A DNA stretch of 64,000 nt from Sinomicrobium weinanense (GTDB lineage: Bacteria; Bacteroidota; Bacteroidia; Flavobacteriales; Flavobacteriaceae): assembly GCF_018863395.1 (NCBI RefSeq), contig NZ_JAHKRR010000001.1:434001-498000 (forward strand), written 5' to 3'. A program made the translations under genes and the position numbers. Positions 1 to 64,000 of the stretch are shown here, piece after piece (the stretch's first letter is position 1; each line of letters opens with the position of its first letter). The notes beneath the pieces are model-generated. The model was given only the letters and a program-made list of their open reading frames with translations, was not told the DNA's origin and did no database searches.

Positions 1-730
1 TATCGCCGATAATGATGCCTTTGCGTACTTCCGGGGTCCCCTTATATTTTACCGTAGCCTCCCCGTAAGAGGTTACTTTGAGCCTTTCGGAAACCTGGCA
101 CTGAAAATCACTGTCGCCATAGGCTACGATCCTTGTGTCTTTGTTGTTTGCATTCAGGGTATTGATCTCGCTTTCACCGTAGGTGGTGAACTTTTGTTTT
201 TCCACAGTTCCCTTTTTAATTTCCAGGTGACATTCTCCGTAAACAACGGTCTTCAGGTCGTTAATGTTGGCATCATTGATGTATACTTCAGAATCTCCGT
301 ATATATTTAAACGCATCCGGTCCATATGTAAAGGGCTTTCAAATACCATGGTCTCTTCTCCTCTCAGGGCAAAAGTATTTGCCTTTTTGTAAGTGACTAC
401 GGCTTTTACGACAGTACCTTTGTATAAGGGAATTTTTCTTTTTTCGTTTTCCCCCTTGATCTTTTCGGTCTTGGTGACCACCCTGGCCCCGTCGAGGTAC
501 ATATGAAGGACCTTGTTCTTGACTTCGACATGCAGTTTTTCAAAAGGCTCGGTCATTTCTTCTATCACAACCGATTCTTTGTCTCCTTCCCTGAAAGTTA
601 CCTGGATATGCGGGTTGATGATAATCTTGTCAAAACTATTCACGGGAATATCCCTGGACTGGGCCTTTACGATTCCAGGCATCAAAAGCACGAGCATTAT
701 GCCTAAAAAGGCGATGTTGTTTGTTTTCAT
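1..730 (-). CDS. GIN-domain (DUF2807) secreted protein, 3' end missing
   Basis: The frame is open from an ATG at 730 down to the window edge, so the C-terminus lies outside. The translation starts with a signal peptide (MKTNNIAFLG..., cleavage likely after KAQ near residue 23) and continues with a run of short beta strands rich in repeated turns such as YGDSE, YGESE, YGDSD and SYGEA, each about 20 residues apart. That pattern is typical of the bacterial GIN/adhesin-like domain, a right-handed beta-helix fold found in many secreted Bacteroidetes proteins of unknown function. It is expected in the periplasm or on the cell surface. Its next neighbour upstream, also on the minus strand, is the metallophosphatase, 386 bases away. 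Family assignment is by pattern recognition; the role is unknown. Confidence 0.75.
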   Translation of the reverse strand, partial: MKTNNIAFLGIMLVLLMPGIVKAQSRDIPVNSFDKIIINPHIQVTFREGDKESVVIEEMTEPFEKLHVEVKNKVLHMYLDGARVVTKTEKIKGENEKRKIPLYKGTVVKAVVTYKKANTFALRGEETMVFESPLHMDRMRLNIYGDSEVYINDANINDLKTVVYGECHLEIKKGTVEKQKFTTYGESEINTLNANNKDTRIVAYGDSDFQCQVSERLKVTSYGEATVKYKGTPEVRKGIIIGD

Positions 731-1116
731 CTGTTCTTTTTTTATTTGTTAGTTCGACAGGCTCACTATAAATTTTAATAGGTCATGCTTCGACAAGTGA
801 TATACTGAGTACTTCGATAAACTCAGTATGGTATTTACCGAAGTGCTCAGCACAGGCATGGAATGCCCAATACATTATTTCGGTTGGTATCCGGGAAATT
901 TGGTTATGGGCATTTCATAGTTTATGATATTACGATGATAATGGCTGTTCTCTTTCCCTGGAATGGAAAGCACCTATTCAAATGTAAGAAAATAAACTTA
1001 GACGGTCTCTAAGAATTTTTAACCGGAAAAGTCTTTTCTTACCTGAATTTTACAGGGTTTTCCCGGTTTTTCTGTGCCCGGTATGTCTGCGGAAGATGTG
1101 TTGGGCTTATGAATTT
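731..1116. repeat. Gene-free gap with degenerate dispersed-repeat fragments
   Basis: No gene is seen in this 386-base gap. It carries fragments of the form cttcgacaag / ttcgacaggctcac / acttcgataaactcag. One of these makes a perfect 9-base inverted repeat, ATACTGAGT at 802-810 against ACTCAGTAT at 821-829, with a 10-base loop. Such TTCGACA...CTCA elements are scattered between genes in many flavobacterial genomes. A minus-strand TAnnTTTG-like box (read on the plus strand as CAAATGTA, 979-986) could be a distant promoter for the GIN-domain gene, but no matching upstream box is evident. Confidence 0.5.
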
Positions 1117-2037
1117 TTACACTACAATAGCCCTTCCGTCCCGCCCGATGAGTTTTTGGCTGTCATCCAGGTAAAAATCGATCCGGCCGAGGTTAATGCC
1201 AAAGCAGCCTACCTGGTTTACCAGTACTTTTTCACCTTTACGGTTTTCATGTATGGCCGGTTTGTCCATAAAAGTATGGGTATGGCCACCAATGATAAGA
1301 TCGATGTTCTCGGTATTTCGGGCCAGGTTGATATCGGATGGGATATCGGGATTTTTATACTTGTATCCCAGATGGGACAGGCAAACAACAATGTGGCAGC
1401 CTTCTTTTTCCCGAAGCGTAGAAGACATATCCTGGGCGATCTCAATAGGGTCCAGGTATTTGGTTTCCTTGTACAGATTGTCATTGACCAATCCTTTAAG
1501 GTGGATCCCAAGCCCGAAAACGCCAATTTTCACCCCTTCTTTTACAAAGACCTTGTAGGGTTTGGTGTGGGTGTCCATGACGGTGTTGGAAAAATCGTAA
1601 TTGGCAATGATAAAATCGAAATCGGCGTGGGGGAGCTGAGCGTAGAGCCCGTCGATACCATTGTCGAAATCGTGGTTGCCTATGGTGGCGGCATCGTATT
1701 TGAGCATGCTCATCAGCTTGAATTCCAGTTCTCCGCCATAGTAGTTGAAATAGGGCGTGCCCTGGAAAATGTCGCCCGCGTCGAGCAGCAGGGTGTTGGG
1801 GTTTTCCCGGCGGATATTTTCTACGAGAGTAGCCCTTCTGGCCACACCGCCCTGGCCGGGGTTCCTGGGGTCGTCTTCAGGAAAAATATCGATATGGCTG
1901 TGCACATCATTGGTGTGTAATATGGTAATATGCTTTTTGCCTGAAGCCGATGATGTACAGGAAGACAGTGAAAGCCCTCCCAGGGACAGCAGGGCAGAGG
2001 ATGCCGCTGTATGTTGTATAAATTCCCTTCTTTTCAT
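1117..2037 (-). CDS. Metallophosphatase / 5'-nucleotidase-like lipoprotein
   Basis: The start is placed at the ATG at 2037 because it begins a twin-arginine type signal (MKRREF) ending in a lipobox with Cys27; the frame stays open further upstream, but that stretch overlaps the gap to trmD and has no protein character. The 306-residue product has the metal-binding blocks of the calcineurin-like 5'-nucleotidase family: HTNDVHSH near residues 41-48, LLDAGDIFQG, IGNHDFDNG, CLSHLGY and IIGGHTHTF. These bind a two-metal centre that hydrolyses nucleotide or UDP-sugar phosphates. The separate C-terminal substrate domain of full-length 5'-nucleotidases is absent, so the natural substrate is open. It probably sits as a lipoprotein in the envelope. 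Confidence 0.88.
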   Translation of the reverse strand: MKRREFIQHTAASSALLSLGGLSLSSCTSSASGKKHITILHTNDVHSHIDIFPEDDPRNPGQGGVARRATLVENIRRENPNTLLLDAGDIFQGTPYFNYYGGELEFKLMSMLKYDAATIGNHDFDNGIDGLYAQLPHADFDFIIANYDFSNTVMDTHTKPYKVFVKEGVKIGVFGLGIHLKGLVNDNLYKETKYLDPIEIAQDMSSTLREKEGCHIVVCLSHLGYKYKNPDIPSDINLARNTENIDLIIGGHTHTFMDKPAIHENRKGEKVLVNQVGCFGINLGRIDFYLDDSQKLIGRDGRAIVV

Positions 2038-2141
2038 GGTTGCGGATATGAAAATTGAATTACGAAGCCCAAAGTTAAGGGTTTTTATCGAGATGAGAAC
2101 CTGAAATGAATTCAGGTTGACGGGCATTTCCGGCCTAGGGT

Positions 2142-2819
2142 TTACTCTTCCAGGAGGTCGGGCCTTCTTTCTTTGGTGCGTTGATAGGCTTGTTCTTCCC
2201 GCCATTTTTCGATTTTCGGAAAATTTCCGCTCAGCAATATATCGGGTACTTTCCAGCCCTTATATTCCGAAGGCCTGGTATATACGGGAGGGGCGAGGAG
2301 ATTGTCCTGGAAAGAATCGGTGAGGGCAGAGGTTTCGTTGTTGAGCACGCCCGGGATAAGGCGTATGACAGCATCGCACAATACAGCAGCCCCCAGTTCT
2401 CCACCGGAAAGGACATAGTCACCTATGGATATTTCCCTGGTGATAAACTGATCGCGTACCCTCTGGTCCACTCCTTTGTAATGTCCGCAGAGGATGATAA
2501 TGTTTTCCTTGAGGGATAACTGATTGGCCGTTTTCTGATTGAGGGTTTCTCCGTCCGGGGTCATGTAGATCACCTCGTCATAATCCCTTTCGGATTTCAG
2601 CCGGGTAATACATTTGTCAATGGGTTCGATCATCATCACCATCCCGGCACCCCCTCCAAACTGGTAATCGTCTACGGTCTTGTAATTGTCCGTAGTATAG
2701 TCCCGTAAATTATGGGTGTGTACTTCTACCAGTCCTTTGTCAATAGCCCTTTTAAGGATGGAAGCACTGAAAGGACTGTCGAGGAGCTCCGGGAGCACGG
2801 TTATGATATCGATACGCAT
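2142..2819 (-). CDS. trmD: tRNA (guanine-N1)-methyltransferase TrmD
   Basis: TrmD methylates G37 next to the anticodon of a subset of tRNAs, using S-adenosylmethionine, and prevents +1 frameshifting. The 225-residue product has the SPOUT knot motifs: [13 protein letters not shown] at the N-terminus, [13 protein letters not shown], the YKGVDQRV segment, and [15 protein letters not shown] followed by [11 protein letters not shown]. The start is the ATG at 2819, which gives the normal N-terminus; in-frame codons upstream fall in a low-complexity stretch (TTGCAACTTGTAACC-like, 2821-2925) that is repeat DNA. The coiled-coil protein upstream is likely co-transcribed. The usual rpsP-rimM neighbours are not present. 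Confidence 0.97.
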
Positions 2820-2821
2820 GT

Positions 2822-2926
2822 TTATAAGGTTCGGGTTAGAGGTTGCCAGTTGCAGGTTGTTGTTGGTTACAAGTTGCATGTTTAAGGTTTTAACCTGTAA
2901 CCAACAACCTGTAACTTTTAACCTAC
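2822..2926. repeat. Low-complexity repeat of the form GTAAC/CAACCTG
   Basis: Between trmD and the coiled-coil gene lie alternating units such as gttgccagttgcagg, ttgttggttacaagttgca and aacctgtaaccaacaacctg. The right part is roughly the reverse complement of the left, so the stretch could fold into a hairpin. A short related tract, acttgtaacttgtaacc, occurs at 47045-47062 between recN and fabI. Spacers of this kind are common in flavobacterial genomes; no coding role is visible. Confidence 0.5.
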
Positions 2927-3561
2927 TTTGCCTTGGCGATCTTCTGTTTGTTGATTTCGTCCTGTAACTGTCGCCTTACTTTTTGCTCTCTTTCCAGGGC
3001 CTTTTTGCGATGATCTTCGTATTCATTTTCCAGGTCTTCAAGAGCTTTTCTGGCATCCTGTGTAATTACATTACTGTTCCTGAATTTGTAAATAAAGAAA
3101 AGAAGTACTGCGGTAAGTAATGCTACAATGCCCCACATGGTGGCTTTGTAAGCCGATTTGTCGATCAGTGCACCGAAAAAAGAGATGCTGTCCCTTTCGT
3201 TGGTCAGAGAGGCTACGTGATCCTGGTTTTCCTTCAATTCGCCCTGGAGGGATTCGATCTCACTCTTTTGCGTTTTGGTAAGATTGATGGCCTCGGCCAG
3301 TTCCTTTTCCACCCTGGCAAGAGAATCGAGTGTGTTCTTTTTAAGGGTGTAGAGCCAGTTCTTTTTTACCACTTTGTATTCCTGGTAATTGTTGGAACGT
3401 TGTATGATAAACTCAAATTGGTTGTTTACATTCCCTTCCGTAAGTGACAATTTGTTCGCGGGGTCTTCTTCATCAGTACTTTCCTGCGCATTTATAACGT
3501 TGATGAAAGTGGTAAGTAGTAAAAGTGCAATGCATACAAAGTATAGATTTTTCATTCTCAT
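2923..3561 (-). CDS. Signal-peptide coiled-coil membrane protein beside trmD
   Basis: A 212-residue protein with an N-terminal signal peptide (hydrophobic residues 5-24, then NAQ), an acidic stretch, a predicted coiled coil (about 75-125, rich in E/K/L with [15 protein letters not shown]), one transmembrane helix (about 140-160, [20 protein letters not shown]) and a charged C-terminal coiled coil ending in KQKIAKAK. No enzyme motif is seen. Homologues next to trmD in flavobacteria are, as I recall, sometimes labelled tRNA methyltransferase by proximity; nothing in this sequence supports that. Two ATGs lie two codons apart (3561 and 3555); either may be the start. Role unknown; the shape suggests a membrane-anchored scaffold. 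Confidence 0.8.
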
Positions 3562-3642
3562 TTCAGACTGTAACTTGTTGTTTGATTGTTAATAATAATG
3601 CTTCGTAACGTTAAGTTAATTTACTTATTGTAATAAAGATCT

Positions 3643-3676
3643 AAAAAAAACAGCCTCACTACGGTAAGTGAGGCTG
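3643..3676 (-). terminator. Intrinsic terminator downstream of gap
   Basis: CAGCCTCACT (3651-3660) and AGTGAGGCTG (3667-3676) form a perfect 10-base stem with a 6-base loop. On the minus strand the stem is followed by eight T residues (3643-3650), the arrangement of a Rho-independent terminator for the minus-strand gap gene that ends at 3814. Confidence 0.88.
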
Positions 3677-3813
3677 CAAATATATGGAATATTATGTGTT
3701 TATAATAAATTGAAAAACAATAATCTAACCTTTTGTATATATTGCCTTAATACAATATTCAGAAATTGTGGAAATCCAGATCCGGATTCATTGATTCTAT
3801 TCTACAAAAAGAT

Positions 3814-5262
3814 CTAATAATAGGTATACCTCCTCACTTTAGATATATATTTGGCCAGGCGGATGACCTGGTGGCTGTATCCGTATTCGTTGTCGTACCA
3901 TATATATAACACCACATTTTTTCCGTCCGGGGAAACGATGGTGGCATTGCTGTCGTAAATAGCGGGGGCGGAGGTGCCTACAATGTCAGACGATACCAGT
4001 TCATTGCTCAGGGAATACTTGATCTGTTCCACGAGCCCGCCTTCGAGGGCGTATTTTTTCATGATGGTGTTGATGCCTTCTTTGGAGGTGTTTTTATCCA
4101 CTTCCAGGTTGAGTACCACGAGTGACCCGTTCGGCACGGGGACGCGAATGGCATTGGAGGTGAGTTTTCCTTCCAGCGATGGCAGGGCCTTGGCTACGGC
4201 GTTGCCCGCTCCTGTTTCTGTAATGACCATGTTCAGCGCGGCCGCCCTTCCCCGGCGATATTTTTTGTGCATATTGTCTACCAGGTTCTGGTCGTTGGTA
4301 TAGGCGTGAATAGTTTCCAGGTGCCCTCTGACGACTCCGAGGGAGTCTTCAATAACTTTCAGTATGGGAGTTATGGCATTGGTAGTACAGGAAGCAGCAG
4401 AAAAAATATTCACTTTATCCGGGTCGTATTCCCCGTGGTTCACCCCGTGTACGATGTTAGGTATGCCCTTGCCCGGAGCGGTAAGCAATACTTTGTCCAC
4501 TCCTTTGGACTTCAGATGCCTGCCCAGTTGTTCCTTGTCCCGGAACGCTCCTGTATTGTCAATGACCAGCGCATTGTCTATGCCGTATGTGGTGTAATCT
4601 ATTTCTTCGGGTGTATCGGCCGAGATCATACGAACGGTGGTGCCGTTGATGATGAGTGCGTTGTTTTCGGGATCTATGGTTACTGTGCCGGGAAAGTCGC
4701 CGTGAACAGAATCGTTTCGAAGAAGGGAGGCTCTTTTTTCGAGGACGGTAGCATCTATTTTTCCGCGGGTCACTACGGCCCTCAGCCGGAGCTGGTTCCC
4801 TTTTCCGGTCTTGGCCATCAATTCCCTGGCCAGCAGTCTCCCGATCCTTCCGAAACCGTAGAGAATAACGTCTTTTGGCTGTATTTCCCTGCTGTTTTGT
4901 GCATCCCGGAGTTTGTCGTACACAAAAGCGGTGCTATTGGTGTATTTATCATCTTCAAGATGATATTCGTAAGTGAGTTTACCAATGTCCAGCTTAGCCG
5001 GAGGGAGGGTCATCTGCTTGATGGCTTGTGCGATTTCCACCGTATCGAAAATGGAAATGGGCTTTTGTACAAACTCTCCCGCGTATTCGTGCAGATTGAT
5101 GATCTCACTGACATTGCGGTCAATAAGCTGATTGCGGAACAATACGAGTTCGATGGCCTTGTCATACCAGAGGTCGCTTACAATTTTACTGAATTCAACC
5201 GAGGCTTTGCGCCGGTCTGCCTGAAAAGCCAGTTCCTTTTCGTAAGTTTCTGTAAAACTCAT
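3814..5262 (-). CDS. gap: Glyceraldehyde-3-phosphate dehydrogenase, long form
   Basis: The enzyme oxidises glyceraldehyde 3-phosphate with NAD(P)+ and phosphate in glycolysis, or the reverse in gluconeogenesis. The Rossmann glycine motif YGFGRIGR is at residues 135-142, the catalytic cysteine in SAASCTTNA is Cys292 and the partner histidine is in LETIHAYTNDQ (His319). The product has 482 residues, about 150 more than the classic enzyme; the extra length is an N-terminal helical extension of about 130 residues (MSFTETYEKELAFQ...) found in a separate long-GAPDH subfamily. A terminator lies downstream and a candidate -7 box lies about 70 bases upstream, so it appears to be a single-gene unit. 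Confidence 0.96.
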   Translation of the reverse strand: MSFTETYEKELAFQADRRKASVEFSKIVSDLWYDKAIELVLFRNQLIDRNVSEIINLHEYAGEFVQKPISIFDTVEIAQAIKQMTLPPAKLDIGKLTYEYHLEDDKYTNSTAFVYDKLRDAQNSREIQPKDVILYGFGRIGRLLARELMAKTGKGNQLRLRAVVTRGKIDATVLEKRASLLRNDSVHGDFPGTVTIDPENNALIINGTTVRMISADTPEEIDYTTYGIDNALVIDNTGAFRDKEQLGRHLKSKGVDKVLLTAPGKGIPNIVHGVNHGEYDPDKVNIFSAASCTTNAITPILKVIEDSLGVVRGHLETIHAYTNDQNLVDNMHKKYRRGRAAALNMVITETGAGNAVAKALPSLEGKLTSNAIRVPVPNGSLVVLNLEVDKNTSKEGINTIMKKYALEGGLVEQIKYSLSNELVSSDIVGTSAPAIYDSNATIVSPDGKNVVLYIWYDNEYGYSHQVIRLAKYISKVRRYTYY

Positions 5263-5332
5263 TGTTTTTTGTGTGTTTAGTGTGTTGCCTGCCCGTCTTC
5301 ACGGGAGGATATCATTAATTTAGTGTTCGGGG

Positions 5333-5340
5333 CAAAAGTA
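5333..5340 (-). promoter_or_regulatory. Candidate -7 box for gap
   Basis: Read on the minus strand this is TACTTTTG, an exact match to the Bacteroidetes -7 consensus TAnnTTTG and identical to the box in front of rpsA. It lies about 70 bases before the gap start. The expected -33 position, 19 bases further upstream, reads TTTA rather than TTTG, so support is moderate. Confidence 0.45.
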
Positions 5341-5532
5341 TGGATTTCAAACGTTTTCGTAAAGGTTTTTGATTAAAAAGTAGCGATCGTTTTTTCCCGG
5401 TACCGAAGGCCCTTTATGTTTATTTTTTTTACCCGAAACAAGGGGCTTTGCGCAACCTTTTCCGGATTGCGACATCTTACAGGAAACAACCGGAACAGAA
5501 CCGTTTTATTGTATTAAACAGCCGAAAACAAG

Positions 5533-5925
5533 ATGAAAACTGTCTTTAGTATCTTACTCCTCCTGATGATGACCATGGGATGTTCTGACGACTCCGATAT
5601 GGGAGATAAGGATGTTTCCATAGTCGGGAAGTGGCAGATGACCGAAAGTTATGTCAGTCCCGGAGGAGAGACCGAATGGAAAGAGGTAGAGGATGGTAGG
5701 ATCCATCACTTTAAAGCCGACAGTACCTTTACTTCCAACGGACTGGAATGCCCTGAAGGAAGATTCTCCATAACAGGGGATACCCTCCTGCTGGAGTTTA
5801 ACTGCAACTATGAGGTCAATTCCCGGACGATAAAGTTTTATTTCGATGACGGAGATCTTTTCCTCACGCCCATAATGCCTATGTGTGTCGAAAAATGCCT
5901 TTCTAAATACGAACGGATAGATTAG
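5533..5925 (+). CDS. Small lipoprotein, lipocalin-like fold
   Basis: A 130-residue protein with a lipoprotein signal (hydrophobic residues 4-15, lipobox ending at Cys17 in TMGCSDD) and a mature part that resembles the lipocalin-like domain common in Bacteroidetes lipoproteins: VGKWQMTESYV, then FKADSTFTSNG, GRFSITGDTLLLEF and a closing strand with paired cysteines (MCVEKC). Function unknown; such proteins are thought to bind small hydrophobic ligands in the envelope. It lies alone between the divergent gap gene and the convergent aroB. Its stop codon (5923-5925) overlaps the aroB stop (5922-5924 on the other strand). Confidence 0.75.
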   Translation: MKTVFSILLLLMMTMGCSDDSDMGDKDVSIVGKWQMTESYVSPGGETEWKEVEDGRIHHFKADSTFTSNGLECPEGRFSITGDTLLLEFNCNYEVNSRTIKFYFDDGDLFLTPIMPMCVEKCLSKYERID

Positions 5926-7004
5926 TTGCTTTCCTGTTCTTTATAATAGGTAAATGAACGGGTTATCAGCTCATTGTTTGCCCTTACATCTATGGAAGGG
6001 GTGCCGATGTCACGGAGCAATACGAAGTTAATATTGCCATGGGTGTTCTTTTTGTCATATTTCAAATAGGAAATAATGCTTCCTATGTCATTTTCTTCAA
6101 TGGTTACTTTAGGGAAGTATGACAGTATCACGGAGCTTACCTGTTCCAGTTTTTCCCCGGGGAACTGTTCGATCTCTCTGGAGAGAAAAGTTTCCAGGAT
6201 CATGCCTATGGCAATGGCTTCCCCGTGGAGGAGTGTCGGTTTTTCCGGGTTTTGAAGGAAATAGGATTCTATGGCATGCCCCAGTGTATGCCCGAAATTG
6301 AGTGTTTTTCTCAGGCCGGCCTCTCTCGGGTCTTCCATCACAATGTTGTTTTTTATGATGATGGAATCGCGTATAAGTGTATCCAGGTCGTTCAGGTCCA
6401 GGGCAGAGAGGTTTTGGAATTCCTTCCAGTAATTTTTATCGTAGATAAGCCCGTGTTTCAGCATTTCGGCCAGGCCGCTACGCATCTGTTCGGGAGGGAG
6501 CGTGTTGAGGAATGCCGTATCTACGAGCAGCGTTTCCGGAACATTGATCACCCCTACCTGGTTTTTAAGAGGGCCCAGGTCTACACCTGTTTTTCCGCCT
6601 ACCGAAGCATCGACCATGGCTAGGAGGGAAGTGGGGATGTTTACGAAATCGATGCCCCGCATAAAGGTAGAGGCCACAAATCCTCCGAGATCGGTTACCA
6701 CACCTCCGCCCAGGTTGATGAGCAGGCTCTTCCGGTCCGCACCCATTTCGGAAAGCACTTGCCATACCTGGCTGCAGGTCTCTATATTTTTATATACTTC
6801 ACCGGCCTCGATCTCGATGATCTCAGCTGTGAAATCTTCTGCCATATTGCCCATAAATCGGGGGAGGCAATGTATATGCGTGTTTTCATCGACAAGAATA
6901 AATACCTTTGAGTGGTTTTTCTCCTGTATGAACTGACGGAGTTTCTCGTAACCGTCCTCGTTAAAATAAATGGAATAGCCGTTGCAGGAAATGGGTTGCA
7001 GCAT
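5922..7004 (-). CDS. aroB: 3-dehydroquinate synthase
   Basis: AroB converts DAHP to 3-dehydroquinate, the second step of the shikimate pathway, using NAD+ and a divalent metal. The 360-residue product has the expected blocks: INLGGGVVTDLGGFVAST, FVNIPTSLLAMVDASVGGKTG, GLAEMLKHGLI, the metal-binding LNFGHTLGHAIE and LLHGEAIAIGM. Length is normal for the family. It is convergent with the small lipoprotein gene, with overlapping stop codons. No other aro gene is nearby, so it appears to be transcribed alone. Confidence 0.97.
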   Translation of the reverse strand: MLQPISCNGYSIYFNEDGYEKLRQFIQEKNHSKVFILVDENTHIHCLPRFMGNMAEDFTAEIIEIEAGEVYKNIETCSQVWQVLSEMGADRKSLLINLGGGVVTDLGGFVASTFMRGIDFVNIPTSLLAMVDASVGGKTGVDLGPLKNQVGVINVPETLLVDTAFLNTLPPEQMRSGLAEMLKHGLIYDKNYWKEFQNLSALDLNDLDTLIRDSIIIKNNIVMEDPREAGLRKTLNFGHTLGHAIESYFLQNPEKPTLLHGEAIAIGMILETFLSREIEQFPGEKLEQVSSVILSYFPKVTIEENDIGSIISYLKYDKKNTHGNINFVLLRDIGTPSIDVRANNELITRSFTYYKEQESN

Positions 7005-7068
7005 TGCAGTATACTATTAAACTGTGAATTTTGCGCAAAGGTATTAAAAAAACGGGTATGAGGATGTG

Positions 7069-7190
7069 CGGGTATTCGGGTATTATGGGGTTTTTAGGGG
7101 AACACCCCCCTGGCCCCCTCAAGGGGGGAAGATTTATCTTTTTAAAAGCGATCCGGCTCTCCTTGAGGAGGGCAGGGGGCGTTCAGGTAT
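7069..7190. repeat. Dispersed GC-rich inverted repeat, copy 1
   Basis: This element lies in the 447-base gap between aroB and rpsA. Its core, GGGAACACCCCCCTG at 7098-7112 followed by CCCCCTCAAGGGGGGA up to 7129, recurs almost exactly at 29222-29254. The second half (ctccttgaggagggcaggggg) is a degenerate reverse complement of the first, so the whole can fold into a long hairpin. It is flanked by gggtattcgggtatt on the left. No coding frame is seen. Confidence 0.7.
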
Positions 7191-7301
7191 AGAGAAACCA
7201 AAAGCCAGCCTTGCTTAGTATTGGTAATATGGAAAATATTTAAGCCGATTTGTCATAAAGATATTACGCTATGTTTTTGATGAAATTAATACATTCAAAC
7301 T

Positions 7302-7332
7302 TTTGAAAACCAAAAATATAATTGTACTTTTG
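7302..7332 (+). promoter_or_regulatory. Promoter of rpsA
   Basis: TTTG at 7302-7305 and TACTTTTG at 7325-7332 are separated by exactly 19 bases, the canonical -33/-7 arrangement of the main Bacteroidetes sigma factor. Transcription should begin about 6 bases downstream, leaving a leader of about 113 bases before the rpsA ATG. Confidence 0.8.
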
Positions 7333-7392
7333 CACTCCTTTTAAGCAGACCCAGGAGGGAAAGGAGTATTAGAAACTAATTATTAATTTCTT

Positions 7393-7429
7393 CTGAATTC
7401 ATGTTGCTGCGCCTCTTGTATGGATTCAG
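7393..7429 (+). promoter_or_regulatory. Leader hairpin of rpsA
   Basis: CTGAATTCAT (7393-7402) pairs with ATGGATTCAG (7420-7429) over ten positions, one of them a G-U pair, closing a 17-base loop (gttgctgcgcctcttgt). It sits in the transcribed leader about 22 bases before the rpsA start. Ribosomal protein S1 represses its own translation in other bacteria, so this could be its binding structure; that is inference. Confidence 0.5.
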
Positions 7430-7451
7430 GATACAAATTTTTTAATCAGCA

Positions 7452-9224
7452 ATGGCTGAAACTCAAACAAAAACAGAGCAGGAAAATCAAAATCCTGAAG
7501 AATTTTTAGCGAACTTCGACTGGCACAACTACGAAGAAGGTATTGAGAAAGTTGAAGATGAAAAACTGAAAGAGTTTGAAAAGCTCGTAGAAGACAACTT
7601 CGTAGACACTGCAGATGAAGAGGTAGTGGAAGGTGTTGTGATACACCTTACCGACAGGGAAGCTATCATAGACATCAACGCTAAATCAGAAGGTGTTATT
7701 TCCCTTAACGAATTCCGTTACAACCCAGACCTTAAAGTTGGAGACAAGGTAGAAGTACTTATCGATGTTCGTGAAGACAAGACCGGACAATTGGTGCTTT
7801 CACACAGGAAAGCACGTACTATAAAAGCCTGGGACAGGGTAAATGCAGCTTACGACAACGGAGAGATCGTAAACGGTTTTGTAAAGTGCAGGACCAAAGG
7901 AGGTATGATCGTGGACGTGTTCGGTATCGAGGCGTTCCTGCCCGGTTCGCAGATCGATGTAAAACCTATCCGCGATTACGATCAGTATGTGAGCAAGACC
8001 ATGGAATTCAAGGTTGTAAAGATCAACCACGAGTTCAAGAACGTGGTTGTTTCTCACAAAGCGCTTATCGAAGCCGATATCGAAGAACAGAAAAAAGAGA
8101 TCATCAGTCAGCTCGAGAAAGGACAGGTACTCGAAGGTGTGGTTAAGAACATCACTTCTTATGGTGTGTTCATCGACCTCGGAGGCGTGGACGGACTTAT
8201 CCACATTACCGACCTTTCATGGAGCAGGATCAACCACCCGAGCGAAGTGGTGGAACTCGATCAGAAACTGAACGTGGTGATCCTCGACTTCGACGACAAC
8301 AAATCAAGGATACAGCTTGGTCTCAAGCAACTTCAGAAACATCCGTGGGAAGCCCTTAGCGACGAGATTAAAGTTGGCGACAAAGTCAAAGGAAAAGTCG
8401 TTGTCATAGCCGATTACGGTGCCTTTATCGAGGTAGCTGAAGGTGTGGAGGGACTGATCCACGTTTCAGAAATGTCCTGGTCAACCCACCTGCGTTCCGC
8501 ACAGGATTTTGTTCAGGTAGGAGACGAAGTAGAGGCTGTAGTGCTTACCCTGGACAGGGAAGAACGTAAAATGTCACTCGGTATCAAACAACTGACACCG
8601 GATCCGTGGACAGATATCACCACCAAATACCCTGTTGGTTCAAAACACGAAGGTATTGTACGTAACTTCACCAACTTTGGTGTATTCGTAGAGCTGGAAG
8701 AAGGTATCGACGGACTGATCTATATTTCTGACCTTTCCTGGACCAAGAAGATCAAGCACCCTTCAGAGTTTGTATCCGTAGGAGACAAGCTGGAAGTGGA
8801 AGTCCTGGAACTGGATGTGGAAGGGCGTAAGTTGAGCCTGGGTCACAAACAGACTACAGAGAACCCATGGGATAAATACGAGACCGAATTTGGAGTAGGT
8901 ACCGTACACACTGTGGAAGTCAACGAGATCGTAGACAAAGGGGCGACCATAAACCTCAATGAGGATATCGTGGCCTTTGTACCTTCCCGTCACATGGAAA
9001 AAGAAGATGGCAAAAAACTGAAAAAAGGAGAAACTGCAGACTTTAAAGTCATTGAGTTCAACAAAGAATTCAAAAGAGTTGTGGCGTCTCACACTGCTAT
9101 CTTCAGGGAACAGGAAGAGAAGAATGTTAAGACTGCAAGCAATACCAGCGTAGAGAAAACAACACTCGGAGACCTGGATGCTCTTGCAGAGCTTAAGCAG
9201 AAAATGGATAAAGAAAAGAAATAA
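7452..9224 (+). CDS. rpsA: 30S ribosomal protein S1
   Basis: S1 binds mRNA and helps load it on the 30S subunit. The 590-residue product contains six S1 (OB-fold) repeats, at about residues 58-125, 137-205, 224-294, 309-380, 396-467 and 482-550. Repeats 3-5 are the most typical, with GVFIDLGGVDGLIHITDLSW, GAFIEVAEGVEGLIHVSEM and GVFVELEEGIDGLIYISDL. The acidic N-terminus and the lysine-rich tail (KMDKEKK) fit the family. It has its own strong promoter, a structured leader and an intrinsic terminator, so it is a one-gene unit with built-in control. Confidence 0.98.
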   Translation: MAETQTKTEQENQNPEEFLANFDWHNYEEGIEKVEDEKLKEFEKLVEDNFVDTADEEVVEGVVIHLTDREAIIDINAKSEGVISLNEFRYNPDLKVGDKVEVLIDVREDKTGQLVLSHRKARTIKAWDRVNAAYDNGEIVNGFVKCRTKGGMIVDVFGIEAFLPGSQIDVKPIRDYDQYVSKTMEFKVVKINHEFKNVVVSHKALIEADIEEQKKEIISQLEKGQVLEGVVKNITSYGVFIDLGGVDGLIHITDLSWSRINHPSEVVELDQKLNVVILDFDDNKSRIQLGLKQLQKHPWEALSDEIKVGDKVKGKVVVIADYGAFIEVAEGVEGLIHVSEMSWSTHLRSAQDFVQVGDEVEAVVLTLDREERKMSLGIKQLTPDPWTDITTKYPVGSKHEGIVRNFTNFGVFVELEEGIDGLIYISDLSWTKKIKHPSEFVSVGDKLEVEVLELDVEGRKLSLGHKQTTENPWDKYETEFGVGTVHTVEVNEIVDKGATINLNEDIVAFVPSRHMEKEDGKKLKKGETADFKVIEFNKEFKRVVASHTAIFREQEEKNVKTASNTSVEKTTLGDLDALAELKQKMDKEKK

Positions 9225-9250
9225 ATTTTTTGTTCATAATAAGTAGGATA

Positions 9251-9290
9251 AAACCTGGCAGGATCATTGCGATCTTGTCAGGTTTTTTTA
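9251..9290 (+). terminator. Intrinsic terminator of rpsA
   Basis: AAACCTGGCAGGATC (9251-9265) pairs with GATCTTGTCAGGTTT (9271-9285), with two mismatched or wobble positions and the 5-base loop attgc, and is followed by a T-run ending near 9289. It lies 27 bases after the rpsA stop. Confidence 0.88.
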
Positions 9291-9340
9291 TTGATAACCA
9301 GTTTCTTATATGTCGCTTCCAAAAAAAGTAAAAAAAATGC

Positions 9341-9373
9341 TTGACCCTTACCTTGCGTCATAGCTTATTTTTG
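9341..9373 (+). promoter_or_regulatory. MerR-type operator/promoter for the TipAS regulator
   Basis: TTGACCCTTACCTTGCGTCA (9341-9360) is an imperfect dyad with outer arms TGAC and GTCA and resembles the operators of MerR-family regulators. It is followed by TATTTTTG (9366-9373), a full TAnnTTTG -7 box. The distance from TTG to the -7 box is 22 bases, against 19 at the rpsA promoter. A lengthened spacer holding the operator is the hallmark of MerR-controlled promoters, so the gene probably controls itself. Confidence 0.55.
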
Positions 9374-9400
9374 TTCCTGTTAATTATTTAATGTACAATC

Positions 9401-10165
9401 ATGAAGTATCATTCGGTAAAAAGGCTGGCCCAAATGGCGGGTGTTAGTGTGCGTACACTACATCATTACGATCATATCGGCCTGTTGAAGCCATCGGTCC
9501 GTACTACTGCAGGGTACAGAATGTATGGAAAGGATGGCCTGCTCCGCCTGCAACAGATCCTTTTCTACAAAGAATTAGGATTTAAGCTGTCGGAGATCAG
9601 GGAAGTGCTGGACGATCCGGAATTTGATCTTGTACAGGCGCTTCAGATGCATAAGTACCGCCTTTCGGAAGAAAAAAAGCGGATAAGTACTTTGATGACT
9701 ACCATTAACCAAACAATATCCAATCTAAAAAACAGGAAAATGATAAAACCGGAAGATTTATACAGGGGCCTTCCGAAGGAACAGGCCGAAACCTGGAGAA
9801 AGGAAGCCCGGGAAAAATGGCCAAACCAGGTAAAGCATGGCGAAGAACAACTGCTTAAAATGAGCAGGGATGATTTTAAGGCCTTGCAGGACGGGTTTAA
9901 AGCCAACATAGAGAAACTCGCTTCATTGAGTAGTAAAGATCACACCAGTGCTGAGGTACAGACCGAAATCCGCAGGCATTACGAGTATGTTATGCGTTTC
10001 TGGGGAAATCCGGAAGGGAGCAGGGCGGAAGGTTATAAGGGCCTCGGCGACCTTTACGTGCAGGACGAAAGGTATACGGAGGTGGAAGGGGTGCCCAACC
10101 CTGCATTTGGCCGGTTCCTGCAAAAGGCGATGCATTATTTTGTTCAAATGGAGTTCGGCCGTTGA
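9401..10165 (+). CDS. MerR-family regulator with TipAS antibiotic-recognition domain
   Basis: A 254-residue transcription factor. Residues 1-70 are a MerR winged helix-turn-helix (VKRLAQMAGVSVRTLHHYDHIGLL, GYRMYGKDGLLRLQQI), followed by the long dimerisation helix (about 75-115). The C-terminal half (about 145-250) matches the TipAS fold, with the typical RRHYEYVMRFW and GLGDLYVQDERY segments. TipA-type proteins bind thiopeptide and related drugs and switch on their own promoter; the matching operator lies just upstream. There is no adjacent efflux or resistance gene on the same strand, so its targets other than itself are unknown. Confidence 0.88.
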   Translation: MKYHSVKRLAQMAGVSVRTLHHYDHIGLLKPSVRTTAGYRMYGKDGLLRLQQILFYKELGFKLSEIREVLDDPEFDLVQALQMHKYRLSEEKKRISTLMTTINQTISNLKNRKMIKPEDLYRGLPKEQAETWRKEAREKWPNQVKHGEEQLLKMSRDDFKALQDGFKANIEKLASLSSKDHTSAEVQTEIRRHYEYVMRFWGNPEGSRAEGYKGLGDLYVQDERYTEVEGVPNPAFGRFLQKAMHYFVQMEFGR

Positions 10166-10194
10166 TCTTTAGCGAGGCTGTCTTCTAAAAAGTC

Positions 10195-10315
10195 GTGTAA
10201 TTCGTCATGTTGAATTGTCACCCTGGGTGCAGTCGAAGGGTTGTTTCAGCATTCCACCATGCTGATCAGACCAGTCATCATGAGACCCAGAAACAAGTTC
10301 AGGGTGATGTATAGT
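10195..10315. repeat. Degenerate dispersed repeat between the MerR gene and cvrA-like gene
   Basis: The stretch contains cgtcatgttgaattgtcaccctg, gtttcagcattccaccatgctg and gagacccagaaacaagttcagggtga. This is the layout of a repeat scattered in many flavobacterial genomes (gtcatgctgaacttgtttcagca ... gagaccctgaaacaagttcagggtgac), in which the two ends are inverted copies. It is decayed here. The gap 10166-10425 holds no gene. Confidence 0.5.
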
Positions 10316-10425
10316 CTGCTTTTTACGTCAGGCATAAGAAAAGTGACAAATGGATATTTTGTATTGGTATTTAACGGATAAAGCAAAACCCGGAAATGCT
10401 GGCCCCTTAATTTATGTGTGGTCGA

Positions 10426-11907
10426 TTATATATCCAATTTCGATCCGTAGGCGTGCAGGCAATCGTGTACCTGCTCCAGTCCATCTTTGTTTTCGGCAAG
10501 TACTATAAGGGAATCCCCGGTCTCCAGTACCGTAGTTCCGTTTGGCGTAATGAATTTTCCGTTTCGTTTAATCATAGCAATAATGGCGTTTTTGGGAAAG
10601 TGGAGATCCACGATCTTTTTGCCTACCGAGGGGTTGCCCTGTTGTAGATTGATCTCTTCCAGGGCAGATTTGGCGCTGTCGGAGAGAAAAAGGTCTACCG
10701 GGGTTTTGCGCTTTACTTTTTGCGGAAGGGCTACATGCAGCCATTTGGCCACCACAGACAGCGTGGTTCCCTGTACGAGTACGGAAGTGACCGAAATAAA
10801 AAATACGATATTGAATATGACGTCGGCCTTGTCGATCCCCGCAAGGAGGGGATAGGTGGCAAAAACTATGGGAACGGCGCCCCGAAGTCCTACCCAGGAA
10901 ATATACCACCGCCTCCGGAATTTCATTTTAAAGAACATAAGGCTGATAAATACGCTAACCGGGCGGGCAATGAATATAAGGAAAACAGATATGAGAAGGC
11001 CGATCCCCAGGATAGGGGGGATATGGCTTGGGTAGACCAGCAGCCCCAGAGTGAGGAACAGGGCGATCTGCATTAACCAGGCCAGCCCGTCAAACATACG
11101 CATGATGGTCTTTTTATGGATGATATCCTGGTTTCCCAGGTAAACAGCGCAAAGGTAAACCGCCAGAAATCCGTTACCTCCCAGAAAATCCGTGGCCGAA
11201 AAGGTAAAGAACATCACGGCAATGGCCAGAACGGGATATAAACCTTCAAAGTCTATATTGATCTTGTTGATGACAAATTTTCCAGCCTTACCAAAGAGAA
11301 ATCCGAGCAGTGCACCCAGTGTTATCTGTTTAAAAAATAACGGGACGATGGTCCACAGGCTTTCATCCTGGTTGATAACCAGTCCGAGGAAAGCAATGGT
11401 GAGGAAATAGGCCATGGGGTCGTTACTTCCGCTTTCGAGCTCCAGGGTGGGGCGGATGTTGGTTTTCAGGGCGATGTTCTTGGACCGCAAAATGGAAAAT
11501 ACGGCCGCGGCATCGGTAGACGATACGATGGCGCCTAGCAACAGGCCTTCGTAAATAGAAAAATCGGTGATGGCCCATATAAAGACTCCCAGGGAAGTGG
11601 CTGTGATCAATACACCAAGGGTGGAGAGGGATATACCCTGCCAGAAAATGGGTTTTATAGTTTTCCAGTTGGTATCCAGTCCCCCGGAAAACAGAATGAA
11701 GTTCAGGGATACAATCCCTATGAATTGGGCAGCTTTTGGGTCGTCAAAATAAATGCCTCCCAGGCCTTCGGAGCCGGCCAGCATACCTACGGCAAGGAAT
11801 AGTATAAGTGTGGGCAGCCCTACCCGGTATGAGGTTTTTCCGGCAAGTATACTGATAAAAAGCAGGGCCGAGCCTATGAGTAAAATATTTTCGGTGGTAA
11901 TGTTCAT
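10426..11907 (-). CDS. K+/H+ antiporter of the CPA1 family (CvrA/NhaP2 type)
   Basis: A 493-residue inner-membrane exchanger that moves K+ or Na+ out against protons. Residues 1-395 form about a dozen membrane helices with CPA1 signatures: SEGLGGIYFDDP, LNFILFSGGLDTNW, the ASTDAAAVFSI-like block (SSTDAAAVFSILR), LESGSNDPMAYFLT and WVGLRGAVPIVFATYPL. The C-terminal part (about 400-490, VDLFLSDSAKSALEE...) contains a TrkA-C domain (IVDLHFPKNAIIAMIKRNGKFI, TVLETGDSLIVLA) that usually senses a ligand and gates the channel. It stands alone between a repeat-bearing gap and a 324-base empty gap. Confidence 0.93.
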   Translation of the reverse strand: MNITTENILLIGSALLFISILAGKTSYRVGLPTLILFLAVGMLAGSEGLGGIYFDDPKAAQFIGIVSLNFILFSGGLDTNWKTIKPIFWQGISLSTLGVLITATSLGVFIWAITDFSIYEGLLLGAIVSSTDAAAVFSILRSKNIALKTNIRPTLELESGSNDPMAYFLTIAFLGLVINQDESLWTIVPLFFKQITLGALLGFLFGKAGKFVINKINIDFEGLYPVLAIAVMFFTFSATDFLGGNGFLAVYLCAVYLGNQDIIHKKTIMRMFDGLAWLMQIALFLTLGLLVYPSHIPPILGIGLLISVFLIFIARPVSVFISLMFFKMKFRRRWYISWVGLRGAVPIVFATYPLLAGIDKADVIFNIVFFISVTSVLVQGTTLSVVAKWLHVALPQKVKRKTPVDLFLSDSAKSALEEINLQQGNPSVGKKIVDLHFPKNAIIAMIKRNGKFITPNGTTVLETGDSLIVLAENKDGLEQVHDCLHAYGSKLDI

Positions 11908-12231
11908 AAGTGTAAAAACAAAAATATAAACCAGGCTTTCCTGTTCTTCACGGTGCGAATATTTAAAAAAAACATTTGCCTCTCTCTCCGGAAGGGGTTC
12001 CCGGTTTCATTTGCTAATGCGGGAATGCCATAGCGATTTAATTGTCCTTAAAGAAAAGAATTATAGCCAAAAAATCCTACGGGGAAAGAATTTTTTTGAT
12101 TGCCAGGATTGTTTTAATGCCATTTTTACCCGTAACCCTTTCGGGAATATGATGTAAAACCGGTACATGTCATCCTGAGGAAGCTGTAATCGCAATAAAA
12201 TAATGAGAAAGTAAAATTTAAAGGCCCGAGG
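11908..12231. other. Gene-free gap
   Basis: No gene, RNA or clear regulatory structure is visible in these 324 bases. It includes AT-rich DNA and a short fragment (gtcatcctgagga, 12168-12180) that looks like the end of a decayed dispersed repeat. Confidence 0.5.
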
Positions 12232-14640
12232 TTATCTTAACCCGGGATATTTTTTCGGATCGGTTTCGTTCATAATACTGTAAACCTTTTCGAAAATATC
12301 TTCTGCATTGGGTTTGGAAAAATAATCGCCATCGGTTCCGTAAGCAGGCCTGTGCGGTTGTGCGGTAAGGGTTTGCGGTACGCTGTCAAGATAGCGGTAT
12401 GCACCTTGTTTTTCCAGGACTTCCTGCATGAGATATGCCGATGCACCTCCCGGAACATCTTCATCGATGATCAGCAGGCGGTTGGTTTTTTTAACACTTT
12501 CTACGGTCTCATGGTGGATATCGAAAGGCAGGAGGGTCTGCGCATCGATGACTTCTGCATTGATGCCTACCCCGAGCAGGTCTTGGGCTACCTGTTCCAC
12601 GATCCTGAACGTAGAGCCATAGGAGAGGAGGGTAATGTCAGTACCTTCTTTAACGACTTCGACTTTTCCTATCGGGGTTTTGAATTCTCCGAGATTTTCG
12701 GGAAGGCGTTCTTTTAGCCTGTACCCGTTAAGGCTTTCAATGATCAGTGCAGGTTCGTCGCTTTCCATCAGAGTATTGTAGAACCCGGCTGCCTTGGTCA
12801 TATTCCTGGGGGTAAGAATATATATGCCCCGCAACAAATGGATAAGTCCTCCCATTTGAGAGCCAGCGTGCCATATTCCTTCGAGGCGGTGCCCTCTTGT
12901 TCTGACAATTACCGGGGCCTTTTGCCTGCCCAGGGTCCTGTAACGAAGCGTTGCCAGGTCGTCGCTCATGGTCTGCAGGGCGTACAGGATATAGTCCAGA
13001 TATTGTATTTCTGCAATGGGCCTGAGCCCCCTGAGGGCCAGTCCGATACCTTGCCCGAGTATGGTGGCTTCGCGGATACCGGTGTCGGCTACGCGTATAT
13101 CCCCGTATTTTTTCTGGAGTCCTTCCAGTCCCTGGTTTACATCACCGATATTACCGCTGTCTTCGCCGAAAACCAGGGCATTGGGGTATTTGGAAAAGAG
13201 TTTGTCAAAGTTGTTCCGTATCACAATACGTCCGTCCACAAGCTCGGTATCGTCGTTGTATTCGGGTGCTACCTCCGATATTGAGGTTGCTTTATCCGGA
13301 AGTTCGCTATATAAGTAAGAGCTGTAATGAGGCTGCTCTTCCGCCAGGTAGTTTTTGATCCATCCGGCCAGTTTTTCCTTTTCTTCAGACGGTTCGTGGA
13401 TCACATACCTCAGGGCGCGCCTGGTCAGGGAAAGAAGATCCTTTTTTACGGGCTCGTCTATGGCAATAAGGTCATTTTTTAACTTGCTGATAAAAGATTT
13501 GTTGGCGCTTCTGCCGGCCAGGTTGTCCAGCAAGGCAACGGCCTCTTTCTTTTTGTTCTTTATAGGAGTGGTAAATGCGGCCCAGGCTTCTTTTTTGGCT
13601 TCCCGGACCTCCTTTTTCACTTCTTTTTCAAGTGTAATGAGGTCTTCTTCGGTGGCAAAGCCGTTGTCGATGAGCCATTCCCGCATTTTAAGGTTACAAT
13701 CATATGCTTTTTCCCATTCCAGCCTTTCCTTGTCCTTGTAACGTTCGTGCGATCCGGAAGTGGAGTGCCCTTGTGGCTGGGTGAGTTCTATAACGTGAAT
13801 CAGGACAGGAACATGTTCTTCCCGGGCCAGTTTGCCCGCATTTTCATAGGCTTCCACCAGTGCGGGATAGTCCCAGCCTTTTACGGTAATGATCTCATAA
13901 CCCGGTTTGTCGTCCCGCTGAAAGCCTTTCAGTACCTCGGAAATACTTTCCTTGGTGGTCTGGTATTTGGCATGTACGGAAATACCGTACATATCGTCCC
14001 AGACGCTGATCACCATAGGTACTTGTAATACCCCGGCTGCATTTATGGTTTCGAAGAAAAGCCCTTCGCTGGTACTGGCGTTACCGATAGTACCCCAGGC
14101 TACTTCATTACCGTTTACAGAAAAATTGCTGCTGTCTATTTCCTGAGCCTTCCTGTATATTTTGGAGGCCTGGGCAAGTCCGAGCAAACGGGGCATTTGT
14201 GCCGCGGTAGGGGAAATATCGCTACTGCTGTTTTTCTGTTGGGTAAGGTCTTTCCAGCTTCCGTCTTCCTGAAGGTTATGTGTAATAAAATGCCCTCCCA
14301 TTTGTCTTCCGGCACTCATGGGTTCCTTTTCTATGTCGGTGTGGGCATAAAGTCCGGCAAAAAAATGTTGAGGACTGAGTTCCTCAATGGCCATCATAAA
14401 GGTTTGGTCCCTGTAATAACCACTGCGGAAATCCCCATTCCTGAAAGCCCTGGCCATAGCCAGCTGGGGAACTTCTTTCCCGTCACCGAAAATACCGAAT
14501 TTGGCTTTTCCCGTAAGCACTTCCCTTCTTCCGAGCAGGCTGCATTCGCGGCTTATAACCGCTATCCTGTAATCGTGCAGGACCTGGGTTTTGAAATCGT
14601 TGAAGGTAATGTCTTTTTGAGAATCTGTTTCGGGATGCAT
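12232..14640 (-). CDS. 2-oxoacid dehydrogenase E1, alpha and beta subunits fused
   Basis: An 802-residue thiamine-diphosphate enzyme, the E1 of a branched-chain 2-oxoacid or related dehydrogenase complex. Residues up to about 450 correspond to E1-alpha (FRSGYYRDQTFMMA, SAGRQMGGHF, and the cofactor region GTIGNASTSEGLFFE...VWDDMYGIS); residues from about 475 correspond to E1-beta (NALVFGEDSG, ADTGIREATILGQGIGLAL, RTLGRQKAPVIVRT, VIDAQTLLPFD). The fused form is common in Bacteroidetes. The usual GDG...NN thiamine motif reads GNAS...WDD, apparently a family variant. No E2 or E3 gene is adjacent, so partner subunits must lie elsewhere. Substrate preference cannot be set from sequence alone. Confidence 0.9.
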   Translation of the reverse strand: MHPETDSQKDITFNDFKTQVLHDYRIAVISRECSLLGRREVLTGKAKFGIFGDGKEVPQLAMARAFRNGDFRSGYYRDQTFMMAIEELSPQHFFAGLYAHTDIEKEPMSAGRQMGGHFITHNLQEDGSWKDLTQQKNSSSDISPTAAQMPRLLGLAQASKIYRKAQEIDSSNFSVNGNEVAWGTIGNASTSEGLFFETINAAGVLQVPMVISVWDDMYGISVHAKYQTTKESISEVLKGFQRDDKPGYEIITVKGWDYPALVEAYENAGKLAREEHVPVLIHVIELTQPQGHSTSGSHERYKDKERLEWEKAYDCNLKMREWLIDNGFATEEDLITLEKEVKKEVREAKKEAWAAFTTPIKNKKKEAVALLDNLAGRSANKSFISKLKNDLIAIDEPVKKDLLSLTRRALRYVIHEPSEEKEKLAGWIKNYLAEEQPHYSSYLYSELPDKATSISEVAPEYNDDTELVDGRIVIRNNFDKLFSKYPNALVFGEDSGNIGDVNQGLEGLQKKYGDIRVADTGIREATILGQGIGLALRGLRPIAEIQYLDYILYALQTMSDDLATLRYRTLGRQKAPVIVRTRGHRLEGIWHAGSQMGGLIHLLRGIYILTPRNMTKAAGFYNTLMESDEPALIIESLNGYRLKERLPENLGEFKTPIGKVEVVKEGTDITLLSYGSTFRIVEQVAQDLLGVGINAEVIDAQTLLPFDIHHETVESVKKTNRLLIIDEDVPGGASAYLMQEVLEKQGAYRYLDSVPQTLTAQPHRPAYGTDGDYFSKPNAEDIFEKVYSIMNETDPKKYPGLR

Positions 14641-14830
14641 ATCGTTATTTTAAAGGATTACAAAAGTAAGGAAAACATTCCTTTTTTGCAAGGCCGTAGA
14701 GGGATCAAAATATGAGGTTTTGATAATTTTAAATATGTTTTTTTAACAAAAAGTCAATATATATTTATATACGGGATTTTTGTTGAATATTATTTAAAAT
14801 TAGGATGTGGGTATTCCCGGTTCGGAAAAA

Positions 14831-15409
14831 TCATGTCTTTTTTACAAATTTCGTGAGGATCACGATCTGCTGACCATCTATTTTACCTTCGATCTGTTCG
14901 GGATTATCGTGTACGAGGGAGATCCTTCTTACGGCTGTCCCTCTTTTTGCAGTAAAGGAAGTGCCTTTTACATTCAGGTCTTTAATGAGTACAACGGTAT
15001 CTCCGGTCTCCAGAACAGCCCCATTGCTGTCCAGGTGCTTTACGTTGTTGCCTTCTTCCTGTTCTTCGCCTGAAGCTGATGCCCAGGCGAGGGTTTCTTC
15101 GTCAAGGTACATCATGTCGAGCAGGTCCTGCGGCCAGCCTTCGGATTTTAATCGTTGCAACAGGCGCCATGCCATGACCTGTACAGCGGGAACGCTGCTC
15201 CACATGCTGTCATTGAGGCACCGCCAGTGGTTGGGGTCCATGGTCTCGGGGTTTTGTATTTGTTCGAGACAGGTTGCACTGATCAATATACAGGCATCTG
15301 CGCCCTCTACGGGAGAATGAGGGATCTCGTAAACATGTAAATTGTCTGTTGCACCGCTGAGTTCACAGGTAGAACCACTTCTTTGGTGTAGTTGTTTTTC
15401 TATATCCAT
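14831..15409 (-). CDS. PhnA-domain protein
   Basis: A 192-residue protein of the PhnA/YjdM family. The N-terminal part has a Cys-containing segment (RSGSTCELSGATDNL, ISATCLEQI) that resembles a degenerate zinc ribbon; the C-terminal 70 residues are the PhnA domain proper (LDSNGAVLETGDTVVLIKDLNVKG, AKRGTAVRRISLV, IEGKIDGQQIVILTKFVKK). The family was named for a link to phosphonate use, which is not well supported; no phosphonate gene is nearby. The middle segment rich in Trp, Glu and Asp (DPNHWRCLNDSMW, EGWPQDLLDMMYLDEET) is typical of the longer version of the family. Likely cytoplasmic; function unknown. Confidence 0.85.
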   Translation of the reverse strand: MDIEKQLHQRSGSTCELSGATDNLHVYEIPHSPVEGADACILISATCLEQIQNPETMDPNHWRCLNDSMWSSVPAVQVMAWRLLQRLKSEGWPQDLLDMMYLDEETLAWASASGEEQEEGNNVKHLDSNGAVLETGDTVVLIKDLNVKGTSFTAKRGTAVRRISLVHDNPEQIEGKIDGQQIVILTKFVKKT

Positions 15410-15537
15410 TATCCGGGTTTAAATTAAGCGTGGCAAATATAATGGAATTAGAGGTTATGGGGATATAGATTATGGTTGATCTGTTTTTTGCTCCCGCAGA
15501 TCCCGCGGATTTTCGCAGATGTTTGTTCCTGTCGGGA

Positions 15538-18429
15538 TCAGAACCATTTCCGGGTGAAGAGCCCGAGGAGTGTTTTGGGTTGCAGGGTGACGATAAAGCG
15601 TATTTTCTGGTCATACCTGGGCTGTCCCAGTTCCCATCCGTTGCTGGAGTAGAGGGGAAAATACAGTTCGAAGTAATCGGTGACCAGGTTCAGGCGTATA
15701 CCGGAATCATAGATAAAGCGTCCCGATTGCAGCTTGCTTTTCATCCAGCCGATATCCCCGTAGAGCTCTACCCATTTCCAGAGATTAAAACTGGCATTGG
15801 CCGTGACCATCCAGTTATTGGCATAAGGGTTCTCGAATTTCGACTTGAACCCTCCTTCTGCAATGATGATCTGCTGGCTGAGTATCCCGGTGGTTTCCGA
15901 CCTGCCGAGGTAATTGAAATCGAAAAGATAGTCCGTGGGGCGATCGAGGGCAAAGCTGAAATAGTCGGAACTGGTATCGTTGTATATAAATTTTCCGGCA
16001 AACAGCCTCAGGTTGAGCTGCCGGTTGTTCTGGTACAATTTCCTGTATTCGAGATCTACGGAGAGCTTGGAGAAATTATTGGCTATCTGAAGGTCCGTAA
16101 ACCATGAAAAATGATTGATAATACCATTGTTCGAATATGAATAACGGGTATTGAACACACTGTAATCAGGATCGATATCGTCGGTATCGATGATCTCGTT
16201 TTTCTGGCGCATAACGTTGACAAACCGGAAAGTGAGGGATTCCCTTTTGTTCGAACGAAAATCATCGGTGCGGAATGCAAGGCTTATGGCGGGTGTTATG
16301 GTGCTGTATCGCAAGTCTTTGGCGTAGTGGTAGCTGGATCCGCTTACCGAAAAGGTAGCCAGGTACAGGTTGTCCATATCCAGGTAGTTCCTGAATGCGA
16401 TGAGCCCGGATCCGACCAGTGCTTTTTCTTTGGTAGCATAAGAGGGAATAAGGTTGTAGAGAAATGGCTTGGTGGTGAGCGTCTTATTGTGCAGCCGCAT
16501 TCCGGCGACGATACCGTCGTAGAAGTTGTAAGAAGCCGTAGGGACGTAAAATATCTGATTGTAGTAAGGGTTTTCTGCATCCTTGAAAAACTGGAACTTC
16601 AATTTTCTGTTCTGGGAGAAAAAACCGTTGAGGGATTTCCAGTTATCGCGCTGGTTGAACTCGGGGATGATCTTGTCGTAGTTGAGCACCAGCCTCTTTT
16701 CGTTATTGTTGGGGATGCGGAACGTCTTTTCCCCGATAATGTTTTCAAACCAGTATTTGGAGAGTACGGTGTCATTCCTCACCCCGAACAGGGATACCGG
16801 AACATTGGCCCGTCTTTTGTTCTTTATAGTTACCGTGATGGAGTCTTCGTTTTTCTTTACCTTTTTGATGGTAAAATCTATTTTGTGCCGGGTGCTTACA
16901 TATTCGTCGAAAAACCAGTCGATACTTTTGGGTGTGTCCTCTTTGAGATTTTTCTCAAGGTCCGTGGCGCTGACATATTGCAGGCGGTAATCGTGGTAAA
17001 ACGCTTTTATCTTTTCCGGGATACTACCGTCTCCAAGATAGTTTTCGAGGTATACAAGCCCCAGGCCTGCCTTGTATTTTCCGGCTATTTTTTCATTGAA
17101 CTTTATAAGTTTGTCCTTGGGTGTGGCCAGCGACTGGTCTATATTTTTACTGGCCATGAGCATAAACAGCAAAGGGTATTGTTCGTTAAAGCCCATTTTG
17201 GCCAGGTGAAAACTTCGCACCAGCCAGATGTCGGAGAATTTCCCCATTAATTTCATGTCGGGGTAAAATTCTTCGATGTATTTGATCATCAGGTAGGTGT
17301 GTATGGCATCGGCGATCCATTTGTCTTTCCGGGTGTCCAGGAAGAGGGTGTTTTCCAGGTAGTTGTTTAGTGTGGCTTTTAAGAGTTTTAATTCATATTG
17401 GAATTCCTCCGGGAACGGGCTTAAGAAGGCGGGTAGCTGATTAAGTCCGTAGAGCGGGGTTTTCCTGTATTCGGTTTCGGTGACCAGGAGCCTGGGGTGC
17501 GGGTAGGTGCCCAGATGATCATAGATGAAATGGATGATCCGGTCTGCTGTCAGTGTTTTGATCTCAGGAGTCAGGTCTTTGGAAGCAATATTGGTAATGA
17601 GGGACAGGTCGGTGTTGGTAAAGGTTTCGAAGCTGTTGTCTTTTTCCAGGTATAGCTTTATATCATTCCTTTTCTGACCGGTAAAGACCGCCTGTTGCAG
17701 CTGGTCTATTTTTTTGGATTCCACCAGGTCGAGATCGGTATTCAGGGAATACCCCCCGGGATAGTTAAATACCACTACGTAGTTGGTTTTGTCCATATAA
17801 AGGTCGTCCAGGTTCTTGTTGCTGTACAGTACCCAGTCGTCATTATATACTGCCGGGGTAATATACCAGTATCTGAGATTGAAATCTCCATTCTCTTCGT
17901 GGCCGTATCTCGTAAATTCGGCAGAAGGGATCTTTACGGAATAGGAGAGCTTCAACAAAAAATCGTCACCCGGGTAAACGGGGAAGTTCAGTTGGGTTTT
18001 TATAATGTCCTCGGAGTCCAGGCGTTCCCATTCGATGGGGTTGAAGTTTTTATCTACAATGGAAATGATCTTGGTGTGTCCTCTTACTTTGTTTTTGGCC
18101 AGGTGCAGGCTTTTGTCAAACTCCTCGCCAAACCTCTTGGCCAACGCGGTGTTTTTTCCGGAGTATGCATTGTTCCAGTCCGAGAGATAAATGGAATTTA
18201 GCGTGTCCTGCGAACGATTGTGGAATACGATCTCCTGCTGGATATTAATGGTCCTGCTCTCGGGGAGGAGCCTGGCCACGATGGTTTGCCGGTTTTGCGC
18301 CTCAAGGTCCTGCAATCCGGCTAACGGGAGGATAAGAATGCAGGCCATGAGAATGAGGGAATGCTGCAAAACTGCAGATAACCGGCATTTATGTGAGATA
18401 TGTGTAAAACTTTTATATCGTTGTGGCAT
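15538..18429 (-). CDS. M1-peptidase-like protein with C-terminal outer-membrane barrel, zinc motif missing
   Basis: A 963-residue secreted protein (signal peptide about residues 25-45, ending LEAQ). The first 550 residues look like an M1 aminopeptidase: an N-terminal beta domain (RQTIVARLLPESRTINIQQEIVFHN), then a helical part with KDKWIADAIHTYLM and YPLLFMLMASKNIDQ. The region where HExxH should stand reads LKATLNNYLENTLF, so the zinc motif is absent. From about residue 620 the sequence becomes alternating aromatic strands ending in RKWF, typical of an outer-membrane beta barrel. It begins 6 bases after the LOG-family gene stops, so the two are one operon. Probably not an active peptidase; the role is unknown. 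Confidence 0.75.
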   Translation of the reverse strand: MPQRYKSFTHISHKCRLSAVLQHSLILMACILILPLAGLQDLEAQNRQTIVARLLPESRTINIQQEIVFHNRSQDTLNSIYLSDWNNAYSGKNTALAKRFGEEFDKSLHLAKNKVRGHTKIISIVDKNFNPIEWERLDSEDIIKTQLNFPVYPGDDFLLKLSYSVKIPSAEFTRYGHEENGDFNLRYWYITPAVYNDDWVLYSNKNLDDLYMDKTNYVVVFNYPGGYSLNTDLDLVESKKIDQLQQAVFTGQKRNDIKLYLEKDNSFETFTNTDLSLITNIASKDLTPEIKTLTADRIIHFIYDHLGTYPHPRLLVTETEYRKTPLYGLNQLPAFLSPFPEEFQYELKLLKATLNNYLENTLFLDTRKDKWIADAIHTYLMIKYIEEFYPDMKLMGKFSDIWLVRSFHLAKMGFNEQYPLLFMLMASKNIDQSLATPKDKLIKFNEKIAGKYKAGLGLVYLENYLGDGSIPEKIKAFYHDYRLQYVSATDLEKNLKEDTPKSIDWFFDEYVSTRHKIDFTIKKVKKNEDSITVTIKNKRRANVPVSLFGVRNDTVLSKYWFENIIGEKTFRIPNNNEKRLVLNYDKIIPEFNQRDNWKSLNGFFSQNRKLKFQFFKDAENPYYNQIFYVPTASYNFYDGIVAGMRLHNKTLTTKPFLYNLIPSYATKEKALVGSGLIAFRNYLDMDNLYLATFSVSGSSYHYAKDLRYSTITPAISLAFRTDDFRSNKRESLTFRFVNVMRQKNEIIDTDDIDPDYSVFNTRYSYSNNGIINHFSWFTDLQIANNFSKLSVDLEYRKLYQNNRQLNLRLFAGKFIYNDTSSDYFSFALDRPTDYLFDFNYLGRSETTGILSQQIIIAEGGFKSKFENPYANNWMVTANASFNLWKWVELYGDIGWMKSKLQSGRFIYDSGIRLNLVTDYFELYFPLYSSNGWELGQPRYDQKIRFIVTLQPKTLLGLFTRKWF

Positions 18430-18435
18430 TTTATT

Positions 18436-19125
18436 TTAAAAGTTAGGACTGAGGTTGGACTCTCTGTAAAAGGAATCTAGTATCTCCAGTACTTCATCTT
18501 CAGTATCTACAATTTTTACAAGGTCCATATCCTGGGGGCTGATATTGCCATGTGCTTCCATGAGGGTAGTCCTGACCCATTCAAAAAGCCCTTCCCAAAA
18601 TTCGGACCCGACCAAAATGATGGGAAATTTATCAATTTTTTTGGTTTGTATGAGGGTTATGGCTTCAAAAAGTTCGTCCATGGTACCAAATCCGCCGGGC
18701 ATGACCACAAATCCCTGGGCATATTTGACAAACATGACCTTGCGGACGAAGAAATAATCGAAATTCAGGTTTTTGTCACTGTCGATATACGGATTGTCGT
18801 GCTGTTCGAAGGGGAGGTCTATGTTGAGGCCTACGGAAGTACCGCCACCGAGGTGTGCCCCTTTGTTGCCCGCCTCCATGATGCCGGGCCCTCCGCCGGT
18901 GATTACTCCGTAACCGTGGTTTACGATCTTATAGGCGATCTTTTGGGCAAGGTCGTAATATTTGTCCCCGGCCTGTGTCCTGGCCGACCCGAAAATGGAG
19001 ACACAGGGGCCGATCCGGCTCATTTTCTCAAAACCGTTTACAAATTCGCCCATGATCTTGAATATGGCCCAGGAATCATTGGTCTTTATTTCGTTCCAGC
19101 CTTTGTGAAGATGTTGTTTGCCCAT
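18436..19125 (-). CDS. LOG-family nucleoside 5'-monophosphate phosphoribohydrolase
   Basis: A 229-residue Rossmann-fold protein of the LOG (TIGR00730) family, which releases ribose 5-phosphate from nucleoside monophosphates. Key motifs are VSIFGSART, YGVITGGGPGIMEAGNKGA and the catalytic VVMPGGFGTMDELFE. Bacterial members are often called cytokinin-activating or lysine-decarboxylase-like, but their natural substrate is usually not known. The gene is followed after 6 bases by the M1-like barrel gene on the same strand. Confidence 0.9.
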   Translation of the reverse strand: MGKQHLHKGWNEIKTNDSWAIFKIMGEFVNGFEKMSRIGPCVSIFGSARTQAGDKYYDLAQKIAYKIVNHGYGVITGGGPGIMEAGNKGAHLGGGTSVGLNIDLPFEQHDNPYIDSDKNLNFDYFFVRKVMFVKYAQGFVVMPGGFGTMDELFEAITLIQTKKIDKFPIILVGSEFWEGLFEWVRTTLMEAHGNISPQDMDLVKIVDTEDEVLEILDSFYRESNLSPNF

Positions 19126-19177
19126 GTTTTTAATTCAGGTTAATCAATTATTTTTTGTTTTATGTGCCAGATCCGCT

Positions 19178-19301
19178 TCTCGATACGGGATTCCATGCCG
19201 CTCAGGCGGCTTGGATTTCCTACTCGAAGTGACGACGGGTAGTCTTATAATACTTAGTACCGTCAGGTCGAGTGCCGCGACGCAGGAGCGGTGTATCGAG
19301 A
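19178..19301. repeat. Inverted repeat bounded by TCTCGATAC/GTATCGAGA
   Basis: TCTCGATAC (19178-19186) and GTATCGAGA (19293-19301) are perfect inverted copies 106 bases apart, in the gap between uvrA and the LOG-family gene. The interior has further short palindromes (gccgctcaggcggc, 19198-19211). The layout is that of a dispersed intergenic repeat of flavobacteria; no reading frame is seen. Confidence 0.55.
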
Positions 19302-19310
19302 CCTCGAGGC

Positions 19311-22142
19311 CTAATGTAGTTCTTTTTTCAGAAACTTTGCCGTGTAACTCCTGGGATGATTCACTACTTCTTCTGGGGTTCCGGTCGCTACGACCTGTCC
19401 GCCTCCTTTTCCGCCTTCATACCCGATATCGATGAGGTGGTCCGCTATTTTTATGACGTCCATGTTGTGTTCTATAATAAGTACGGTATTGCCCTTGTCT
19501 ACCAGTTTGTTAAGTACATCCATCAATACCCTGATGTCTTCGAAATGAAGGCCTGTGGTGGGTTCGTCCAGGATGTAAAAGGTGTTCCCGGTGTCGCGTT
19601 TGGAAAGTTCTGTTGCGAGCTTAATGCGCTGCGCCTCTCCTCCCGAGAGTGTGGTAGACTGTTGCCCGAGGGTAATATAGCCCAGGCCTACATCCTGTAT
19701 GGTCTTGAGTTTCCGGTAGATCTTCGGGATGTTCTCAAAGAATTTAACAGATTCGTTGATGGTCATGTTAAGCACATCGGAAATGGATTTTCCCTTGTAC
19801 CGTATTTCGAGTGTTTCCCGGTTGAACCGTTTGCCCTGGCAGGTCTCACAGTCTACGTAGACATCGGGCAGGAAGTTCATTTCTATGACCTTTACCCCGG
19901 CACCCTGGCAGGTTTCGCACCTTCCTCCGGCCACATTAAAACTAAAACGCCCGGGTTTATATCCCCGTATCATGGCCTCGGGGGTTTTGGCAAAGAGATT
20001 CCTTATTTCGCTGAATACCCCGGTGTAGGTAGCCGGGTTGGACCGCGGTGTTCTTCCTATGGGCGATTGGTTGATGTCGATGACCTTATCTGTATGTTCC
20101 AGCCCCTTAATACTTTTGTAGGGCATGGGTTTTTTAACGGCATTGAAAAAATGAGCGTTGAGGATAGGGTAGAGCGTCTCATTGATCAGGGTAGATTTTC
20201 CGCTTCCGGATACACCGGTAACTCCGATCATTTTACCGAGAGGAAATTCCACGTCCACATTTTTGAGGTTGTTCCCCGTGCAGCCTTTCAGCACAATGGA
20301 ATTGCCGTTGCCTTTTCTCCTTTTTGCGGGAATCTCTATATTTTTGGTGCCATTCAGGTAGTCGGCCGTAAGGGTGTGGTGTTTTTTCAGTTCTTCCGGA
20401 TGCCCCTGAGAAATGATCTCTCCTCCGTGCCGTCCGGCCATGGGCCCGATATCGATCACGTGGTCTGCCCGTTCTATCATGTCCTTGTCGTGTTCTACCA
20501 CGATCACCGAATTTCCGATATCCCTCAGGGATTGCAGGGAATTGATGAGCCGTTCATTATCGCGCTGGTGCAATCCTATGCTGGGCTCGTCCAGGATATA
20601 GAGCACACCTACGAGCTGGGAGCCTATCTGTGTGGCCAGGCGAATGCGCTGGGCCTCTCCTCCGGACAGGGATTTGGACCCCCGGTTCAGGGCGAGGTAA
20701 TTCAGGCCTACATCCAGTAGAAAGCTCAACCGGGAATTGATCTCCTTGACGATCTCTTCGGCTATTTTGAATTGCTTTTCAGACAGGTGCCCGAGCAATT
20801 CGTCAAACCACTTCGCCAGGTCGGCAATGTCCATGGAGGCGAGTTCGGCAATGTTTTTATTGTTTATTTTGAAGTAAAGTGATTCTTTTCGCAGCCGCGA
20901 ACCTCCGCATTCAGAGCATGCCACCTTGTCCATGTATTCCTTGGCCCATCGCTTTACGGAAGCTGAAGGGTTCTCCTTGTACTGGTTTTGGATAAAGTTG
21001 ATGATGCCTTCAAAATCGATCTTGTAATCGCGTGTGATCCCCAGGGTTTTTGAAGGGACGGAAAATTTTTCATTACCCCCGTAGAGGATCATGTTCACGG
21101 CCTCTTCCGGAATATCTTTTATGGGGTCAGTGAGCTTAAAGCCGAAGCGTTCCGCAATGATCTCTATCTGTTTGAATATCCAGGACTTTTTGTATTCGCC
21201 AAGTGGGGCAATACCGCCCGATTTTATGGTGGCATTGCGGTTGGGGATGATCTTCTGGAGATTGATCTCCCTTACCGTGCCCAGTCCGCTGCAATGCGGG
21301 CACATGCCTTTTGGGGAGTTAAAAGAAAAGGTATTGGGCTCGGGGTTGGGATAGGAGATACCGGTAGTGGGGCACATGAGCGTCCGGCTAAAATACCTGG
21401 CATGCTCACTGCCGTGTTCCATGACCATCAATACATCCTCGCCGTGATACATGGCGGTGTTGATGCTCTCCATGAGCCGTTTCTGAAACTCTTCGTCCTC
21501 GTGGACCTGGAGCCGGTCTATGACGATCTCTATATCGTGGGTCTTGTAGCGGTCTACTTTCATACCTTTTTCCAGGTCTCTGATCTCTCCGTCTACGCGG
21601 ACTTTTACGAAGCCCTGTTTGGCGATCTGTTCAAAGAGCTCGCGGTAATGCCCTTTCCTGGATTTGATCACCGGAGCCAGGATATACACCCGTTTCCCTG
21701 TAAAATCTTCCAGGATGAGGTCTTTGATCTGCTCGTCGCTGTAACTCACCATTTTTTCGTTGGTGTTGTAGCTGTAAGCGTCTGCCGCCCTGGCATAGAG
21801 CAACCGGAGAAAGTCGTAGATCTCCGTAATGGTGCCCACGGTGGAACGGGGCGACCTGGAAGTGGTTTTCTGTTCTATGGCAATGACCGGGGAAAGCCCG
21901 TCTATCTTGTCTACGTCCGGACGTTCCAGCCCGCCGAGGAATTGCCGGGCATAGGCCGAAAAAGTCTCGATATACCGGCGTTGCCCTTCGGCATAAATGG
22001 TATCGAAAGCCAGGGAGGATTTTCCGCTTCCGGAGAGCCCGGTTATAACTACGAGCTTCTCCCGTGGAATGGTAACATCTATGTTTTTCAGGTTGTGAAC
22101 CCTGGCCCCGAGGACTTCTATATTTTCTTCGTAATTCGTCAT
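19311..22142 (-). CDS. uvrA: Excinuclease ABC subunit A
   Basis: UvrA is the damage-sensing ATPase of nucleotide excision repair and works with UvrB. The 943-residue protein has two ABC modules: Walker [15 protein letters not shown] near residue 35 and [15 protein letters not shown] near 640; ABC signatures [20 protein letters not shown] and [16 protein letters not shown]; and the zinc-finger cysteines [16 protein letters not shown] and CETCQGAG...CETCQG. Length is normal. A repeat-bearing gap separates it from the next minus-strand gene, so it is probably its own unit. Confidence 0.98.
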
Positions 22143-22319
22143 GAGAAATGCTTAAAAAACAGCTTTTTGGACAAAGTGACGAAATTACGAATTTTCATCT
22201 TATAATCGATAGATGGAAAGCGTTGATTTGTCAAGGTCTGAAAATAATTTTCAGAAGATGCCGGTTTGAAGAAATGCCGACTGATACACTTAATATATGT
22301 TTTTTCAGATCATCGGGCA

Positions 22320-23330
22320 CTACGATTTGATATGGTCCGAAATTAACCGGCTGCGTTGCAAATATGTTTTTCTTACGATCCTGGCCGTTTTATGGTCACC
22401 GGTATGGCTCCATCCCGGCGGCATAAACAGGTAATACAATTTGTTTTTTAGTCCGGGAGCCTTGTAAACATCTTTTAACAATGCAGTGATTTCCCCGAAA
22501 TAGACATCAAAGAAATTACCGGATTCCATTTGACGCGTAATGCCGTATTCGATTTTAATGTCATCCATTTCATTTTGATAGGTACCCAATGCCTTGTCCC
22601 AGATATTTAACAGGTTGCAGAAGTTGGTGTCCATGTACAGAGGGTTTTTTGCGTGGTGAACCCTGTGGTGGGAAGGGGTGAGAATAATACGGTTTAAAAA
22701 ACCCAGCCTGCCGTCCTTTAACAAATTTTCCCCTACGTGGATAAATGCCCCATATGTTCCGTCTATGAACATGATGATAAATAAAAGTTCCGGTTGTAGC
22801 CCGGCCAGGATGCAGACTGTGGTCCGGATGGTGTCTGCATAAGGCGCTTCGAGAAAGAAATGTGCGTGTGTTACGGATAGGTTCATGTCTTCCGGAGCAT
22901 GATGTGTGGAATGCAGACACCAGAGTATACGGACTTTATGAGCGAGGTAATGATAAATGAAATGCCCGAATTCCCAAATGATATATCCGTAGATAAACCA
23001 GTACCAGGTCAATGAGGTTTGAAAAGGGGCATAGCTTTGAAACAGGCCGATACAAAAGGCTACCATGGCAATGGAGATAAACCTCCCGATGAAGCGATTA
23101 AAGATATAGATGATGAAATTGACCTTATACACCTTGGTTTGAGGTTTCTTGTAAATAAACCCCAGGATCAGTTCCAGTATAATGAGCAGGGGGATAATGG
23201 GGGAGATCAGGGAAACAATGCCATTATAGGTTTTAAGGGCGTCATAGTTTTTAGTGCTAAGGATTTCCCAGGCCTGGGAAATCCCTAAAAAGTTGATGAT
23301 CTCGTGATATAGGGTTTCCAGAAATTCCAC
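22320..23330 (-). CDS. Fatty acid hydroxylase / sterol desaturase family membrane enzyme
   Basis: A 336-residue integral membrane di-iron oxygenase. The histidine clusters that bind the iron pair are all present: HFIYHYLAH (123-131), HSTHH (140-144) and HHRVHH (about 222-227). Four to five membrane helices surround them. Family members hydroxylate or desaturate fatty acids, sterols, carotenoids or sphingolipids. In Bacteroidetes a common suggestion is modification of lipid acyl chains. It stands alone; the substrate is not shown by the context. Confidence 0.88.
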   Translation of the reverse strand: MEFLETLYHEIINFLGISQAWEILSTKNYDALKTYNGIVSLISPIIPLLIILELILGFIYKKPQTKVYKVNFIIYIFNRFIGRFISIAMVAFCIGLFQSYAPFQTSLTWYWFIYGYIIWEFGHFIYHYLAHKVRILWCLHSTHHAPEDMNLSVTHAHFFLEAPYADTIRTTVCILAGLQPELLFIIMFIDGTYGAFIHVGENLLKDGRLGFLNRIILTPSHHRVHHAKNPLYMDTNFCNLLNIWDKALGTYQNEMDDIKIEYGITRQMESGNFFDVYFGEITALLKDVYKAPGLKNKLYYLFMPPGWSHTGDHKTARIVRKTYLQRSRLISDHIKS

Positions 23331-23482
23331 GGTGTATAATAACTTTATAGTGGTTTTGTTGGTATTAAGTTCGGGATCAGTGAAATATACAATAATAAGT
23401 TTAATTTCAAAAGTTAAATTAGGCCCGGCTTAGTAAAAAGTACTACACACTGAATTCGAAAAGAAAAGTTTAAATCACGTTG

Positions 23483-25030
23483 TTAAGGCTTGAAAATTAT
23501 TTTTAAAAATCGCTGATTTTTCAAGTTGTCAATATCCTGTCCGAACAATAATAAGGTATTTTCGTTTATCCAGTTTGCTAAGGACGGTCTAATGGTAATC
23601 CCTTCCATTTCTTCTCTCGTGGCCAGGACCTGTCTTTTATAAGTCCCGTCATTTTTGACTTCGGTTGCTATGAATGCCCTGCCGTTCTGGGCAAATGAAT
23701 TGGCGACATGACCTGTACGATGGCCGAGGTTTGCCGTATTGCCATTGTATAGCAAAAACAGGTCATCATTTCTCTTTACAGGATAATACGAGGAGTAGAT
23801 GCCTACATTGGTTTTAATGTTCTTTTTGGCAATTTGATTAGACCAGGCCAGGTTTCCTTTGCTGTCGAGCTTTACCAAAGCCAGGTTTTCGTGAAAAAAC
23901 CGGGTAACAAAATTCTGGGTGAAGGTATGGATCTGTTCCGCCATGAGAAGGATGTGATCGCCCGGCATGCGAAAAGAATTTCTCATTAGATAGAAAGGGG
24001 CTTCCAATTTTCCTTTTTTTAGCCTTTTTGATATACGCGCCTTCTTTTTGTCGTTATCGATCAATTTGGTGTAAAATGTTTCGTCAAACGAATGTTCTTT
24101 TGTTGTTGTTTTTCCGGTCTTAAGGTCGATCCTGGAAAAATAAACGCCACTAATAGCATACATATTCTTAACCGAGTAGAACCCGGTGAGTACAAGCGAG
24201 CCATCGCTTAAAAATACATGTTCAAGGATCCGCAAATGTTTGTCTCCTATTGGTATGGAGGCTATTTGTTGAAACTGTCCTTCCTTTAGGCGGTATAACA
24301 TATATTGATATCCCTTCTTTCGGTCCTCCTTTAATGTTCTGGGACTGTCGAATTTTTTGGCCAGGATCATGGGTTCTCCTTCTTCAGAGAAGAACAGATC
24401 TTGGATGGAAAACTGGTCGTCAGGTACAGGGATGCCGTATTCTTCGGTGTTTATCTCCCTGAAGCCCGTGTCGAAAACTTTGAGGTGTAGTTTTGCTTTT
24501 AGCCCTTTTTTGACCGGCATGCTGTATAACAGGAATATTCTGGATCTGTCCGGAGAAATGATAAAACTGTTGTAAGCCTGGTGAATATAGCTTTCTTCAT
24601 CTTTTATTTCTGTAATGAGCGCACTTTCTTCCAGAGAAAAGTTATCCAGGTTGACAAGCTGGTAGTAGAATTGTTTTGAGGATTCGGTGGTAAGCGACCA
24701 GACGTGGATAATTTTATCGTCGAATTGTGCAATTCCCAGTGTCTGGGATTCCCCTTCCTGGTTTTCGGGGATCAGGTCGATTTCTTCGCCGGCAGGCACG
24801 AGATCGGGGCTGAATTTCCGTATGGATTTGTTTTTCTTTTGCCCGAACCGTCCTCCGGAGTATAGCAGGTAATAGCCGTTTTTGTCATGGCCGATGATAT
24901 CGGTGGGGATTTCCCGTTCGTCATTTTTAAAAACATTTCCGTACCGGATCTCGATGTTCTGAGTTTTTTCCTGGGCGTGTACGGGTGAAAAGGCATAAAA
25001 CAAAAATGAAAATAGTAAAAATCTGTTCAT
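23483..25030 (-). CDS. Secreted protein of unknown function
   Basis: A 515-residue protein; the start is the ATG at 25030, which begins a signal peptide (MNRFLLFSFLFYAFSPVHAQ). The mature part consists of repeated strand-turn units such as IIGHDKNGYYLLYSG, IAQFDDKIIHVWSL, FLSDGSLVLTGFYSV and LALVKLDSKGNLAWSNQIAKK, the look of a beta-propeller. I do not recognise a named family. It follows the TonB-dependent receptor, but a terminator lies between them, so co-transcription is uncertain. Confidence 0.75.
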   Translation of the reverse strand: MNRFLLFSFLFYAFSPVHAQEKTQNIEIRYGNVFKNDEREIPTDIIGHDKNGYYLLYSGGRFGQKKNKSIRKFSPDLVPAGEEIDLIPENQEGESQTLGIAQFDDKIIHVWSLTTESSKQFYYQLVNLDNFSLEESALITEIKDEESYIHQAYNSFIISPDRSRIFLLYSMPVKKGLKAKLHLKVFDTGFREINTEEYGIPVPDDQFSIQDLFFSEEGEPMILAKKFDSPRTLKEDRKKGYQYMLYRLKEGQFQQIASIPIGDKHLRILEHVFLSDGSLVLTGFYSVKNMYAISGVYFSRIDLKTGKTTTKEHSFDETFYTKLIDNDKKKARISKRLKKGKLEAPFYLMRNSFRMPGDHILLMAEQIHTFTQNFVTRFFHENLALVKLDSKGNLAWSNQIAKKNIKTNVGIYSSYYPVKRNDDLFLLYNGNTANLGHRTGHVANSFAQNGRAFIATEVKNDGTYKRQVLATREEMEGITIRPSLANWINENTLLLFGQDIDNLKNQRFLKIIFKP

Positions 25031-25125
25031 GCTATGGTATGTTTGGATGATGAAAAAGGTTGTCTGGATAAAAATAAAGAAATTTTTATTGTCTTTCGGA
25101 AAAAGAAAAGACCGTTTATAATACA

Positions 25126-25162
25126 AAACCATGATCCGTAATTGTTCTGCGGATCATGGTTT
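25126..25162 (-). terminator. Terminator downstream of the TonB-dependent receptor
   Basis: AAACCATGATCCG (25126-25138) and CGGATCATGGTTT (25150-25162) form a perfect 13-base stem with an 11-base loop, 31 bases beyond the receptor stop at 25193. The trailing sequence is moderately T-rich on both strands (ttttgta on the minus strand, gttt on the plus strand). Confidence 0.75.
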
Positions 25163-25192
25163 GTTTATTTCGGTCCATATGGAATGCTGTTG

Positions 25193-27877
25193 CTAAAAGT
25201 TAAAATTCAGCCGGGCATAGTAAAAAGCTCCGCTAAAACCCATTTGTACGGAATCCCAGTACCCGCCGCTTTCTGACCAGTCGTCCTGTTGGGAAGGGTA
25301 TATGTTAAAAAGGTTGTTGCTCCCGATATTGAGTTTCAGGTTTTCGCAAAGCCGGAAACCGAGGTTGAGGTCGGTGATGACCTTTGTGTCGTAGGTGTCC
25401 GTAGCTTCCGTGATCTGGTGTTCGAAACTGTCGAAGTCTTCCAGGGGCTCAAACATTTGCCAGTCCAGAAGTTCGATCTCACTGAAGCGGGTAAAGGCCA
25501 GGTTGGCATCAAACCATTTTATGCCGTAGTTAAGGCTCAGGTTGAATTTACTGTCCGGAGCAGAAGCGAGCAGGAAGGCCTTGTCCCTTTCCCCGAAAAA
25601 TATCTGCTCGTCCAGTTCGCCGTGATTTACCTTTTTTATCTTCATATCGTTGATATTCCCGGTAAGTACAGCAGAAAACCTGCTTTTATCAAAGTGTTTT
25701 TTCCAGGACAGGATAATGTCCAGTCCTTTGGTTTCGGTATCTACCCCGTTGACAAAGAACTGTGCGAGCTCTACATTTTCTATTTGTGGCGCAGGGAAAT
25801 TTCCGGTGAGTACGATACGGTCGTCCACACTGATCCAGTATCCGTCAATAGTAGCTGTAAATTCACCAAAACTGGCGGTGACCCCGGCAGCCGCATTCAC
25901 CGCTTTTTCTTCTTTGAGGTCATCTATTCCGAAAGATTTTGTCACCGGGCTGTTGTTGGGTGAGAGCAAGGTCTCGACCGCCTGTCCGCCCTGGAAATCG
26001 GTAAACCGGAGATTGTAATAGATTTGTGCAAGAGAAGGTGCCCTGAACCCGGTACTTACGGATGCCCGAAGGTTTATGTTATCAGTGGCCTTAAACCTGG
26101 CGGCCAGTTTTCCGTTCAGGGTACTCCCGAAATCGCTGTAATTTTCAAATCGAGCTGCAGCGGCCACCAGAAAACTTTCCGACAGGTCAAATTCCCCGTC
26201 GGCGTAGAGGGAAAAGTTCGATCGGTTGCGGTCTATCTCGTTCGCCGGCCCATAACCCGGAAATCCCTGGGAACCACCGGGACGGGTATTTCCGGTAACA
26301 GGGTCGACGGGAAGGGTTTGGTTGGCAGGATCGGTGACCACAACACCGTTTTCGTCATAAGTGGCCCAGGAGCCTTCTTCCCCGGCGAATATTTCGAAAT
26401 TCTCGGTGCGGTATTCCAGTCCGAAGGCCAGGTTCATACCGTGAAGGATATGGTCGTAGTACCTGGAAAAATTGACACTGGTGGTATTTTGACTCAGGCT
26501 GTGCCCCCCGGCATCAAAATCGGTAGGAGAGATCTCTTGCAGGGAGGCATTTAATGTCCCCTTTATAAAATAGTGAAAGTTATTCTTTCCCCAGGTATTG
26601 TTAAAGTCTATTTTCCAGCCACTGCCGGTTTCGGTCCGGATACCTGCCGAAACGGAATTATCTGTAATGTTAGATGTTATCCTCGGGGTAAAACCGTCCG
26701 GATATATTTCGGTAACGTTCCTTTCCGTGGGGTTGTTCCGGGTAAAGGCATAGGCATCGGTATCGCGATAATTCCTTCCCCCGAAGAGGTAGATCTCGGT
26801 TTTGTCTGTGACCGGAACGGCTGCGTTTACCATAACATTAAATCCTTCTATGGCAGCTTCGCCAAAGCCTTTTCGAAAGTCGAACGTAGGGCGCAGGGTC
26901 TTGTTTTTGTTGATATATTCTGTGGTGATATTGGCAAAACCACTTTCTCCGATGTCGAAGCCGTAGTTGGCGGCCACCTTGACGCTTCCGCCGTCGAAAT
27001 CCTTGTCCTTTCCGATCTGGTTGCCGTCTTTTTCGGTGTCGAGCCGGTATCCGTCCGTGTTCCACATGCCATATTCGCCAAACTGGTCGAAATCCCCGTC
27101 CGCATTAGTGTTGTAGGCACCGTAGCTTATGCTTCCTGTGAGTTCGTCGATATTGTCCTTCAGAACAATATTGATCACCCCGGCAATGGCATCCGAACCG
27201 TATTGTGCCGAAGCGCCATCCCTGAGTATTTCAATGCGCTTGATGGCCGCGGCGGGGATGGCGTTGAGGTCGGTACCGGTATTTCCGCGTCCGCGGGTAC
27301 CGAAGATATTGATCAGGGACGACTGGTGCCTTCTTTTGCCGTTGATCAGCACCAGGGTCTGGTCCGGGCCCAGGCCCCGGAGCGATGCGGGGTCTATATG
27401 GTCTGCCCCGTCCGAACCGGATTGTTTGTTGGCATTAAAAGATGGTGCTACGTATTGCAGGAGTTGGGTAACCTCGATCTGACCGGTCTTTTCGGTGACT
27501 TCGGCGAGGTCTATCACATCGACGGCGACCGGGGTGTCCGTAGCTGTCCGTTTGGGGCTTCTCGATCCCACGAGCTGGATCTCGTCCAGCATTACTCCTT
27601 CGGAAAGTGAAACGTCAATATTATTTTGGCCGGTCACGGATATTTCCGCTGTGGAAAAACCGATATAGCTGAATATCAGTATGGCCTCTTCGGGGACTGT
27701 GATCTCGTATTTGCCGTCAAAGTCAGTAGTAGTACCATTTGTTGTTCCTTTTTCTACAACGTTTACTCCGGCCAGCGGAGTGCCTCCTTCGTTGGTGACC
27801 GTACCGGAAACGGTTTTTTGGGAGTGGGCAATGTGTAAGCCGGCGATCAGGGAGAACAATAAGTAAAGTTTCTTCAT
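25193..27877 (-). CDS. TonB-dependent outer-membrane receptor
   Basis: An 894-residue receptor that imports a ligand across the outer membrane with TonB energy. Signal peptide residues 1-19; carboxypeptidase-regulatory-like domain about 20-100 (VSGTVTNEGGTPLAGVNVVEKGTTNG, DFDGKYEITVPEEA); plug domain about 115-240 (LRGLGPDQTLVLINGKRRHQ, KRIEILRDGASAQYGSDAIAGVINI); then a 22-strand-type barrel ending in ARLNFNF. No SusD-like partner, sigma factor or transport gene is adjacent, so the substrate cannot be inferred. Confidence 0.95.
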   Translation of the reverse strand: MKKLYLLFSLIAGLHIAHSQKTVSGTVTNEGGTPLAGVNVVEKGTTNGTTTDFDGKYEITVPEEAILIFSYIGFSTAEISVTGQNNIDVSLSEGVMLDEIQLVGSRSPKRTATDTPVAVDVIDLAEVTEKTGQIEVTQLLQYVAPSFNANKQSGSDGADHIDPASLRGLGPDQTLVLINGKRRHQSSLINIFGTRGRGNTGTDLNAIPAAAIKRIEILRDGASAQYGSDAIAGVINIVLKDNIDELTGSISYGAYNTNADGDFDQFGEYGMWNTDGYRLDTEKDGNQIGKDKDFDGGSVKVAANYGFDIGESGFANITTEYINKNKTLRPTFDFRKGFGEAAIEGFNVMVNAAVPVTDKTEIYLFGGRNYRDTDAYAFTRNNPTERNVTEIYPDGFTPRITSNITDNSVSAGIRTETGSGWKIDFNNTWGKNNFHYFIKGTLNASLQEISPTDFDAGGHSLSQNTTSVNFSRYYDHILHGMNLAFGLEYRTENFEIFAGEEGSWATYDENGVVVTDPANQTLPVDPVTGNTRPGGSQGFPGYGPANEIDRNRSNFSLYADGEFDLSESFLVAAAARFENYSDFGSTLNGKLAARFKATDNINLRASVSTGFRAPSLAQIYYNLRFTDFQGGQAVETLLSPNNSPVTKSFGIDDLKEEKAVNAAAGVTASFGEFTATIDGYWISVDDRIVLTGNFPAPQIENVELAQFFVNGVDTETKGLDIILSWKKHFDKSRFSAVLTGNINDMKIKKVNHGELDEQIFFGERDKAFLLASAPDSKFNLSLNYGIKWFDANLAFTRFSEIELLDWQMFEPLEDFDSFEHQITEATDTYDTKVITDLNLGFRLCENLKLNIGSNNLFNIYPSQQDDWSESGGYWDSVQMGFSGAFYYARLNFNF

Positions 27878-28078
27878 GGTTTATAATGTTAGTGTGTTGT
27901 TTTAATGTTAAAAATATGTAAATAATATTTATGTTTTAACTATTTTAAAGTGTAAATTTCTTTTTTGCTCGGGCAGATTGTAAAAAATAAAAAGGGAGGG
28001 TTGTTTTTTTGTGCTTTGTTTTCGGGTGAAGAAGTTTATTATGGAAAAGTGTATTCAGAAATAATGGTTATTTCCCCT

Positions 28079-28086
28079 TATATTTG
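28079..28086 (+). promoter_or_regulatory. Candidate -7 box for ychF
   Basis: TATATTTG matches the TAnnTTTG consensus and lies 22 bases before the ychF start. No convincing -33 box is seen 19 bases upstream, so support is partial. Confidence 0.4.
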
Positions 28087-28107
28087 CAGTCGCAAAAAAA
28101 TAAAAGA

Positions 28108-29199
28108 ATGAAAGCCGGAATCGTAGGATTGCCCAATGTGGGAAAGTCAACCTTGTTTAATTGTTTGTCCAATGCCAAGGCACAGAGCGCCAATTTTCCG
28201 TTCTGCACCATAGAGCCGAACCTCGGGGTAGTGAATGTGCCGGACAGCAGGCTGGAAAAGCTGGAGGAATTGGTAAATCCCGAAAGGGTATTGCCCGCCA
28301 CGGTAGAAATAGTGGATATTGCCGGCCTGGTCAAAGGGGCCAGCAAAGGAGAAGGGCTGGGAAACCAGTTTTTGGGTAATATACGGGAATGCCATGCTAT
28401 AATCCATGTGCTGCGCTGTTTCGACAACGGCAATATTGTACATGTGGATGGCAGTGTAGACCCGGTACGGGACAAGGAGACCATCGATATGGAATTGCAG
28501 CTCAAGGACCTGGAAACGGTAGATAAGCGCCTAGAAAAAGTAAACCGGGCGGCAAAAACCGGGGATAAGGATGCCCAGAAAGAACAGGCGGTACTGCAAA
28601 AGTTCAAAACGGCACTGGAGAGCGGCATTTCGGCCAGGGCGGTAGAAGTGAACGAAGAAGAAGAGGAATTGATTAAAGGTTTTCAGTTGCTTACGGCAAA
28701 ACCCATCCTTTACGTGTGTAACGTGGATGAGGCCTCGGCAAAAGACGGCAATGCCTATGTGGAAAAGGTGAAAGAGGTGGTAAAGGACGAAAATGCCGAG
28801 ATCATTGTGCTGGCCGTGGCTACCGAAGCAGATATAGCCGAACTGGAAGACTATGAAGAACGGCAAATGTTCCTTCAGGACATAGGACTGGAAGAACCCG
28901 GGGTTTCCCGGCTTATAAGGACGGCTTACAAACTCCTGGACCTGCAGACCTATTTCACGGCCGGGGTCAAGGAAGTCAGGGCGTGGACCGTTAATGTAGG
29001 TGCTACGGCACCACAGGCCGCGGGCGTGATCCACACCGATTTCGAAAAAGGATTTATCCGTGCCGAGGTCATTGGTTATGACGATTACGTTACCTACGGC
29101 AGTGAAGCCAAAGTGAAGGAAGCCGGGAAAATGCGGGTGGAAGGTAAAGAATACGTCGTTAAGGACGGCGATGTGATGCACTTCCGGTTTAATGTATAA
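28108..29199 (+). CDS. ychF: Redox-regulated ATPase YchF (OLA1 family)
   Basis: YchF is a ribosome-associated P-loop ATPase of the Obg family, linked to translation and stress response. Start at the ATG at 28108 gives the normal N-terminus [18 protein letters not shown] with the P-loop. Other marks are [24 protein letters not shown] (G3), a C-terminal TGS domain ([31 protein letters not shown]) and the LYVCNVDE segment in place of the usual NKxD, which is why the family prefers ATP. 364 residues, normal. It is monocistronic, with a repeat after it. Confidence 0.97.
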
Positions 29200-29201
29200 A
29201 T

Positions 29202-29350
29202 GGGTGTTCTGGTGATCTGGAGGGAACACCCCCCTGTATCCCCCTCAAGGGGGGAGCTATTCCTCCTTTTATGCGAAATTGTTCTTATACTAAAACAACC
29301 TCCCCCTTGGAGGGGAGGGGGGATCCGCAAACCCGTATACCCGAACACCC
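29202..29350. repeat. Dispersed GC-rich inverted repeat, copy 2
   Basis: Bounded by GGGTGTTC (29202-29209) and its inverse GAACACCC (29343-29350). The core GGGAACACCCCCCTG (29222-29236) followed by CCCCCTCAAGGGGGGA matches the copy at 7098-7129. The right half has the complementary tract cctcccccttggaggggagg. It fills the gap between ychF and parE, and its secondary structure may end ychF transcription. Confidence 0.75.
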
Positions 29351-29457
29351 GATAATCAACAATATTGCCACTCCGGTTGTTGATTAATTTAATTTTTACG
29401 TCTTTCATAATTTAGGCGGAGTTCCTATATTAGCGTCAGAACCAAACTTCTTATAAA

Positions 29458-31314
29458 ATGTCGCAAACGTCTCAGTATACCGAAGAAAATATACGTTCAC
29501 TCGATTGGAAAGAGCATATAAGGATGCGTCCCGGGATGTATATCGGTAAACTGGGAGACGGTTCCAGCGCGGATGATGGTATCTATATCCTTGTGAAAGA
29601 GGTATTAGACAACTGTATCGACGAATTTGTGATGGGGGCCGGAAAGACCATTGAGATCAGTGTACAGGGCAATAAGGTTATTGTGCGCGACTACGGAAGG
29701 GGGATCCCCCTCGGAAAAGTGGTAGATGTGGTCTCCAAGATGAACACGGGGGGGAAATACGACTCCAAGGCCTTTAAAAAATCCGTAGGGCTCAACGGTG
29801 TGGGTACCAAAGCAGTGAATGCCCTTTCTTCCTACTTCCGGGTAGAATCTACCAGGGATGGCAAATCGAAATCTGCCGAATTTGAGACCGGTAACCTGGT
29901 CAATGAAGAAGAACTTGCCGAAACGTCCAGGAGAAGGGGGACCAAGGTGTCCTTTATACCGGATGAGACCATATTCAAGAACTATAAGTTCCGGAACGAG
30001 TATATAGAGCGAATGCTCAAGAATTACGTATATCTCAACCCTGGACTGACCATAGTTTTTAACGGAGAGAAATTCTATTCGGAGAACGGGCTCAAGGACC
30101 TGTTGGAAGACAATAACAATATGGAAGATATGTTGTATCCCATCATTCATCTGAGGGGAGATGACATAGAGGTGGCTGTGACCCACAGCAAAACACAGTA
30201 TAGCGAAGAATACCATTCTTTCGTAAACGGCCAGAACACTACCCAGGGAGGGACACACCTGTCTGCTTTCCGCGAGGCCGTGGTAAAGACCGTCCGGGAT
30301 TTCTACGGGAAGAGCTATGACGCTTCCGATATCCGGAAATCCATTATTGCTGCAGTATCTGTCAAGGTGATGGAACCTGTCTTTGAAAGCCAGACCAAAA
30401 CCAAGCTGGGATCGACCGATATGGGAGAGGGCCTGCCCACGGTAAGGACCTTTATCAATGATTTTATAGGTACACAACTAGACAACTACCTTCATAAGAA
30501 TCCGGAAACCGCAGAAAAGCTGCAACGCAAGATATTGCAGGCCGAACGGGAACGGAAAGAGCTGTCCGGTATCAGAAAACTGGCCCGGGAACGCGCTAAG
30601 AAAGCCAGCTTGCACAACAAGAAGCTCAGGGACTGCCGGGTGCACCTCACCAATATGAAGCACGACAAGAGGCTGGATTCCACCCTGTTCATTACAGAGG
30701 GAGATTCTGCTTCCGGTTCCATTACCAAGTCCAGGGACGTCAATACCCAGGCCGTGTTCAGCCTCCGGGGAAAACCACTGAACTCCTACGGGATGAGCAA
30801 GAAAGTAGTCTATGAGAACGAAGAGTTCAATCTCCTGCAGTCTGCGTTGAATATCGAGGAATCTTTTGAAGACCTTCGCTACAACAATATCGTGATCGCT
30901 ACCGATGCCGATGTAGACGGTATGCACATCCGCTTGCTGCTCATTACGTTTTTTCTGCAGTTTTTCCCCGAGCTCATCAAGGAAGGGCACCTTTATATAT
31001 TGCAAACCCCGTTGTTTCGCGTAAGGAACAAAAAGGAAACCATATATTGCTATAACGAAGAAGAAAAACAGGCAGCTATAAACAAACTAAAGGGAAAACC
31101 CGAAATAACCCGGTTTAAGGGGCTCGGTGAGATCTCCCCCGACGAATTCAAACATTTTATAGGAGACGATATACGGCTGGATCCGATTATGCTGGATAAG
31201 GCCATGTCCATAGAGAGCCTGCTGGAATTTTATATGGGCAAGAACACACCCGACAGGCAGGAGTTCATTATTAACAATCTCAAAGTGGAACTGGACCTGA
31301 TCGAGGAAGAATAA
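29458..31314 (+). CDS. parE: DNA topoisomerase IV subunit B
   Basis: ATPase subunit of topoisomerase IV, which unlinks daughter chromosomes. Motifs in order: [13 protein letters not shown], the ATP-binding [10 protein letters not shown] and [39 protein letters not shown], and the TOPRIM pair [10 protein letters not shown] and [17 protein letters not shown]. The 618 residues fit ParE and exclude the longer GyrB with an insert. It is followed after 90 bases by parC on the same strand, so they form one operon. Confidence 0.95.
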
Positions 31315-31404
31315 CGTATGTCGTTACAAGTATCCCCCCAGTATATCCGACTATTTTTTTCAACAAAAGACTAACCGTATCGTAAAGTTTATAAATCTCT
31401 GTAA

Positions 31405-34032
31405 ATGGAGGAAAATACAGAACATCAAGACCTGAACAACGAAGAGGCGAATGCAGATTCCATTACCCGGGTAACGGGCATGTACAAAGACTGGTTTCTG
31501 GATTACGCTTCGTATGTGATCCTGGAACGCGCTGTTCCGGCCATAGAAGATGGTTTTAAACCTGTGCAACGCCGTATCCTGCATTCCATGAAAGAACTGG
31601 ATGATGGACGATACAACAAGGTGGCCAATATTGTAGGGCACACCATGCAGTACCACCCGCACGGCGACGCCAGTATAGCAGATGCCATGGTGCAGGTAGG
31701 GCAGAAGGACCTCCTGATCGACACCCAGGGAAACTGGGGTAACATACTCACGGGAGACAGTGCTGCAGCATCCCGTTATATTGAGGCACGATTATCCAAA
31801 TTTGCCCTCGAAGTCGTCTACAGTCCCAAGATCACCGAATGGCAGCAGAGTTATGACGGACGTAAAAAAGAACCCGTTAACCTGCCTGTGAAATTTCCGC
31901 TGTTGCTGGCACAGGGAGCAGAAGGGATCGCCGTGGGGCTTTCTACCAAGATACTCCCGCATAATTTTATAGAACTTATAGACGCTTCCATAAAACACCT
32001 CAAAGGAAAATCCTTTAAGCTCTATCCCGATTTTCCTACCGCGGGCATTATGGATGTGTCTAATTATAACGACGGTATCCGCGGGGGACGGGTAAGAGTG
32101 CGGGCAAAAATAGCACAGGTAGAAAAAAATACCCTGGCCATTACACAGATCCCTTTCGGCTCCAATACATCATCATTGATAGATTCCATCCTCAAGGCCA
32201 ATGAGAAGGGAAAGATCAAGATCAAGAAGATTGAAGACAATACTGCGGCAGAGGTAGAAATACTGGTGCACCTGCCTTCCGGCCTTTCTCCGGATAAAAC
32301 CATTGACGCGCTGTATGCGTTCACGGCCTGCGAAACTTCCATATCTCCCCTCGGCTGTGTTATTGAAGATAATAAACCGCTGTTTATCGGGGTTTCCGAA
32401 ATGTTGAAGCGGTCTACGGATTATACGGTGCAACTGCTGAAACAGGAACTGGAAATACAGCTGCAGGAACTCGAAGAGCAATGGCATTTCGCTTCCCTCG
32501 AACGTATTTTTATCGAAAACAGGATCTACCGGGACATTGAAGAAGAAGAAACCTGGGAAGGTGTTATAAGTGCTATTGACAAGGGGTTGCAGCCTCATAT
32601 AAAACACCTGAGGCGCCCGGTGACCGAAGAAGATATTGTAAGGCTCACCGAGATCAGGATAAAACGGATCTCCAAATTTGATATAGACAAGGCACAGCAG
32701 AAGATCGATGCCCTGGAAGATGAAATAGCACAGGTTAAACACCACCTGGAACACCTTGTGGACTATACTATCGATTATTTTGGCAGGCTGAAGAAAACCT
32801 ATGGGGAAGGCCGGGAACGAAAAACAGAGATCCGGGTATTCGACGATATCGAGGCGACCAAAGTGGTGATCCGCAATACCAAACTCTATGTAAACCGGGC
32901 AGAAGGCTTCGTGGGAACATCCCTCCGCAGGGACGAATACGTATGCGATTGCAGCGACATAGACGATATTATCGTGTTTACCGGGGAAGGAAAGATGGTG
33001 GTGACCAAAGTGGAGGCCAAGACCTTTATCGGGAAGAACATCATCCATGTTGCTGTATTCAAGAAAAAAGACAAGCGAACGGTTTACAATCTTATCTATA
33101 AGGATGGTAAAGGCGGCGCAAGCTATATAAAACGATTCCATGTCACCGCGGTTACCAGGGACAGGGAATACGACCTGACACAGGGTAAAAAGAACTCCGA
33201 TATCCTCTATTTCTCGGCCAACCCCAACGGGGAAGCCGAAATGGTTACCATATTCCTGCGGCAGGCAGGCAGTATTAAAAAGCTGAAATGGGACCTGGAT
33301 TTTGCCGATATCATTATTAAAGGCAGGCAGTCCAAGGGAAATATTGTCACCAAATATGCTGTAAAACGGGTAGAGCTGAAGGAAAAAGGGGTCTCTACGC
33401 TCAAACCAAGAAAAATATGGTTCGACGATACCGTGCAGCGCCTCAATGTAGATGGAAGGGGAGAACTTCTCGGTGCGTTCAGGGGCGATGACAGGCTGCT
33501 TATCATTACGCAGTCCGGAATGGCGAAGACCATATCACCAGATCTTTCAACACACTTTGACGACGATATGGTGGTCCTGGAAAAATGGAACCCCAAAAAG
33601 CCCGTATCCGCCATTTATTACGATGGAGAAAAAGAGCGTTATTTTATAAAGCGGTTCCTTGTAGAGAACGAGAACAGGGAAGAGCAGTTTATCACCGAAC
33701 ACCAGAAATCACAGCTCGAAGTAGTATCGACGGACTGGCGGCCGGTAGCTGAGGTGGAATTTGTGAAACTACGGGGAAAAGAACCCAAGGACAACCTGAA
33801 GATAGAGCTGGAAGATTTTATTGCCGTAAAAGGTATAAAAGCCCAGGGAAATCAACTTACTACCGACAAAGTGAAGCAAATAAACCTCCTCGATCCGCTG
33901 CCTTATGAAGAGCCGGAAGAAGTGGAGGCGGAAGATATGGATGTGGTGGACGAAGAAACTCTCGGTGAAAAAAAAGAGGCCGGGAACATGGAAACCTCCG
34001 GAAAATCCCAGATAAGCCTGGATTTTGAGTAA
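31405..34032 (+). CDS. parC: DNA topoisomerase IV subunit A
   Basis: DNA-breaking subunit of topoisomerase IV. The 875-residue protein has SYVILERAVPAIEDGFKPVQRRIL (drug- and DNA-binding region in two parts), QYHPHGDASIADAMVQ, and the catalytic tyrosine Tyr125 in AAASRYIEARL. The C-terminal domain (from about residue 500) has beta-pinwheel-like repeats but no GyrA box (QRRGGKG), which marks ParC rather than GyrA. An acidic tail closes the protein. It lies 90 bases after parE. Confidence 0.95.
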   Translation: MEENTEHQDLNNEEANADSITRVTGMYKDWFLDYASYVILERAVPAIEDGFKPVQRRILHSMKELDDGRYNKVANIVGHTMQYHPHGDASIADAMVQVGQKDLLIDTQGNWGNILTGDSAAASRYIEARLSKFALEVVYSPKITEWQQSYDGRKKEPVNLPVKFPLLLAQGAEGIAVGLSTKILPHNFIELIDASIKHLKGKSFKLYPDFPTAGIMDVSNYNDGIRGGRVRVRAKIAQVEKNTLAITQIPFGSNTSSLIDSILKANEKGKIKIKKIEDNTAAEVEILVHLPSGLSPDKTIDALYAFTACETSISPLGCVIEDNKPLFIGVSEMLKRSTDYTVQLLKQELEIQLQELEEQWHFASLERIFIENRIYRDIEEEETWEGVISAIDKGLQPHIKHLRRPVTEEDIVRLTEIRIKRISKFDIDKAQQKIDALEDEIAQVKHHLEHLVDYTIDYFGRLKKTYGEGRERKTEIRVFDDIEATKVVIRNTKLYVNRAEGFVGTSLRRDEYVCDCSDIDDIIVFTGEGKMVVTKVEAKTFIGKNIIHVAVFKKKDKRTVYNLIYKDGKGGASYIKRFHVTAVTRDREYDLTQGKKNSDILYFSANPNGEAEMVTIFLRQAGSIKKLKWDLDFADIIIKGRQSKGNIVTKYAVKRVELKEKGVSTLKPRKIWFDDTVQRLNVDGRGELLGAFRGDDRLLIITQSGMAKTISPDLSTHFDDDMVVLEKWNPKKPVSAIYYDGEKERYFIKRFLVENENREEQFITEHQKSQLEVVSTDWRPVAEVEFVKLRGKEPKDNLKIELEDFIAVKGIKAQGNQLTTDKVKQINLLDPLPYEEPEEVEAEDMDVVDEETLGEKKEAGNMETSGKSQISLDFE

Positions 34033-34273
34033 TGTTGTGGAAAGGAAGAATCCCGGACTATGTGACTACAAACGAGGAACCCGGGAGTTTGTCATCAAGG
34101 GCAATACCACCGGTATTGCACGAAGGCATTAAAGGGATTTCTTCCAGCAAGGTTATAAAGGATATAAGGGGTGCTATCCGGGATAAAAGAGCAGAATAAA
34201 GAATTAGAGCATCCTCTTCAAAGAATGTCCTGAAAAACGACAAAAAAACCTAAAACCACTTGTTAACTGACGA

Positions 34274-34594
34274 TTATGCCTCCCTGGTCTCTGCTTCGGG
34301 GGCATTGTTCTTTACAGAATCGATGCCGTTTTCCATACCTGCTTCCGAAGCGTACATCTGGCTTGTACCGATAATCTGTCCATTCCCGGCCTTGAGGTTA
34401 AAATAGAATTTTCCGTTCTTGGCCGTTTTTCTTTCAAACTTGGTTTCGTCCCGGGCGTTCTTTTTTACGGAGGCAACCCCGTTTTCCGCAGCGCTTTTAC
34501 TGCTGTATGCTTCACTGCTCAGGATCACCTGCCCGTTTTTTGCTTTTAAAGTGAAGTGATAACCCCCTTTGGTATTCTTTTTTAACTCAAACAT
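34274..34594 (-). CDS. YegP-family protein (two DUF1508 repeats)
   Basis: A 106-residue protein made of two similar repeats of about 48 residues: GYHFTLKAKNGQVILSSEAYSS...ENGVASVKKNA and KFYFNLKAGNGQIIGTSQMYAS...ENGIDSVKNNA. This is the DUF1508 (YegP) fold, a small beta-beta-beta-alpha unit, usually in pairs. Function is unknown. It lies alone between the convergent parC gene and the ybaB-like gene. Confidence 0.9.
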   Translation of the reverse strand: MFELKKNTKGGYHFTLKAKNGQVILSSEAYSSKSAAENGVASVKKNARDETKFERKTAKNGKFYFNLKAGNGQIIGTSQMYASEAGMENGIDSVKNNAPEAETREA

Positions 34595-34682
34595 AGAAGG
34601 AAAAATTTTTTGGTTGTGATAGTAAATATAATAAAAAAGAAGAAAAGTCCGGTGTTAAATTATATCCGGACAAGGTGATGGA

Positions 34683-34827
34683 AGGATTGATAGGAGATTG
34701 ATGATAGATTGAAGGAGATTGAAAAAGATTGAATCCAGGCAGCTATCGGAAAGTTGACCTTAAACCTTTCAACCTTCTTCAATCTTCCGGCGCAGCCGGA
34801 TCAATCTCCCATCAATCTCCTTCAGGG
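34683..34827. repeat. Palindromic GATTGA repeat, copy 1
   Basis: The left side is built from tandem units ggagattga / agattgaa (attgataggagattgatg, gaaggagattgaaa); the right side from their inverse (cttcaatcttccgg, cggatcaatctcc, catcaatctcct). Together they could form a long imperfect hairpin about a centre near 34750. The copy at 45116-45238 shares both arms and the cgg-c-agccggatcaatctcc segment. It lies between the YegP and YbaB genes, both on the minus strand. Confidence 0.7.
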
Positions 34828-34832
34828 CCGTG

Positions 34833-35156
34833 TTATTTGAACATATCCATCCCGGGAATGTTGGGCATTCCTTCCCTGGCTACGGAGGCCAGTTCGGCTT
34901 CATTGACCCTGGTGGCTTTTTCAATAGCCTTGTTGAGGGTGATGATGAGGTAGTCCTCCAGCTGTTCCCGGTCTTCCTGAAGGGAAGGGGCTATTTCAAC
35001 AGCTTTGATTTCCCGGTTGGCCGTGAGGGTAACTTTAAGCAAACCATCACTTGAACTTTCGTCTATTAAAACATTGTCTAAGCGTTTTTTAGTCTCTTCG
35101 ATCTTTTTCTGGGTCTCCTGAAGTTTACCCATGATCCCGGTAAGGTCTCCTAACAT
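34833..35156 (-). CDS. YbaB/EbfC-family nucleoid-associated protein
   Basis: A 107-residue DNA-binding protein with the family pattern: [19 protein letters not shown] (basic/acidic helix), then [25 protein letters not shown], then [18 protein letters not shown]. EbfC/YbaB proteins bind DNA as dimers and shape the nucleoid. In many bacteria the gene follows dnaX and precedes recR; neither is here. A CAAAATTA box (a minus-strand TAnnTTTG) at 35186-35193, 30 bases before the start, could be its promoter. Confidence 0.9.
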
Positions 35157-35371
35157 TATTTCTGAATTTTAAATAAAAATAAAGGCAAAATTATTAAATT
35201 GTACTGCTTTTAGGGCGAAAACATGATAAAATCGTTATGAAATAAACGTGAATAAATTTTAATCATTGAGTTGCAAAGATGGTTAAAATTTTTCATGTTA
35301 GAATGCAACGGTTCTATGTGTGCAACAAATTTTTTTCGCACGTTTTTCCCCGGGCAAAAAAAATCAAACAC

Positions 35372-37504
35372 ATGAAAAAAATAAGTGTTTTGCTTATTAT
35401 ATGTTTTATTTTTGCATCATCTTGTAAAAATGAAAATACTTCCAAAGTGACCAAAAACATTATCCCCCCTGTAGCGGAAAAGAAATCCACTTCCTTAAAA
35501 AAGCACGGTGACATACGAATAGACAATTACTTCTGGATGAACGAAAGGGACAACCCGGAAGTGATCGATTATCTCGAAAGGGAGAACGACTATAACGAAA
35601 AAATGACCGCCCATACGGCGCAATTACAGAAAGATCTTTTCGAGGAAATGAAATCGCGGATCAAGGAAGACGATGCATCTGTGCCTTATTTCTATAACGG
35701 CTACTGGTATATCACGAGATATGAGACCGGGAAAGACTATCCAGTATACACCCGCCGAAAAGGGTCGATAGATGCCGAAGAGGAGGTCCTTTTTGACTGT
35801 AATGAAATGGCCGAAGATCATTCCTACTTTCAACTGAAGGGTATCAACATCAGCCCTGATAATAAACTGGCGGCATTTGGTGTGGACACCGTGAGCAGAA
35901 GGATCTACACCATACAGGTAAAAAACCTCGAAACCGGAAAGATCTACCCCCTGGAGATCACCAACACTACGGGAGGAAGCACCTGGGGCAACGACAACAA
36001 AACCCTGTTCTACACTGCTAAAGACCCGAAGACCCTGCGTTCGGAAAAGATATACAGGCATGTCCTGGGATCGGAAAAGGCGGATGAGCTGGTATATCAC
36101 GAAGAGGACGATACCTTCAATGCTTTTGTCTACAAGAGCAAATCCAGGAAATACATCATTGCCGGGTCTGAAAGTACCCTTACTTCGGAATACAGTATGC
36201 TCAGCGCCGACAAACCGGAAGAGGAGTTTAAAGTCTTCCAGCCCAGGGTAAGGGGGCTGGAGTATAGCATAGCCCATTATGAGGATCATTTTTATATTGT
36301 GACCAATGCTGACGGAGCTACCAACTTTAAACTGATGAAAACTCCGGAAGACAAGACCGCGAAAGAACATTGGAAAGATGTGCTCTCCCACCGGGAAGAC
36401 GTATTGCTGGAAGATATTGATATTTTTAAGGATTTTCTCGTGGTCAGTGAACGGAGGGAAGGGCTCAATAAGATCCGTGTTATGCGATGGGATGACAGTG
36501 CCGACTATTACCTGCCCTTTGATAACGAGACCTATACGGCCTATACGACGGTCAATATAGAATTTGATACCGATACCCTGAGATATGGCTATAACTCGCT
36601 GACCACCCCGCTTTCTACCATAGATTTTAATATGGTAACGAAAGAGAAGGTGGTAAAAAAAGAACAGGAAGTACTGGGCGGTAAATTCGATAAGGGCAAT
36701 TATACCTCAGAAAGGATCTGGGCTACGGGCAGGGACGGTAAGAAAGTGCCCGTTTCGCTGGTGTACAGGAAAGGGATAAAGAAAGACGGAAGCAACCCCT
36801 TGCTGCTTTATGGATATGGTTCTTACGGAGCTACGATAGACCCTTATTTTTCAACAGTGAGGCTCAGCCTGCTCGACCGCGGTTTTATCTATGCAATAGC
36901 TCATATAAGAGGAGGGGAATACCTCGGAAGGCCCTGGTACGAAGACGGTAAGCTCCTCAAAAAGAAGAATACCTTTACCGATTTTGTCGATTGCTCCAAA
37001 TTCCTGATCCAAGAAAAATATACTTCTCCGCAACACCTATACGCCATGGGAGGTTCCGCAGGCGGATTGCTGATGGGAGCTGTGGTGAACATGGCCCCCG
37101 AACTTTACAACGGTGTTGTGGCAGCTGTGCCTTTTGTGGATGTGGTAACCACCATGCTGGATGAGTCCATACCGCTAACCACCGGGGAATATGACGAATG
37201 GGGAAATCCCAACGACAAGGAATATTACAACTATATAAAATCTTATTCGCCATACGATAATGTAAAGGCACAGGAATATCCCAACATGCTGGTAACCACC
37301 GGGTATCACGATTCCCAGGTGCAATACTGGGAGCCTGCAAAATGGGTGGCCAGGCTCAGAGAGCTGAAAACAGACGATAATATACTTCTTTTTCACACCA
37401 ATATGGATGCCGGACACAGTGGGGCATCGGGGCGTTTTGAAATGTTAAAAGAGGTTGCCGAAGAATACGCATTTCTGTTAGATTTGGAGGGAATTAAAGA
37501 GTAA
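35372..37504 (+). CDS. S9-family oligopeptidase (oligopeptidase B type) lipoprotein
   Basis: A 710-residue serine peptidase that cleaves short peptides. The start is the ATG at 35372, which begins a lipoprotein signal (MKKISVLLIICFIFASSC); in-frame codons upstream have no protein character. Residues about 40-430 form a seven-bladed propeller; the catalytic domain follows, with Ser562 in MGGSAGGLL, Asp647 in TGYHDSQV and His682 in AGHSGASGR. The PFVDVVTTMLDESIPLT segment and acidic residues after it suit cleavage after Arg/Lys. It is probably attached to the envelope. The cysteine-synthase-like gene begins 75 bases later, after an AT-rich hairpin. Confidence 0.93.
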   Translation: MKKISVLLIICFIFASSCKNENTSKVTKNIIPPVAEKKSTSLKKHGDIRIDNYFWMNERDNPEVIDYLERENDYNEKMTAHTAQLQKDLFEEMKSRIKEDDASVPYFYNGYWYITRYETGKDYPVYTRRKGSIDAEEEVLFDCNEMAEDHSYFQLKGINISPDNKLAAFGVDTVSRRIYTIQVKNLETGKIYPLEITNTTGGSTWGNDNKTLFYTAKDPKTLRSEKIYRHVLGSEKADELVYHEEDDTFNAFVYKSKSRKYIIAGSESTLTSEYSMLSADKPEEEFKVFQPRVRGLEYSIAHYEDHFYIVTNADGATNFKLMKTPEDKTAKEHWKDVLSHREDVLLEDIDIFKDFLVVSERREGLNKIRVMRWDDSADYYLPFDNETYTAYTTVNIEFDTDTLRYGYNSLTTPLSTIDFNMVTKEKVVKKEQEVLGGKFDKGNYTSERIWATGRDGKKVPVSLVYRKGIKKDGSNPLLLYGYGSYGATIDPYFSTVRLSLLDRGFIYAIAHIRGGEYLGRPWYEDGKLLKKKNTFTDFVDCSKFLIQEKYTSPQHLYAMGGSAGGLLMGAVVNMAPELYNGVVAAVPFVDVVTTMLDESIPLTTGEYDEWGNPNDKEYYNYIKSYSPYDNVKAQEYPNMLVTTGYHDSQVQYWEPAKWVARLRELKTDDNILLFHTNMDAGHSGASGRFEMLKEVAEEYAFLLDLEGIKE

Positions 37505-37518
37505 TCAAAAAAAATAAC

Positions 37519-37554
37519 TAAATTTGCTCGGTTTTTGGTTTTTTTAAAAAACCG
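37519..37554 (+). promoter_or_regulatory. Candidate -7 box and hairpin before the PLP synthase gene
   Basis: TAAATTTG (37519-37526) is an exact TAnnTTTG match. Just after it CGGTTTTT (37529-37536) and AAAAACCG (37547-37554) form a perfect 8-base inverted repeat with a 10-base T-rich loop. The hairpin could close the upstream peptidase transcript or form part of the leader of the next gene. No clear -33 box is seen. Confidence 0.35.
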
Positions 37555-37578
37555 ACTTTGGAACCAAACACATGTTAT

Positions 37579-38631
37579 ATGGAACAAAAGATTAAGGCTT
37601 ACAATAACGTATTAGAGCTTATCGGAAATACGCCACTTATAAAACTTAATACCATAACGGATTCCCTCAAAGGAAATTTTTATGCAAAAGTGGAAGCTCT
37701 GAATCCCGGTCACTCCACGAAAGACAGAATAGCCCTTTATATTATAGAACGAGCGGAGAAGAACGGAATATTAAAGCCAGGTGACACCATTATAGAAACA
37801 ACCTCCGGAAATACCGGGTTCAGTATCGCGATGGTGAGTATTGTAAAAGGATATGATTGTGTTCTGGCAGTAAGTTCTAAATCCTCGAAAGATAAAATAG
37901 ATATGCTCAGGTCCATGGGGGCCAAAGTATATGTGTGCCCGGCCCATGTCAGTGCTGACGATCCCCGTTCGTACTACCAGGTGGCCAGGCGTATGCATGA
38001 AGAAATGAAAGGATCGGTTTATATCAACCAGTATTTCAACGAGCTTAATATGGATGCCCACTACAATACTACGGGGCCCGAGATCTGGAAGCAGACCGGA
38101 GGTGCCATCACTCACCTGGTGGCATGTAGCGGAACCGGGGGCACAATATCCGGAACAGCCAGATACCTTAAAGAACAAGCTGAAAAGAACGGTACAAAAG
38201 TGAAAGTCATAGGAGTGGATGCCTATGGTTCCGTACTGAAAAAATATCACGAAACGGGAGAATTCGACTCCAAGGAAATATACCCTTACCGTATAGAAGG
38301 GCTCGGAAAAAATCTCATCCCCACAGCTACCGATTTCGATGTCATCGATAAATTTGTCAAGGTTACAGACGAAGAAAGTGCACATACCGCAAGAGAAATA
38401 TCCAAGACCGAAGGCCTTTTTGTAGGATATACCAGTGGTGCGGTAATGCAGGCTGTAAAACAACTTTCCGCACAGGGGGAATTTGACGAGAAAAGCAATG
38501 TCATTGTGATCTTCCCCGATCACGGTTCAAGATATATGAGTAAAATATACAGTGACGAATGGATGCGGGGACAAGGGTTCTTTGATAGTAAAAACATTGA
38601 AGAGGAACAGAAAATAGAATACATAAAGTAA
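37579..38631 (+). CDS. PLP-dependent synthase of the cysteine synthase/CBS family (cysteate synthase candidate)
   Basis: A 350-residue fold-type II PLP enzyme. PLP lysine Lys48 is in GHSTKDRIA, the substrate loop is TTSGNTG (74-80), the phosphate loop is GTGGT (185-189), and [14 protein letters not shown] lies near the C-terminus. The ATG at 37579 matches the usual N-terminus. It lacks a CBS regulatory domain and differs from CysK in several places. Next comes an alpha-oxoamine synthase on the same strand. In capnine-producing Bacteroidetes a synthase of this family makes cysteate and an oxoamine synthase then acylates it, so a cysteate synthase is the best guess. An ordinary cysteine synthase or cystathionine beta-synthase remains possible. 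Confidence 0.75.
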
Positions 38632-38641
38632 GAAATTTCTA

Positions 38642-38672
38642 AAAACATCCGCTAAAATGCGGATGTTTGTTT
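38642..38672 (+). terminator. Terminator after the PLP synthase gene
   Basis: AACATCCGC (38644-38652) and GCGGATGTT (38659-38667) form a perfect 9-base stem with a 6-base loop, followed by tgttt. It is 12 bases after the stop codon and separates the gene from the alpha-oxoamine synthase. Confidence 0.78.
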
Positions 38673-38789
38673 AAAACATGGGGAATAATAGTTCATATTT
38701 TCCCCGGGAGTTTTTGTTTTTGCATATTTAAAATATGTAATTTAGCCTGTTCGTGCTAAGGAAATTTTATTTTAAATTTTGAGATCTAC

Positions 38790-40049
38790 ATGAAGGATTT
38801 ATTTGACAGGATCATTGAAAATAAGGGACCATTGGGAAAGTGGGCATCACAAGCAGAAGGATACTTTGTATTTCCGAAACTGGAAGGCCCTATTTCCAAT
38901 AGAATGAAGTTCAACGGAAAAGAAGTTGTAACCTGGAGTATCAACGATTACCTGGGGCTGGCCAATCACCCCGAAGTACTGAAGGCAGATGCCGAGGCCG
39001 CTGCTGAACACGGAAGCGCTTACCCTATGGGGGCCAGGATGATGAGCGGGCATACCGATGTACACGAAAAACTCCAGAACGAACTGGCAGATTTCGTTAA
39101 GAAAGACGCAGCATATTTGCTGAATTTCGGCTACCAGGGAATGGTTTCGGCCATAGATGCCCTGGTGACCAAAGACGATATTATCGTTTATGATGTAGAT
39201 TCTCATGCCTGTATCATTGACGGCGTGCGTTTGCATATGGGAAAACGTTTTACCTTTATGCACAACGATATAGAGAGCCTGGAAAAAAACCTGGAAAGGG
39301 CCACTAAGATCGCCGAGCAGACCGGGGGAGGGATACTCGTAATCTCCGAAGGGGTGTTTGGTATGCGTGGCGAACAGGGAAAACTGAAAGAAATAGTAGC
39401 CCTGAAGAAAAAATATAAATTCCGTCTGCTTGTAGACGATGCCCACGGTTTCGGGACACTGGGAGCCACCGGTGCCGGAGCTGGGGAAGAGCAGGGAGTG
39501 CAGGACGATATAGATGTTTACTTTGCTACATTCGCCAAATCCATGGCGAGTATAGGCGCTTTTCTGGCCGGAGACAGGGAGATCATTGATTACCTGAAAT
39601 ACAACCTGCGTTCGCAGATGTTTGCCAAGTCCCTGCCTATGATATTCGTAAAAGGAGCGCTGAAACGGCTCGAAATGCTCCGTACCATGCCCGAACTCAA
39701 AGGCAAGCTGTGGGAAAACGTAAATGCCCTGCAAAACGGCCTCAAGGCGCGTGGGTTTAATATAGGCAGTACCAATACCTGTGTAACCCCGGTATATCTC
39801 AACGGAAGTATCCCGGAAGCCATGGCACTGGTAAAAGACCTCAGGGAAAACTACGGTATTTTCTGTTCGATCGTGGTGTATCCCGTGATCCCGAAAGGAC
39901 TGATACTGCTTAGGATGATCCCTACGTCTACACATACCCTGGAAGATGTAAACGAAACACTCGAAGCCTTTTCCGCCATCCGCGACCGGCTCGAAAACGG
40001 TACGTATAAAAGGCTTTCTGCTGCTGTTTCTGCGGCAATGGGAGAGTAA
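38790..40049 (+). CDS. Alpha-oxoamine synthase (serine palmitoyltransferase / cysteate acyltransferase type)
   Basis: A 419-residue fold-type I PLP enzyme of the family that joins an amino acid to an acyl thioester (KBL, BioF, ALAS, SPT). PLP lysine Lys250 is in ATFAKSMASIGAF; His139 in VDSHACIIDG stacks on the cofactor; Asp217 is in VDDAHGFGTLG. SINDYLGLANHPEV and MGARMMSGHTDVHEKLQ are typical. Enzymes of this length and type in Bacteroidetes make 3-ketosphinganine or, with cysteate, the capnine precursor. The preceding PLP synthase gene supports cysteate as co-substrate, though a terminator lies between them. A ketone biotin or glycine enzyme is less likely because neither pathway is nearby. 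Confidence 0.82.
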   Translation: MKDLFDRIIENKGPLGKWASQAEGYFVFPKLEGPISNRMKFNGKEVVTWSINDYLGLANHPEVLKADAEAAAEHGSAYPMGARMMSGHTDVHEKLQNELADFVKKDAAYLLNFGYQGMVSAIDALVTKDDIIVYDVDSHACIIDGVRLHMGKRFTFMHNDIESLEKNLERATKIAEQTGGGILVISEGVFGMRGEQGKLKEIVALKKKYKFRLLVDDAHGFGTLGATGAGAGEEQGVQDDIDVYFATFAKSMASIGAFLAGDREIIDYLKYNLRSQMFAKSLPMIFVKGALKRLEMLRTMPELKGKLWENVNALQNGLKARGFNIGSTNTCVTPVYLNGSIPEAMALVKDLRENYGIFCSIVVYPVIPKGLILLRMIPTSTHTLEDVNETLEAFSAIRDRLENGTYKRLSAAVSAAMGE

Positions 40050-40077
40050 CTACAACAACATATATTATATTGCAGAA

Positions 40078-40105
40078 AAGGTGCTGTTTTACAGCGCCTT
40101 TTTTT
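40078..40105 (+). terminator. Terminator after the alpha-oxoamine synthase
   Basis: AAGGTGCT (40078-40085) and AGCGCCTT (40093-40100) pair with one G-U and a 7-base loop, followed by T residues through 40105. It lies 28 bases beyond the stop. Confidence 0.85.
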
Positions 40106-40137
40106 ATGACCCGATACCCTAAAAAGTATGCGTATAT

Positions 40138-40170
40138 ATCGATTTTTACGTATCTTGGATAAAAATCGAT
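40138..40170. promoter_or_regulatory. Perfect inverted repeat upstream of the deiodinase-like gene
   Basis: ATCGATTTTT (40138-40147) and AAAAATCGAT (40161-40170) are perfect 10-base inverted copies with a 13-base spacer, about 52 bases before the ATG at 40222. It could be an operator or an RNA hairpin. It is separate from the terminator just before it. Confidence 0.45.
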
Positions 40171-40221
40171 GTCTCTTCAGAAGATCCGGAACTGCATTCC
40201 GGGTTGTGAAAACCACCAAAA

Positions 40222-40914
40222 ATGGAAACAAAGCGACATATGTATATTCGCGGGTATAAACACATATCCTATGAAGCTCCTGTCTTTTCCGGGGAGGAAA
40301 TGCAGAGCAGGAGCAGGAAATACTATAAATGGCTGGACAAACGCCGTTCTGTCAGGGAATTTTCCGAAAAACCCGTACCCCGCGAAGTTGTGGAGAATCT
40401 GATCAAAGCTGCTTCCACAGCCCCATCGGGAGCACATAAGCAACCGTGGACCTTTTGCGCTGTGTCTTCTCCCTCGTTGAAAAAAAAGATACGGGCTGCA
40501 GCAGAACAGAAAGAAAAGGAAAACTACGCGCACCGAATGAGTGAAAGCTGGAAAAAAGACCTGGAACCCCTGGCAACTGGCACCGACAAGCCTTTCCTGG
40601 AAACTGCGCCCTGGCTCATTGTGGTCTTTAAAAAAGTGCTGGACTATGGCCCCGATGGAGAAAAACGCAATAATTATTACGTAAACGAGTCTGTAGGAAT
40701 AGCCTGTGGTATGTTGATCACGGCGATACACAATGCCGGCCTCGTTACCCTTACCCATACGCCCAGCCCCATGAATTTCCTTGCCGGAATACTGGATAGG
40801 CCGGACAATGAAAGACCGTTCCTGTTATTGCCTGTGGGCTACTCCGCACAGGAAGTATTTGTCCCGGACCTGCAAAGGAAAGAACTGAGTGAAATGGCCG
40901 TATTTTACGAATAG
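40222..40914 (+). CDS. Iodotyrosine-deiodinase-like flavin nitroreductase
   Basis: A 230-residue FMN protein of the nitroreductase superfamily. It has KRRSVREF (FMN phosphate contact), STAPSGAHKQPW and the C-terminal LPVGYSAQEVFVPDLQRK. It matches the iodotyrosine deiodinase (IYD) branch closely, including TLTHTPSPM and YYVNESVGIACGML. The three side chains that hold the substrate amino acid in animal IYD, Glu-x3-Tyr and a Lys 21 residues later, are present as Glu98, Tyr102 and Lys123, and the lid segment is similar in length. The animal N-terminal membrane anchor is absent, so it is cytoplasmic. Expected activity is reductive removal of halogen from halotyrosine; the physiological need is unknown. 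Confidence 0.85.
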   Translation: METKRHMYIRGYKHISYEAPVFSGEEMQSRSRKYYKWLDKRRSVREFSEKPVPREVVENLIKAASTAPSGAHKQPWTFCAVSSPSLKKKIRAAAEQKEKENYAHRMSESWKKDLEPLATGTDKPFLETAPWLIVVFKKVLDYGPDGEKRNNYYVNESVGIACGMLITAIHNAGLVTLTHTPSPMNFLAGILDRPDNERPFLLLPVGYSAQEVFVPDLQRKELSEMAVFYE

Positions 40915-40963
40915 CAGGAGACCGGTATTTTTACCGGGATGGAGGTGTTTTTGTAGTGTAGCT

Positions 40964-41548
40964 TCAATGAAGCTCAAAATGTACATCTACCACGACCTCC
41001 CGGGCTATTTTGTTGCGTACGATCCCCGGTATTTTAATGCCGAAATCCCCGGGGGTAGTTGTAAAAGTAGAGTTGAGGATTATTTTATCGCCTGTCTTTC
41101 TCAGTGTTGCCGGGATATTCATCTCCTTTGTGGTACCCCTGACCGTCAATTCTCCCGATATGTGATATTTCTCCGGACGATCGCCCAGAGAAGCAGCGTT
41201 AAACTCCTCAATACGTCCCCGGAAAGAAGCCTTGGGGTAGTCGTCGGACATCACGTAGTTTTCGTTGAAATGCTCTTCCATAAGTGCTACTTTGAACCGG
41301 AAGCTCTTTATCAGTACAAGTGCGGCGAACTCTCCGGTGGAGGCTTCTAATACGGCAGAGGCACTTTTTGTTCTGGCATCTACTTCCTCGAAAGAAGGTA
41401 CAGAGGCCTCGAAGTGTATTTCTCCCGTACGGGTGATGTATTTTTTCTGGGCTTGTAAAGATGGGATTGCCGATACCAGGAATATCGTCAGGAGACAGAT
41501 CAGTACACCGGAGTGTTTTAATCTTCTATGAATCCCTGGTCTACCCAT
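40964..41548 (-). CDS. YceI-family periplasmic protein
   Basis: A 194-residue protein with a signal peptide (residues 12-33, ending LQAQ) and the YceI/lipocalin-like barrel: GEIHFEASVPSFEEVDARTKS, STGEFAALVLIKSFRF, HFNENYVMSDDYPKASF and ISGELTVRGTTKEMNIPA. YceI proteins bind isoprenoids such as quinones in a closed barrel. No alternative start is available downstream before the signal, so the ATG at 41548 is used even though it overlaps the cytochrome gene by 31 bases. The overlap means tight co-expression with the cytochrome c lipoprotein. Confidence 0.9.
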   Translation of the reverse strand: MGRPGIHRRLKHSGVLICLLTIFLVSAIPSLQAQKKYITRTGEIHFEASVPSFEEVDARTKSASAVLEASTGEFAALVLIKSFRFKVALMEEHFNENYVMSDDYPKASFRGRIEEFNAASLGDRPEKYHISGELTVRGTTKEMNIPATLRKTGDKIILNSTFTTTPGDFGIKIPGIVRNKIAREVVVDVHFELH

Positions 41549-41898
41549 TCTTCGATAATATTTCTGTTCGCCTGGCTCATACGTCCCGTAGGAGGCATGG
41601 GGGAGCTGGTACTGTTTATCCGCGTCAGAAGCCCTCTGTTCTCAACAGCTTGTTTTACGGCGTTATAGGTAGTGAGGTGCATCGGCGCATTGTTTTGCGG
41701 GGGATCGGAATGGCAGCTCAGACAATTACTCTGTATGATGGGCTGCACATCATCGACATAGGTGACTTCTTCTCCCGGATCAGGATCGGGATCCGGGTCC
41801 GGATTAAGGTCGTCATCATTACTACTGGAGCAAGATATAGTGAGCAGCACTATAAAAAACGTACTACTTAAAACGGAAATAATACTCTTGGTCTTCAT
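41518..41898 (-). CDS. Membrane-anchored cytochrome c lipoprotein
   Basis: A 126-residue lipoprotein (lipobox at Cys23 in LLTISCSSS) with an Asp-Pro repeat linker (residues 31-41) and one haem c site CLSCH (59-63). The likely distal ligand is Met101 or Met107 in SPMPPTGRMS. The motif VDDVQPIIQSNCLSCHS is typical of small cytochromes tethered to the outer face of the membrane. It acts as an electron carrier. The start is the ATG at 41898, which gives the signal peptide. It overlaps the YceI gene, so electron transfer linked to a lipid-soluble quinone carrier is a plausible joint role. Maturation would need the CcsBA system, present at 58 kb. Confidence 0.85.
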   Translation of the reverse strand: MKTKSIISVLSSTFFIVLLTISCSSSNDDDLNPDPDPDPDPGEEVTYVDDVQPIIQSNCLSCHSDPPQNNAPMHLTTYNAVKQAVENRGLLTRINSTSSPMPPTGRMSQANRNIIEEWVDQGFIED

Positions 41899-42197
41899 AA
41901 TCTTGTAGTAGTTTTGGAGATTAATACAGTATGCGTTCATATATAAAATTAATAAAAAATTATGATTTATTATGTTTTTTATATATTAAAATTATCTATT
42001 TAACATTTAAAATTAAATAAACGTGTTGTTTTTATCTATGAAAAACCGGTGTAAAAGATTGTTTATAGTCAAAAAATAATGTGGTAAATAAGCGGGAATA
42101 AGGAGAGTTTTGTTTAATTTGTATATGCGAAAAATAGTGAACAAGGAACGAACTACCACTATTTGTAAATCTGGAAACCTTAACGGAAACAATTCGA
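41899..42197. other. AT-rich gene-free gap between divergent genes
   Basis: These 299 bases lie between the divergent cytochrome and cmk genes. They are very AT-rich (for example 41940-42010) and should contain promoters for both directions, but I see no exact TAnnTTTG box. Confidence 0.4.
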
Positions 42198-42893
42198 ATG
42201 GAAAAGATCATTATTGCCATAGACGGTTATTCTTCAACCGGAAAAAGTACCATAGCAAAACGCCTGGCCCGTGAATTAGGGTATATTTACGTAGATACCG
42301 GGGCCATGTACCGGGCGGTTACGCTTTTTGCCATGGAAAACGGCCTGCTGGACGGCGAAGTAGCAGACAGGGAAGGCCTTATCCGGAAGCTGGGCGATAT
42401 CAATATACGCTTTGTGCTCAACGACGGGCTCGGGTATGCCGAAACTTTCCTGAACAATGTCAATGTCGAAGAAAGGATCAGAACGATGGAAGTGTCTAAC
42501 CGGGTAAGCGGTGTGGCTGCTATTTCCGAAGTAAGGCATAAACTGGTGGAAGAGCAGAGAAAGATGGGAGAGGGCAAAGGGATCGTCATGGATGGCCGGG
42601 ATATAGGCACCGTGGTTTTCCCGGATGCGGAACTGAAGCTGTTTATGACCGCGTCTCCGGAGATCCGTGCCACAAGAAGATATAAAGAGTTATTAGGAAA
42701 AGGAAAGGAAGTTACTTACGAAGAGGTCCTGGAAAACGTTATAGACCGGGATTATATAGACTCCCACCGGAAAGATTCACCCCTTATGAAAGCGCCCGAT
42801 GCCATAGAGCTGGACAATACCGATATGGGTAAAGACGAGCAGTTTGAGCGTATTTACAATCACGCCATGCGGATTATAGCAGGAAAAAAGTAG
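42198..42893 (+). CDS. cmk: Cytidylate kinase
   Basis: The enzyme phosphorylates CMP and dCMP with ATP. The 231-residue protein has the P-loop AIDGYSSTGKSTIAKRLA (Lys16), DTGAMYRAVTL (nucleotide-binding), and DGRDIGTVVFPDAELKLFMTAS, all hallmarks of the bacterial Cmk. Length is normal. A perfect 25-base inverted repeat follows 9 bases after the stop and may end transcription. In many bacteria cmk lies next to rpsA; here they are 33 kb apart. Confidence 0.96.
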   Translation: MEKIIIAIDGYSSTGKSTIAKRLARELGYIYVDTGAMYRAVTLFAMENGLLDGEVADREGLIRKLGDINIRFVLNDGLGYAETFLNNVNVEERIRTMEVSNRVSGVAAISEVRHKLVEEQRKMGEGKGIVMDGRDIGTVVFPDAELKLFMTASPEIRATRRYKELLGKGKEVTYEEVLENVIDRDYIDSHRKDSPLMKAPDAIELDNTDMGKDEQFERIYNHAMRIIAGKK

Positions 42894-42901
42894 AAAAAGA
42901 A

Positions 42902-43030
42902 ATCCCGAATATTATTCCGATCCTTTGGTTTCGCCCAGGATAAACTTTAGGAGGAATCTCCATATGATGAGGTTCTTCGCTTTAGCCTGTCTTAAGCGGC
43001 AGTCGAAAGGATCGGAATAATATTCGGGAT
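42902..43030. repeat. Perfect 25-base inverted repeat element
   Basis: The arms 42902-42926 (beginning ATCCCGAATATTATTCC) and 43006-43030 are exact reverse complements over 25 bases. The interior (42927-43005) contains GGTTTCGCCCAGGATAAACT, which recurs with one change at 61413-61432, and ggaggaatctcc...gttcttcgct, which resembles the element at 47952-48027. It occupies nearly all of the gap between the convergent cmk and LysM genes, so it may act as a two-way terminator. No direct repeats at the ends were evident. Confidence 0.8.
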
Positions 43031-43042
43031 CTACAATCTTGG

Positions 43043-43426
43043 TCAGGATAATTTGGGAATCACCAGTTCCTGGTCCGGGTGAATGAGGTCCGGATTTTTC
43101 AGCTTGTCTGTATTGGCCTGGAAAATGGTGTTGTATTTAGAAGCATCCCCGTAGTATTGTTTGGCAATTTTGCCCAGGGTCTCTCCCTTCTGTACCACGT
43201 GCCTGTGGTATACCGAAGTGTCTTCTACACGTATATCTGCCTTGATATCCGTAGGTTGATTTCCTCCGATCTCCTTGATCTTGTCCCACAGGATGTTTTT
43301 CTCGTATTGTGTTTTTGTAGTGCCCTTTATTTTAAGGATGCCATCCACTTCTTCCACATTTCCGTTTTGTACCTGCAATTTTTCCCCCAGGTCCAGAACC
43401 GGCTGATATTTTGCTTTAACACTCAT
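43043..43426 (-). CDS. Kbp/YgaU-like LysM protein
   Basis: A 127-residue protein with a BON-like N-terminal domain (YQPVLDLGEKLQVQNGNVEEVDGILKIKGTTKT) and a C-terminal LysM domain (HVVQKGETLGKIAKQYYGDASKYNTIFQANTDKL...DLIHPDQELVIP). The order matches the E. coli K+-binding protein Kbp (YgaU). It has no signal peptide, so it is probably cytoplasmic. A role in K+ sensing or cell-wall stress can be inferred from the family only. Confidence 0.87.
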   Translation of the reverse strand: MSVKAKYQPVLDLGEKLQVQNGNVEEVDGILKIKGTTKTQYEKNILWDKIKEIGGNQPTDIKADIRVEDTSVYHRHVVQKGETLGKIAKQYYGDASKYNTIFQANTDKLKNPDLIHPDQELVIPKLS

Positions 43427-43856
43427 TGTTTTGTATTTTTAATAATTAGACATAGGACTTATTGAGCTTATTTAAACTTTTTGAATTGAAGCGAAAGGGG
43501 CATTTTACAGCTAATTTAAAAAAGTTTAGACAAGTTCATTAACCAAATATACGTATTTTGTGCAGTATTTTTTGTGTTAATGCTGTTGAATTATTGTTAT
43601 AAAATGGATAAAATGCACGAAAACCCGGATTAAATAAAGGAGTTTGCAATACAAAAGTCCTTTATTGAAAAATATGCAATAATTTTTTCGGTGCTTTATG
43701 GTCGATTTTAAACAAATAAATTTATTTTCGTCCCGGGAAAAACAGCCCGTTTTATTTCTTTTGGCTGTTAATGCCCAACCTGTAAAAACAAAGGCCTTAT
43801 GGGCACTAACTAATAAATCGATTTAACAAAGTGATCTTTTTAATGAAGTATTGTAA
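43427..43856. other. Gene-free gap between divergent genes
   Basis: No gene is seen in these 430 AT-rich bases. It should hold promoters for the LysM gene and the proline dehydrogenase gene. On the minus strand TATATTTG (plus-strand CAAATATA, 43544-43551) matches the -7 consensus for the LysM gene, without a clear -33 partner. A weak hairpin (TGCCCA ... TGGGCA, near 43770-43805) precedes the proline dehydrogenase gene. Confidence 0.4.
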
Positions 43857-45032
43857 ATGGAAAAAATTTTTGAAGACACAAAAACTGCCTTCGCCCTAAA
43901 GACCGATGCGGAACTCGAGAGGGCGTATTTTCTATTTAAGCTGATCGCCAATCAGCCTTTGGTACGGATAGGTACCGCAGTGACCAATTTTGCCATCAAG
44001 ACCCATCTCCCGGTGGAGGGGCTTATACGGTCTACCGTATTCGATCATTTCTGTGGTGGTGTGAACGAAGAAGACTGCATGCCGGTCATTGACAAGATCT
44101 TTGAAAAAGGGGTGTGTTCTGTTCTGGATTATTCCGTGGAAGGAAAAGATGAGGAAAACCCGCTGGATGAGTCGCACAGGAGGGTTATCGACATCCTCAA
44201 CTTTGTCAAGGAAAAGGAAGCTATCCCCTTTGCCGTATTCAAGCCCTCTGGCTTTGGCAGGTTTTCCCTGTTCCAGAAGATAAGCGAGGGTAAGGAACTC
44301 ACCATACGTGAACAGGACGAGTGGGACAGGGTAGTCCACCGTTTCGATTCTGCCTGCAGAAAAGCCCACCAACTGGATGTATCATTGCTGATAGACGCTG
44401 AAGAAAGCTGGATGCAGGATGCTGCCGACGAGCTGATCACCGATATGATGCGCAAGTACAACAGAAAGAAAACCGTGGTGTACAACACGCTGCAAATGTA
44501 TAGGTGGGACCGGATGGATTTCCTGAAAAAGCTGTGTAAACAAGCCGAAGAAGAAGGGTTTTATGTAGGGATAAAACTGGTGCGTGGCGCCTATATGGAA
44601 AAAGAGAACGAAAGAGCGGAAGAAAAGGGATATCCCACCCCGATCTGCCCTTCCAAGGATGCCACGGACAAAAACTTTAACGAGGCCCTGACCTATATGA
44701 TAGACCATCTGGACCGTATGTCTATATTTGCCGGTACGCACAATGAAGAAAGCTCATACATACTCATGAAGCTCATGGAAGATTACAACATTGCCAAGGA
44801 CGATCCCAGGATATGGTTTGGCCAGTTGTACGGTATGAGCGATCACCTTAGTTATAATCTCGGTGCCCGGGGATATAATGTGGCAAAATATATGCCTTTC
44901 GGACCTGTAAAAGATGTAATGCCCTACCTGATCCGAAGGGCAGAGGAAAATACTTCCGTAGCCGGGCAGACCAGCAGGGAACTGTCTCTTCTGAAAAAAG
45001 AAAGAAAGCGGAGAAAACTGGAATTTGTATAG
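43857..45032 (+). CDS. Proline dehydrogenase
   Basis: A 391-residue flavin enzyme that oxidises proline to pyrroline-5-carboxylate and passes electrons to quinone. It is the stand-alone type, not a PutA fusion. Motifs: LLIDAEESWMQDAADE, VVYNTLQMYRWDRMDFL, GIKLVRGAYMEKEN, FAGTHNEESSYILM and WFGQLYGMSDHLSYNLG, with the C-terminal YMPFGPVKDVMPYLIRRAEENT that carries the proline-binding Arg pair. The partner P5C dehydrogenase is not in the window. Confidence 0.94.
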   Translation: MEKIFEDTKTAFALKTDAELERAYFLFKLIANQPLVRIGTAVTNFAIKTHLPVEGLIRSTVFDHFCGGVNEEDCMPVIDKIFEKGVCSVLDYSVEGKDEENPLDESHRRVIDILNFVKEKEAIPFAVFKPSGFGRFSLFQKISEGKELTIREQDEWDRVVHRFDSACRKAHQLDVSLLIDAEESWMQDAADELITDMMRKYNRKKTVVYNTLQMYRWDRMDFLKKLCKQAEEEGFYVGIKLVRGAYMEKENERAEEKGYPTPICPSKDATDKNFNEALTYMIDHLDRMSIFAGTHNEESSYILMKLMEDYNIAKDDPRIWFGQLYGMSDHLSYNLGARGYNVAKYMPFGPVKDVMPYLIRRAEENTSVAGQTSRELSLLKKERKRRKLEFV

Positions 45033-45115
45033 ATGGTGAGATGTGGGGGCTACATTTAAATAAAAATGTTTGGAACTGTTTGAATTTTGTTTGTGGAATA
45101 TTTTAATCTGTAAGA

Positions 45116-45238
45116 TTGAAGAAGATTGATAGGAGATTGGTGGAAGATTGAATCCCGGTAGCTCGGGAGATTGATCTTGAACATTTCAATCTCATTCAAT
45201 CTCCCGGCATAGCCGGATCAATCTCCTGTCAATCTTTT
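45116..45238. repeat. Palindromic GATTGA repeat, copy 2
   Basis: This element in the 332-base gap before recN has left-hand units gaagattgataggagattgg, agattgaatcccggtagct and gggagattgatct, and right-hand inverse units ttcaatctcattcaatctcccgg and ggatcaatctcctgtcaatct. It shares its arms with the copy at 34683-34827. The remainder of the gap (45240-45364) holds the recN promoter. Confidence 0.7.
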
Positions 45239-45334
45239 AGCCAGGCCTCTGCCTGTTACCGTTTCATATAGAGAAAGTACATAATTTTTTTTTCACTGAG
45301 GGTTTAATGTGATTTTCAATGAAATAATTTTATG

Positions 45335-45342
45335 TACTTTTG
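45335..45342 (+). promoter_or_regulatory. Candidate -7 box for recN
   Basis: TACTTTTG is identical to the rpsA -7 box and lies 23 bases before the recN start. The -33 position reads TTTT rather than TTTG. Predicted transcription start is about 17 bases before the start codon. Confidence 0.5.
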
Positions 45343-45364
45343 AACAGTAAAAAACCATGGTGTA

Positions 45365-47020
45365 TTGTTACTTTCACTTTCCATAAAGAACTATGCCCTC
45401 ATAGACGACCTCAAAGTCCGTTTTGATCGTGGGCTGACGATCATCACCGGGGAAACCGGTGCCGGAAAGTCCATATTGCTGGGCGGATTATCCCTGATAC
45501 TGGGCAAACGCGCAGACCTGAACAGTTTAAAGAACAAGGAGAAAAAATGTGTCATAGAAGCCGAGTTTTCCGTAGGGGATTACCACTTGCAATCTCTTTT
45601 TGAAAAACTCGACCTGGACTACGAGCCCCATACCATTATCCGCCGGGAGATATTGCCCAGCGGAAAGTCCCGGGCATTTGTAAACGATACCCCGGTGACG
45701 CTCGATGTGCTGTCGGCCCTGAGCCTTCGGCTTATAGATATTCATTCCCAGCACCAGACCCTGCAGCTCACCAATAACGATTTTCAGTTCCAGGTTATCG
45801 ATGCCATAGCAGGGAACAAGGCCTTTATAGAAAGCTACAAGGTTAAACTTGCAGAATATTACAAGGCCAAGAAAGAACTTCAGGCGCTGATAGATTTTCA
45901 ACAGGAAGCCGATAAAGAACAGGATTATAACTCTTTTTTGCTTAAGGAACTCCAGGAAGCCCGGTTGGAACCGGGAATGCTGGAAGAGCTCGAAGAGGCT
46001 TTTGAAAAATTGAGCAACGTAGAGGAAATAAAGGAAAAACTGGCTTTCTCTTCCCAGTTGCTAAGCGATGAACACAGTGGTATCCTGGTTAACCTCAATG
46101 TTATGCGAAATGCTTTGGGGAAACTCTCAGGATACGGCCCCAGGTTCGAAGAGCTGCAAAACCGTATCAATTCTGTATTCATAGAACTGGACGATACCTT
46201 CAATGAAATAGAGAACCTCGATGAAACCGTAGAGGCCAACCCGGAAGAGCTGGAACAGGTAAATGTAAGGTTGCAGCTACTCTATGACCTGCAGAAAAAG
46301 CACAATGCACTGGAAGTGGAGGAACTTATCCGGATACAAAAGGCACTGGAAGAAAAAGTGTCCGTGACGGAAAACCTCGAAAACGATATTAAAAACAAAC
46401 AGCTCGAAGTCCTGAAACTCGAGGAAGAACTGGATAAACTGGCTGCCGGAATTCATGGCAACAGGGTGAAAGAAGGCCCGAAACTCAAAGAATACCTCGA
46501 AGGAGCGCTGAAGAAACTAGGCATGCCCAATGCTACATTCAAGATAGAGATTAGGCCTACCACCTCCTTTTTTGCCAATGGTAAGGACGAATTGCATTTT
46601 TTGTTCTCGGCAAACAAGGGCAGCGGTTACGGAGAGTTGAAAAAAGTGGCTTCGGGAGGGGAGTTGTCCCGGATTATGCTCTGTATAAAAGCCGTATTGG
46701 CCAGGTATGAAAAACTCCCCACCATTATGTTCGACGAGATAGATACCGGGGTTTCCGGAGAAGTCTCAGACAAAATGGGCGATATCATGCAGCAAATGGG
46801 GGAGAGCATGCAGGTGTTTGCCATAACCCACCTGCCGCAGATAGCTGCCAAGGGAGCGAAGCATTTCAAGGTGTATAAAGAAGATTCCGGAACAATGACC
46901 TCCACAGAGATCAAAGAGTTGTCTACGGACGAGCGCATCGTGGAGATCGCCGAAATGCTCAGCGGAAAGAATATTTCCGATTCGGCTATATCGCATGCGA
47001 GGGAATTGTTATTATTGTAG
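45365..47020 (+). CDS. recN: DNA repair protein RecN
   Basis: RecN is an SMC-like ATPase that tethers broken DNA ends in double-strand break repair. The 551-residue product has Walker A IITGETGAGKSILLGGLSL, long central coiled coils (about 170-390) and a C-terminal ATPase part with GSGYGELKKVASGGELSRIMLCIKAVL, MFDEIDTGVSGEV and AITHLPQIAAKG. The start is a TTG at 45365: it yields the standard LSIKNYALIDDL N-terminus, and the nearest upstream ATG (45357) is out of frame. The nearby candidate promoter fits this start. Confidence 0.95.
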   Translation: MLLSLSIKNYALIDDLKVRFDRGLTIITGETGAGKSILLGGLSLILGKRADLNSLKNKEKKCVIEAEFSVGDYHLQSLFEKLDLDYEPHTIIRREILPSGKSRAFVNDTPVTLDVLSALSLRLIDIHSQHQTLQLTNNDFQFQVIDAIAGNKAFIESYKVKLAEYYKAKKELQALIDFQQEADKEQDYNSFLLKELQEARLEPGMLEELEEAFEKLSNVEEIKEKLAFSSQLLSDEHSGILVNLNVMRNALGKLSGYGPRFEELQNRINSVFIELDDTFNEIENLDETVEANPEELEQVNVRLQLLYDLQKKHNALEVEELIRIQKALEEKVSVTENLENDIKNKQLEVLKLEEELDKLAAGIHGNRVKEGPKLKEYLEGALKKLGMPNATFKIEIRPTTSFFANGKDELHFLFSANKGSGYGELKKVASGGELSRIMLCIKAVLARYEKLPTIMFDEIDTGVSGEVSDKMGDIMQQMGESMQVFAITHLPQIAAKGAKHFKVYKEDSGTMTSTEIKELSTDERIVEIAEMLSGKNISDSAISHARELLLL

Positions 47021-47102
47021 TTGTGTATAGTTGCAGGTTAAATACTTGTAACTTGTAACCTCAAACCTGAAACCTAATAAACGACAAACATAATAGAACG
47101 AA

Positions 47103-47912
47103 ATGTACAATTTATTAAAAGGAAAAAAGGGAATTATTTTTGGTGCCCTGGACGAAAATTCCATCGCCTGGAAAACTGCGGAACGAGTTCATGAAGAAGG
47201 AGGCACTTTTGTGTTGACCAATGCACCCATAGCTATGCGGATGGGACAGATAAAGGCGTTGGCGGAAAAAACAGGTTCGGAGATCGTCCCGGCAGACGCG
47301 ACTAACCTGGACGACCTGCAGAACCTCGTGGAAAAATCCATGGAGATCCTGGGGGGTAAGATCGATTTTGTACTGCACTCTATAGGGATGTCCGTGAATG
47401 TAAGGAAAGGAAAACATTATACAGAGCAGAACTATGATTTTACAACCAAAGGGTGGGACGTTTCTGCTGTTTCTTTCCACAAGGTAATGCAAACCCTGCA
47501 TAAAAACGATGCCATGAACGAATGGGGCAGTATCGTGGCGCTGACCTATATGGCAGCACAACGCACATTCCCGGATTATAACGATATGGCCGACAACAAG
47601 GCGTATCTGGAATCTATAGCCAGGAGCTTCGGCTATTTCTACGGAAAAGATAAAAAAGTGAGGGTCAATACCATTTCTCAATCTCCCACACCTACTACGG
47701 CAGGGCAGGGCGTAAAGGGATTTGACGGCTTTATTGCCTATGCCGATATGATGTCGCCACTGGGCAATGCTTCTGCCGCCGAATGTGCGGACTATACCAT
47801 AACGCTTTTCTCCGATCTCACGAAAAAAGTGACCATGCAAAACCTTTATCACGACGGTGGTTTCTCCAATACAGGAGTGAGCAACGAGGTGATGGAGAAG
47901 TTTATGAAGTAA
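47103..47912 (+). CDS. fabI: Enoyl-ACP reductase (NADH)
   Basis: FabI reduces enoyl-ACP in the last step of each fatty acid elongation cycle. The 269-residue short-chain reductase has the FabI-type N-terminus KKGIIFGALDENSIAWKTAE, the LHSIGM region and the catalytic pair Tyr159 and Lys166 in DYNDMADNKAYLE, with the FabI spacing Y-x6-K. The loop SQSPTPTTAGQGVKGFDGF covers the substrate. It begins 82 bases after recN, separated by a small repeat, and ends near a strong hairpin. Confidence 0.95.
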   Translation: MYNLLKGKKGIIFGALDENSIAWKTAERVHEEGGTFVLTNAPIAMRMGQIKALAEKTGSEIVPADATNLDDLQNLVEKSMEILGGKIDFVLHSIGMSVNVRKGKHYTEQNYDFTTKGWDVSAVSFHKVMQTLHKNDAMNEWGSIVALTYMAAQRTFPDYNDMADNKAYLESIARSFGYFYGKDKKVRVNTISQSPTPTTAGQGVKGFDGFIAYADMMSPLGNASAAECADYTITLFSDLTKKVTMQNLYHDGGFSNTGVSNEVMEKFMK

Positions 47913-47951
47913 AGGTGAAGAGGGGTAGGGATTTGTGCCTCTTAAACCCTG

Positions 47952-48027
47952 AACGTGTCATTCCGACGGAAGGAGGGACCTCAAAACTAAGATGTTCTTC
48001 GCTTCGCTCAGAGTGACACGTTTTTTT
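47952..48027 (+). terminator. Repeat-derived terminator after fabI
   Basis: AACGTGTCA (47952-47960) and TGACACGTT (48014-48022) are perfect 9-base inverted copies followed by a T-run (48021-48027). The interior (ttccgacggaaggaggga ... gttcttcgcttcgctcag) is a well-known flavobacterial dispersed-repeat sequence. A copy of that family is apparently serving as the fabI terminator. Confidence 0.65.
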
Positions 48028-48049
48028 AGTTTTTTTCGAGCCTGCCGGA

Positions 48050-48631
48050 TTATCCGTGCATGGTCTCCTTTTTCCCCAGGTCTTTCATGATCCCCGCTTC
48101 ATATTCCAGCAGGTCCTGCCATTTTTTGTCCACTTCCTCCCGGTTTCCGTACTGGCGTGCAAAGGCCAGGAACATGGTGTAGTGGTTGGCTTCGCTGACC
48201 ATAAGGTTCTTGTAAAAATCGGCTAGTTCCTCATCCTGTATATTTTCAGAGAGCAGCCGGAAACGTTCGCAGCTTCGCGCCTCGATCAGGGCGGCATATA
48301 GCAATCTGTGGATAAGGTGCGATTCCCGGCTTCCGCCTTTGGGAAAGAATTTCATCAGCTCTACTACATATTTGTCCTTTCTTTCCCGTCCCAATACCCA
48401 GCCCCGGGCTACGATCTTGTCGTGCACCATTTTAAAATGGCTGATCTCTTCCTTGACCAGTGCGGTCATGGCCTGCACCAGTTCCGTATATTCCGGGAAG
48501 GAAACGATCAGGGAAATGGCGGTACTGGCTGCCTTTTGTTCGCAATAGGCATGATCGGTAAGTATCTCTTCGATATTCTTTTCCACAATATTCACCCAGC
48601 GGGGGTCCGTCGGTAATTTTAATCCTAACAT
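48050..48631 (-). CDS. miaE: tRNA-(ms2io6A)-hydroxylase
   Basis: MiaE hydroxylates the isopentenyl group of ms2i6A37 in tRNA using a carboxylate-bridged di-iron site. The 193-residue protein has ferritin-like helices with the ligand pairs DHAYCEQKAASTAISLI, EEISHFKMVHDKI, EARSCERFRLL and SEANHYTMFLAF. The MLGLKLPTDPRWVN N-terminus is typical. It overlaps the start of the DUF1697 gene by 7 bases, so the two are transcribed together. Confidence 0.93.
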   Translation of the reverse strand: MLGLKLPTDPRWVNIVEKNIEEILTDHAYCEQKAASTAISLIVSFPEYTELVQAMTALVKEEISHFKMVHDKIVARGWVLGRERKDKYVVELMKFFPKGGSRESHLIHRLLYAALIEARSCERFRLLSENIQDEELADFYKNLMVSEANHYTMFLAFARQYGNREEVDKKWQDLLEYEAGIMKDLGKKETMHG

Positions 48632-49185
48632 GCGTTCTCGGTGTTTTTTGCTAGTTCTATCAGTTTGTTTACGGTGTTCCGGTTTCTGGTGGTAGCACGC
48701 AGCTTCAATTTGTTTTCGAAAAAATTGTTAGACAGTTTGGTCTTTCCGTAACCTTCCGGACAATAGAGGTATATACACCCCTCGGTAACCGTGAACTGGT
48801 CCCCTTTGCTTTGGTATGTCTCCAACTGCTTTACCTGTTCGGCCGTAGGTTTTTTACGGATAAAGGTAAAATACAATTTTTTAACATCTATCCCGGAAGA
48901 ATGATAGGGGTTGCGGTCCCTTATCTGTTCGAGTTCTTCCGCGGTCCTGACAAATGAGGTGACATTTTCGTAGCCGAATGTGTTAAATATTCCTTCCTCA
49001 ATGCGGTTTTCCAATGAGGCTGCACTTTCACCGGAAGCTGAGGTAAAAACTATGTTACCACTCTGTACATAGGTGGTGATACCGATAAAACCAAGTGTTT
49101 CGAACATCTTCTTCAGTTCGACCATTTTTATGATGTTCTTTCCGGAGACATTAATTCCCCGGAGCAGGCAAATATATGTTCTCAT
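48625..49185 (-). CDS. DUF1697-domain protein
   Basis: A 186-residue protein with the DUF1697 signature: TYICLLRGINVSGKNIIKMVELKKMFETLGF, TYVQSGNIVF and a C-terminal LYCPEGYGKTKLSNNFFE. The family is widespread and of unknown function; structures show a ferredoxin-like fold. Its start region follows the SSS transporter by 12 bases, and its end overlaps miaE, so it lies in the middle of a minus-strand operon. Confidence 0.9.
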   Translation of the reverse strand: MRTYICLLRGINVSGKNIIKMVELKKMFETLGFIGITTYVQSGNIVFTSASGESAASLENRIEEGIFNTFGYENVTSFVRTAEELEQIRDRNPYHSSGIDVKKLYFTFIRKKPTAEQVKQLETYQSKGDQFTVTEGCIYLYCPEGYGKTKLSNNFFENKLKLRATTRNRNTVNKLIELAKNTENAC

Positions 49186-49197
49186 TCGTCTATTGTG

Positions 49198-50913
49198 TTA
49201 TTGTTTGTTTAATCGCATGGACCGGAAAAGTGTTTCTATAACGATGGATATACCGATCACCAGCACACATCCGATAAAGTTTAGCCACAGATATCCTATT
49301 CGCTCTTCGATATGGATAAACCTGTAATAAATAAAGAAAATGATCGACTGGGTGATAAGGGCACTCCAGAAAACCGCATTCCCCCGGATAAACCGGAAGA
49401 AGAAGGCCAGGAGGAATATACCCAGCACATTGCCATAGAATACCGACCCTATGATGTTGACCAGCTGGATGAGGTTGTCTACCAGAGATCCGAAATTGGC
49501 AAACAGTATGGCAATACATCCCCAGAGCAGGGTAAACCATTTGGAGGCAGACAGGTAATGGCTGTCCTTTTTTTCTGTTTTGTGGTTTCTTTTATAGAGG
49601 TCTATGGTTGTAATAGTGCCCAGGGCATTGAGTTCTGAGGCGGTAGAAGACATGGCTGCCGAAAGGATCACCGCCAGTAACAGTCCTATAAACCCCCTGG
49701 GAAGATTGTTCAGTATAAAATGGATAAAAACATAATCCTTGTCGTTCGTTTCTATGGAGGCATCTGCTTTTTCGATCAGTTCCCGGGCTTTGCCCCTGTT
49801 TGCCCTTTCCTGTTTATTTATGGATTGTATTTTTCGTTTGGCAGCCATGGTGAGCTGGTAATCCTTGACATTCAGTACACCCGAATAGTATTCCTGGGCC
49901 ATTTTTTTTTGGGTCTCCAGGTTGCTGTGTTCCTGCTCCAGTTGCCTGTAATCATCAGCATAAGGAGAGTTCAGTACTGCTTCCGTAGCAGCCGGATTAA
50001 AGTTGAGCGGGGAAGCGTGATACTGGTAAAACACAAAAACCATAACCCCAACCAGCAGGATAAAGAATTGCATGGGCACTTTCAGCAGGGCGTTAAAAAT
50101 AAGCCCGATCTGGCTTTCCCGGATCGATTTCCCGGAGAGATAGCGCTGCACCTGGCTCTGGTCCGTACCGAAATAGGAAAGCATTAGAAAAAAACCTCCG
50201 GTGATGCCGCTCCAGAAGGTGTAGCGGTTTTTAGTGTTCCACGAAAAATCCAGGATATTGAGTTTGTCGTTGGCCCCTGCCACTTTTAGTGCTTTGTTGA
50301 AAGTAAGGTCGTCCGGAAGGTAATTCATGATCAGGAAAAAGGCGACGAACATGCCAGACATGATCACAAACATCTGCTGTTTCTGGGTGACATTCACGGC
50401 TTTGGTTCCCCCGATCACTGTGTAAATGATCACCAGGGAGCCGATAATGATATTCAGGGTCTTCAGGTCCCACCCGAGTACTGCAGACAAAATGATGGAA
50501 GGAGCATAAATGGTGATCCCCGCAGCCAGGCCGCGTTGTACCAGAAAGAGTATGGCGGTAAGGCTCCGGGTCTTGAGGTCGAACCGCTGTTCGAGAAATT
50601 CATAGGCCGTATATACCTTGAGTTTGTGGTAAACCGGAATGAAAACCATGCATATCACGATCATGGCCAGGGGAAGCCCGAAATAGAACTGTACAAACCC
50701 CATCCCGTCGTGAAAGGCCTGCCCCGGCGTGGACAAAAAGGTGATGGCACTGGCCTGGGTGGCCATTACGGAAAGCCCTACGGTCCACCATTTGGCCTCC
50801 TGGTTTCCCAGAATATAATCCTTGACCGAAGTGTTCTTCTTGGTCTTCCACGTGCCGTAAACTACGATGAAAAGAAGGGTGGTGTACAATACTATCCAGT
50901 CTATACTTTCCAT
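49198..50913 (-). CDS. Sodium:solute symporter (SSS family)
   Basis: A 571-residue membrane transporter with 13 or so helices. SSS signatures include FLSTPGQAFHDGMGFVQFYFGLPLAM, the AVLGWDLKTLNIIIGSLVIIYTVIGGTKAVN helix, FLMLSYFGTDQSQVQRYLSGKS and LSAAMSSTASELNALGTI. The substrate is not known; related genes in Bacteroidetes lie next to PIG-L deacetylases, as here, which suggests import of an amino sugar or its derivative. It starts 3 bases after the small peptide gene. Confidence 0.92.
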   Translation of the reverse strand: MESIDWIVLYTTLLFIVVYGTWKTKKNTSVKDYILGNQEAKWWTVGLSVMATQASAITFLSTPGQAFHDGMGFVQFYFGLPLAMIVICMVFIPVYHKLKVYTAYEFLEQRFDLKTRSLTAILFLVQRGLAAGITIYAPSIILSAVLGWDLKTLNIIIGSLVIIYTVIGGTKAVNVTQKQQMFVIMSGMFVAFFLIMNYLPDDLTFNKALKVAGANDKLNILDFSWNTKNRYTFWSGITGGFFLMLSYFGTDQSQVQRYLSGKSIRESQIGLIFNALLKVPMQFFILLVGVMVFVFYQYHASPLNFNPAATEAVLNSPYADDYRQLEQEHSNLETQKKMAQEYYSGVLNVKDYQLTMAAKRKIQSINKQERANRGKARELIEKADASIETNDKDYVFIHFILNNLPRGFIGLLLAVILSAAMSSTASELNALGTITTIDLYKRNHKTEKKDSHYLSASKWFTLLWGCIAILFANFGSLVDNLIQLVNIIGSVFYGNVLGIFLLAFFFRFIRGNAVFWSALITQSIIFFIYYRFIHIEERIGYLWLNFIGCVLVIGISIVIETLFRSMRLNKQ

Positions 50914-50916
50914 GCA

Positions 50917-51042
50917 CTAACAGTTTTCCAGCATTATAAAATAAAAGAAGGCAATATACAGGGCATTGGCAATGAGTACCAGGGTATAGCTGGTTTTCCA
51001 CTGCCATTTTTGAGAGGTGTGATTTTCTTCCGGCTGTTCCAT
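50917..51042 (-). CDS. 41-residue membrane peptide between PIG-L and SSS genes
   Basis: An ATG at 51042 opens a 41-codon frame ending at 50917, three bases before the SSS transporter start. The product (MEQPEENHTSQKWQWKTSYT...ENC) has a polar N-terminus and one hydrophobic helix (about residues 20-38). The spacing puts it in the same operon as the transporter, so it may be a small partner subunit; many secondary transporters have such partners. There is no known family name for it that I can assign. Confidence 0.6.
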   Translation of the reverse strand: MEQPEENHTSQKWQWKTSYTLVLIANALYIAFFYFIMLENC

Positions 51043-51115
51043 TATAGGAGGAGGTATTTGTGTTTTTTTGTTGTGTGACTTATGGTTGTGTTAATTCTCC
51101 GGCCTTTCTGAAAGG

Positions 51116-53626
51116 TCAGTTGTCTGCCTGTTCCTTTCCGATAGAAAGCATATTGGCAAACAGTTTAAACGCTCCCGGAACGCCTGCGGGGAGTTCCCGG
51201 AAAAAGCTCAATCCCGTGTAAATATAATAACCTTTTCCGTAAGGGGCGGCGAGCAGGCTGCCTTCTTTTGCTTTTTCGCCCTTGTCGTTCATGGACAGGA
51301 CGGCGGTGTATTCTTTAGCCCATTTGTCCGGGAAATACAGTCCGCGCTCCTGTACCCATCCTTCGAAATCCCTGTCGGTGATCTTGTTGGGGTAATTCAG
51401 CAGGGGATGGTCTTTGGCTATAAATTTTACTTCGGCATTTTCATCGGTGACCCTGTCCCTGGACAGGTGCAGGGGATAGGGAGGTCTTACATCCATGTTT
51501 CCGTTACGTCCTGTGGTGTTGTACTGTACAATGAGTGTTCCGCCTTCCTTGACGTAATTTAACAAGACAGGTTGTTTAGCGTACAGGGATTCCAGTACAT
51601 TGTAGGCGCGGATGCCAATAACGACGGCATCGAAACCGGCCAGGGAAGAAGCGGAAATATTGTCCGTATCGAGAAAGGTAACATTATAGCCTATCTGTTG
51701 CAGGCTTTCCGGCACTTTGTCCCCGGCCCCTGCGATATAGCCTACCGACTTTCCGGCTTTTTCTATATGGAGCCGTGCCACTTTGGCTTCTGAAGGCAAC
51801 AGGACGGATTGTGGGGGAATATGGTCGTAGGTGATCTCCACCAGTTCCTTGGCATAAGTGCGCCCGTTTGTTTGTACCACAGGCCTGATCAGGCCTTCAC
51901 TTTCACCTTCCGGAGGGGTGACCTTGAATATCACGGTTTTTTCTTCCCCTTTCCGGGTAGAACGGATAGGGTAGCTTTCCGGTGAAACCTTCCATCCTTC
52001 GGGGACGTTAAGGGAAACGGAGCCATTGACCTGCTCCTGTATTGCTGTGACTTTTACGGGGATACCTTTCGGGCCGTTGGCAAAGAGGTTTACCTTATTG
52101 GGAATGGATGCCGTAACGGCGGGGAGTATTTCAAACGGTTGGTAGCGTTCTCCCTGGGCGGGGTCGGTGTGCTTGTATGTGATATTCTTGCGGAGGGTCA
52201 TATCCACGCCGTCGATGACGAGGTGAAAATCGGCAGTGAGTATGGCCGGGGTTTCGGGAAGCCCTATAAATTTTTGTTTGGCCCTGTACATCCCCAGGGA
52301 GCCTTTTTGCATCAGCCAGTAAGGGGCGGTGTAATTTTCTTCGTCAGGGATTTTAGTGTTGATGTCGAAGTGGTTTTCTTTGTTGTCTTCCAGCCTGGCG
52401 GAAAGGGTTTTTGCTGTATTTGACGGCAGTATTTCCAGGCTGTGGAGCTCTATGTTTGCAGAACTTCGGTTAATGGCCTCTACCTGCAGTTTTACGGTGC
52501 TTCCGGGAGTGGCCCTGGGTGTTTCGGCAACGGCTTCCAGGTAAAGCCCGGCACAGGCCTGTATAATCTCATTGAGTTCCCTGCTTTTTACGGTTTTCCA
52601 GTATTCATCATCCAGTTTTTGGATCAGGGTGTAGGCCTTTACCAGTTGCGGGATGTGCTCGGAGGGGTCCTTGAAATTGAAATGGTGTTCTACCGATTTC
52701 AGCAGTTTGGCAATTTCTTCTGTACCGTCCAGTCGCGACCATGTGGTGTTTATACCGGAAAAAAGATTGCCATGATCGGGAGTATCCCCTTTGAGCAGTT
52801 CCAGGTATTCCGTCTCGCTTCCCCTGGATGCGGCACTGCCAAAGCCCTGGCTGCGGTGCTGGCTGCGGCTGAGGGCGGCTATTTCCCCGTTGCTCATGCC
52901 CAGTGCAGGGTAGTATCCGCCCATGTCTACACTGACCAATTTGTCCTTCCTGGCTTTCCTGAACTTTTCTTCACTGCCGTAAAACCACCAGGAAGTGTTG
53001 AAAAAGAGTCTTTGTGGTTGCCATGCAGCAAAATGTTTTAGTTGTCCGGGATAAGCGTCCTTGTTTCCGGCCAGGTCAAATGCTTCCACACTGAGCATGG
53101 CCGAAGAAGTATGGTGCCCGTGTGTGGTTCCGGGAGAACGGTGGTCAAAACGGTTGATGATCACGTCCGGCCTGAATTTTCGTATGGCACGTACCACATC
53201 GGCCAGGACACTGTCTTTGTTCCAGATGGCCAGGGTTTCGTCCGGGTGCTTGGAAAAGCCGAAATCGTTGGCCCTTGAGAACATTTGTTTCCCGCCGTCA
53301 ATACGCCTTGCCGCGAGCAGTTCTTCGGTCCTTATTACCCCGAGGAGTTCGCGGAGCTCTGTTCCGATGAGGTTTTGTCCGCCGTCTCCCCGGGTCAGGG
53401 ACAGGTAGGCGGTGCGGGCGTGTACTTCGTTAGAGAGGTAGGAGATCATCCTGGTATTCTCATCGTCCGGGTGGGCTGCGATATACAGGGCTGAGCCTAA
53501 AAAATTGAGTTTCTGTATGGCGTGAAATATTTCGGAGGAAGTATAGGTTTTCGGTTGCTGAGGGTATAGGGGCGAAGAAATAAAAAGAGTGATGCTAAAC
53601 AGGGTATAGAGGGTAATTTTATACAT
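51116..53626 (-). CDS. PIG-L family deacetylase, secreted
   Basis: An 836-residue protein with a signal peptide (residues 1-24) and an LmbE/PIG-L zinc domain at about 45-300: AHPDDE (51-56), LTRGDGGQN, and the third ligand in TTHGHHTSS. These enzymes remove acetyl groups from N-acetyl amino sugars or related compounds. The middle contains immunoglobulin-like and NPCBM-like strands; the C-terminal 200 residues resemble a glutamine-amidotransferase-like domain (VVIGIRAYNVLESLYAKQPVLLNYVKEGGTLIVQYN). It heads the operon that holds the membrane peptide and the SSS transporter, which fits a route for taking up and processing an amino sugar. Confidence 0.9.
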   Translation of the reverse strand: MYKITLYTLFSITLFISSPLYPQQPKTYTSSEIFHAIQKLNFLGSALYIAAHPDDENTRMISYLSNEVHARTAYLSLTRGDGGQNLIGTELRELLGVIRTEELLAARRIDGGKQMFSRANDFGFSKHPDETLAIWNKDSVLADVVRAIRKFRPDVIINRFDHRSPGTTHGHHTSSAMLSVEAFDLAGNKDAYPGQLKHFAAWQPQRLFFNTSWWFYGSEEKFRKARKDKLVSVDMGGYYPALGMSNGEIAALSRSQHRSQGFGSAASRGSETEYLELLKGDTPDHGNLFSGINTTWSRLDGTEEIAKLLKSVEHHFNFKDPSEHIPQLVKAYTLIQKLDDEYWKTVKSRELNEIIQACAGLYLEAVAETPRATPGSTVKLQVEAINRSSANIELHSLEILPSNTAKTLSARLEDNKENHFDINTKIPDEENYTAPYWLMQKGSLGMYRAKQKFIGLPETPAILTADFHLVIDGVDMTLRKNITYKHTDPAQGERYQPFEILPAVTASIPNKVNLFANGPKGIPVKVTAIQEQVNGSVSLNVPEGWKVSPESYPIRSTRKGEEKTVIFKVTPPEGESEGLIRPVVQTNGRTYAKELVEITYDHIPPQSVLLPSEAKVARLHIEKAGKSVGYIAGAGDKVPESLQQIGYNVTFLDTDNISASSLAGFDAVVIGIRAYNVLESLYAKQPVLLNYVKEGGTLIVQYNTTGRNGNMDVRPPYPLHLSRDRVTDENAEVKFIAKDHPLLNYPNKITDRDFEGWVQERGLYFPDKWAKEYTAVLSMNDKGEKAKEGSLLAAPYGKGYYIYTGLSFFRELPAGVPGAFKLFANMLSIGKEQADN

Positions 53627-53758
53627 TTCAGTTAGTTTTAGATTACCGGTTTCACATTACGGGAATGGTCGTCAGGCGGTAGTTTGGCACAGTAGCCGCC
53701 CTCTCAAAGATAGAAATAATAGAAAATATGATATAGTGTTTATCGTTTCTTTAACTAT

Positions 53759-54295
53759 TTAAAGGCTTTGACCGCCATCGTCATCCTTGTGGCTGTTCAC
53801 AACCCTTACGCCTTTTTGTAACAGCAGGTTGTTGGGGTAAGTGATAAGCTCGCCTTCATCGGTACGCAGCAGCAGGTGAAAAGCTGTGATATCCTCGATA
53901 AAGGCTTCCGTGGGGAAGTCCTTGTCCTGGATTTGTATCCTGTCGCCTATTTTGAACGGAAAGGTGAAGAAAAGAATGATCCCGGCCGTGATATTGCTCA
54001 GTATTGACCATTGGGCAAACAGGGCCACACCGATCACTGCAAAAATGGAAGACAGAAAGATCCCCAGGTCCTCAAACCTTACATTCCAGATGATACTCAG
54101 GGCTACTATCCCCGTACAGACAATGGCAAAATTGGCATACTTGAGGATGAGAGAGGTCCGGGCATCGTTGTAATTACTGATCTTGCCCACCTTACGGATA
54201 ATTTTGAACAGGCCAATTTTTAAAAGCAGCAGCAGGATAACGGTTATCGCACTATATAATAACTGGCTCTGGTATAAGGCTAAAAAATCGTTCAT
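53759..54295 (-). CDS. Small MscS-family mechanosensitive channel
   Basis: A 178-residue membrane protein with three transmembrane helices (about 10-30, 52-72, 78-100) and a short cytoplasmic beta domain (FPFKIGDRIQIQDKDFPTEAFIEDITAFHLLLRTDEGELITYPNNLLLQKGVRVV). The pore helix AVIGVALFAQWSILSNITAGI is typical of MscS. It lacks the large C-terminal cage of E. coli MscS. It would open under membrane tension to release solutes on osmotic downshock. It stands 72 bases downstream of maf on the same strand. Confidence 0.9.
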   Translation of the reverse strand: MNDFLALYQSQLLYSAITVILLLLLKIGLFKIIRKVGKISNYNDARTSLILKYANFAIVCTGIVALSIIWNVRFEDLGIFLSSIFAVIGVALFAQWSILSNITAGIILFFTFPFKIGDRIQIQDKDFPTEAFIEDITAFHLLLRTDEGELITYPNNLLLQKGVRVVNSHKDDDGGQSL

Positions 54296-54367
54296 CGATA
54301 TTACTGTTGTCGTATGATGTAAAGATATAATTACCCGGATTTTCCGGAGACGTTCTGTTTATTTTTT

Positions 54368-54964
54368 TCAGGTATTTTCTTCTATCAGGCCTTTTAGCGT
54401 GTTGTACATCAGGTGCACGGGCAATCCTACCACGTTGAAATATGATCCCTCGATTTTCCGGATGCCGACAAGGCCTATCCACTCCTGTATACCATAAGCG
54501 CCTGCTTTGTCAAAAGGTTTAAATCGATCTATGTAATGTGTTATCTCTCCATTAGTTAAGGAGTTGAAAAAAACTTTTGTAGTGGCATTGACGGTTTTTT
54601 GTAAATGGGGTGTGGTGAAACAGATGGAAGTGATCACCTCATGGCTGTCATTGGACAGCGTTTTTATCATTTCCACCGCTTCTTCCCTGTTTTTCGGTTT
54701 TCCCAGGGCCTTTTCGCGGTGCCAGACAATGGTGTCGGAGGTGATCAGGATATCCTTTTCCTGTAATTCCTCCCTGAAAGGCAGAGCTTTGAGCTGTGCC
54801 AGATAATCCGGAATATCGCTTCCCCGGAGCCTTTCGGGGTATATTTCCTCTACGTTTTTAAGGCGTATCTCAAAATCGATGCCCAGCTCCCTGAAGAACT
54901 GATGCCTTCTCGGAGAACCGGACGCCAGGATGATGTTGTAGTTCTTTAATGTTTCCTGAAGCAT
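54368..54964 (-). CDS. Maf-like nucleotide pyrophosphatase
   Basis: A 198-residue enzyme of the Maf/YceF family, which hydrolyses non-canonical or modified nucleoside triphosphates (dTTP, UTP and m5UTP in characterised members). Motifs: IILASGSPRRHQFF (13-20 is LASGSPRR), LITSDTIV, GKPKNREEAVEMIKTLS and KAGAYGIQEWIG. The Maf-specific arginine is present. Upstream on the same strand is the acyltransferase gene (46 bases). Confidence 0.93.
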   Translation of the reverse strand: MLQETLKNYNIILASGSPRRHQFFRELGIDFEIRLKNVEEIYPERLRGSDIPDYLAQLKALPFREELQEKDILITSDTIVWHREKALGKPKNREEAVEMIKTLSNDSHEVITSICFTTPHLQKTVNATTKVFFNSLTNGEITHYIDRFKPFDKAGAYGIQEWIGLVGIRKIEGSYFNVVGLPVHLMYNTLKGLIEENT

Positions 54965-55010
54965 ATTGGTTTTAGAGCTTTGTTTTTTTTAATAACAGGG
55001 GCGGGTTTGC

Positions 55011-56108
55011 TCAGACCTTTATGATCTTTCCCTTTCGGTATAGCCAGTACGCAAAAAGCCATATAAAGAAAGTAAAGCAGATCGCAAACATAAGGCTGCC
55101 TAGTTCATTGCTGAAAACAGGCTGGAATATATGCTGGTACGACCACCCGAGGAAAGAAGCATCGCCAATTTTCAGCACATAGATAAATATCTTTACAACG
55201 AGTACGGAAAGCATATAGCTCACAAGTGGGTTCTGCCCGAAAACGCGGAATACCAATGTCCAGGAACCCTGTTTTTGAATGTCGATAAGCCAGATGAGCA
55301 GGGTCCATACGGCTACGATGATACCGGAAGTGTAGAGTACGTAAGGCCCGGTCCATAAGGGTTTGTTTATCGGGTAGACGGTGTTCCAGAGCAGTGCCAC
55401 GACTATCAGTGCCACGGCAAGGCCGGTGAGTTTTTTTACGTGCGACAGGCCCGGGATACCATTTTTTAATGTCTGTTTGCCGATGACATATCCCAGTATC
55501 ACCTGCCCGGCACCGGAGAGGGTGCCCAATAGCCCTTCTGGGTCGAATGGGATACCAAATCCTTTGTAGATGTGCCTTTCGCCCACTAAGGCCTTGTCCA
55601 GGATGTTACTGAAGTTGCCTTCCAGGGAATAAGGAGCATCGCCCCCTAAAAAATACAGGAGTGCCCAATGCCCCAGCAAAAGAACCGCAAGGACACCAAT
55701 AAGAGGCCTGTTCCCGTTAAACAATACTATACATACTCCTGCGAGCAGAAAAGAGAGGGCAATGCGTTGCAGTACCCCGAAGATCCGCAGATCAGCGATA
55801 TTGGTCATGTAAAAAGGAAACCAGTTGAGCAGCAATCCGATCAGGAAAATAAGGGCTGCCCTTTTCAGGAGTTTGAGCAATATTGGCCTTTTGTTGGCCG
55901 GGTCCATTTTTTTAAAGGAAATACTCATGGATAGTCCCACCACAAACAGGAAGCTCGGAAAAACAAGATCCGTAGGCGTACATCCGTTCCAGGCAGAATG
56001 CCGGAGCGGGGCATACACATAGTTCCACGAGCCCGGTGTGTTGACTACGATCATCAAAAAAATGGTAAGTCCGCGTAATACATCGACGGACAGGATTCTG
56101 GTTTTCAT
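55011..56108 (-). CDS. HGSNAT-like acyltransferase (DUF5009 type)
   Basis: A 365-residue membrane protein with about ten helices and the pattern RILSVDVLRGLTIFLMIVVNTPGSW...PTDLVFPSFLFVVGLSMSISF, shared with heparan-alpha-glucosaminide N-acetyltransferase. Such proteins transfer an acetyl group from a cytoplasmic donor to an amino sugar on the outside. In Bacteroidetes the group is common and its sugar is mostly unknown. It lies between maf and kdsC on the same strand; a link to envelope sugars is inferred. Confidence 0.88.
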   Translation of the reverse strand: MKTRILSVDVLRGLTIFLMIVVNTPGSWNYVYAPLRHSAWNGCTPTDLVFPSFLFVVGLSMSISFKKMDPANKRPILLKLLKRAALIFLIGLLLNWFPFYMTNIADLRIFGVLQRIALSFLLAGVCIVLFNGNRPLIGVLAVLLLGHWALLYFLGGDAPYSLEGNFSNILDKALVGERHIYKGFGIPFDPEGLLGTLSGAGQVILGYVIGKQTLKNGIPGLSHVKKLTGLAVALIVVALLWNTVYPINKPLWTGPYVLYTSGIIVAVWTLLIWLIDIQKQGSWTLVFRVFGQNPLVSYMLSVLVVKIFIYVLKIGDASFLGWSYQHIFQPVFSNELGSLMFAICFTFFIWLFAYWLYRKGKIIKV

Positions 56109-56224
56109 GGTTGGTGTTTTTTTAAGAGGGGAATTTAATAATTATAATTTACAGTCCTTTCGGTTTAATGGAAGATTTAAGATTATTGTTCCGTGCCAAT
56201 AGGGGCATTTAGAGATATTATAGA

Positions 56225-56749
56225 TTAGTCGTACTTGGCCTCAAAGCTGTTGCTCCATTTTCCCTGTACCTTAAGCACCTGTTCTATAACATCCCGTACA
56301 CAGCCTTTACCACCATTTTTGTGAGAGATGTATTTGGAGACTTCCTTGATCTCGGGGGCCGCATCCTGCGGACATACAGGCAGTCCCACCATTTGCATAG
56401 GGGGGAGGTCCGGCAGGTCGTCTCCCATGTAGAGAACGTTTTGCGGTTTTATATTGTAAATATCGAAATACTCGTCCAGAGCTTCGGTCTTGTGATGAGT
56501 ACCGAGGTAAATATCCGTTACTCCAAGTCCCCGCATACGTTCCCGTACTCCTTCATTGGTGCCTCCGGAGATAATACACACATTATATCCTTTTTCCACG
56601 GCTGTTTTTATGGCATAGCCATCCTTGAGGTTCATGTTGCGGAGCATTTGTCCGTCAGTAGTGATGACAATGGTGCCGTCGGTAAGCACGCCATCCACGT
56701 CAAAGACAAAAGTGGTGATGTGCTCCAGGTATTCTTTGTAGTTTTTCAT
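56225..56749 (-). CDS. kdsC: 3-deoxy-D-manno-octulosonate 8-phosphate phosphatase
   Basis: A 174-residue HAD-superfamily phosphatase (type C0). Motif I is DVDGVLTDG (17-25), motif II is IISGGTNEGV, and motif III is YMGDDLPDLPPMQMVGLPVC. This matches KdsC, which makes KDO for lipopolysaccharide core. It has a C-terminal extension that closes the active site (YISHKNGGKGCVRDVIEQVLKVQGKW). It lies 240 bases downstream of the DUF2520 gene on the same strand; co-transcription is likely but not shown. Confidence 0.93.
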   Translation of the reverse strand: MKNYKEYLEHITTFVFDVDGVLTDGTIVITTDGQMLRNMNLKDGYAIKTAVEKGYNVCIISGGTNEGVRERMRGLGVTDIYLGTHHKTEALDEYFDIYNIKPQNVLYMGDDLPDLPPMQMVGLPVCPQDAAPEIKEVSKYISHKNGGKGCVRDVIEQVLKVQGKWSNSFEAKYD

Positions 56750-56989
56750 ACGGGGAATTTATTTTTAGGATTCAAAAGAAACAAAGGTACAAAGTTTCTT
56801 CCTGAAACCGGAGTGTGTTTTTGTGAGGAGCGAAGGCTGATTGTAAAAATCTTTTTCAGGCCTGAGTATGGGTGAGTGTAACCACAGATCTCCAAAACAG
56901 GCCGGCAATAAATAAAATTTTGCTAAGTTTGTTTTTGTGTTATTTGTTAATTACTGGTTTATAGTATTTTTCAACCTATCACTTAAAGA

Positions 56990-57745
56990 TTAAATTGAAT
57001 CGTATTGTTGCTCCTGAATGGATTTCGTAAGCAACTCATATATCTTTTTGTAGGTAGGGTGAAGGTTTAACTGGTTCAGGTGTTTTTGCAGGGTATTCTG
57101 GTCATTCCTCCTGGCCGGCCCGGTCTGTGCTTCGACGGGAGGCATGTGTTCTATTTTTTTGGCTGTTTCCGCGATGAGTGGTTTCAGCAGGTCGAAAGGA
57201 AGGTCGTTTTTCCGGCAGATATCATCACCGATAGCATAGAGATGGTTTACGAAATTATTTACAAATACGGCTGCCAGGTGAAGCGATCGCCGCTGTTCGG
57301 AATTTACCGGGTGCACCCGTTGCGAAATGCTACGGGCCACATACTCCAGTATTTCCCGGTCCCTGTCGTTCTCTGCTTCAATGCACAGGGGAATTTTGGA
57401 AAAATCCACATCCTTGTCCCTGGAAAAGGACTGTAACGGGTAAAATACCCCTCTCCGGTTCTCGGGGCTTAATTCTTCCAGCGCAACGCTTCCGGAAGTA
57501 TGGGCCACCAACCGGCCTTTAAAAGGAAGTTTGGCGGAAACCTCGCTAATGGCATCGTCCGAGACGGCAATGAGGTACAGATCGGCAGTCTCTAACGCCT
57601 CATAATTATCGGTAGCGGGGATGCCCGCAACGGATAGCCCTTTCCTGTTAAATGATTGGATGACTTTGACTTTGTTGCTCCTGTTAAAAGTTTTGATCAA
57701 ATGTGTGGCCACATTTCCGGAGCCTATGATAACTATTTTAATCAT
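56990..57745 (-). CDS. Rossmann-like and DUF2520-domain protein
   Basis: A 251-residue NAD(P)-binding protein with IIGSGNVATHLIKTF at residues 4-18, TADLYLIAVSDDAISEV and a C-terminal helical DUF2520 domain (HLAAVFVNNFVNHLYAIGDDIC...PPVEAQTGPARRNDQNTLQKHL). It looks like a ketopantoate-reductase-type oxidoreductase, but the substrate is unknown. Homologues are regularly next to kdsC and maf in Bacteroidetes. Confidence 0.9.
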   Translation of the reverse strand: MIKIVIIGSGNVATHLIKTFNRSNKVKVIQSFNRKGLSVAGIPATDNYEALETADLYLIAVSDDAISEVSAKLPFKGRLVAHTSGSVALEELSPENRRGVFYPLQSFSRDKDVDFSKIPLCIEAENDRDREILEYVARSISQRVHPVNSEQRRSLHLAAVFVNNFVNHLYAIGDDICRKNDLPFDLLKPLIAETAKKIEHMPPVEAQTGPARRNDQNTLQKHLNQLNLHPTYKKIYELLTKSIQEQQYDSI

Positions 57746-57981
57746 GCGGCTAAATTACGAAGATATTGGATATGTGTATGGATATAAGGGGTAAGAGGTT
57801 CCGCTGGTAACAAAATTATATACTTAAATATACAAAAATCTAATTTATCCTACCGCATAAGTGGCTTTATGCTGTCCGGATACAGGGTGCTGAATATAAA
57901 TCCGATAGTATTTAAGAACATATTAACATTCCCTTGTATTTCTTTCCGTTCTCCAGGCCTTAAAAAGTCATAAAAACGCCC

Positions 57982-57989
57982 TATTTTTG
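57982..57989 (+). promoter_or_regulatory. Candidate -7 box for ccsBA
   Basis: TATTTTTG fits TAnnTTTG and lies 43 bases before the ccsBA start. The -33 position has no TTTG. It is the best candidate in the 286-base gap. Confidence 0.4.
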
Positions 57990-58031
57990 CACGCATAATA
58001 CCATAGTACAAGTGCATATAAACATATTGTA

Positions 58032-61000
58032 ATGACTAACTTCCTCAAGAATACGATCTTCTCCACACGTTTAATGGCTGTTTTGTTTTTGGTGTTTGCC
58101 ACCGCATTGGCCTTTGGTACATTTTTCGAAACCTGGTACAGCACCACTACCGCCAGGATATGGGTATACAATGCCTGGTGGTTCGAGGCCATTATGCTTC
58201 TTTTTGTGATCAATTTTTGCGGAAATATTGTACGCTATCAACTGCACAAAAAGGAGAAATGGGCAGTATTGCTGCTGCACCTGTCGTTTATCTTTATTAT
58301 TGCGGGGGCATTTGTTACCCGTTATATCAGCTACGAAGGTGTAATGCCTATTCGCGAGGGAGAGGCTTCCAATACTTTCCTGTCAGACAAAACCTATCTC
58401 ACTGCCTACATAGACGGGGAGATTGACGGGCAGCCCATGCGAAAGTCCATGAAAGACGATATCCTGGTATCCCCGGAAGGCATTCAATCCAGGCTTCCGT
58501 GGAGATCCGACTTTAACGGGCAACCGTTTACCATATCGCACGTGGGATACATCAGCGGGGCGGAGAAGGGGCTTGTTCCCGATGAAAACGGTGAGGAGTA
58601 CCTGAAGATCGTCGAGGCTGGCGGAGGAACACGTCACGACCACTACATTAAAAACGGGGAAGTGACCAGTATACACAATGTGCTCTTTGCCCTGAACAAG
58701 CCTACCCAGGGCGCCATCAATATCAATACAAAAGACAGTTTATACACCATAGATACCCCTTTTGAAGGGACCTTTATGCGAATGGCAGACCAGCACCGGG
58801 GAGAAGTCGTAAAAGACAGTGTACAACCCCTGCAACTCCGGTCGCTGTATAATGTGGCCAATATGCAGTTTGTGTTTCCCGACCCTGTGGTGAAAGGAAA
58901 ATATGAAGTGGTAGAGGCCGAAGACAAGCAAAATGCTGCGCAGGATGCCCTTATTCTGGATGTTTCCACCAATGGAGAGACCAAACGCGTAAAAGTCCTG
59001 GGGGGGAAAGGAATAGCGAGTCAACCGGTACAGCTAAGCCTCGGCGGACTGGATTTTCACCTTTCCTTCGGGTCTGTTGAAATAGAACTGCCTTTCAGTA
59101 TTAAACTCAACGATTTTATAGCGGAAAAATACCCTGGAACAGAAAACGGATATTCCTCCTTTATGAGCAAAGTTACCGTCAATGACGACAAGCCGTTTGA
59201 CTACGATATCTATATGAACCATATTCTGGACCATAAAGGGTACCGGTTCTTCCAGGCACAGTTCGATCCCGACGAAAAAGGAACGGTATTGTCCGTTAAC
59301 CACGATTTTTACGGAACCTGGATCACTTATATCGGTTATACGCTGCTCTATATAGGACTGCTGGGCATAATGTTCTACGGCAAGACAAGGTTTAAGAACC
59401 TGGGACAAATGCTGAAAAAGGTAAAAACCGAAAAAGCAAAACTGGCAACAACAGTAATGCTCTTTTTTAGCCTGACCACTTTTGCACAGTTCGATCAATA
59501 CAACAAAACTGACAGCATTCATGTACAGGAGGAAGAACACACGCATACCAATGTACTGCCTTCCAGGCAACAAATAGATTCCATTATCGAGGCAACTTCG
59601 GTAAGCCAGGAACATGCAGATAAATTCGGGAAACTCGTTATCCAGGACGACGGTGGCCGGATGAAACCCGTAAACACCTTTGCGTCCGAATTGCTTAGAA
59701 AGATCAGCCAGAAGGATACCTACAACGGCCTTGATGCCGACCAGGTCTTTCTTTCCATGCTGCAAAACCCCGCAGCCTGGTACAATACGGAACTGATCTA
59801 TATGAAAAAGCACAATGACAGCCTGCACAGGCTCATCGGTGTGGAAGAGGGAAAAAAATATGTCCGTGCCATCGATTTCTTCGACGAACAGGGCAATTAC
59901 AAGCTGGCTCCATATCTGCGGGAGGCCTACGCCACGAACATACCTAACAAGTTCCAGACAGAATTCAAGGAAGCCGATCAGCGGCTGGCATTGCTCAACA
60001 GGGCGCTGGGAGGGGAGATCCTGAAAATATTCCCTGTGCCCGATGACGAGAACCACAAATGGATATCGGCCGTAGATTACAGGACCCGGAAATATCCCAT
60101 TCAGGATTCCCTGTATGCCAATTTCATCGATAAGTCGGTAAGCCTTTATCTGATGTCGCTCCAGCAGGCCAAACATACACAGGATTATTCCGATGCCGAT
60201 AAAATATTGCAGGCCTTTAAGAAAAACCAGGAAAATTACGGATCGGAAGTATTGCCTTCCGATACGAAAATAGCGGTGGAGGCCGCCTATAACAAGGTGA
60301 ACATTTTTGAGCAACTGCTCATGTGGTATATGACTATCGGTTTGCTGATGTTCCTTTTTATCGTATTGAAAATATTCTACGATAACAAGGTGCTCAAGAG
60401 ATTGGTGCTGATATCTACCGTAACAATCGTTATCCTTTTTGTTCTCCATACTATTGGTTTGATAGCCCGTTCCTATATTTCCGGGCATGCCCCGTGGAGT
60501 GATGCCTATGAAAGTATGATATACGTAGCCTGGGCCACCATGCTTTTCGGGCTTGTATTCGGAAGAAAATCCAGCCTTACGATCGCTTCCACAGCCTTTG
60601 TTACTTCCATTGTATTGTGGGCGGCACACATGAACTGGCTCGACCCGGCCATAGCCAACCTGCAACCCGTACTGGACAGTTACTGGCTGATGATACACGT
60701 ATCCATCATTGTAGGTAGCTACGGACCCCTTACCCTGGGCATGATACTCGGTGTAGTAGCATTGTTGCTCATCATCCTCACCAATAAAAAGAACAAGCAG
60801 AAAATGGCGCTCCACATCCGGGAGATCACCATTATCAATGAAATGGCATTGACCGTAGGCCTTATTATGCTCACCATAGGAAACTTTCTCGGCGGACAAT
60901 GGGCCAACGAAAGCTGGGGCCGCTACTGGGGGTGGGACCCTAAAGAAACCTGGGCCCTGGTGAGTATCATGGTTTACGCTTTTATAGTGCACATGCGCCT

Positions 61001-61271
61001 GGTTCCCGGCCTCCGGGGCAGGTTTGCCTTTAACTTTGCCAGTATCGTGGCCTATGGCAGTATTATGATGACCTATTTTGGCGTAAATTTCTACCTCGTA
61101 GGCCTGCACAGCTATGCCAGCGGGGATAAGGTGATCACTCCGGACTTTGTGTACTATTCCGTAGTTGTCGTTGCTTTGCTCGGTGCCGTAAGTTACTGGA
61201 GGTACCGGGTGTATTACAAGGATGGTAACGGTAACGGGAATAACGGGAATAAAAAGAAGGTTTCCGCTTAA
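58032..61271 (+). CDS. ccsBA: Cytochrome c biogenesis protein, ResB-CcsA fusion
   Basis: A 1079-residue membrane protein that brings haem to the outside of the membrane and attaches it to apocytochromes c (system II). The first 460 residues correspond to CcsB/ResB: four membrane helices around a large periplasmic loop. Residues about 760-1060 are CcsA, with the haem-handling WWD motif in WANESWGRYWGWDPKETWALVS (about 955-975) and flanking histidines (HMNW, HVSIIVGSYGPL, HMRLVP). The middle (about 500-760) is a long periplasmic or cytoplasmic region typical of the Bacteroidetes version. It can serve the cytochrome c lipoprotein at 41.5 kb, among others. Confidence 0.95.
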   Translation: MTNFLKNTIFSTRLMAVLFLVFATALAFGTFFETWYSTTTARIWVYNAWWFEAIMLLFVINFCGNIVRYQLHKKEKWAVLLLHLSFIFIIAGAFVTRYISYEGVMPIREGEASNTFLSDKTYLTAYIDGEIDGQPMRKSMKDDILVSPEGIQSRLPWRSDFNGQPFTISHVGYISGAEKGLVPDENGEEYLKIVEAGGGTRHDHYIKNGEVTSIHNVLFALNKPTQGAININTKDSLYTIDTPFEGTFMRMADQHRGEVVKDSVQPLQLRSLYNVANMQFVFPDPVVKGKYEVVEAEDKQNAAQDALILDVSTNGETKRVKVLGGKGIASQPVQLSLGGLDFHLSFGSVEIELPFSIKLNDFIAEKYPGTENGYSSFMSKVTVNDDKPFDYDIYMNHILDHKGYRFFQAQFDPDEKGTVLSVNHDFYGTWITYIGYTLLYIGLLGIMFYGKTRFKNLGQMLKKVKTEKAKLATTVMLFFSLTTFAQFDQYNKTDSIHVQEEEHTHTNVLPSRQQIDSIIEATSVSQEHADKFGKLVIQDDGGRMKPVNTFASELLRKISQKDTYNGLDADQVFLSMLQNPAAWYNTELIYMKKHNDSLHRLIGVEEGKKYVRAIDFFDEQGNYKLAPYLREAYATNIPNKFQTEFKEADQRLALLNRALGGEILKIFPVPDDENHKWISAVDYRTRKYPIQDSLYANFIDKSVSLYLMSLQQAKHTQDYSDADKILQAFKKNQENYGSEVLPSDTKIAVEAAYNKVNIFEQLLMWYMTIGLLMFLFIVLKIFYDNKVLKRLVLISTVTIVILFVLHTIGLIARSYISGHAPWSDAYESMIYVAWATMLFGLVFGRKSSLTIASTAFVTSIVLWAAHMNWLDPAIANLQPVLDSYWLMIHVSIIVGSYGPLTLGMILGVVALLLIILTNKKNKQKMALHIREITIINEMALTVGLIMLTIGNFLGGQWANESWGRYWGWDPKETWALVSIMVYAFIVHMRLVPGLRGRFAFNFASIVAYGSIMMTYFGVNFYLVGLHSYASGDKVITPDFVYYSVVVVALLGAVSYWRYRVYYKDGNGNGNNGNKKKVSA

Positions 61272-61731
61272 AAAATTAGGAGCAGTCTTAAAAGTAATAT
61301 ATACGTCCACCTGAGCCTTGCGAATTACAACAATATAAATAGCTGTCAGAGCGAAGTCGAGACGCCTTGACCAGCCCGAACCCCCTCGACTTCAACCTGT
61401 CCTGAACCCTTCGGTTTCACCCAGGATAAACTAAAGCTGGAGGACTCAGGGCGACTGGGGGCGTCATTAAAACGTTAGGTCTCGGAATGCCGGTTTCAAG
61501 GGCTTCCGAAGACAGTTTCTTTTGGTTACAAATGCCTTTCTACGGTGTGTTTTTGGTGATGGACCTTACCATCTTTACTCTTAAAAAAATATGAAACTGC
61601 AAGGTTTGTGCAGTGAATAATGTTAATTTAGCTGTCATGAACTACCTCACATTACAATTCGAAACTACCGCGAATTACATCTAAAATAACCACGAAATTC
61701 TACCCGCCCCTTTTTTTGTATTCAGAATTTG
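61272..61731. repeat. Gene-free gap with degenerate dispersed repeat
   Basis: Together with the next feature this forms a 524-base gap. It carries GGTTTCACCCAGGATAAACT (61413-61432), one base different from the interior of the element at 42902-43030, flanked by cgaagtcgagacgcc and cctgaacccttcgg. This marks a decayed copy of a dispersed family. No open frame longer than about 15 codons with a plausible start is seen. Confidence 0.6.
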
Positions 61732-61758
61732 AACAGTTTTGTTACAGCTAAAACTGTT
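61732..61758. promoter_or_regulatory. Inverted repeat upstream of the double-glycine peptide gene
   Basis: AACAGTTTT (61732-61740) and AAAACTGTT (61750-61758) are perfect 9-base inverted copies with a 9-base spacer, 37 bases before the ATG at 61796. It could be an operator or a leader hairpin. Confidence 0.5.
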
Positions 61759-61795
61759 TTGAATATAATTATTTATTAACTAAAACCTTTTTATT

Positions 61796-62029
61796 ATGAA
61801 AACGTTAGAAAGTTATGGCGTTCAGGAAATGAACATGGAAGAATTACACGAAACAGATGGTGGGATTTCATTTGACCAGGCTTATCACGACTTCCAACAG
61901 GGCGGGGCACACCTCGGTTTAGGTGCTGCAATGCTCGTTTCAGCTGCCTGGGCCGGTATTGCATTAACACCTGCACTTATCCTTGGTTCCCTGGGAACCG
62001 GACTGCTCGGTGGTGGTATAGATCTCTAA
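61796..62029 (+). CDS. Double-glycine leader peptide (bacteriocin-like)
   Basis: A 77-residue product. Residues 1-23 are a leader of the GG type (LESYGVQEMNMEELHETDGG, with GG at 22-23), with the conserved hydrophobic and acidic positions recognised by peptidase-containing ABC exporters. The remaining 54 residues have a short polar part (ISFDQAYHDFQQGGAHL) and a long hydrophobic stretch with several small-residue pairs (LGLGAAML, LGSLGTGLLGGG) that could form helices in membranes. Flavobacteria often carry such peptides, called class IIb-like bacteriocins by homology of the leader. No exporter gene is in this window. A hairpin and a terminator follow. Confidence 0.75.
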   Translation: MKTLESYGVQEMNMEELHETDGGISFDQAYHDFQQGGAHLGLGAAMLVSAAWAGIALTPALILGSLGTGLLGGGIDL

Positions 62030-62048
62030 GCCGGAGGTGAAAAACAGT

Positions 62049-62074
62049 TGCCCGGCACTTTTTAAGGCCGGGCA
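62049..62074 (+). promoter_or_regulatory. Hairpin just after the peptide gene
   Basis: TGCCCGGC (62049-62056) and GCCGGGCA (62067-62074) form a perfect 8-base GC-rich stem with a 10-base loop, 20 bases after the stop. No T-run follows, so it is more likely an RNA-stabilising or processing hairpin than a terminator. Confidence 0.55.
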
Positions 62075-62123
62075 TGAGAGATACTGATGTGTCCGCCACC
62101 GTAAAACTAGCTTACGAGCGATG

Positions 62124-62166
62124 AGAGGGGCCTGCTGAAAAGTAATTTTAGTAGGCCTCTTTTTAT
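62124..62166 (+). terminator. Terminator after the peptide gene
   Basis: AGAGGGGCCTGCT-type left arm (62124-62136) pairs with AGTAGGCCTCT (62150-62160), with one bulge, one G-U pair and an inner AAAA/TTTT closure, and is followed by a T-run to 62164. Confidence 0.7.
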
Positions 62167-62231
62167 ATGGAGATACAGGTTCTTTTTCAATTTGTAACAA
62201 AGCTAAAAGGCAGAGCTTCCAAACTTTTCTT

Positions 62232-62239
62232 TACTTTTG
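62232..62239 (+). promoter_or_regulatory. Candidate -7 box for the two-helix protein
   Basis: TACTTTTG is an exact match to the rpsA -7 box, 23 bases before the ATG at 62263. The -33 position has no match. It supports separate transcription from the peptide gene. Confidence 0.4.
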
Positions 62240-62262
62240 ATAGTCCTCAAAAAGTAAAAAGT

Positions 62263-62613
62263 ATGTACGAAAAACGCAACGAACCTCCTGTTTCCCGGAA
62301 AAAATTCTATCGGCGGTTGTTGAAACATTTCGGCGTTTCTTCTCTTGTGGTCCTTGTTTCCGTAGGACTGGGACTGCTGGGTTTTATAATTTTCGAAGGC
62401 TATTCCCCGGCCCATGCTTTTCTTCATGCTTCCATCCTGTTAAGCGGCCTCGGCCTGGTAGAAACACCACAGACCAATATAGGAAAACTGTTTGTAAGCC
62501 TTTACGGACTGTATGCCGGGCTGGTTTTTCTTATCGCCGCAGGTATTGTGGTGGCGCCCTTAATACACAGGTTGTTGCACAAATTTAATTATGCGGAAGA
62601 TGAAGAAGACTAA
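62263..62613 (+). CDS. Two-helix channel-like membrane protein with altered selectivity filter
   Basis: A 116-residue protein. The start is the ATG at 62263, just after a candidate -7 box. Basic N-terminus (SRKKFYRRLLKH), helix 1 (about 26-45), a loop and re-entrant segment (PAHAFLHASILLSGLGLVETPQ, 49-70), helix 2 (76-101) and an acidic tail. The order matches a two-TM potassium channel (Ion_trans_2), but the filter that is usually TVGYGD reads SGLGLV, so K+ selectivity is doubtful. It follows the double-glycine peptide gene, with a terminator between. It could be a channel, or an immunity-type protein for the peptide; neither is shown. Confidence 0.6.
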   Translation: MYEKRNEPPVSRKKFYRRLLKHFGVSSLVVLVSVGLGLLGFIIFEGYSPAHAFLHASILLSGLGLVETPQTNIGKLFVSLYGLYAGLVFLIAAGIVVAPLIHRLLHKFNYAEDEED

Positions 62614-62731
62614 AAATATGGCGAGAAAAGGTTTTATCGAGAGGCAGAAGCATACGTCAAACTGTTGAATATGGGATGCCCTGTAATTTTCGTGCTTTTA
62701 TATATGTTTGTTACTGAATAATGATATTTGT

Positions 62732-62944
62732 ATGCCAACACTGTTTTACACGGATGGGTTTCGGGTTTGTTTTTTCTCTAATGAGCATAAACCAATACAT
62801 GTGCATGTAGAAAAAGCCGGAGGTGTTGTAAAAATTGAATTATTACCCGAAATAGTGGTCATTGCTAATAAAGGAATGAGTGCGAAAAATCGGAAAAAAG
62901 CCCTATCTTTAGTTATGGAAAATAAAGGAACAATAATAGGGTAA
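62732..62944 (+). CDS. DUF4160-domain protein
   Basis: A 70-residue protein with the DUF4160 pattern MPTLFYTDGFRVCFFSNEHKPIHVHVEKAGG...VKIELLPEIVVIANKGMS. The HVHV motif is conserved. The family is usually found directly upstream of a DUF2442 gene and has been proposed to form a toxin-antitoxin-like pair. The ATG at 62732 gives the family N-terminus; the gene ends 20 bases before the DUF2442 gene. Confidence 0.85.
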   Translation: MPTLFYTDGFRVCFFSNEHKPIHVHVEKAGGVVKIELLPEIVVIANKGMSAKNRKKALSLVMENKGTIIG

Positions 62945-62964
62945 TCGGAAAAGTTTGTTTAATT

Positions 62965-63204
62965 ATGGAGACAAGGGTTGCGAAAGTAGAGTTTAAAGAA
63001 AACAAACTTTTTTTTCTTCTTGAGGATGGCAGGGAAGTGGGTTGCCCGCTGGAGTGGTTCCCGAAACTTTGGAAAGCGACAGACGAGCAAAGGAACAAAT
63101 ATCGGATATTGCCTTATGGTATAGGAGTGCACTGGGAAGATTTGGATGAAGATATATCTACGGAAGGGATGTTTAAATATTCTCCCCCACTAAAAACATT
63201 ATAG
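62965..63204 (+). CDS. DUF2442-domain protein
   Basis: A 79-residue protein with VAKVEFKENKLFFLLEDGREVGCPLEWFPKL and the ending GIGVHWEDLDEDISTEGMF, both hallmarks of DUF2442. It is transcribed right after the DUF4160 gene. Members are thought to have a DNA- or partner-binding role; nothing is proven here. Confidence 0.88.
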   Translation: METRVAKVEFKENKLFFLLEDGREVGCPLEWFPKLWKATDEQRNKYRILPYGIGVHWEDLDEDISTEGMFKYSPPLKTL

Positions 63205-63250
63205 ACAGAATGAAAAGGGGCCATGTCTGATAACAACACAATTGATTTTT

Positions 63251-63928
63251 TTAGTTCTGATAGTCTGAAGCATCCGTCAACCTGTTGAGCATTGTTGTAA
63301 TAGATGCTTCGTGCCTTTTGAGATCACCAATTTTTCCTTCGTAGGTGTGTATACGGCTAAGCCTGGGAAATATTATTTTGTTTTTGGCCAGGTAAAGTGA
63401 GGCTACCAGGTTAAAATAGTTGTACAACAGAATAAGCTGTTGAATACCGTCGGTCCTTACTTTTTTCAGGCCTGTTTTAGAGGCTGTCCTCTCATTTATA
63501 ATATAGCTGGTGCCCCGTAGCACAACGTTTTCTCCTTCGCTATGGATAATGTTCAGCAGTCCCTTTAAATATTCCGATAATATAAAGGCCGTCCTTTGTT
63601 TTCCGTTAAGGTTTTTGGGAATGGCAAAGTAGTAATCGAATAAAGTTCCGCCGTGGATAACAATAACTCCGTCCTTCTCCTTTTCCGCCAGGAATAATGA
63701 AGAAAAATACCTTAAATGCCCTTTGCCCACCATCGAAGGAACATCAAAAAAGGGTGCGATCACTGATAGTGTAATGACCACAAAAAACGGTATCAAAAAC
63801 AACAGGGCAGGAGCTGTAAAATAGAGAATACACGTTATCAAAGAATTAACGAGTAATGAAAACAGCAGCAGTTTAAACTGAAATTTGAGCTGTTCTTTTT
63901 TGAGTTTTGTATAAAATCTGTTTTTCAT
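63251..63928 (-). CDS. Membrane protein of unknown function
   Basis: A 225-residue protein with a basic N-terminus, two adjacent hydrophobic helices (about 18-38 and 42-62) and a long cytoplasmic part without recognised motifs (LRYFSSLFLAEKEKDGVIVIHGGTLFDYYFAIPKN...RHEASITTMLNRLTDASDY). I do not recognise the family. It is convergent with the DUF4160/DUF2442 pair. The last 72 bases of the window (63929-64000) show nothing further. Confidence 0.65.
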   Translation of the reverse strand: MKNRFYTKLKKEQLKFQFKLLLFSLLVNSLITCILYFTAPALLFLIPFFVVITLSVIAPFFDVPSMVGKGHLRYFSSLFLAEKEKDGVIVIHGGTLFDYYFAIPKNLNGKQRTAFILSEYLKGLLNIIHSEGENVVLRGTSYIINERTASKTGLKKVRTDGIQQLILLYNYFNLVASLYLAKNKIIFPRLSRIHTYEGKIGDLKRHEASITTMLNRLTDASDYQN

Positions 63929-64000
63929 AAATTATCTGGGGCACTGACCACAATGCAAGTACTGAATATGCCTTGTTAGAATGTGTATAAGCACCAAAAC

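Follow-up and report, generated by a model that had tools for sequence, protein, structure and literature searches.

In this study, a window of 64,000 nucleotides (the whole stretch of DNA that was analysed) was investigated, and we conclude that two neighbouring genes in it are almost certainly the capA-capB sulfonolipid biosynthesis locus of a Sinomicrobium-like flavobacterium. The capA-capB module is already known and this pair is a sound, ordinary example of it, from which sulfonolipid production by the bacterium is predicted. In the introduction of PMC9304779, sulfonolipids are connected with gliding, with the development of choanoflagellates and with inflammation of the gut. The features of the locus, in window coordinates, are as follows.

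35369 to 37504: gene of an S9 prolyl oligopeptidase, directly upstream of capA.
37519 to 37526, forward strand: TAAATTTG, an exact match to TAnnTTTG, 52 bases ahead of the start codon of capA and identical in two Sinomicrobium relatives (L015 and L016).
37579 to 38631, forward strand: capA, 350 aa, predicted cysteate synthase, a PLP enzyme of the cysteine-synthase/CBS fold with Lys48.
38643 to 38668, forward strand: hairpin, candidate intrinsic terminator of capA, 10 pairs, -16 kcal/mol, z -6.5.
38738 to 38745, forward strand: TAATTTAG, candidate capB promoter element with one mismatch to TAnnTTTG, conserved in L015 and L016.
38790 to 40049, forward strand: capB/sulA, 419 aa, predicted cysteate-C-fatty acyltransferase, an alpha-oxoamine synthase with the PLP lysine Lys250 and a SulA-type Lys280.

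The family membership of both proteins and their catalytic lysines can be read directly from the sequence. The initial annotation had described a cysteine-synthase-like gene followed on the forward strand by an alpha-oxoamine synthase gene, which the reading frames and the domains bear out: protein 1 carries a PALP domain (PF00291, E 1.3e-79) and protein 2 an aminotransferase I/II domain (PF00155, E 8.7e-38) in Pfam, and these matches exclude chance reading frames. An in-frame TTG at 37558 is an alternative capA start that would add 7 aa. Both of the PLP lysines that had been named are present, Lys48 within PGHSTK48DR and Lys250 within FATFAK250SMA. The proposal that the pair may make the sulfonolipid head group was strengthened by comparing both proteins with the characterised enzymes. 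Protein 1 scored 641.7 bits against the NCBIfam model CysteaSynCapA (NF053679), above the curated cut-off of 600, and protein 2, which reached no NCBIfam cut-off, matched PDB 28EH, 'Cysteate-C-fatty acyltransferase', with 741 bits and Alistipes finegoldii SulA (PDB 7U7H) with 583 bits, in both cases end to end. Its matches in the PDB comparison to serine palmitoyltransferase (238 bits), KBL (199 bits) and BioF (5VNX, 148 bits) were weaker. According to excerpts of PMC9304779, Lys281, which is an alanine in Spt, is the one clear active-site difference of SulA, and the K281A variant of SulA is inactive. Lys280 of protein 2 aligns with Lys281, and a lysine was found at this position in all 89 CapB homologues examined, which came from 58 class genomes (of 132 with CapB) and 31 loci. 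The three best paralogues in the window's genome have Asn, Ala and Thr there. In this genome, a 1230-aa open frame also contains an alpha-oxoamine synthase domain (L097, G000:C25:145229-146329) in which Ala takes the place of CapB Lys280. By analogy with the characterised orthologues, from which the substrates and products of both enzymes are taken, CapA would convert O-phosphoserine and sulfite, which we assume to be its second substrate, into L-cysteate, a reductase encoded elsewhere in the genome would lead to capnine, and N-acylation of capnine would give the sulfonolipid that the strain presumably contains.

The two genes are separated by 158 bases, and for this gap the initial annotation had proposed a terminator at 38642-38672 and separate control of the genes. 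The hairpin itself is real, at 38643-38668: none of 200 shuffles was as stable, and its stem core is unchanged in L015 and L016, with the outer A-T pairs differing in both and the loop in one. Its role as a terminator is less clear, since it is followed by a weak T run (TTTGTTTAAAA) and was not among the six sites of the terminator scan, all of which were on the reverse strand (3.2 expected). Hairpins also recur in the gaps of other genera with different sequences; 16 of 22 capA-capB gaps contained a simple hairpin at least as stable as -13 kcal/mol (even hairpin lengths only), and a strict terminator rule was satisfied by 14 of 28 gaps as opposed to 2 of 1400 shuffles that preserved base composition only. 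The window's gap fails this strict rule, probably because the weak T run is counted into the stem. TAnnTTTG, which we take to be the Bacteroidota -7 promoter consensus, occurred exactly in 21 of 28 gaps, the window not being among them, compared with 153 of 1400 shuffles of the same kind, many of the gap rows being close relatives and not independent. The recurring hairpins together with the Bacteroidota-type motif make it plausible, and overall likely, that capA and capB are separate transcription units, in which the capA transcript would end at the hairpin and capB would be transcribed from its own promoter. A single operon, in which the hairpin would act as an attenuator, stabilise an RNA end or be incidental, is the less probable arrangement but a serious one: the genes share a strand across a gap of 158 bases, the consensus scan and the strict rule both pass over the hairpin with its weak T run, and the window's gap lacks the exact promoter motif. 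The recurrence of hairpins and motifs among relatives stands against it. Separate control thus gains from the relatives what the window by itself supports less well.

Protein 1 is very unlikely to be a common cysteine synthase or cystathionine beta-synthase that lies beside capB by accident. The fold is the same and protein 1 also matches the corresponding models, but it remained below their cut-offs, with 373.4 bits against the cystathionine beta-synthase model TIGR01137 (cut-off 510.25) and 265.4 bits against the CysK model (cut-off 350.95), and the CysM cut-off in NCBIfam was likewise missed. Its best solved relative is PDB 9K2P with 500.8 bits, followed by a CBS with 264 bits, and Pfam found only the PALP domain in it, the C-terminal CBS domains being absent. 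On the basis of the model cut-offs and the PDB scores, the CysK/CBS identity was dropped. In a tree of 37 rows that comprised CapA orthologues, CBS-type and CysK/CysM proteins, protein 1 fell within a CapA clade of 13 rows with a support of 99/99, although the 14-row group that also contains the protein of genome G142 had a support of only 79/43, and the base of the CapA tree is unsure because of one long-branch row, L267. The nearest other group was the CBS type, a point in favour of the alternative, with CysK/CysM more distant; the phylogeny thus puts protein 1 with the CapA orthologues and apart from both. The window's genome moreover encodes a separate CysM (485 bits, cut-off 413) and a 451-aa CBS-domain protein, which scored 491 of 510.25 bits on the CBS model and 465.5 of 600 on the CapA model, so that capA is a third, separate member of the family. 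Even more improbable is that protein 2 is a serine palmitoyltransferase and that the locus makes ordinary sphingolipids, because, although it belongs to the same superfamily and scored 289.7 bits on the CFB serine palmitoyltransferase model NF047600, the cut-off of that model is 640, the CapB/SulA matches of 583-741 bits far exceed the 238 bits for SPT, and Lys280 stands where SPT has Ala. The SPT/KBL identity was dropped on the same kinds of scores, KBL with its 199 bits included.

The closest named relatives of the CapA-CapB pair are found in Sinomicrobium oceani and Sinomicrobium sp., which match it at 92-93% for CapA and about 95% for CapB. The idea that the two genes would be neighbours in other bacteria held in part. 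Among the best 80 named CapA loci, 31 have capB at most 6 kb from capA, the gap being 114-263 bases in 24 of these. The other 49, nearly all titled as Flavobacterium and some truncated at contig ends, lack capB within that distance, which means that the pairing is not general. A homologue of the S9 peptidase was found in 79 of the 80 loci (31/31 with capB and 48/49 without it). Outside the window's family, the conserved neighbours of CapB in 57 class loci were only housekeeping or common-looking genes, with no N-acyltransferase among them; by eye, they were CoaBC-like, RecN-like, DapA-like, universal stress protein-like and DNA ligase-like, with a few unnamed. Downstream of capB, the window encodes a nitroreductase-family protein (40222-40914) that weakly resembles BluB (66.8 bits, cut-off 150). 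It also encodes, on the reverse strand, a YceI-like protein and a small protein (40964-41548 and 41518-41940) whose frames overlap by about 30 bases, the small protein showing a cytochrome-c match whose 23 bits fall below the cut-off of 27.

No reductase was found beside the pair in the window. In 7 of the 31 paired loci (L020, L023, L028, L036, L043, L057 and L071), capA and capB are separated by the gene of a short-chain dehydrogenase (SDR), a candidate 3-ketocapnine reductase. Four of these seven, from Robertkochia and Joostella, also have a Cupin_8/JmjC-like protein, encoded between capA and the SDR; two proteins of each kind were examined with Pfam. Their positions include the following.

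L057 7237-8082, L071 7106-7948 and L036 7311-8168: SDR between capA and capB.
L020 7058-7918, L023 7050-7913, L028 7053-7919 and L043 7060-7905: Cupin_8/JmjC-like protein.

The SDR of L057 scored 160 bits on the KdsR model, below the cut-off of 400. In the PDB, the Cupin_8/JmjC-like protein of L023 has matches to JMJD5 and FIH, and such proteins are possibly hydroxylases of the sulfonolipid chains. A 36% identical Cupin_8/JmjC-like protein is encoded elsewhere in the window's genome (C23:570129-570947). The window's genome encodes no clear orthologue of the SDRs of Robertkochia, Joostella and two other loci; its two best hits to the Joostella SDR are only 31% and 34% identical. This genome has 26 adh_short matches over the cut-off, the best of its scores on the KdsR model being 264 bits (cut-off 400), and its reductase would presumably be found among proteins encoded away from the pair. 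In C. gleum and A. finegoldii, too, the reductase is not encoded next to the other two genes, according to the available text of PMC11211663.

We further searched 149 genomes of the window's class for CapA, CapB, ComA, the archaeal cysteate synthase and ComB. The CapB family was found in 132 of them at E 1e-100 or better, with non-self identities of about 56-78% and at least four genomes having fragmentary matches only. CapA was above the cut-off in four genomes, and two further proteins (G021, 546 bits, and G142, 508 bits), both encoded next to capB, were counted as CapA orthologues, which gives six genomes, all with CapB. Most of the other genomes have a CBS-type match of about 440-490 bits, usually within an open frame at least 450 aa long; six matches without CBS domains (325-329 aa, L252-L257) clustered in the tree with the CBS type and hence were not counted as CapA. 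Homologues of the phosphosulfolactate synthase ComA were present in 127 and those of ComB in 124 of the 149 genomes, and the archaeal cysteate synthase in two, G141 and G087. The one ComA that was tested matched PDB 1U83 (196 bits), presumably the Bacillus phosphosulfolactate synthase, and 1QWG (172 bits). Among the 132 CapB carriers, 122 have ComA, 118 of these with ComB, and six have CapA; CapA and ComA never occurred together, and neither ComA nor ComB was found in the window's genome or the other five CapA genomes. G087 has both ComA and the archaeal enzyme, which in G141 is the only source found. ComB without ComA was seen in G136 and G148 (69% and 86% complete), and G051 (99% complete) has CapB without any of these sources. 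In 12 of the 17 CapB-negative genomes, all three cysteate sources are missing (one of the 12 has ComB), while five have ComA (G029, G036, G052, G100 and G143, two being 69-72% complete). Treating genomes that are actually related as independent, Fisher's test gave p 1.6e-11 for CapB against the presence of at least one of the three sources and p 3e-8 for CapA against ComA within the CapB carriers. Joint absence is seen in G040 (f41) and G147 (f44), whose families are positive apart from them, and this argues for a functional link; G100 (f22) and G143 (f38), where ComA and ComB persist although CapB is missing, argue against a strict one. At least 14 same-contig ComA-CapB pairs were picked by eye; three were within 10 kb (G030, G071 and G090), a further six within about 52 kb and five more than 100 kb apart. 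A TPR-like protein precedes ComA in 33 of 35 loci. In L233, L238 and other loci, ComA is often followed by proteins that, by eye, look like rhodanese, shikimate dehydrogenase or DUF368.

The simplest account of these distributions would be that CapB needs cysteate and that Bacteroidia supply it in at least three ways. On gene content, we lean towards the view that most of the class obtain the cysteate of their sulfonolipids by the ComA route, which is otherwise known from coenzyme M, CapA being one of at least three interchangeable sources. In this route, ComA would act on phosphoenolpyruvate and sulfite, and ComB, a sulfolactate dehydrogenase and an aminotransferase would then lead to cysteate; CapA would replace ComA/ComB in the window's order (5/5 sampled genomes) and in one lineage outside it, and the archaeal cysteate synthase would do so in another lineage. 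Against this reading, ComA is seldom near CapB, five ComA genomes are without CapB, and ComA/ComB could serve other sulfonates. The consulted parts of PMC10191378 give two cysteate sources, CapA and, in Alistipes and Odoribacter, an archaeal-type cysteate synthase. Labilibaculum euxinus is reported to be rich in capnine lipids (24-33%), with a CapB identity of 61% but a best CapA match that is only 32% identical (PMC12927429, in part); this is in line with another cysteate source, although the authors call the match capA. The portions of PMC6508672 and PMC5167729 at hand name no cysteate source, the former describing the halocapnine pathway of Salinibacter as not well defined. Among the papers listed in our literature searches, and in passages of PMC12330013, we found none linking ComA or sulfolactate to sulfonolipids, a link that may already be in print. 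If the ComA route does feed CapB, a coenzyme M enzyme would gain a role in Bacteroidia, where we found no account of one, and sulfonolipid capacity would be nearly general in the class and not confined to CapA genomes. CapA-based sulfonolipid surveys would miss most of the CapB carriers of this sample. Loose E-value surveys, such as that at 1e-20 in the accessible text of PMC11211663, would probably let in serine palmitoyltransferases and ordinary cysteine synthases as well, since these match the window's proteins at about 1e-69 and about 1e-57, respectively.

Compared with known systems, the window's genome differs from the 127 and 124 class genomes with homologues of ComA and ComB of coenzyme M biosynthesis (PDB 1QWG), as it has neither. 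Unlike in the window, none of the Flavobacterium loci compared has a capB at 6 kb or less from capA; according to excerpts of PMC9304779, Fjoh_2419 of Flavobacterium johnsoniae (Vences-Guzman 2021) is a close relative of SulA, and its deletion eliminated sulfonolipid. Alistipes finegoldii SulA (PMC9304779, in part; 7U7H) shares with the window's CapB a full-length match of 583 bits, the PLP lysine and Lys281/Lys280, but in Alistipes an archaeal-type cysteate synthase is reported in place of CapA (PMC10191378, in part). The same two enzyme families as in the window are represented by CapA and CapB of Capnocytophaga ochracea (Liu et al. 2022), whose accessions in the available part of PMC12927429, C7M8J5/ACU93374.1 and C7M8J6/ACU93375.1, are consecutive, which suggests that capA and capB are adjacent there too. 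The window's pair comes from a different genus, and for it an intergenic hairpin and a candidate promoter are described.
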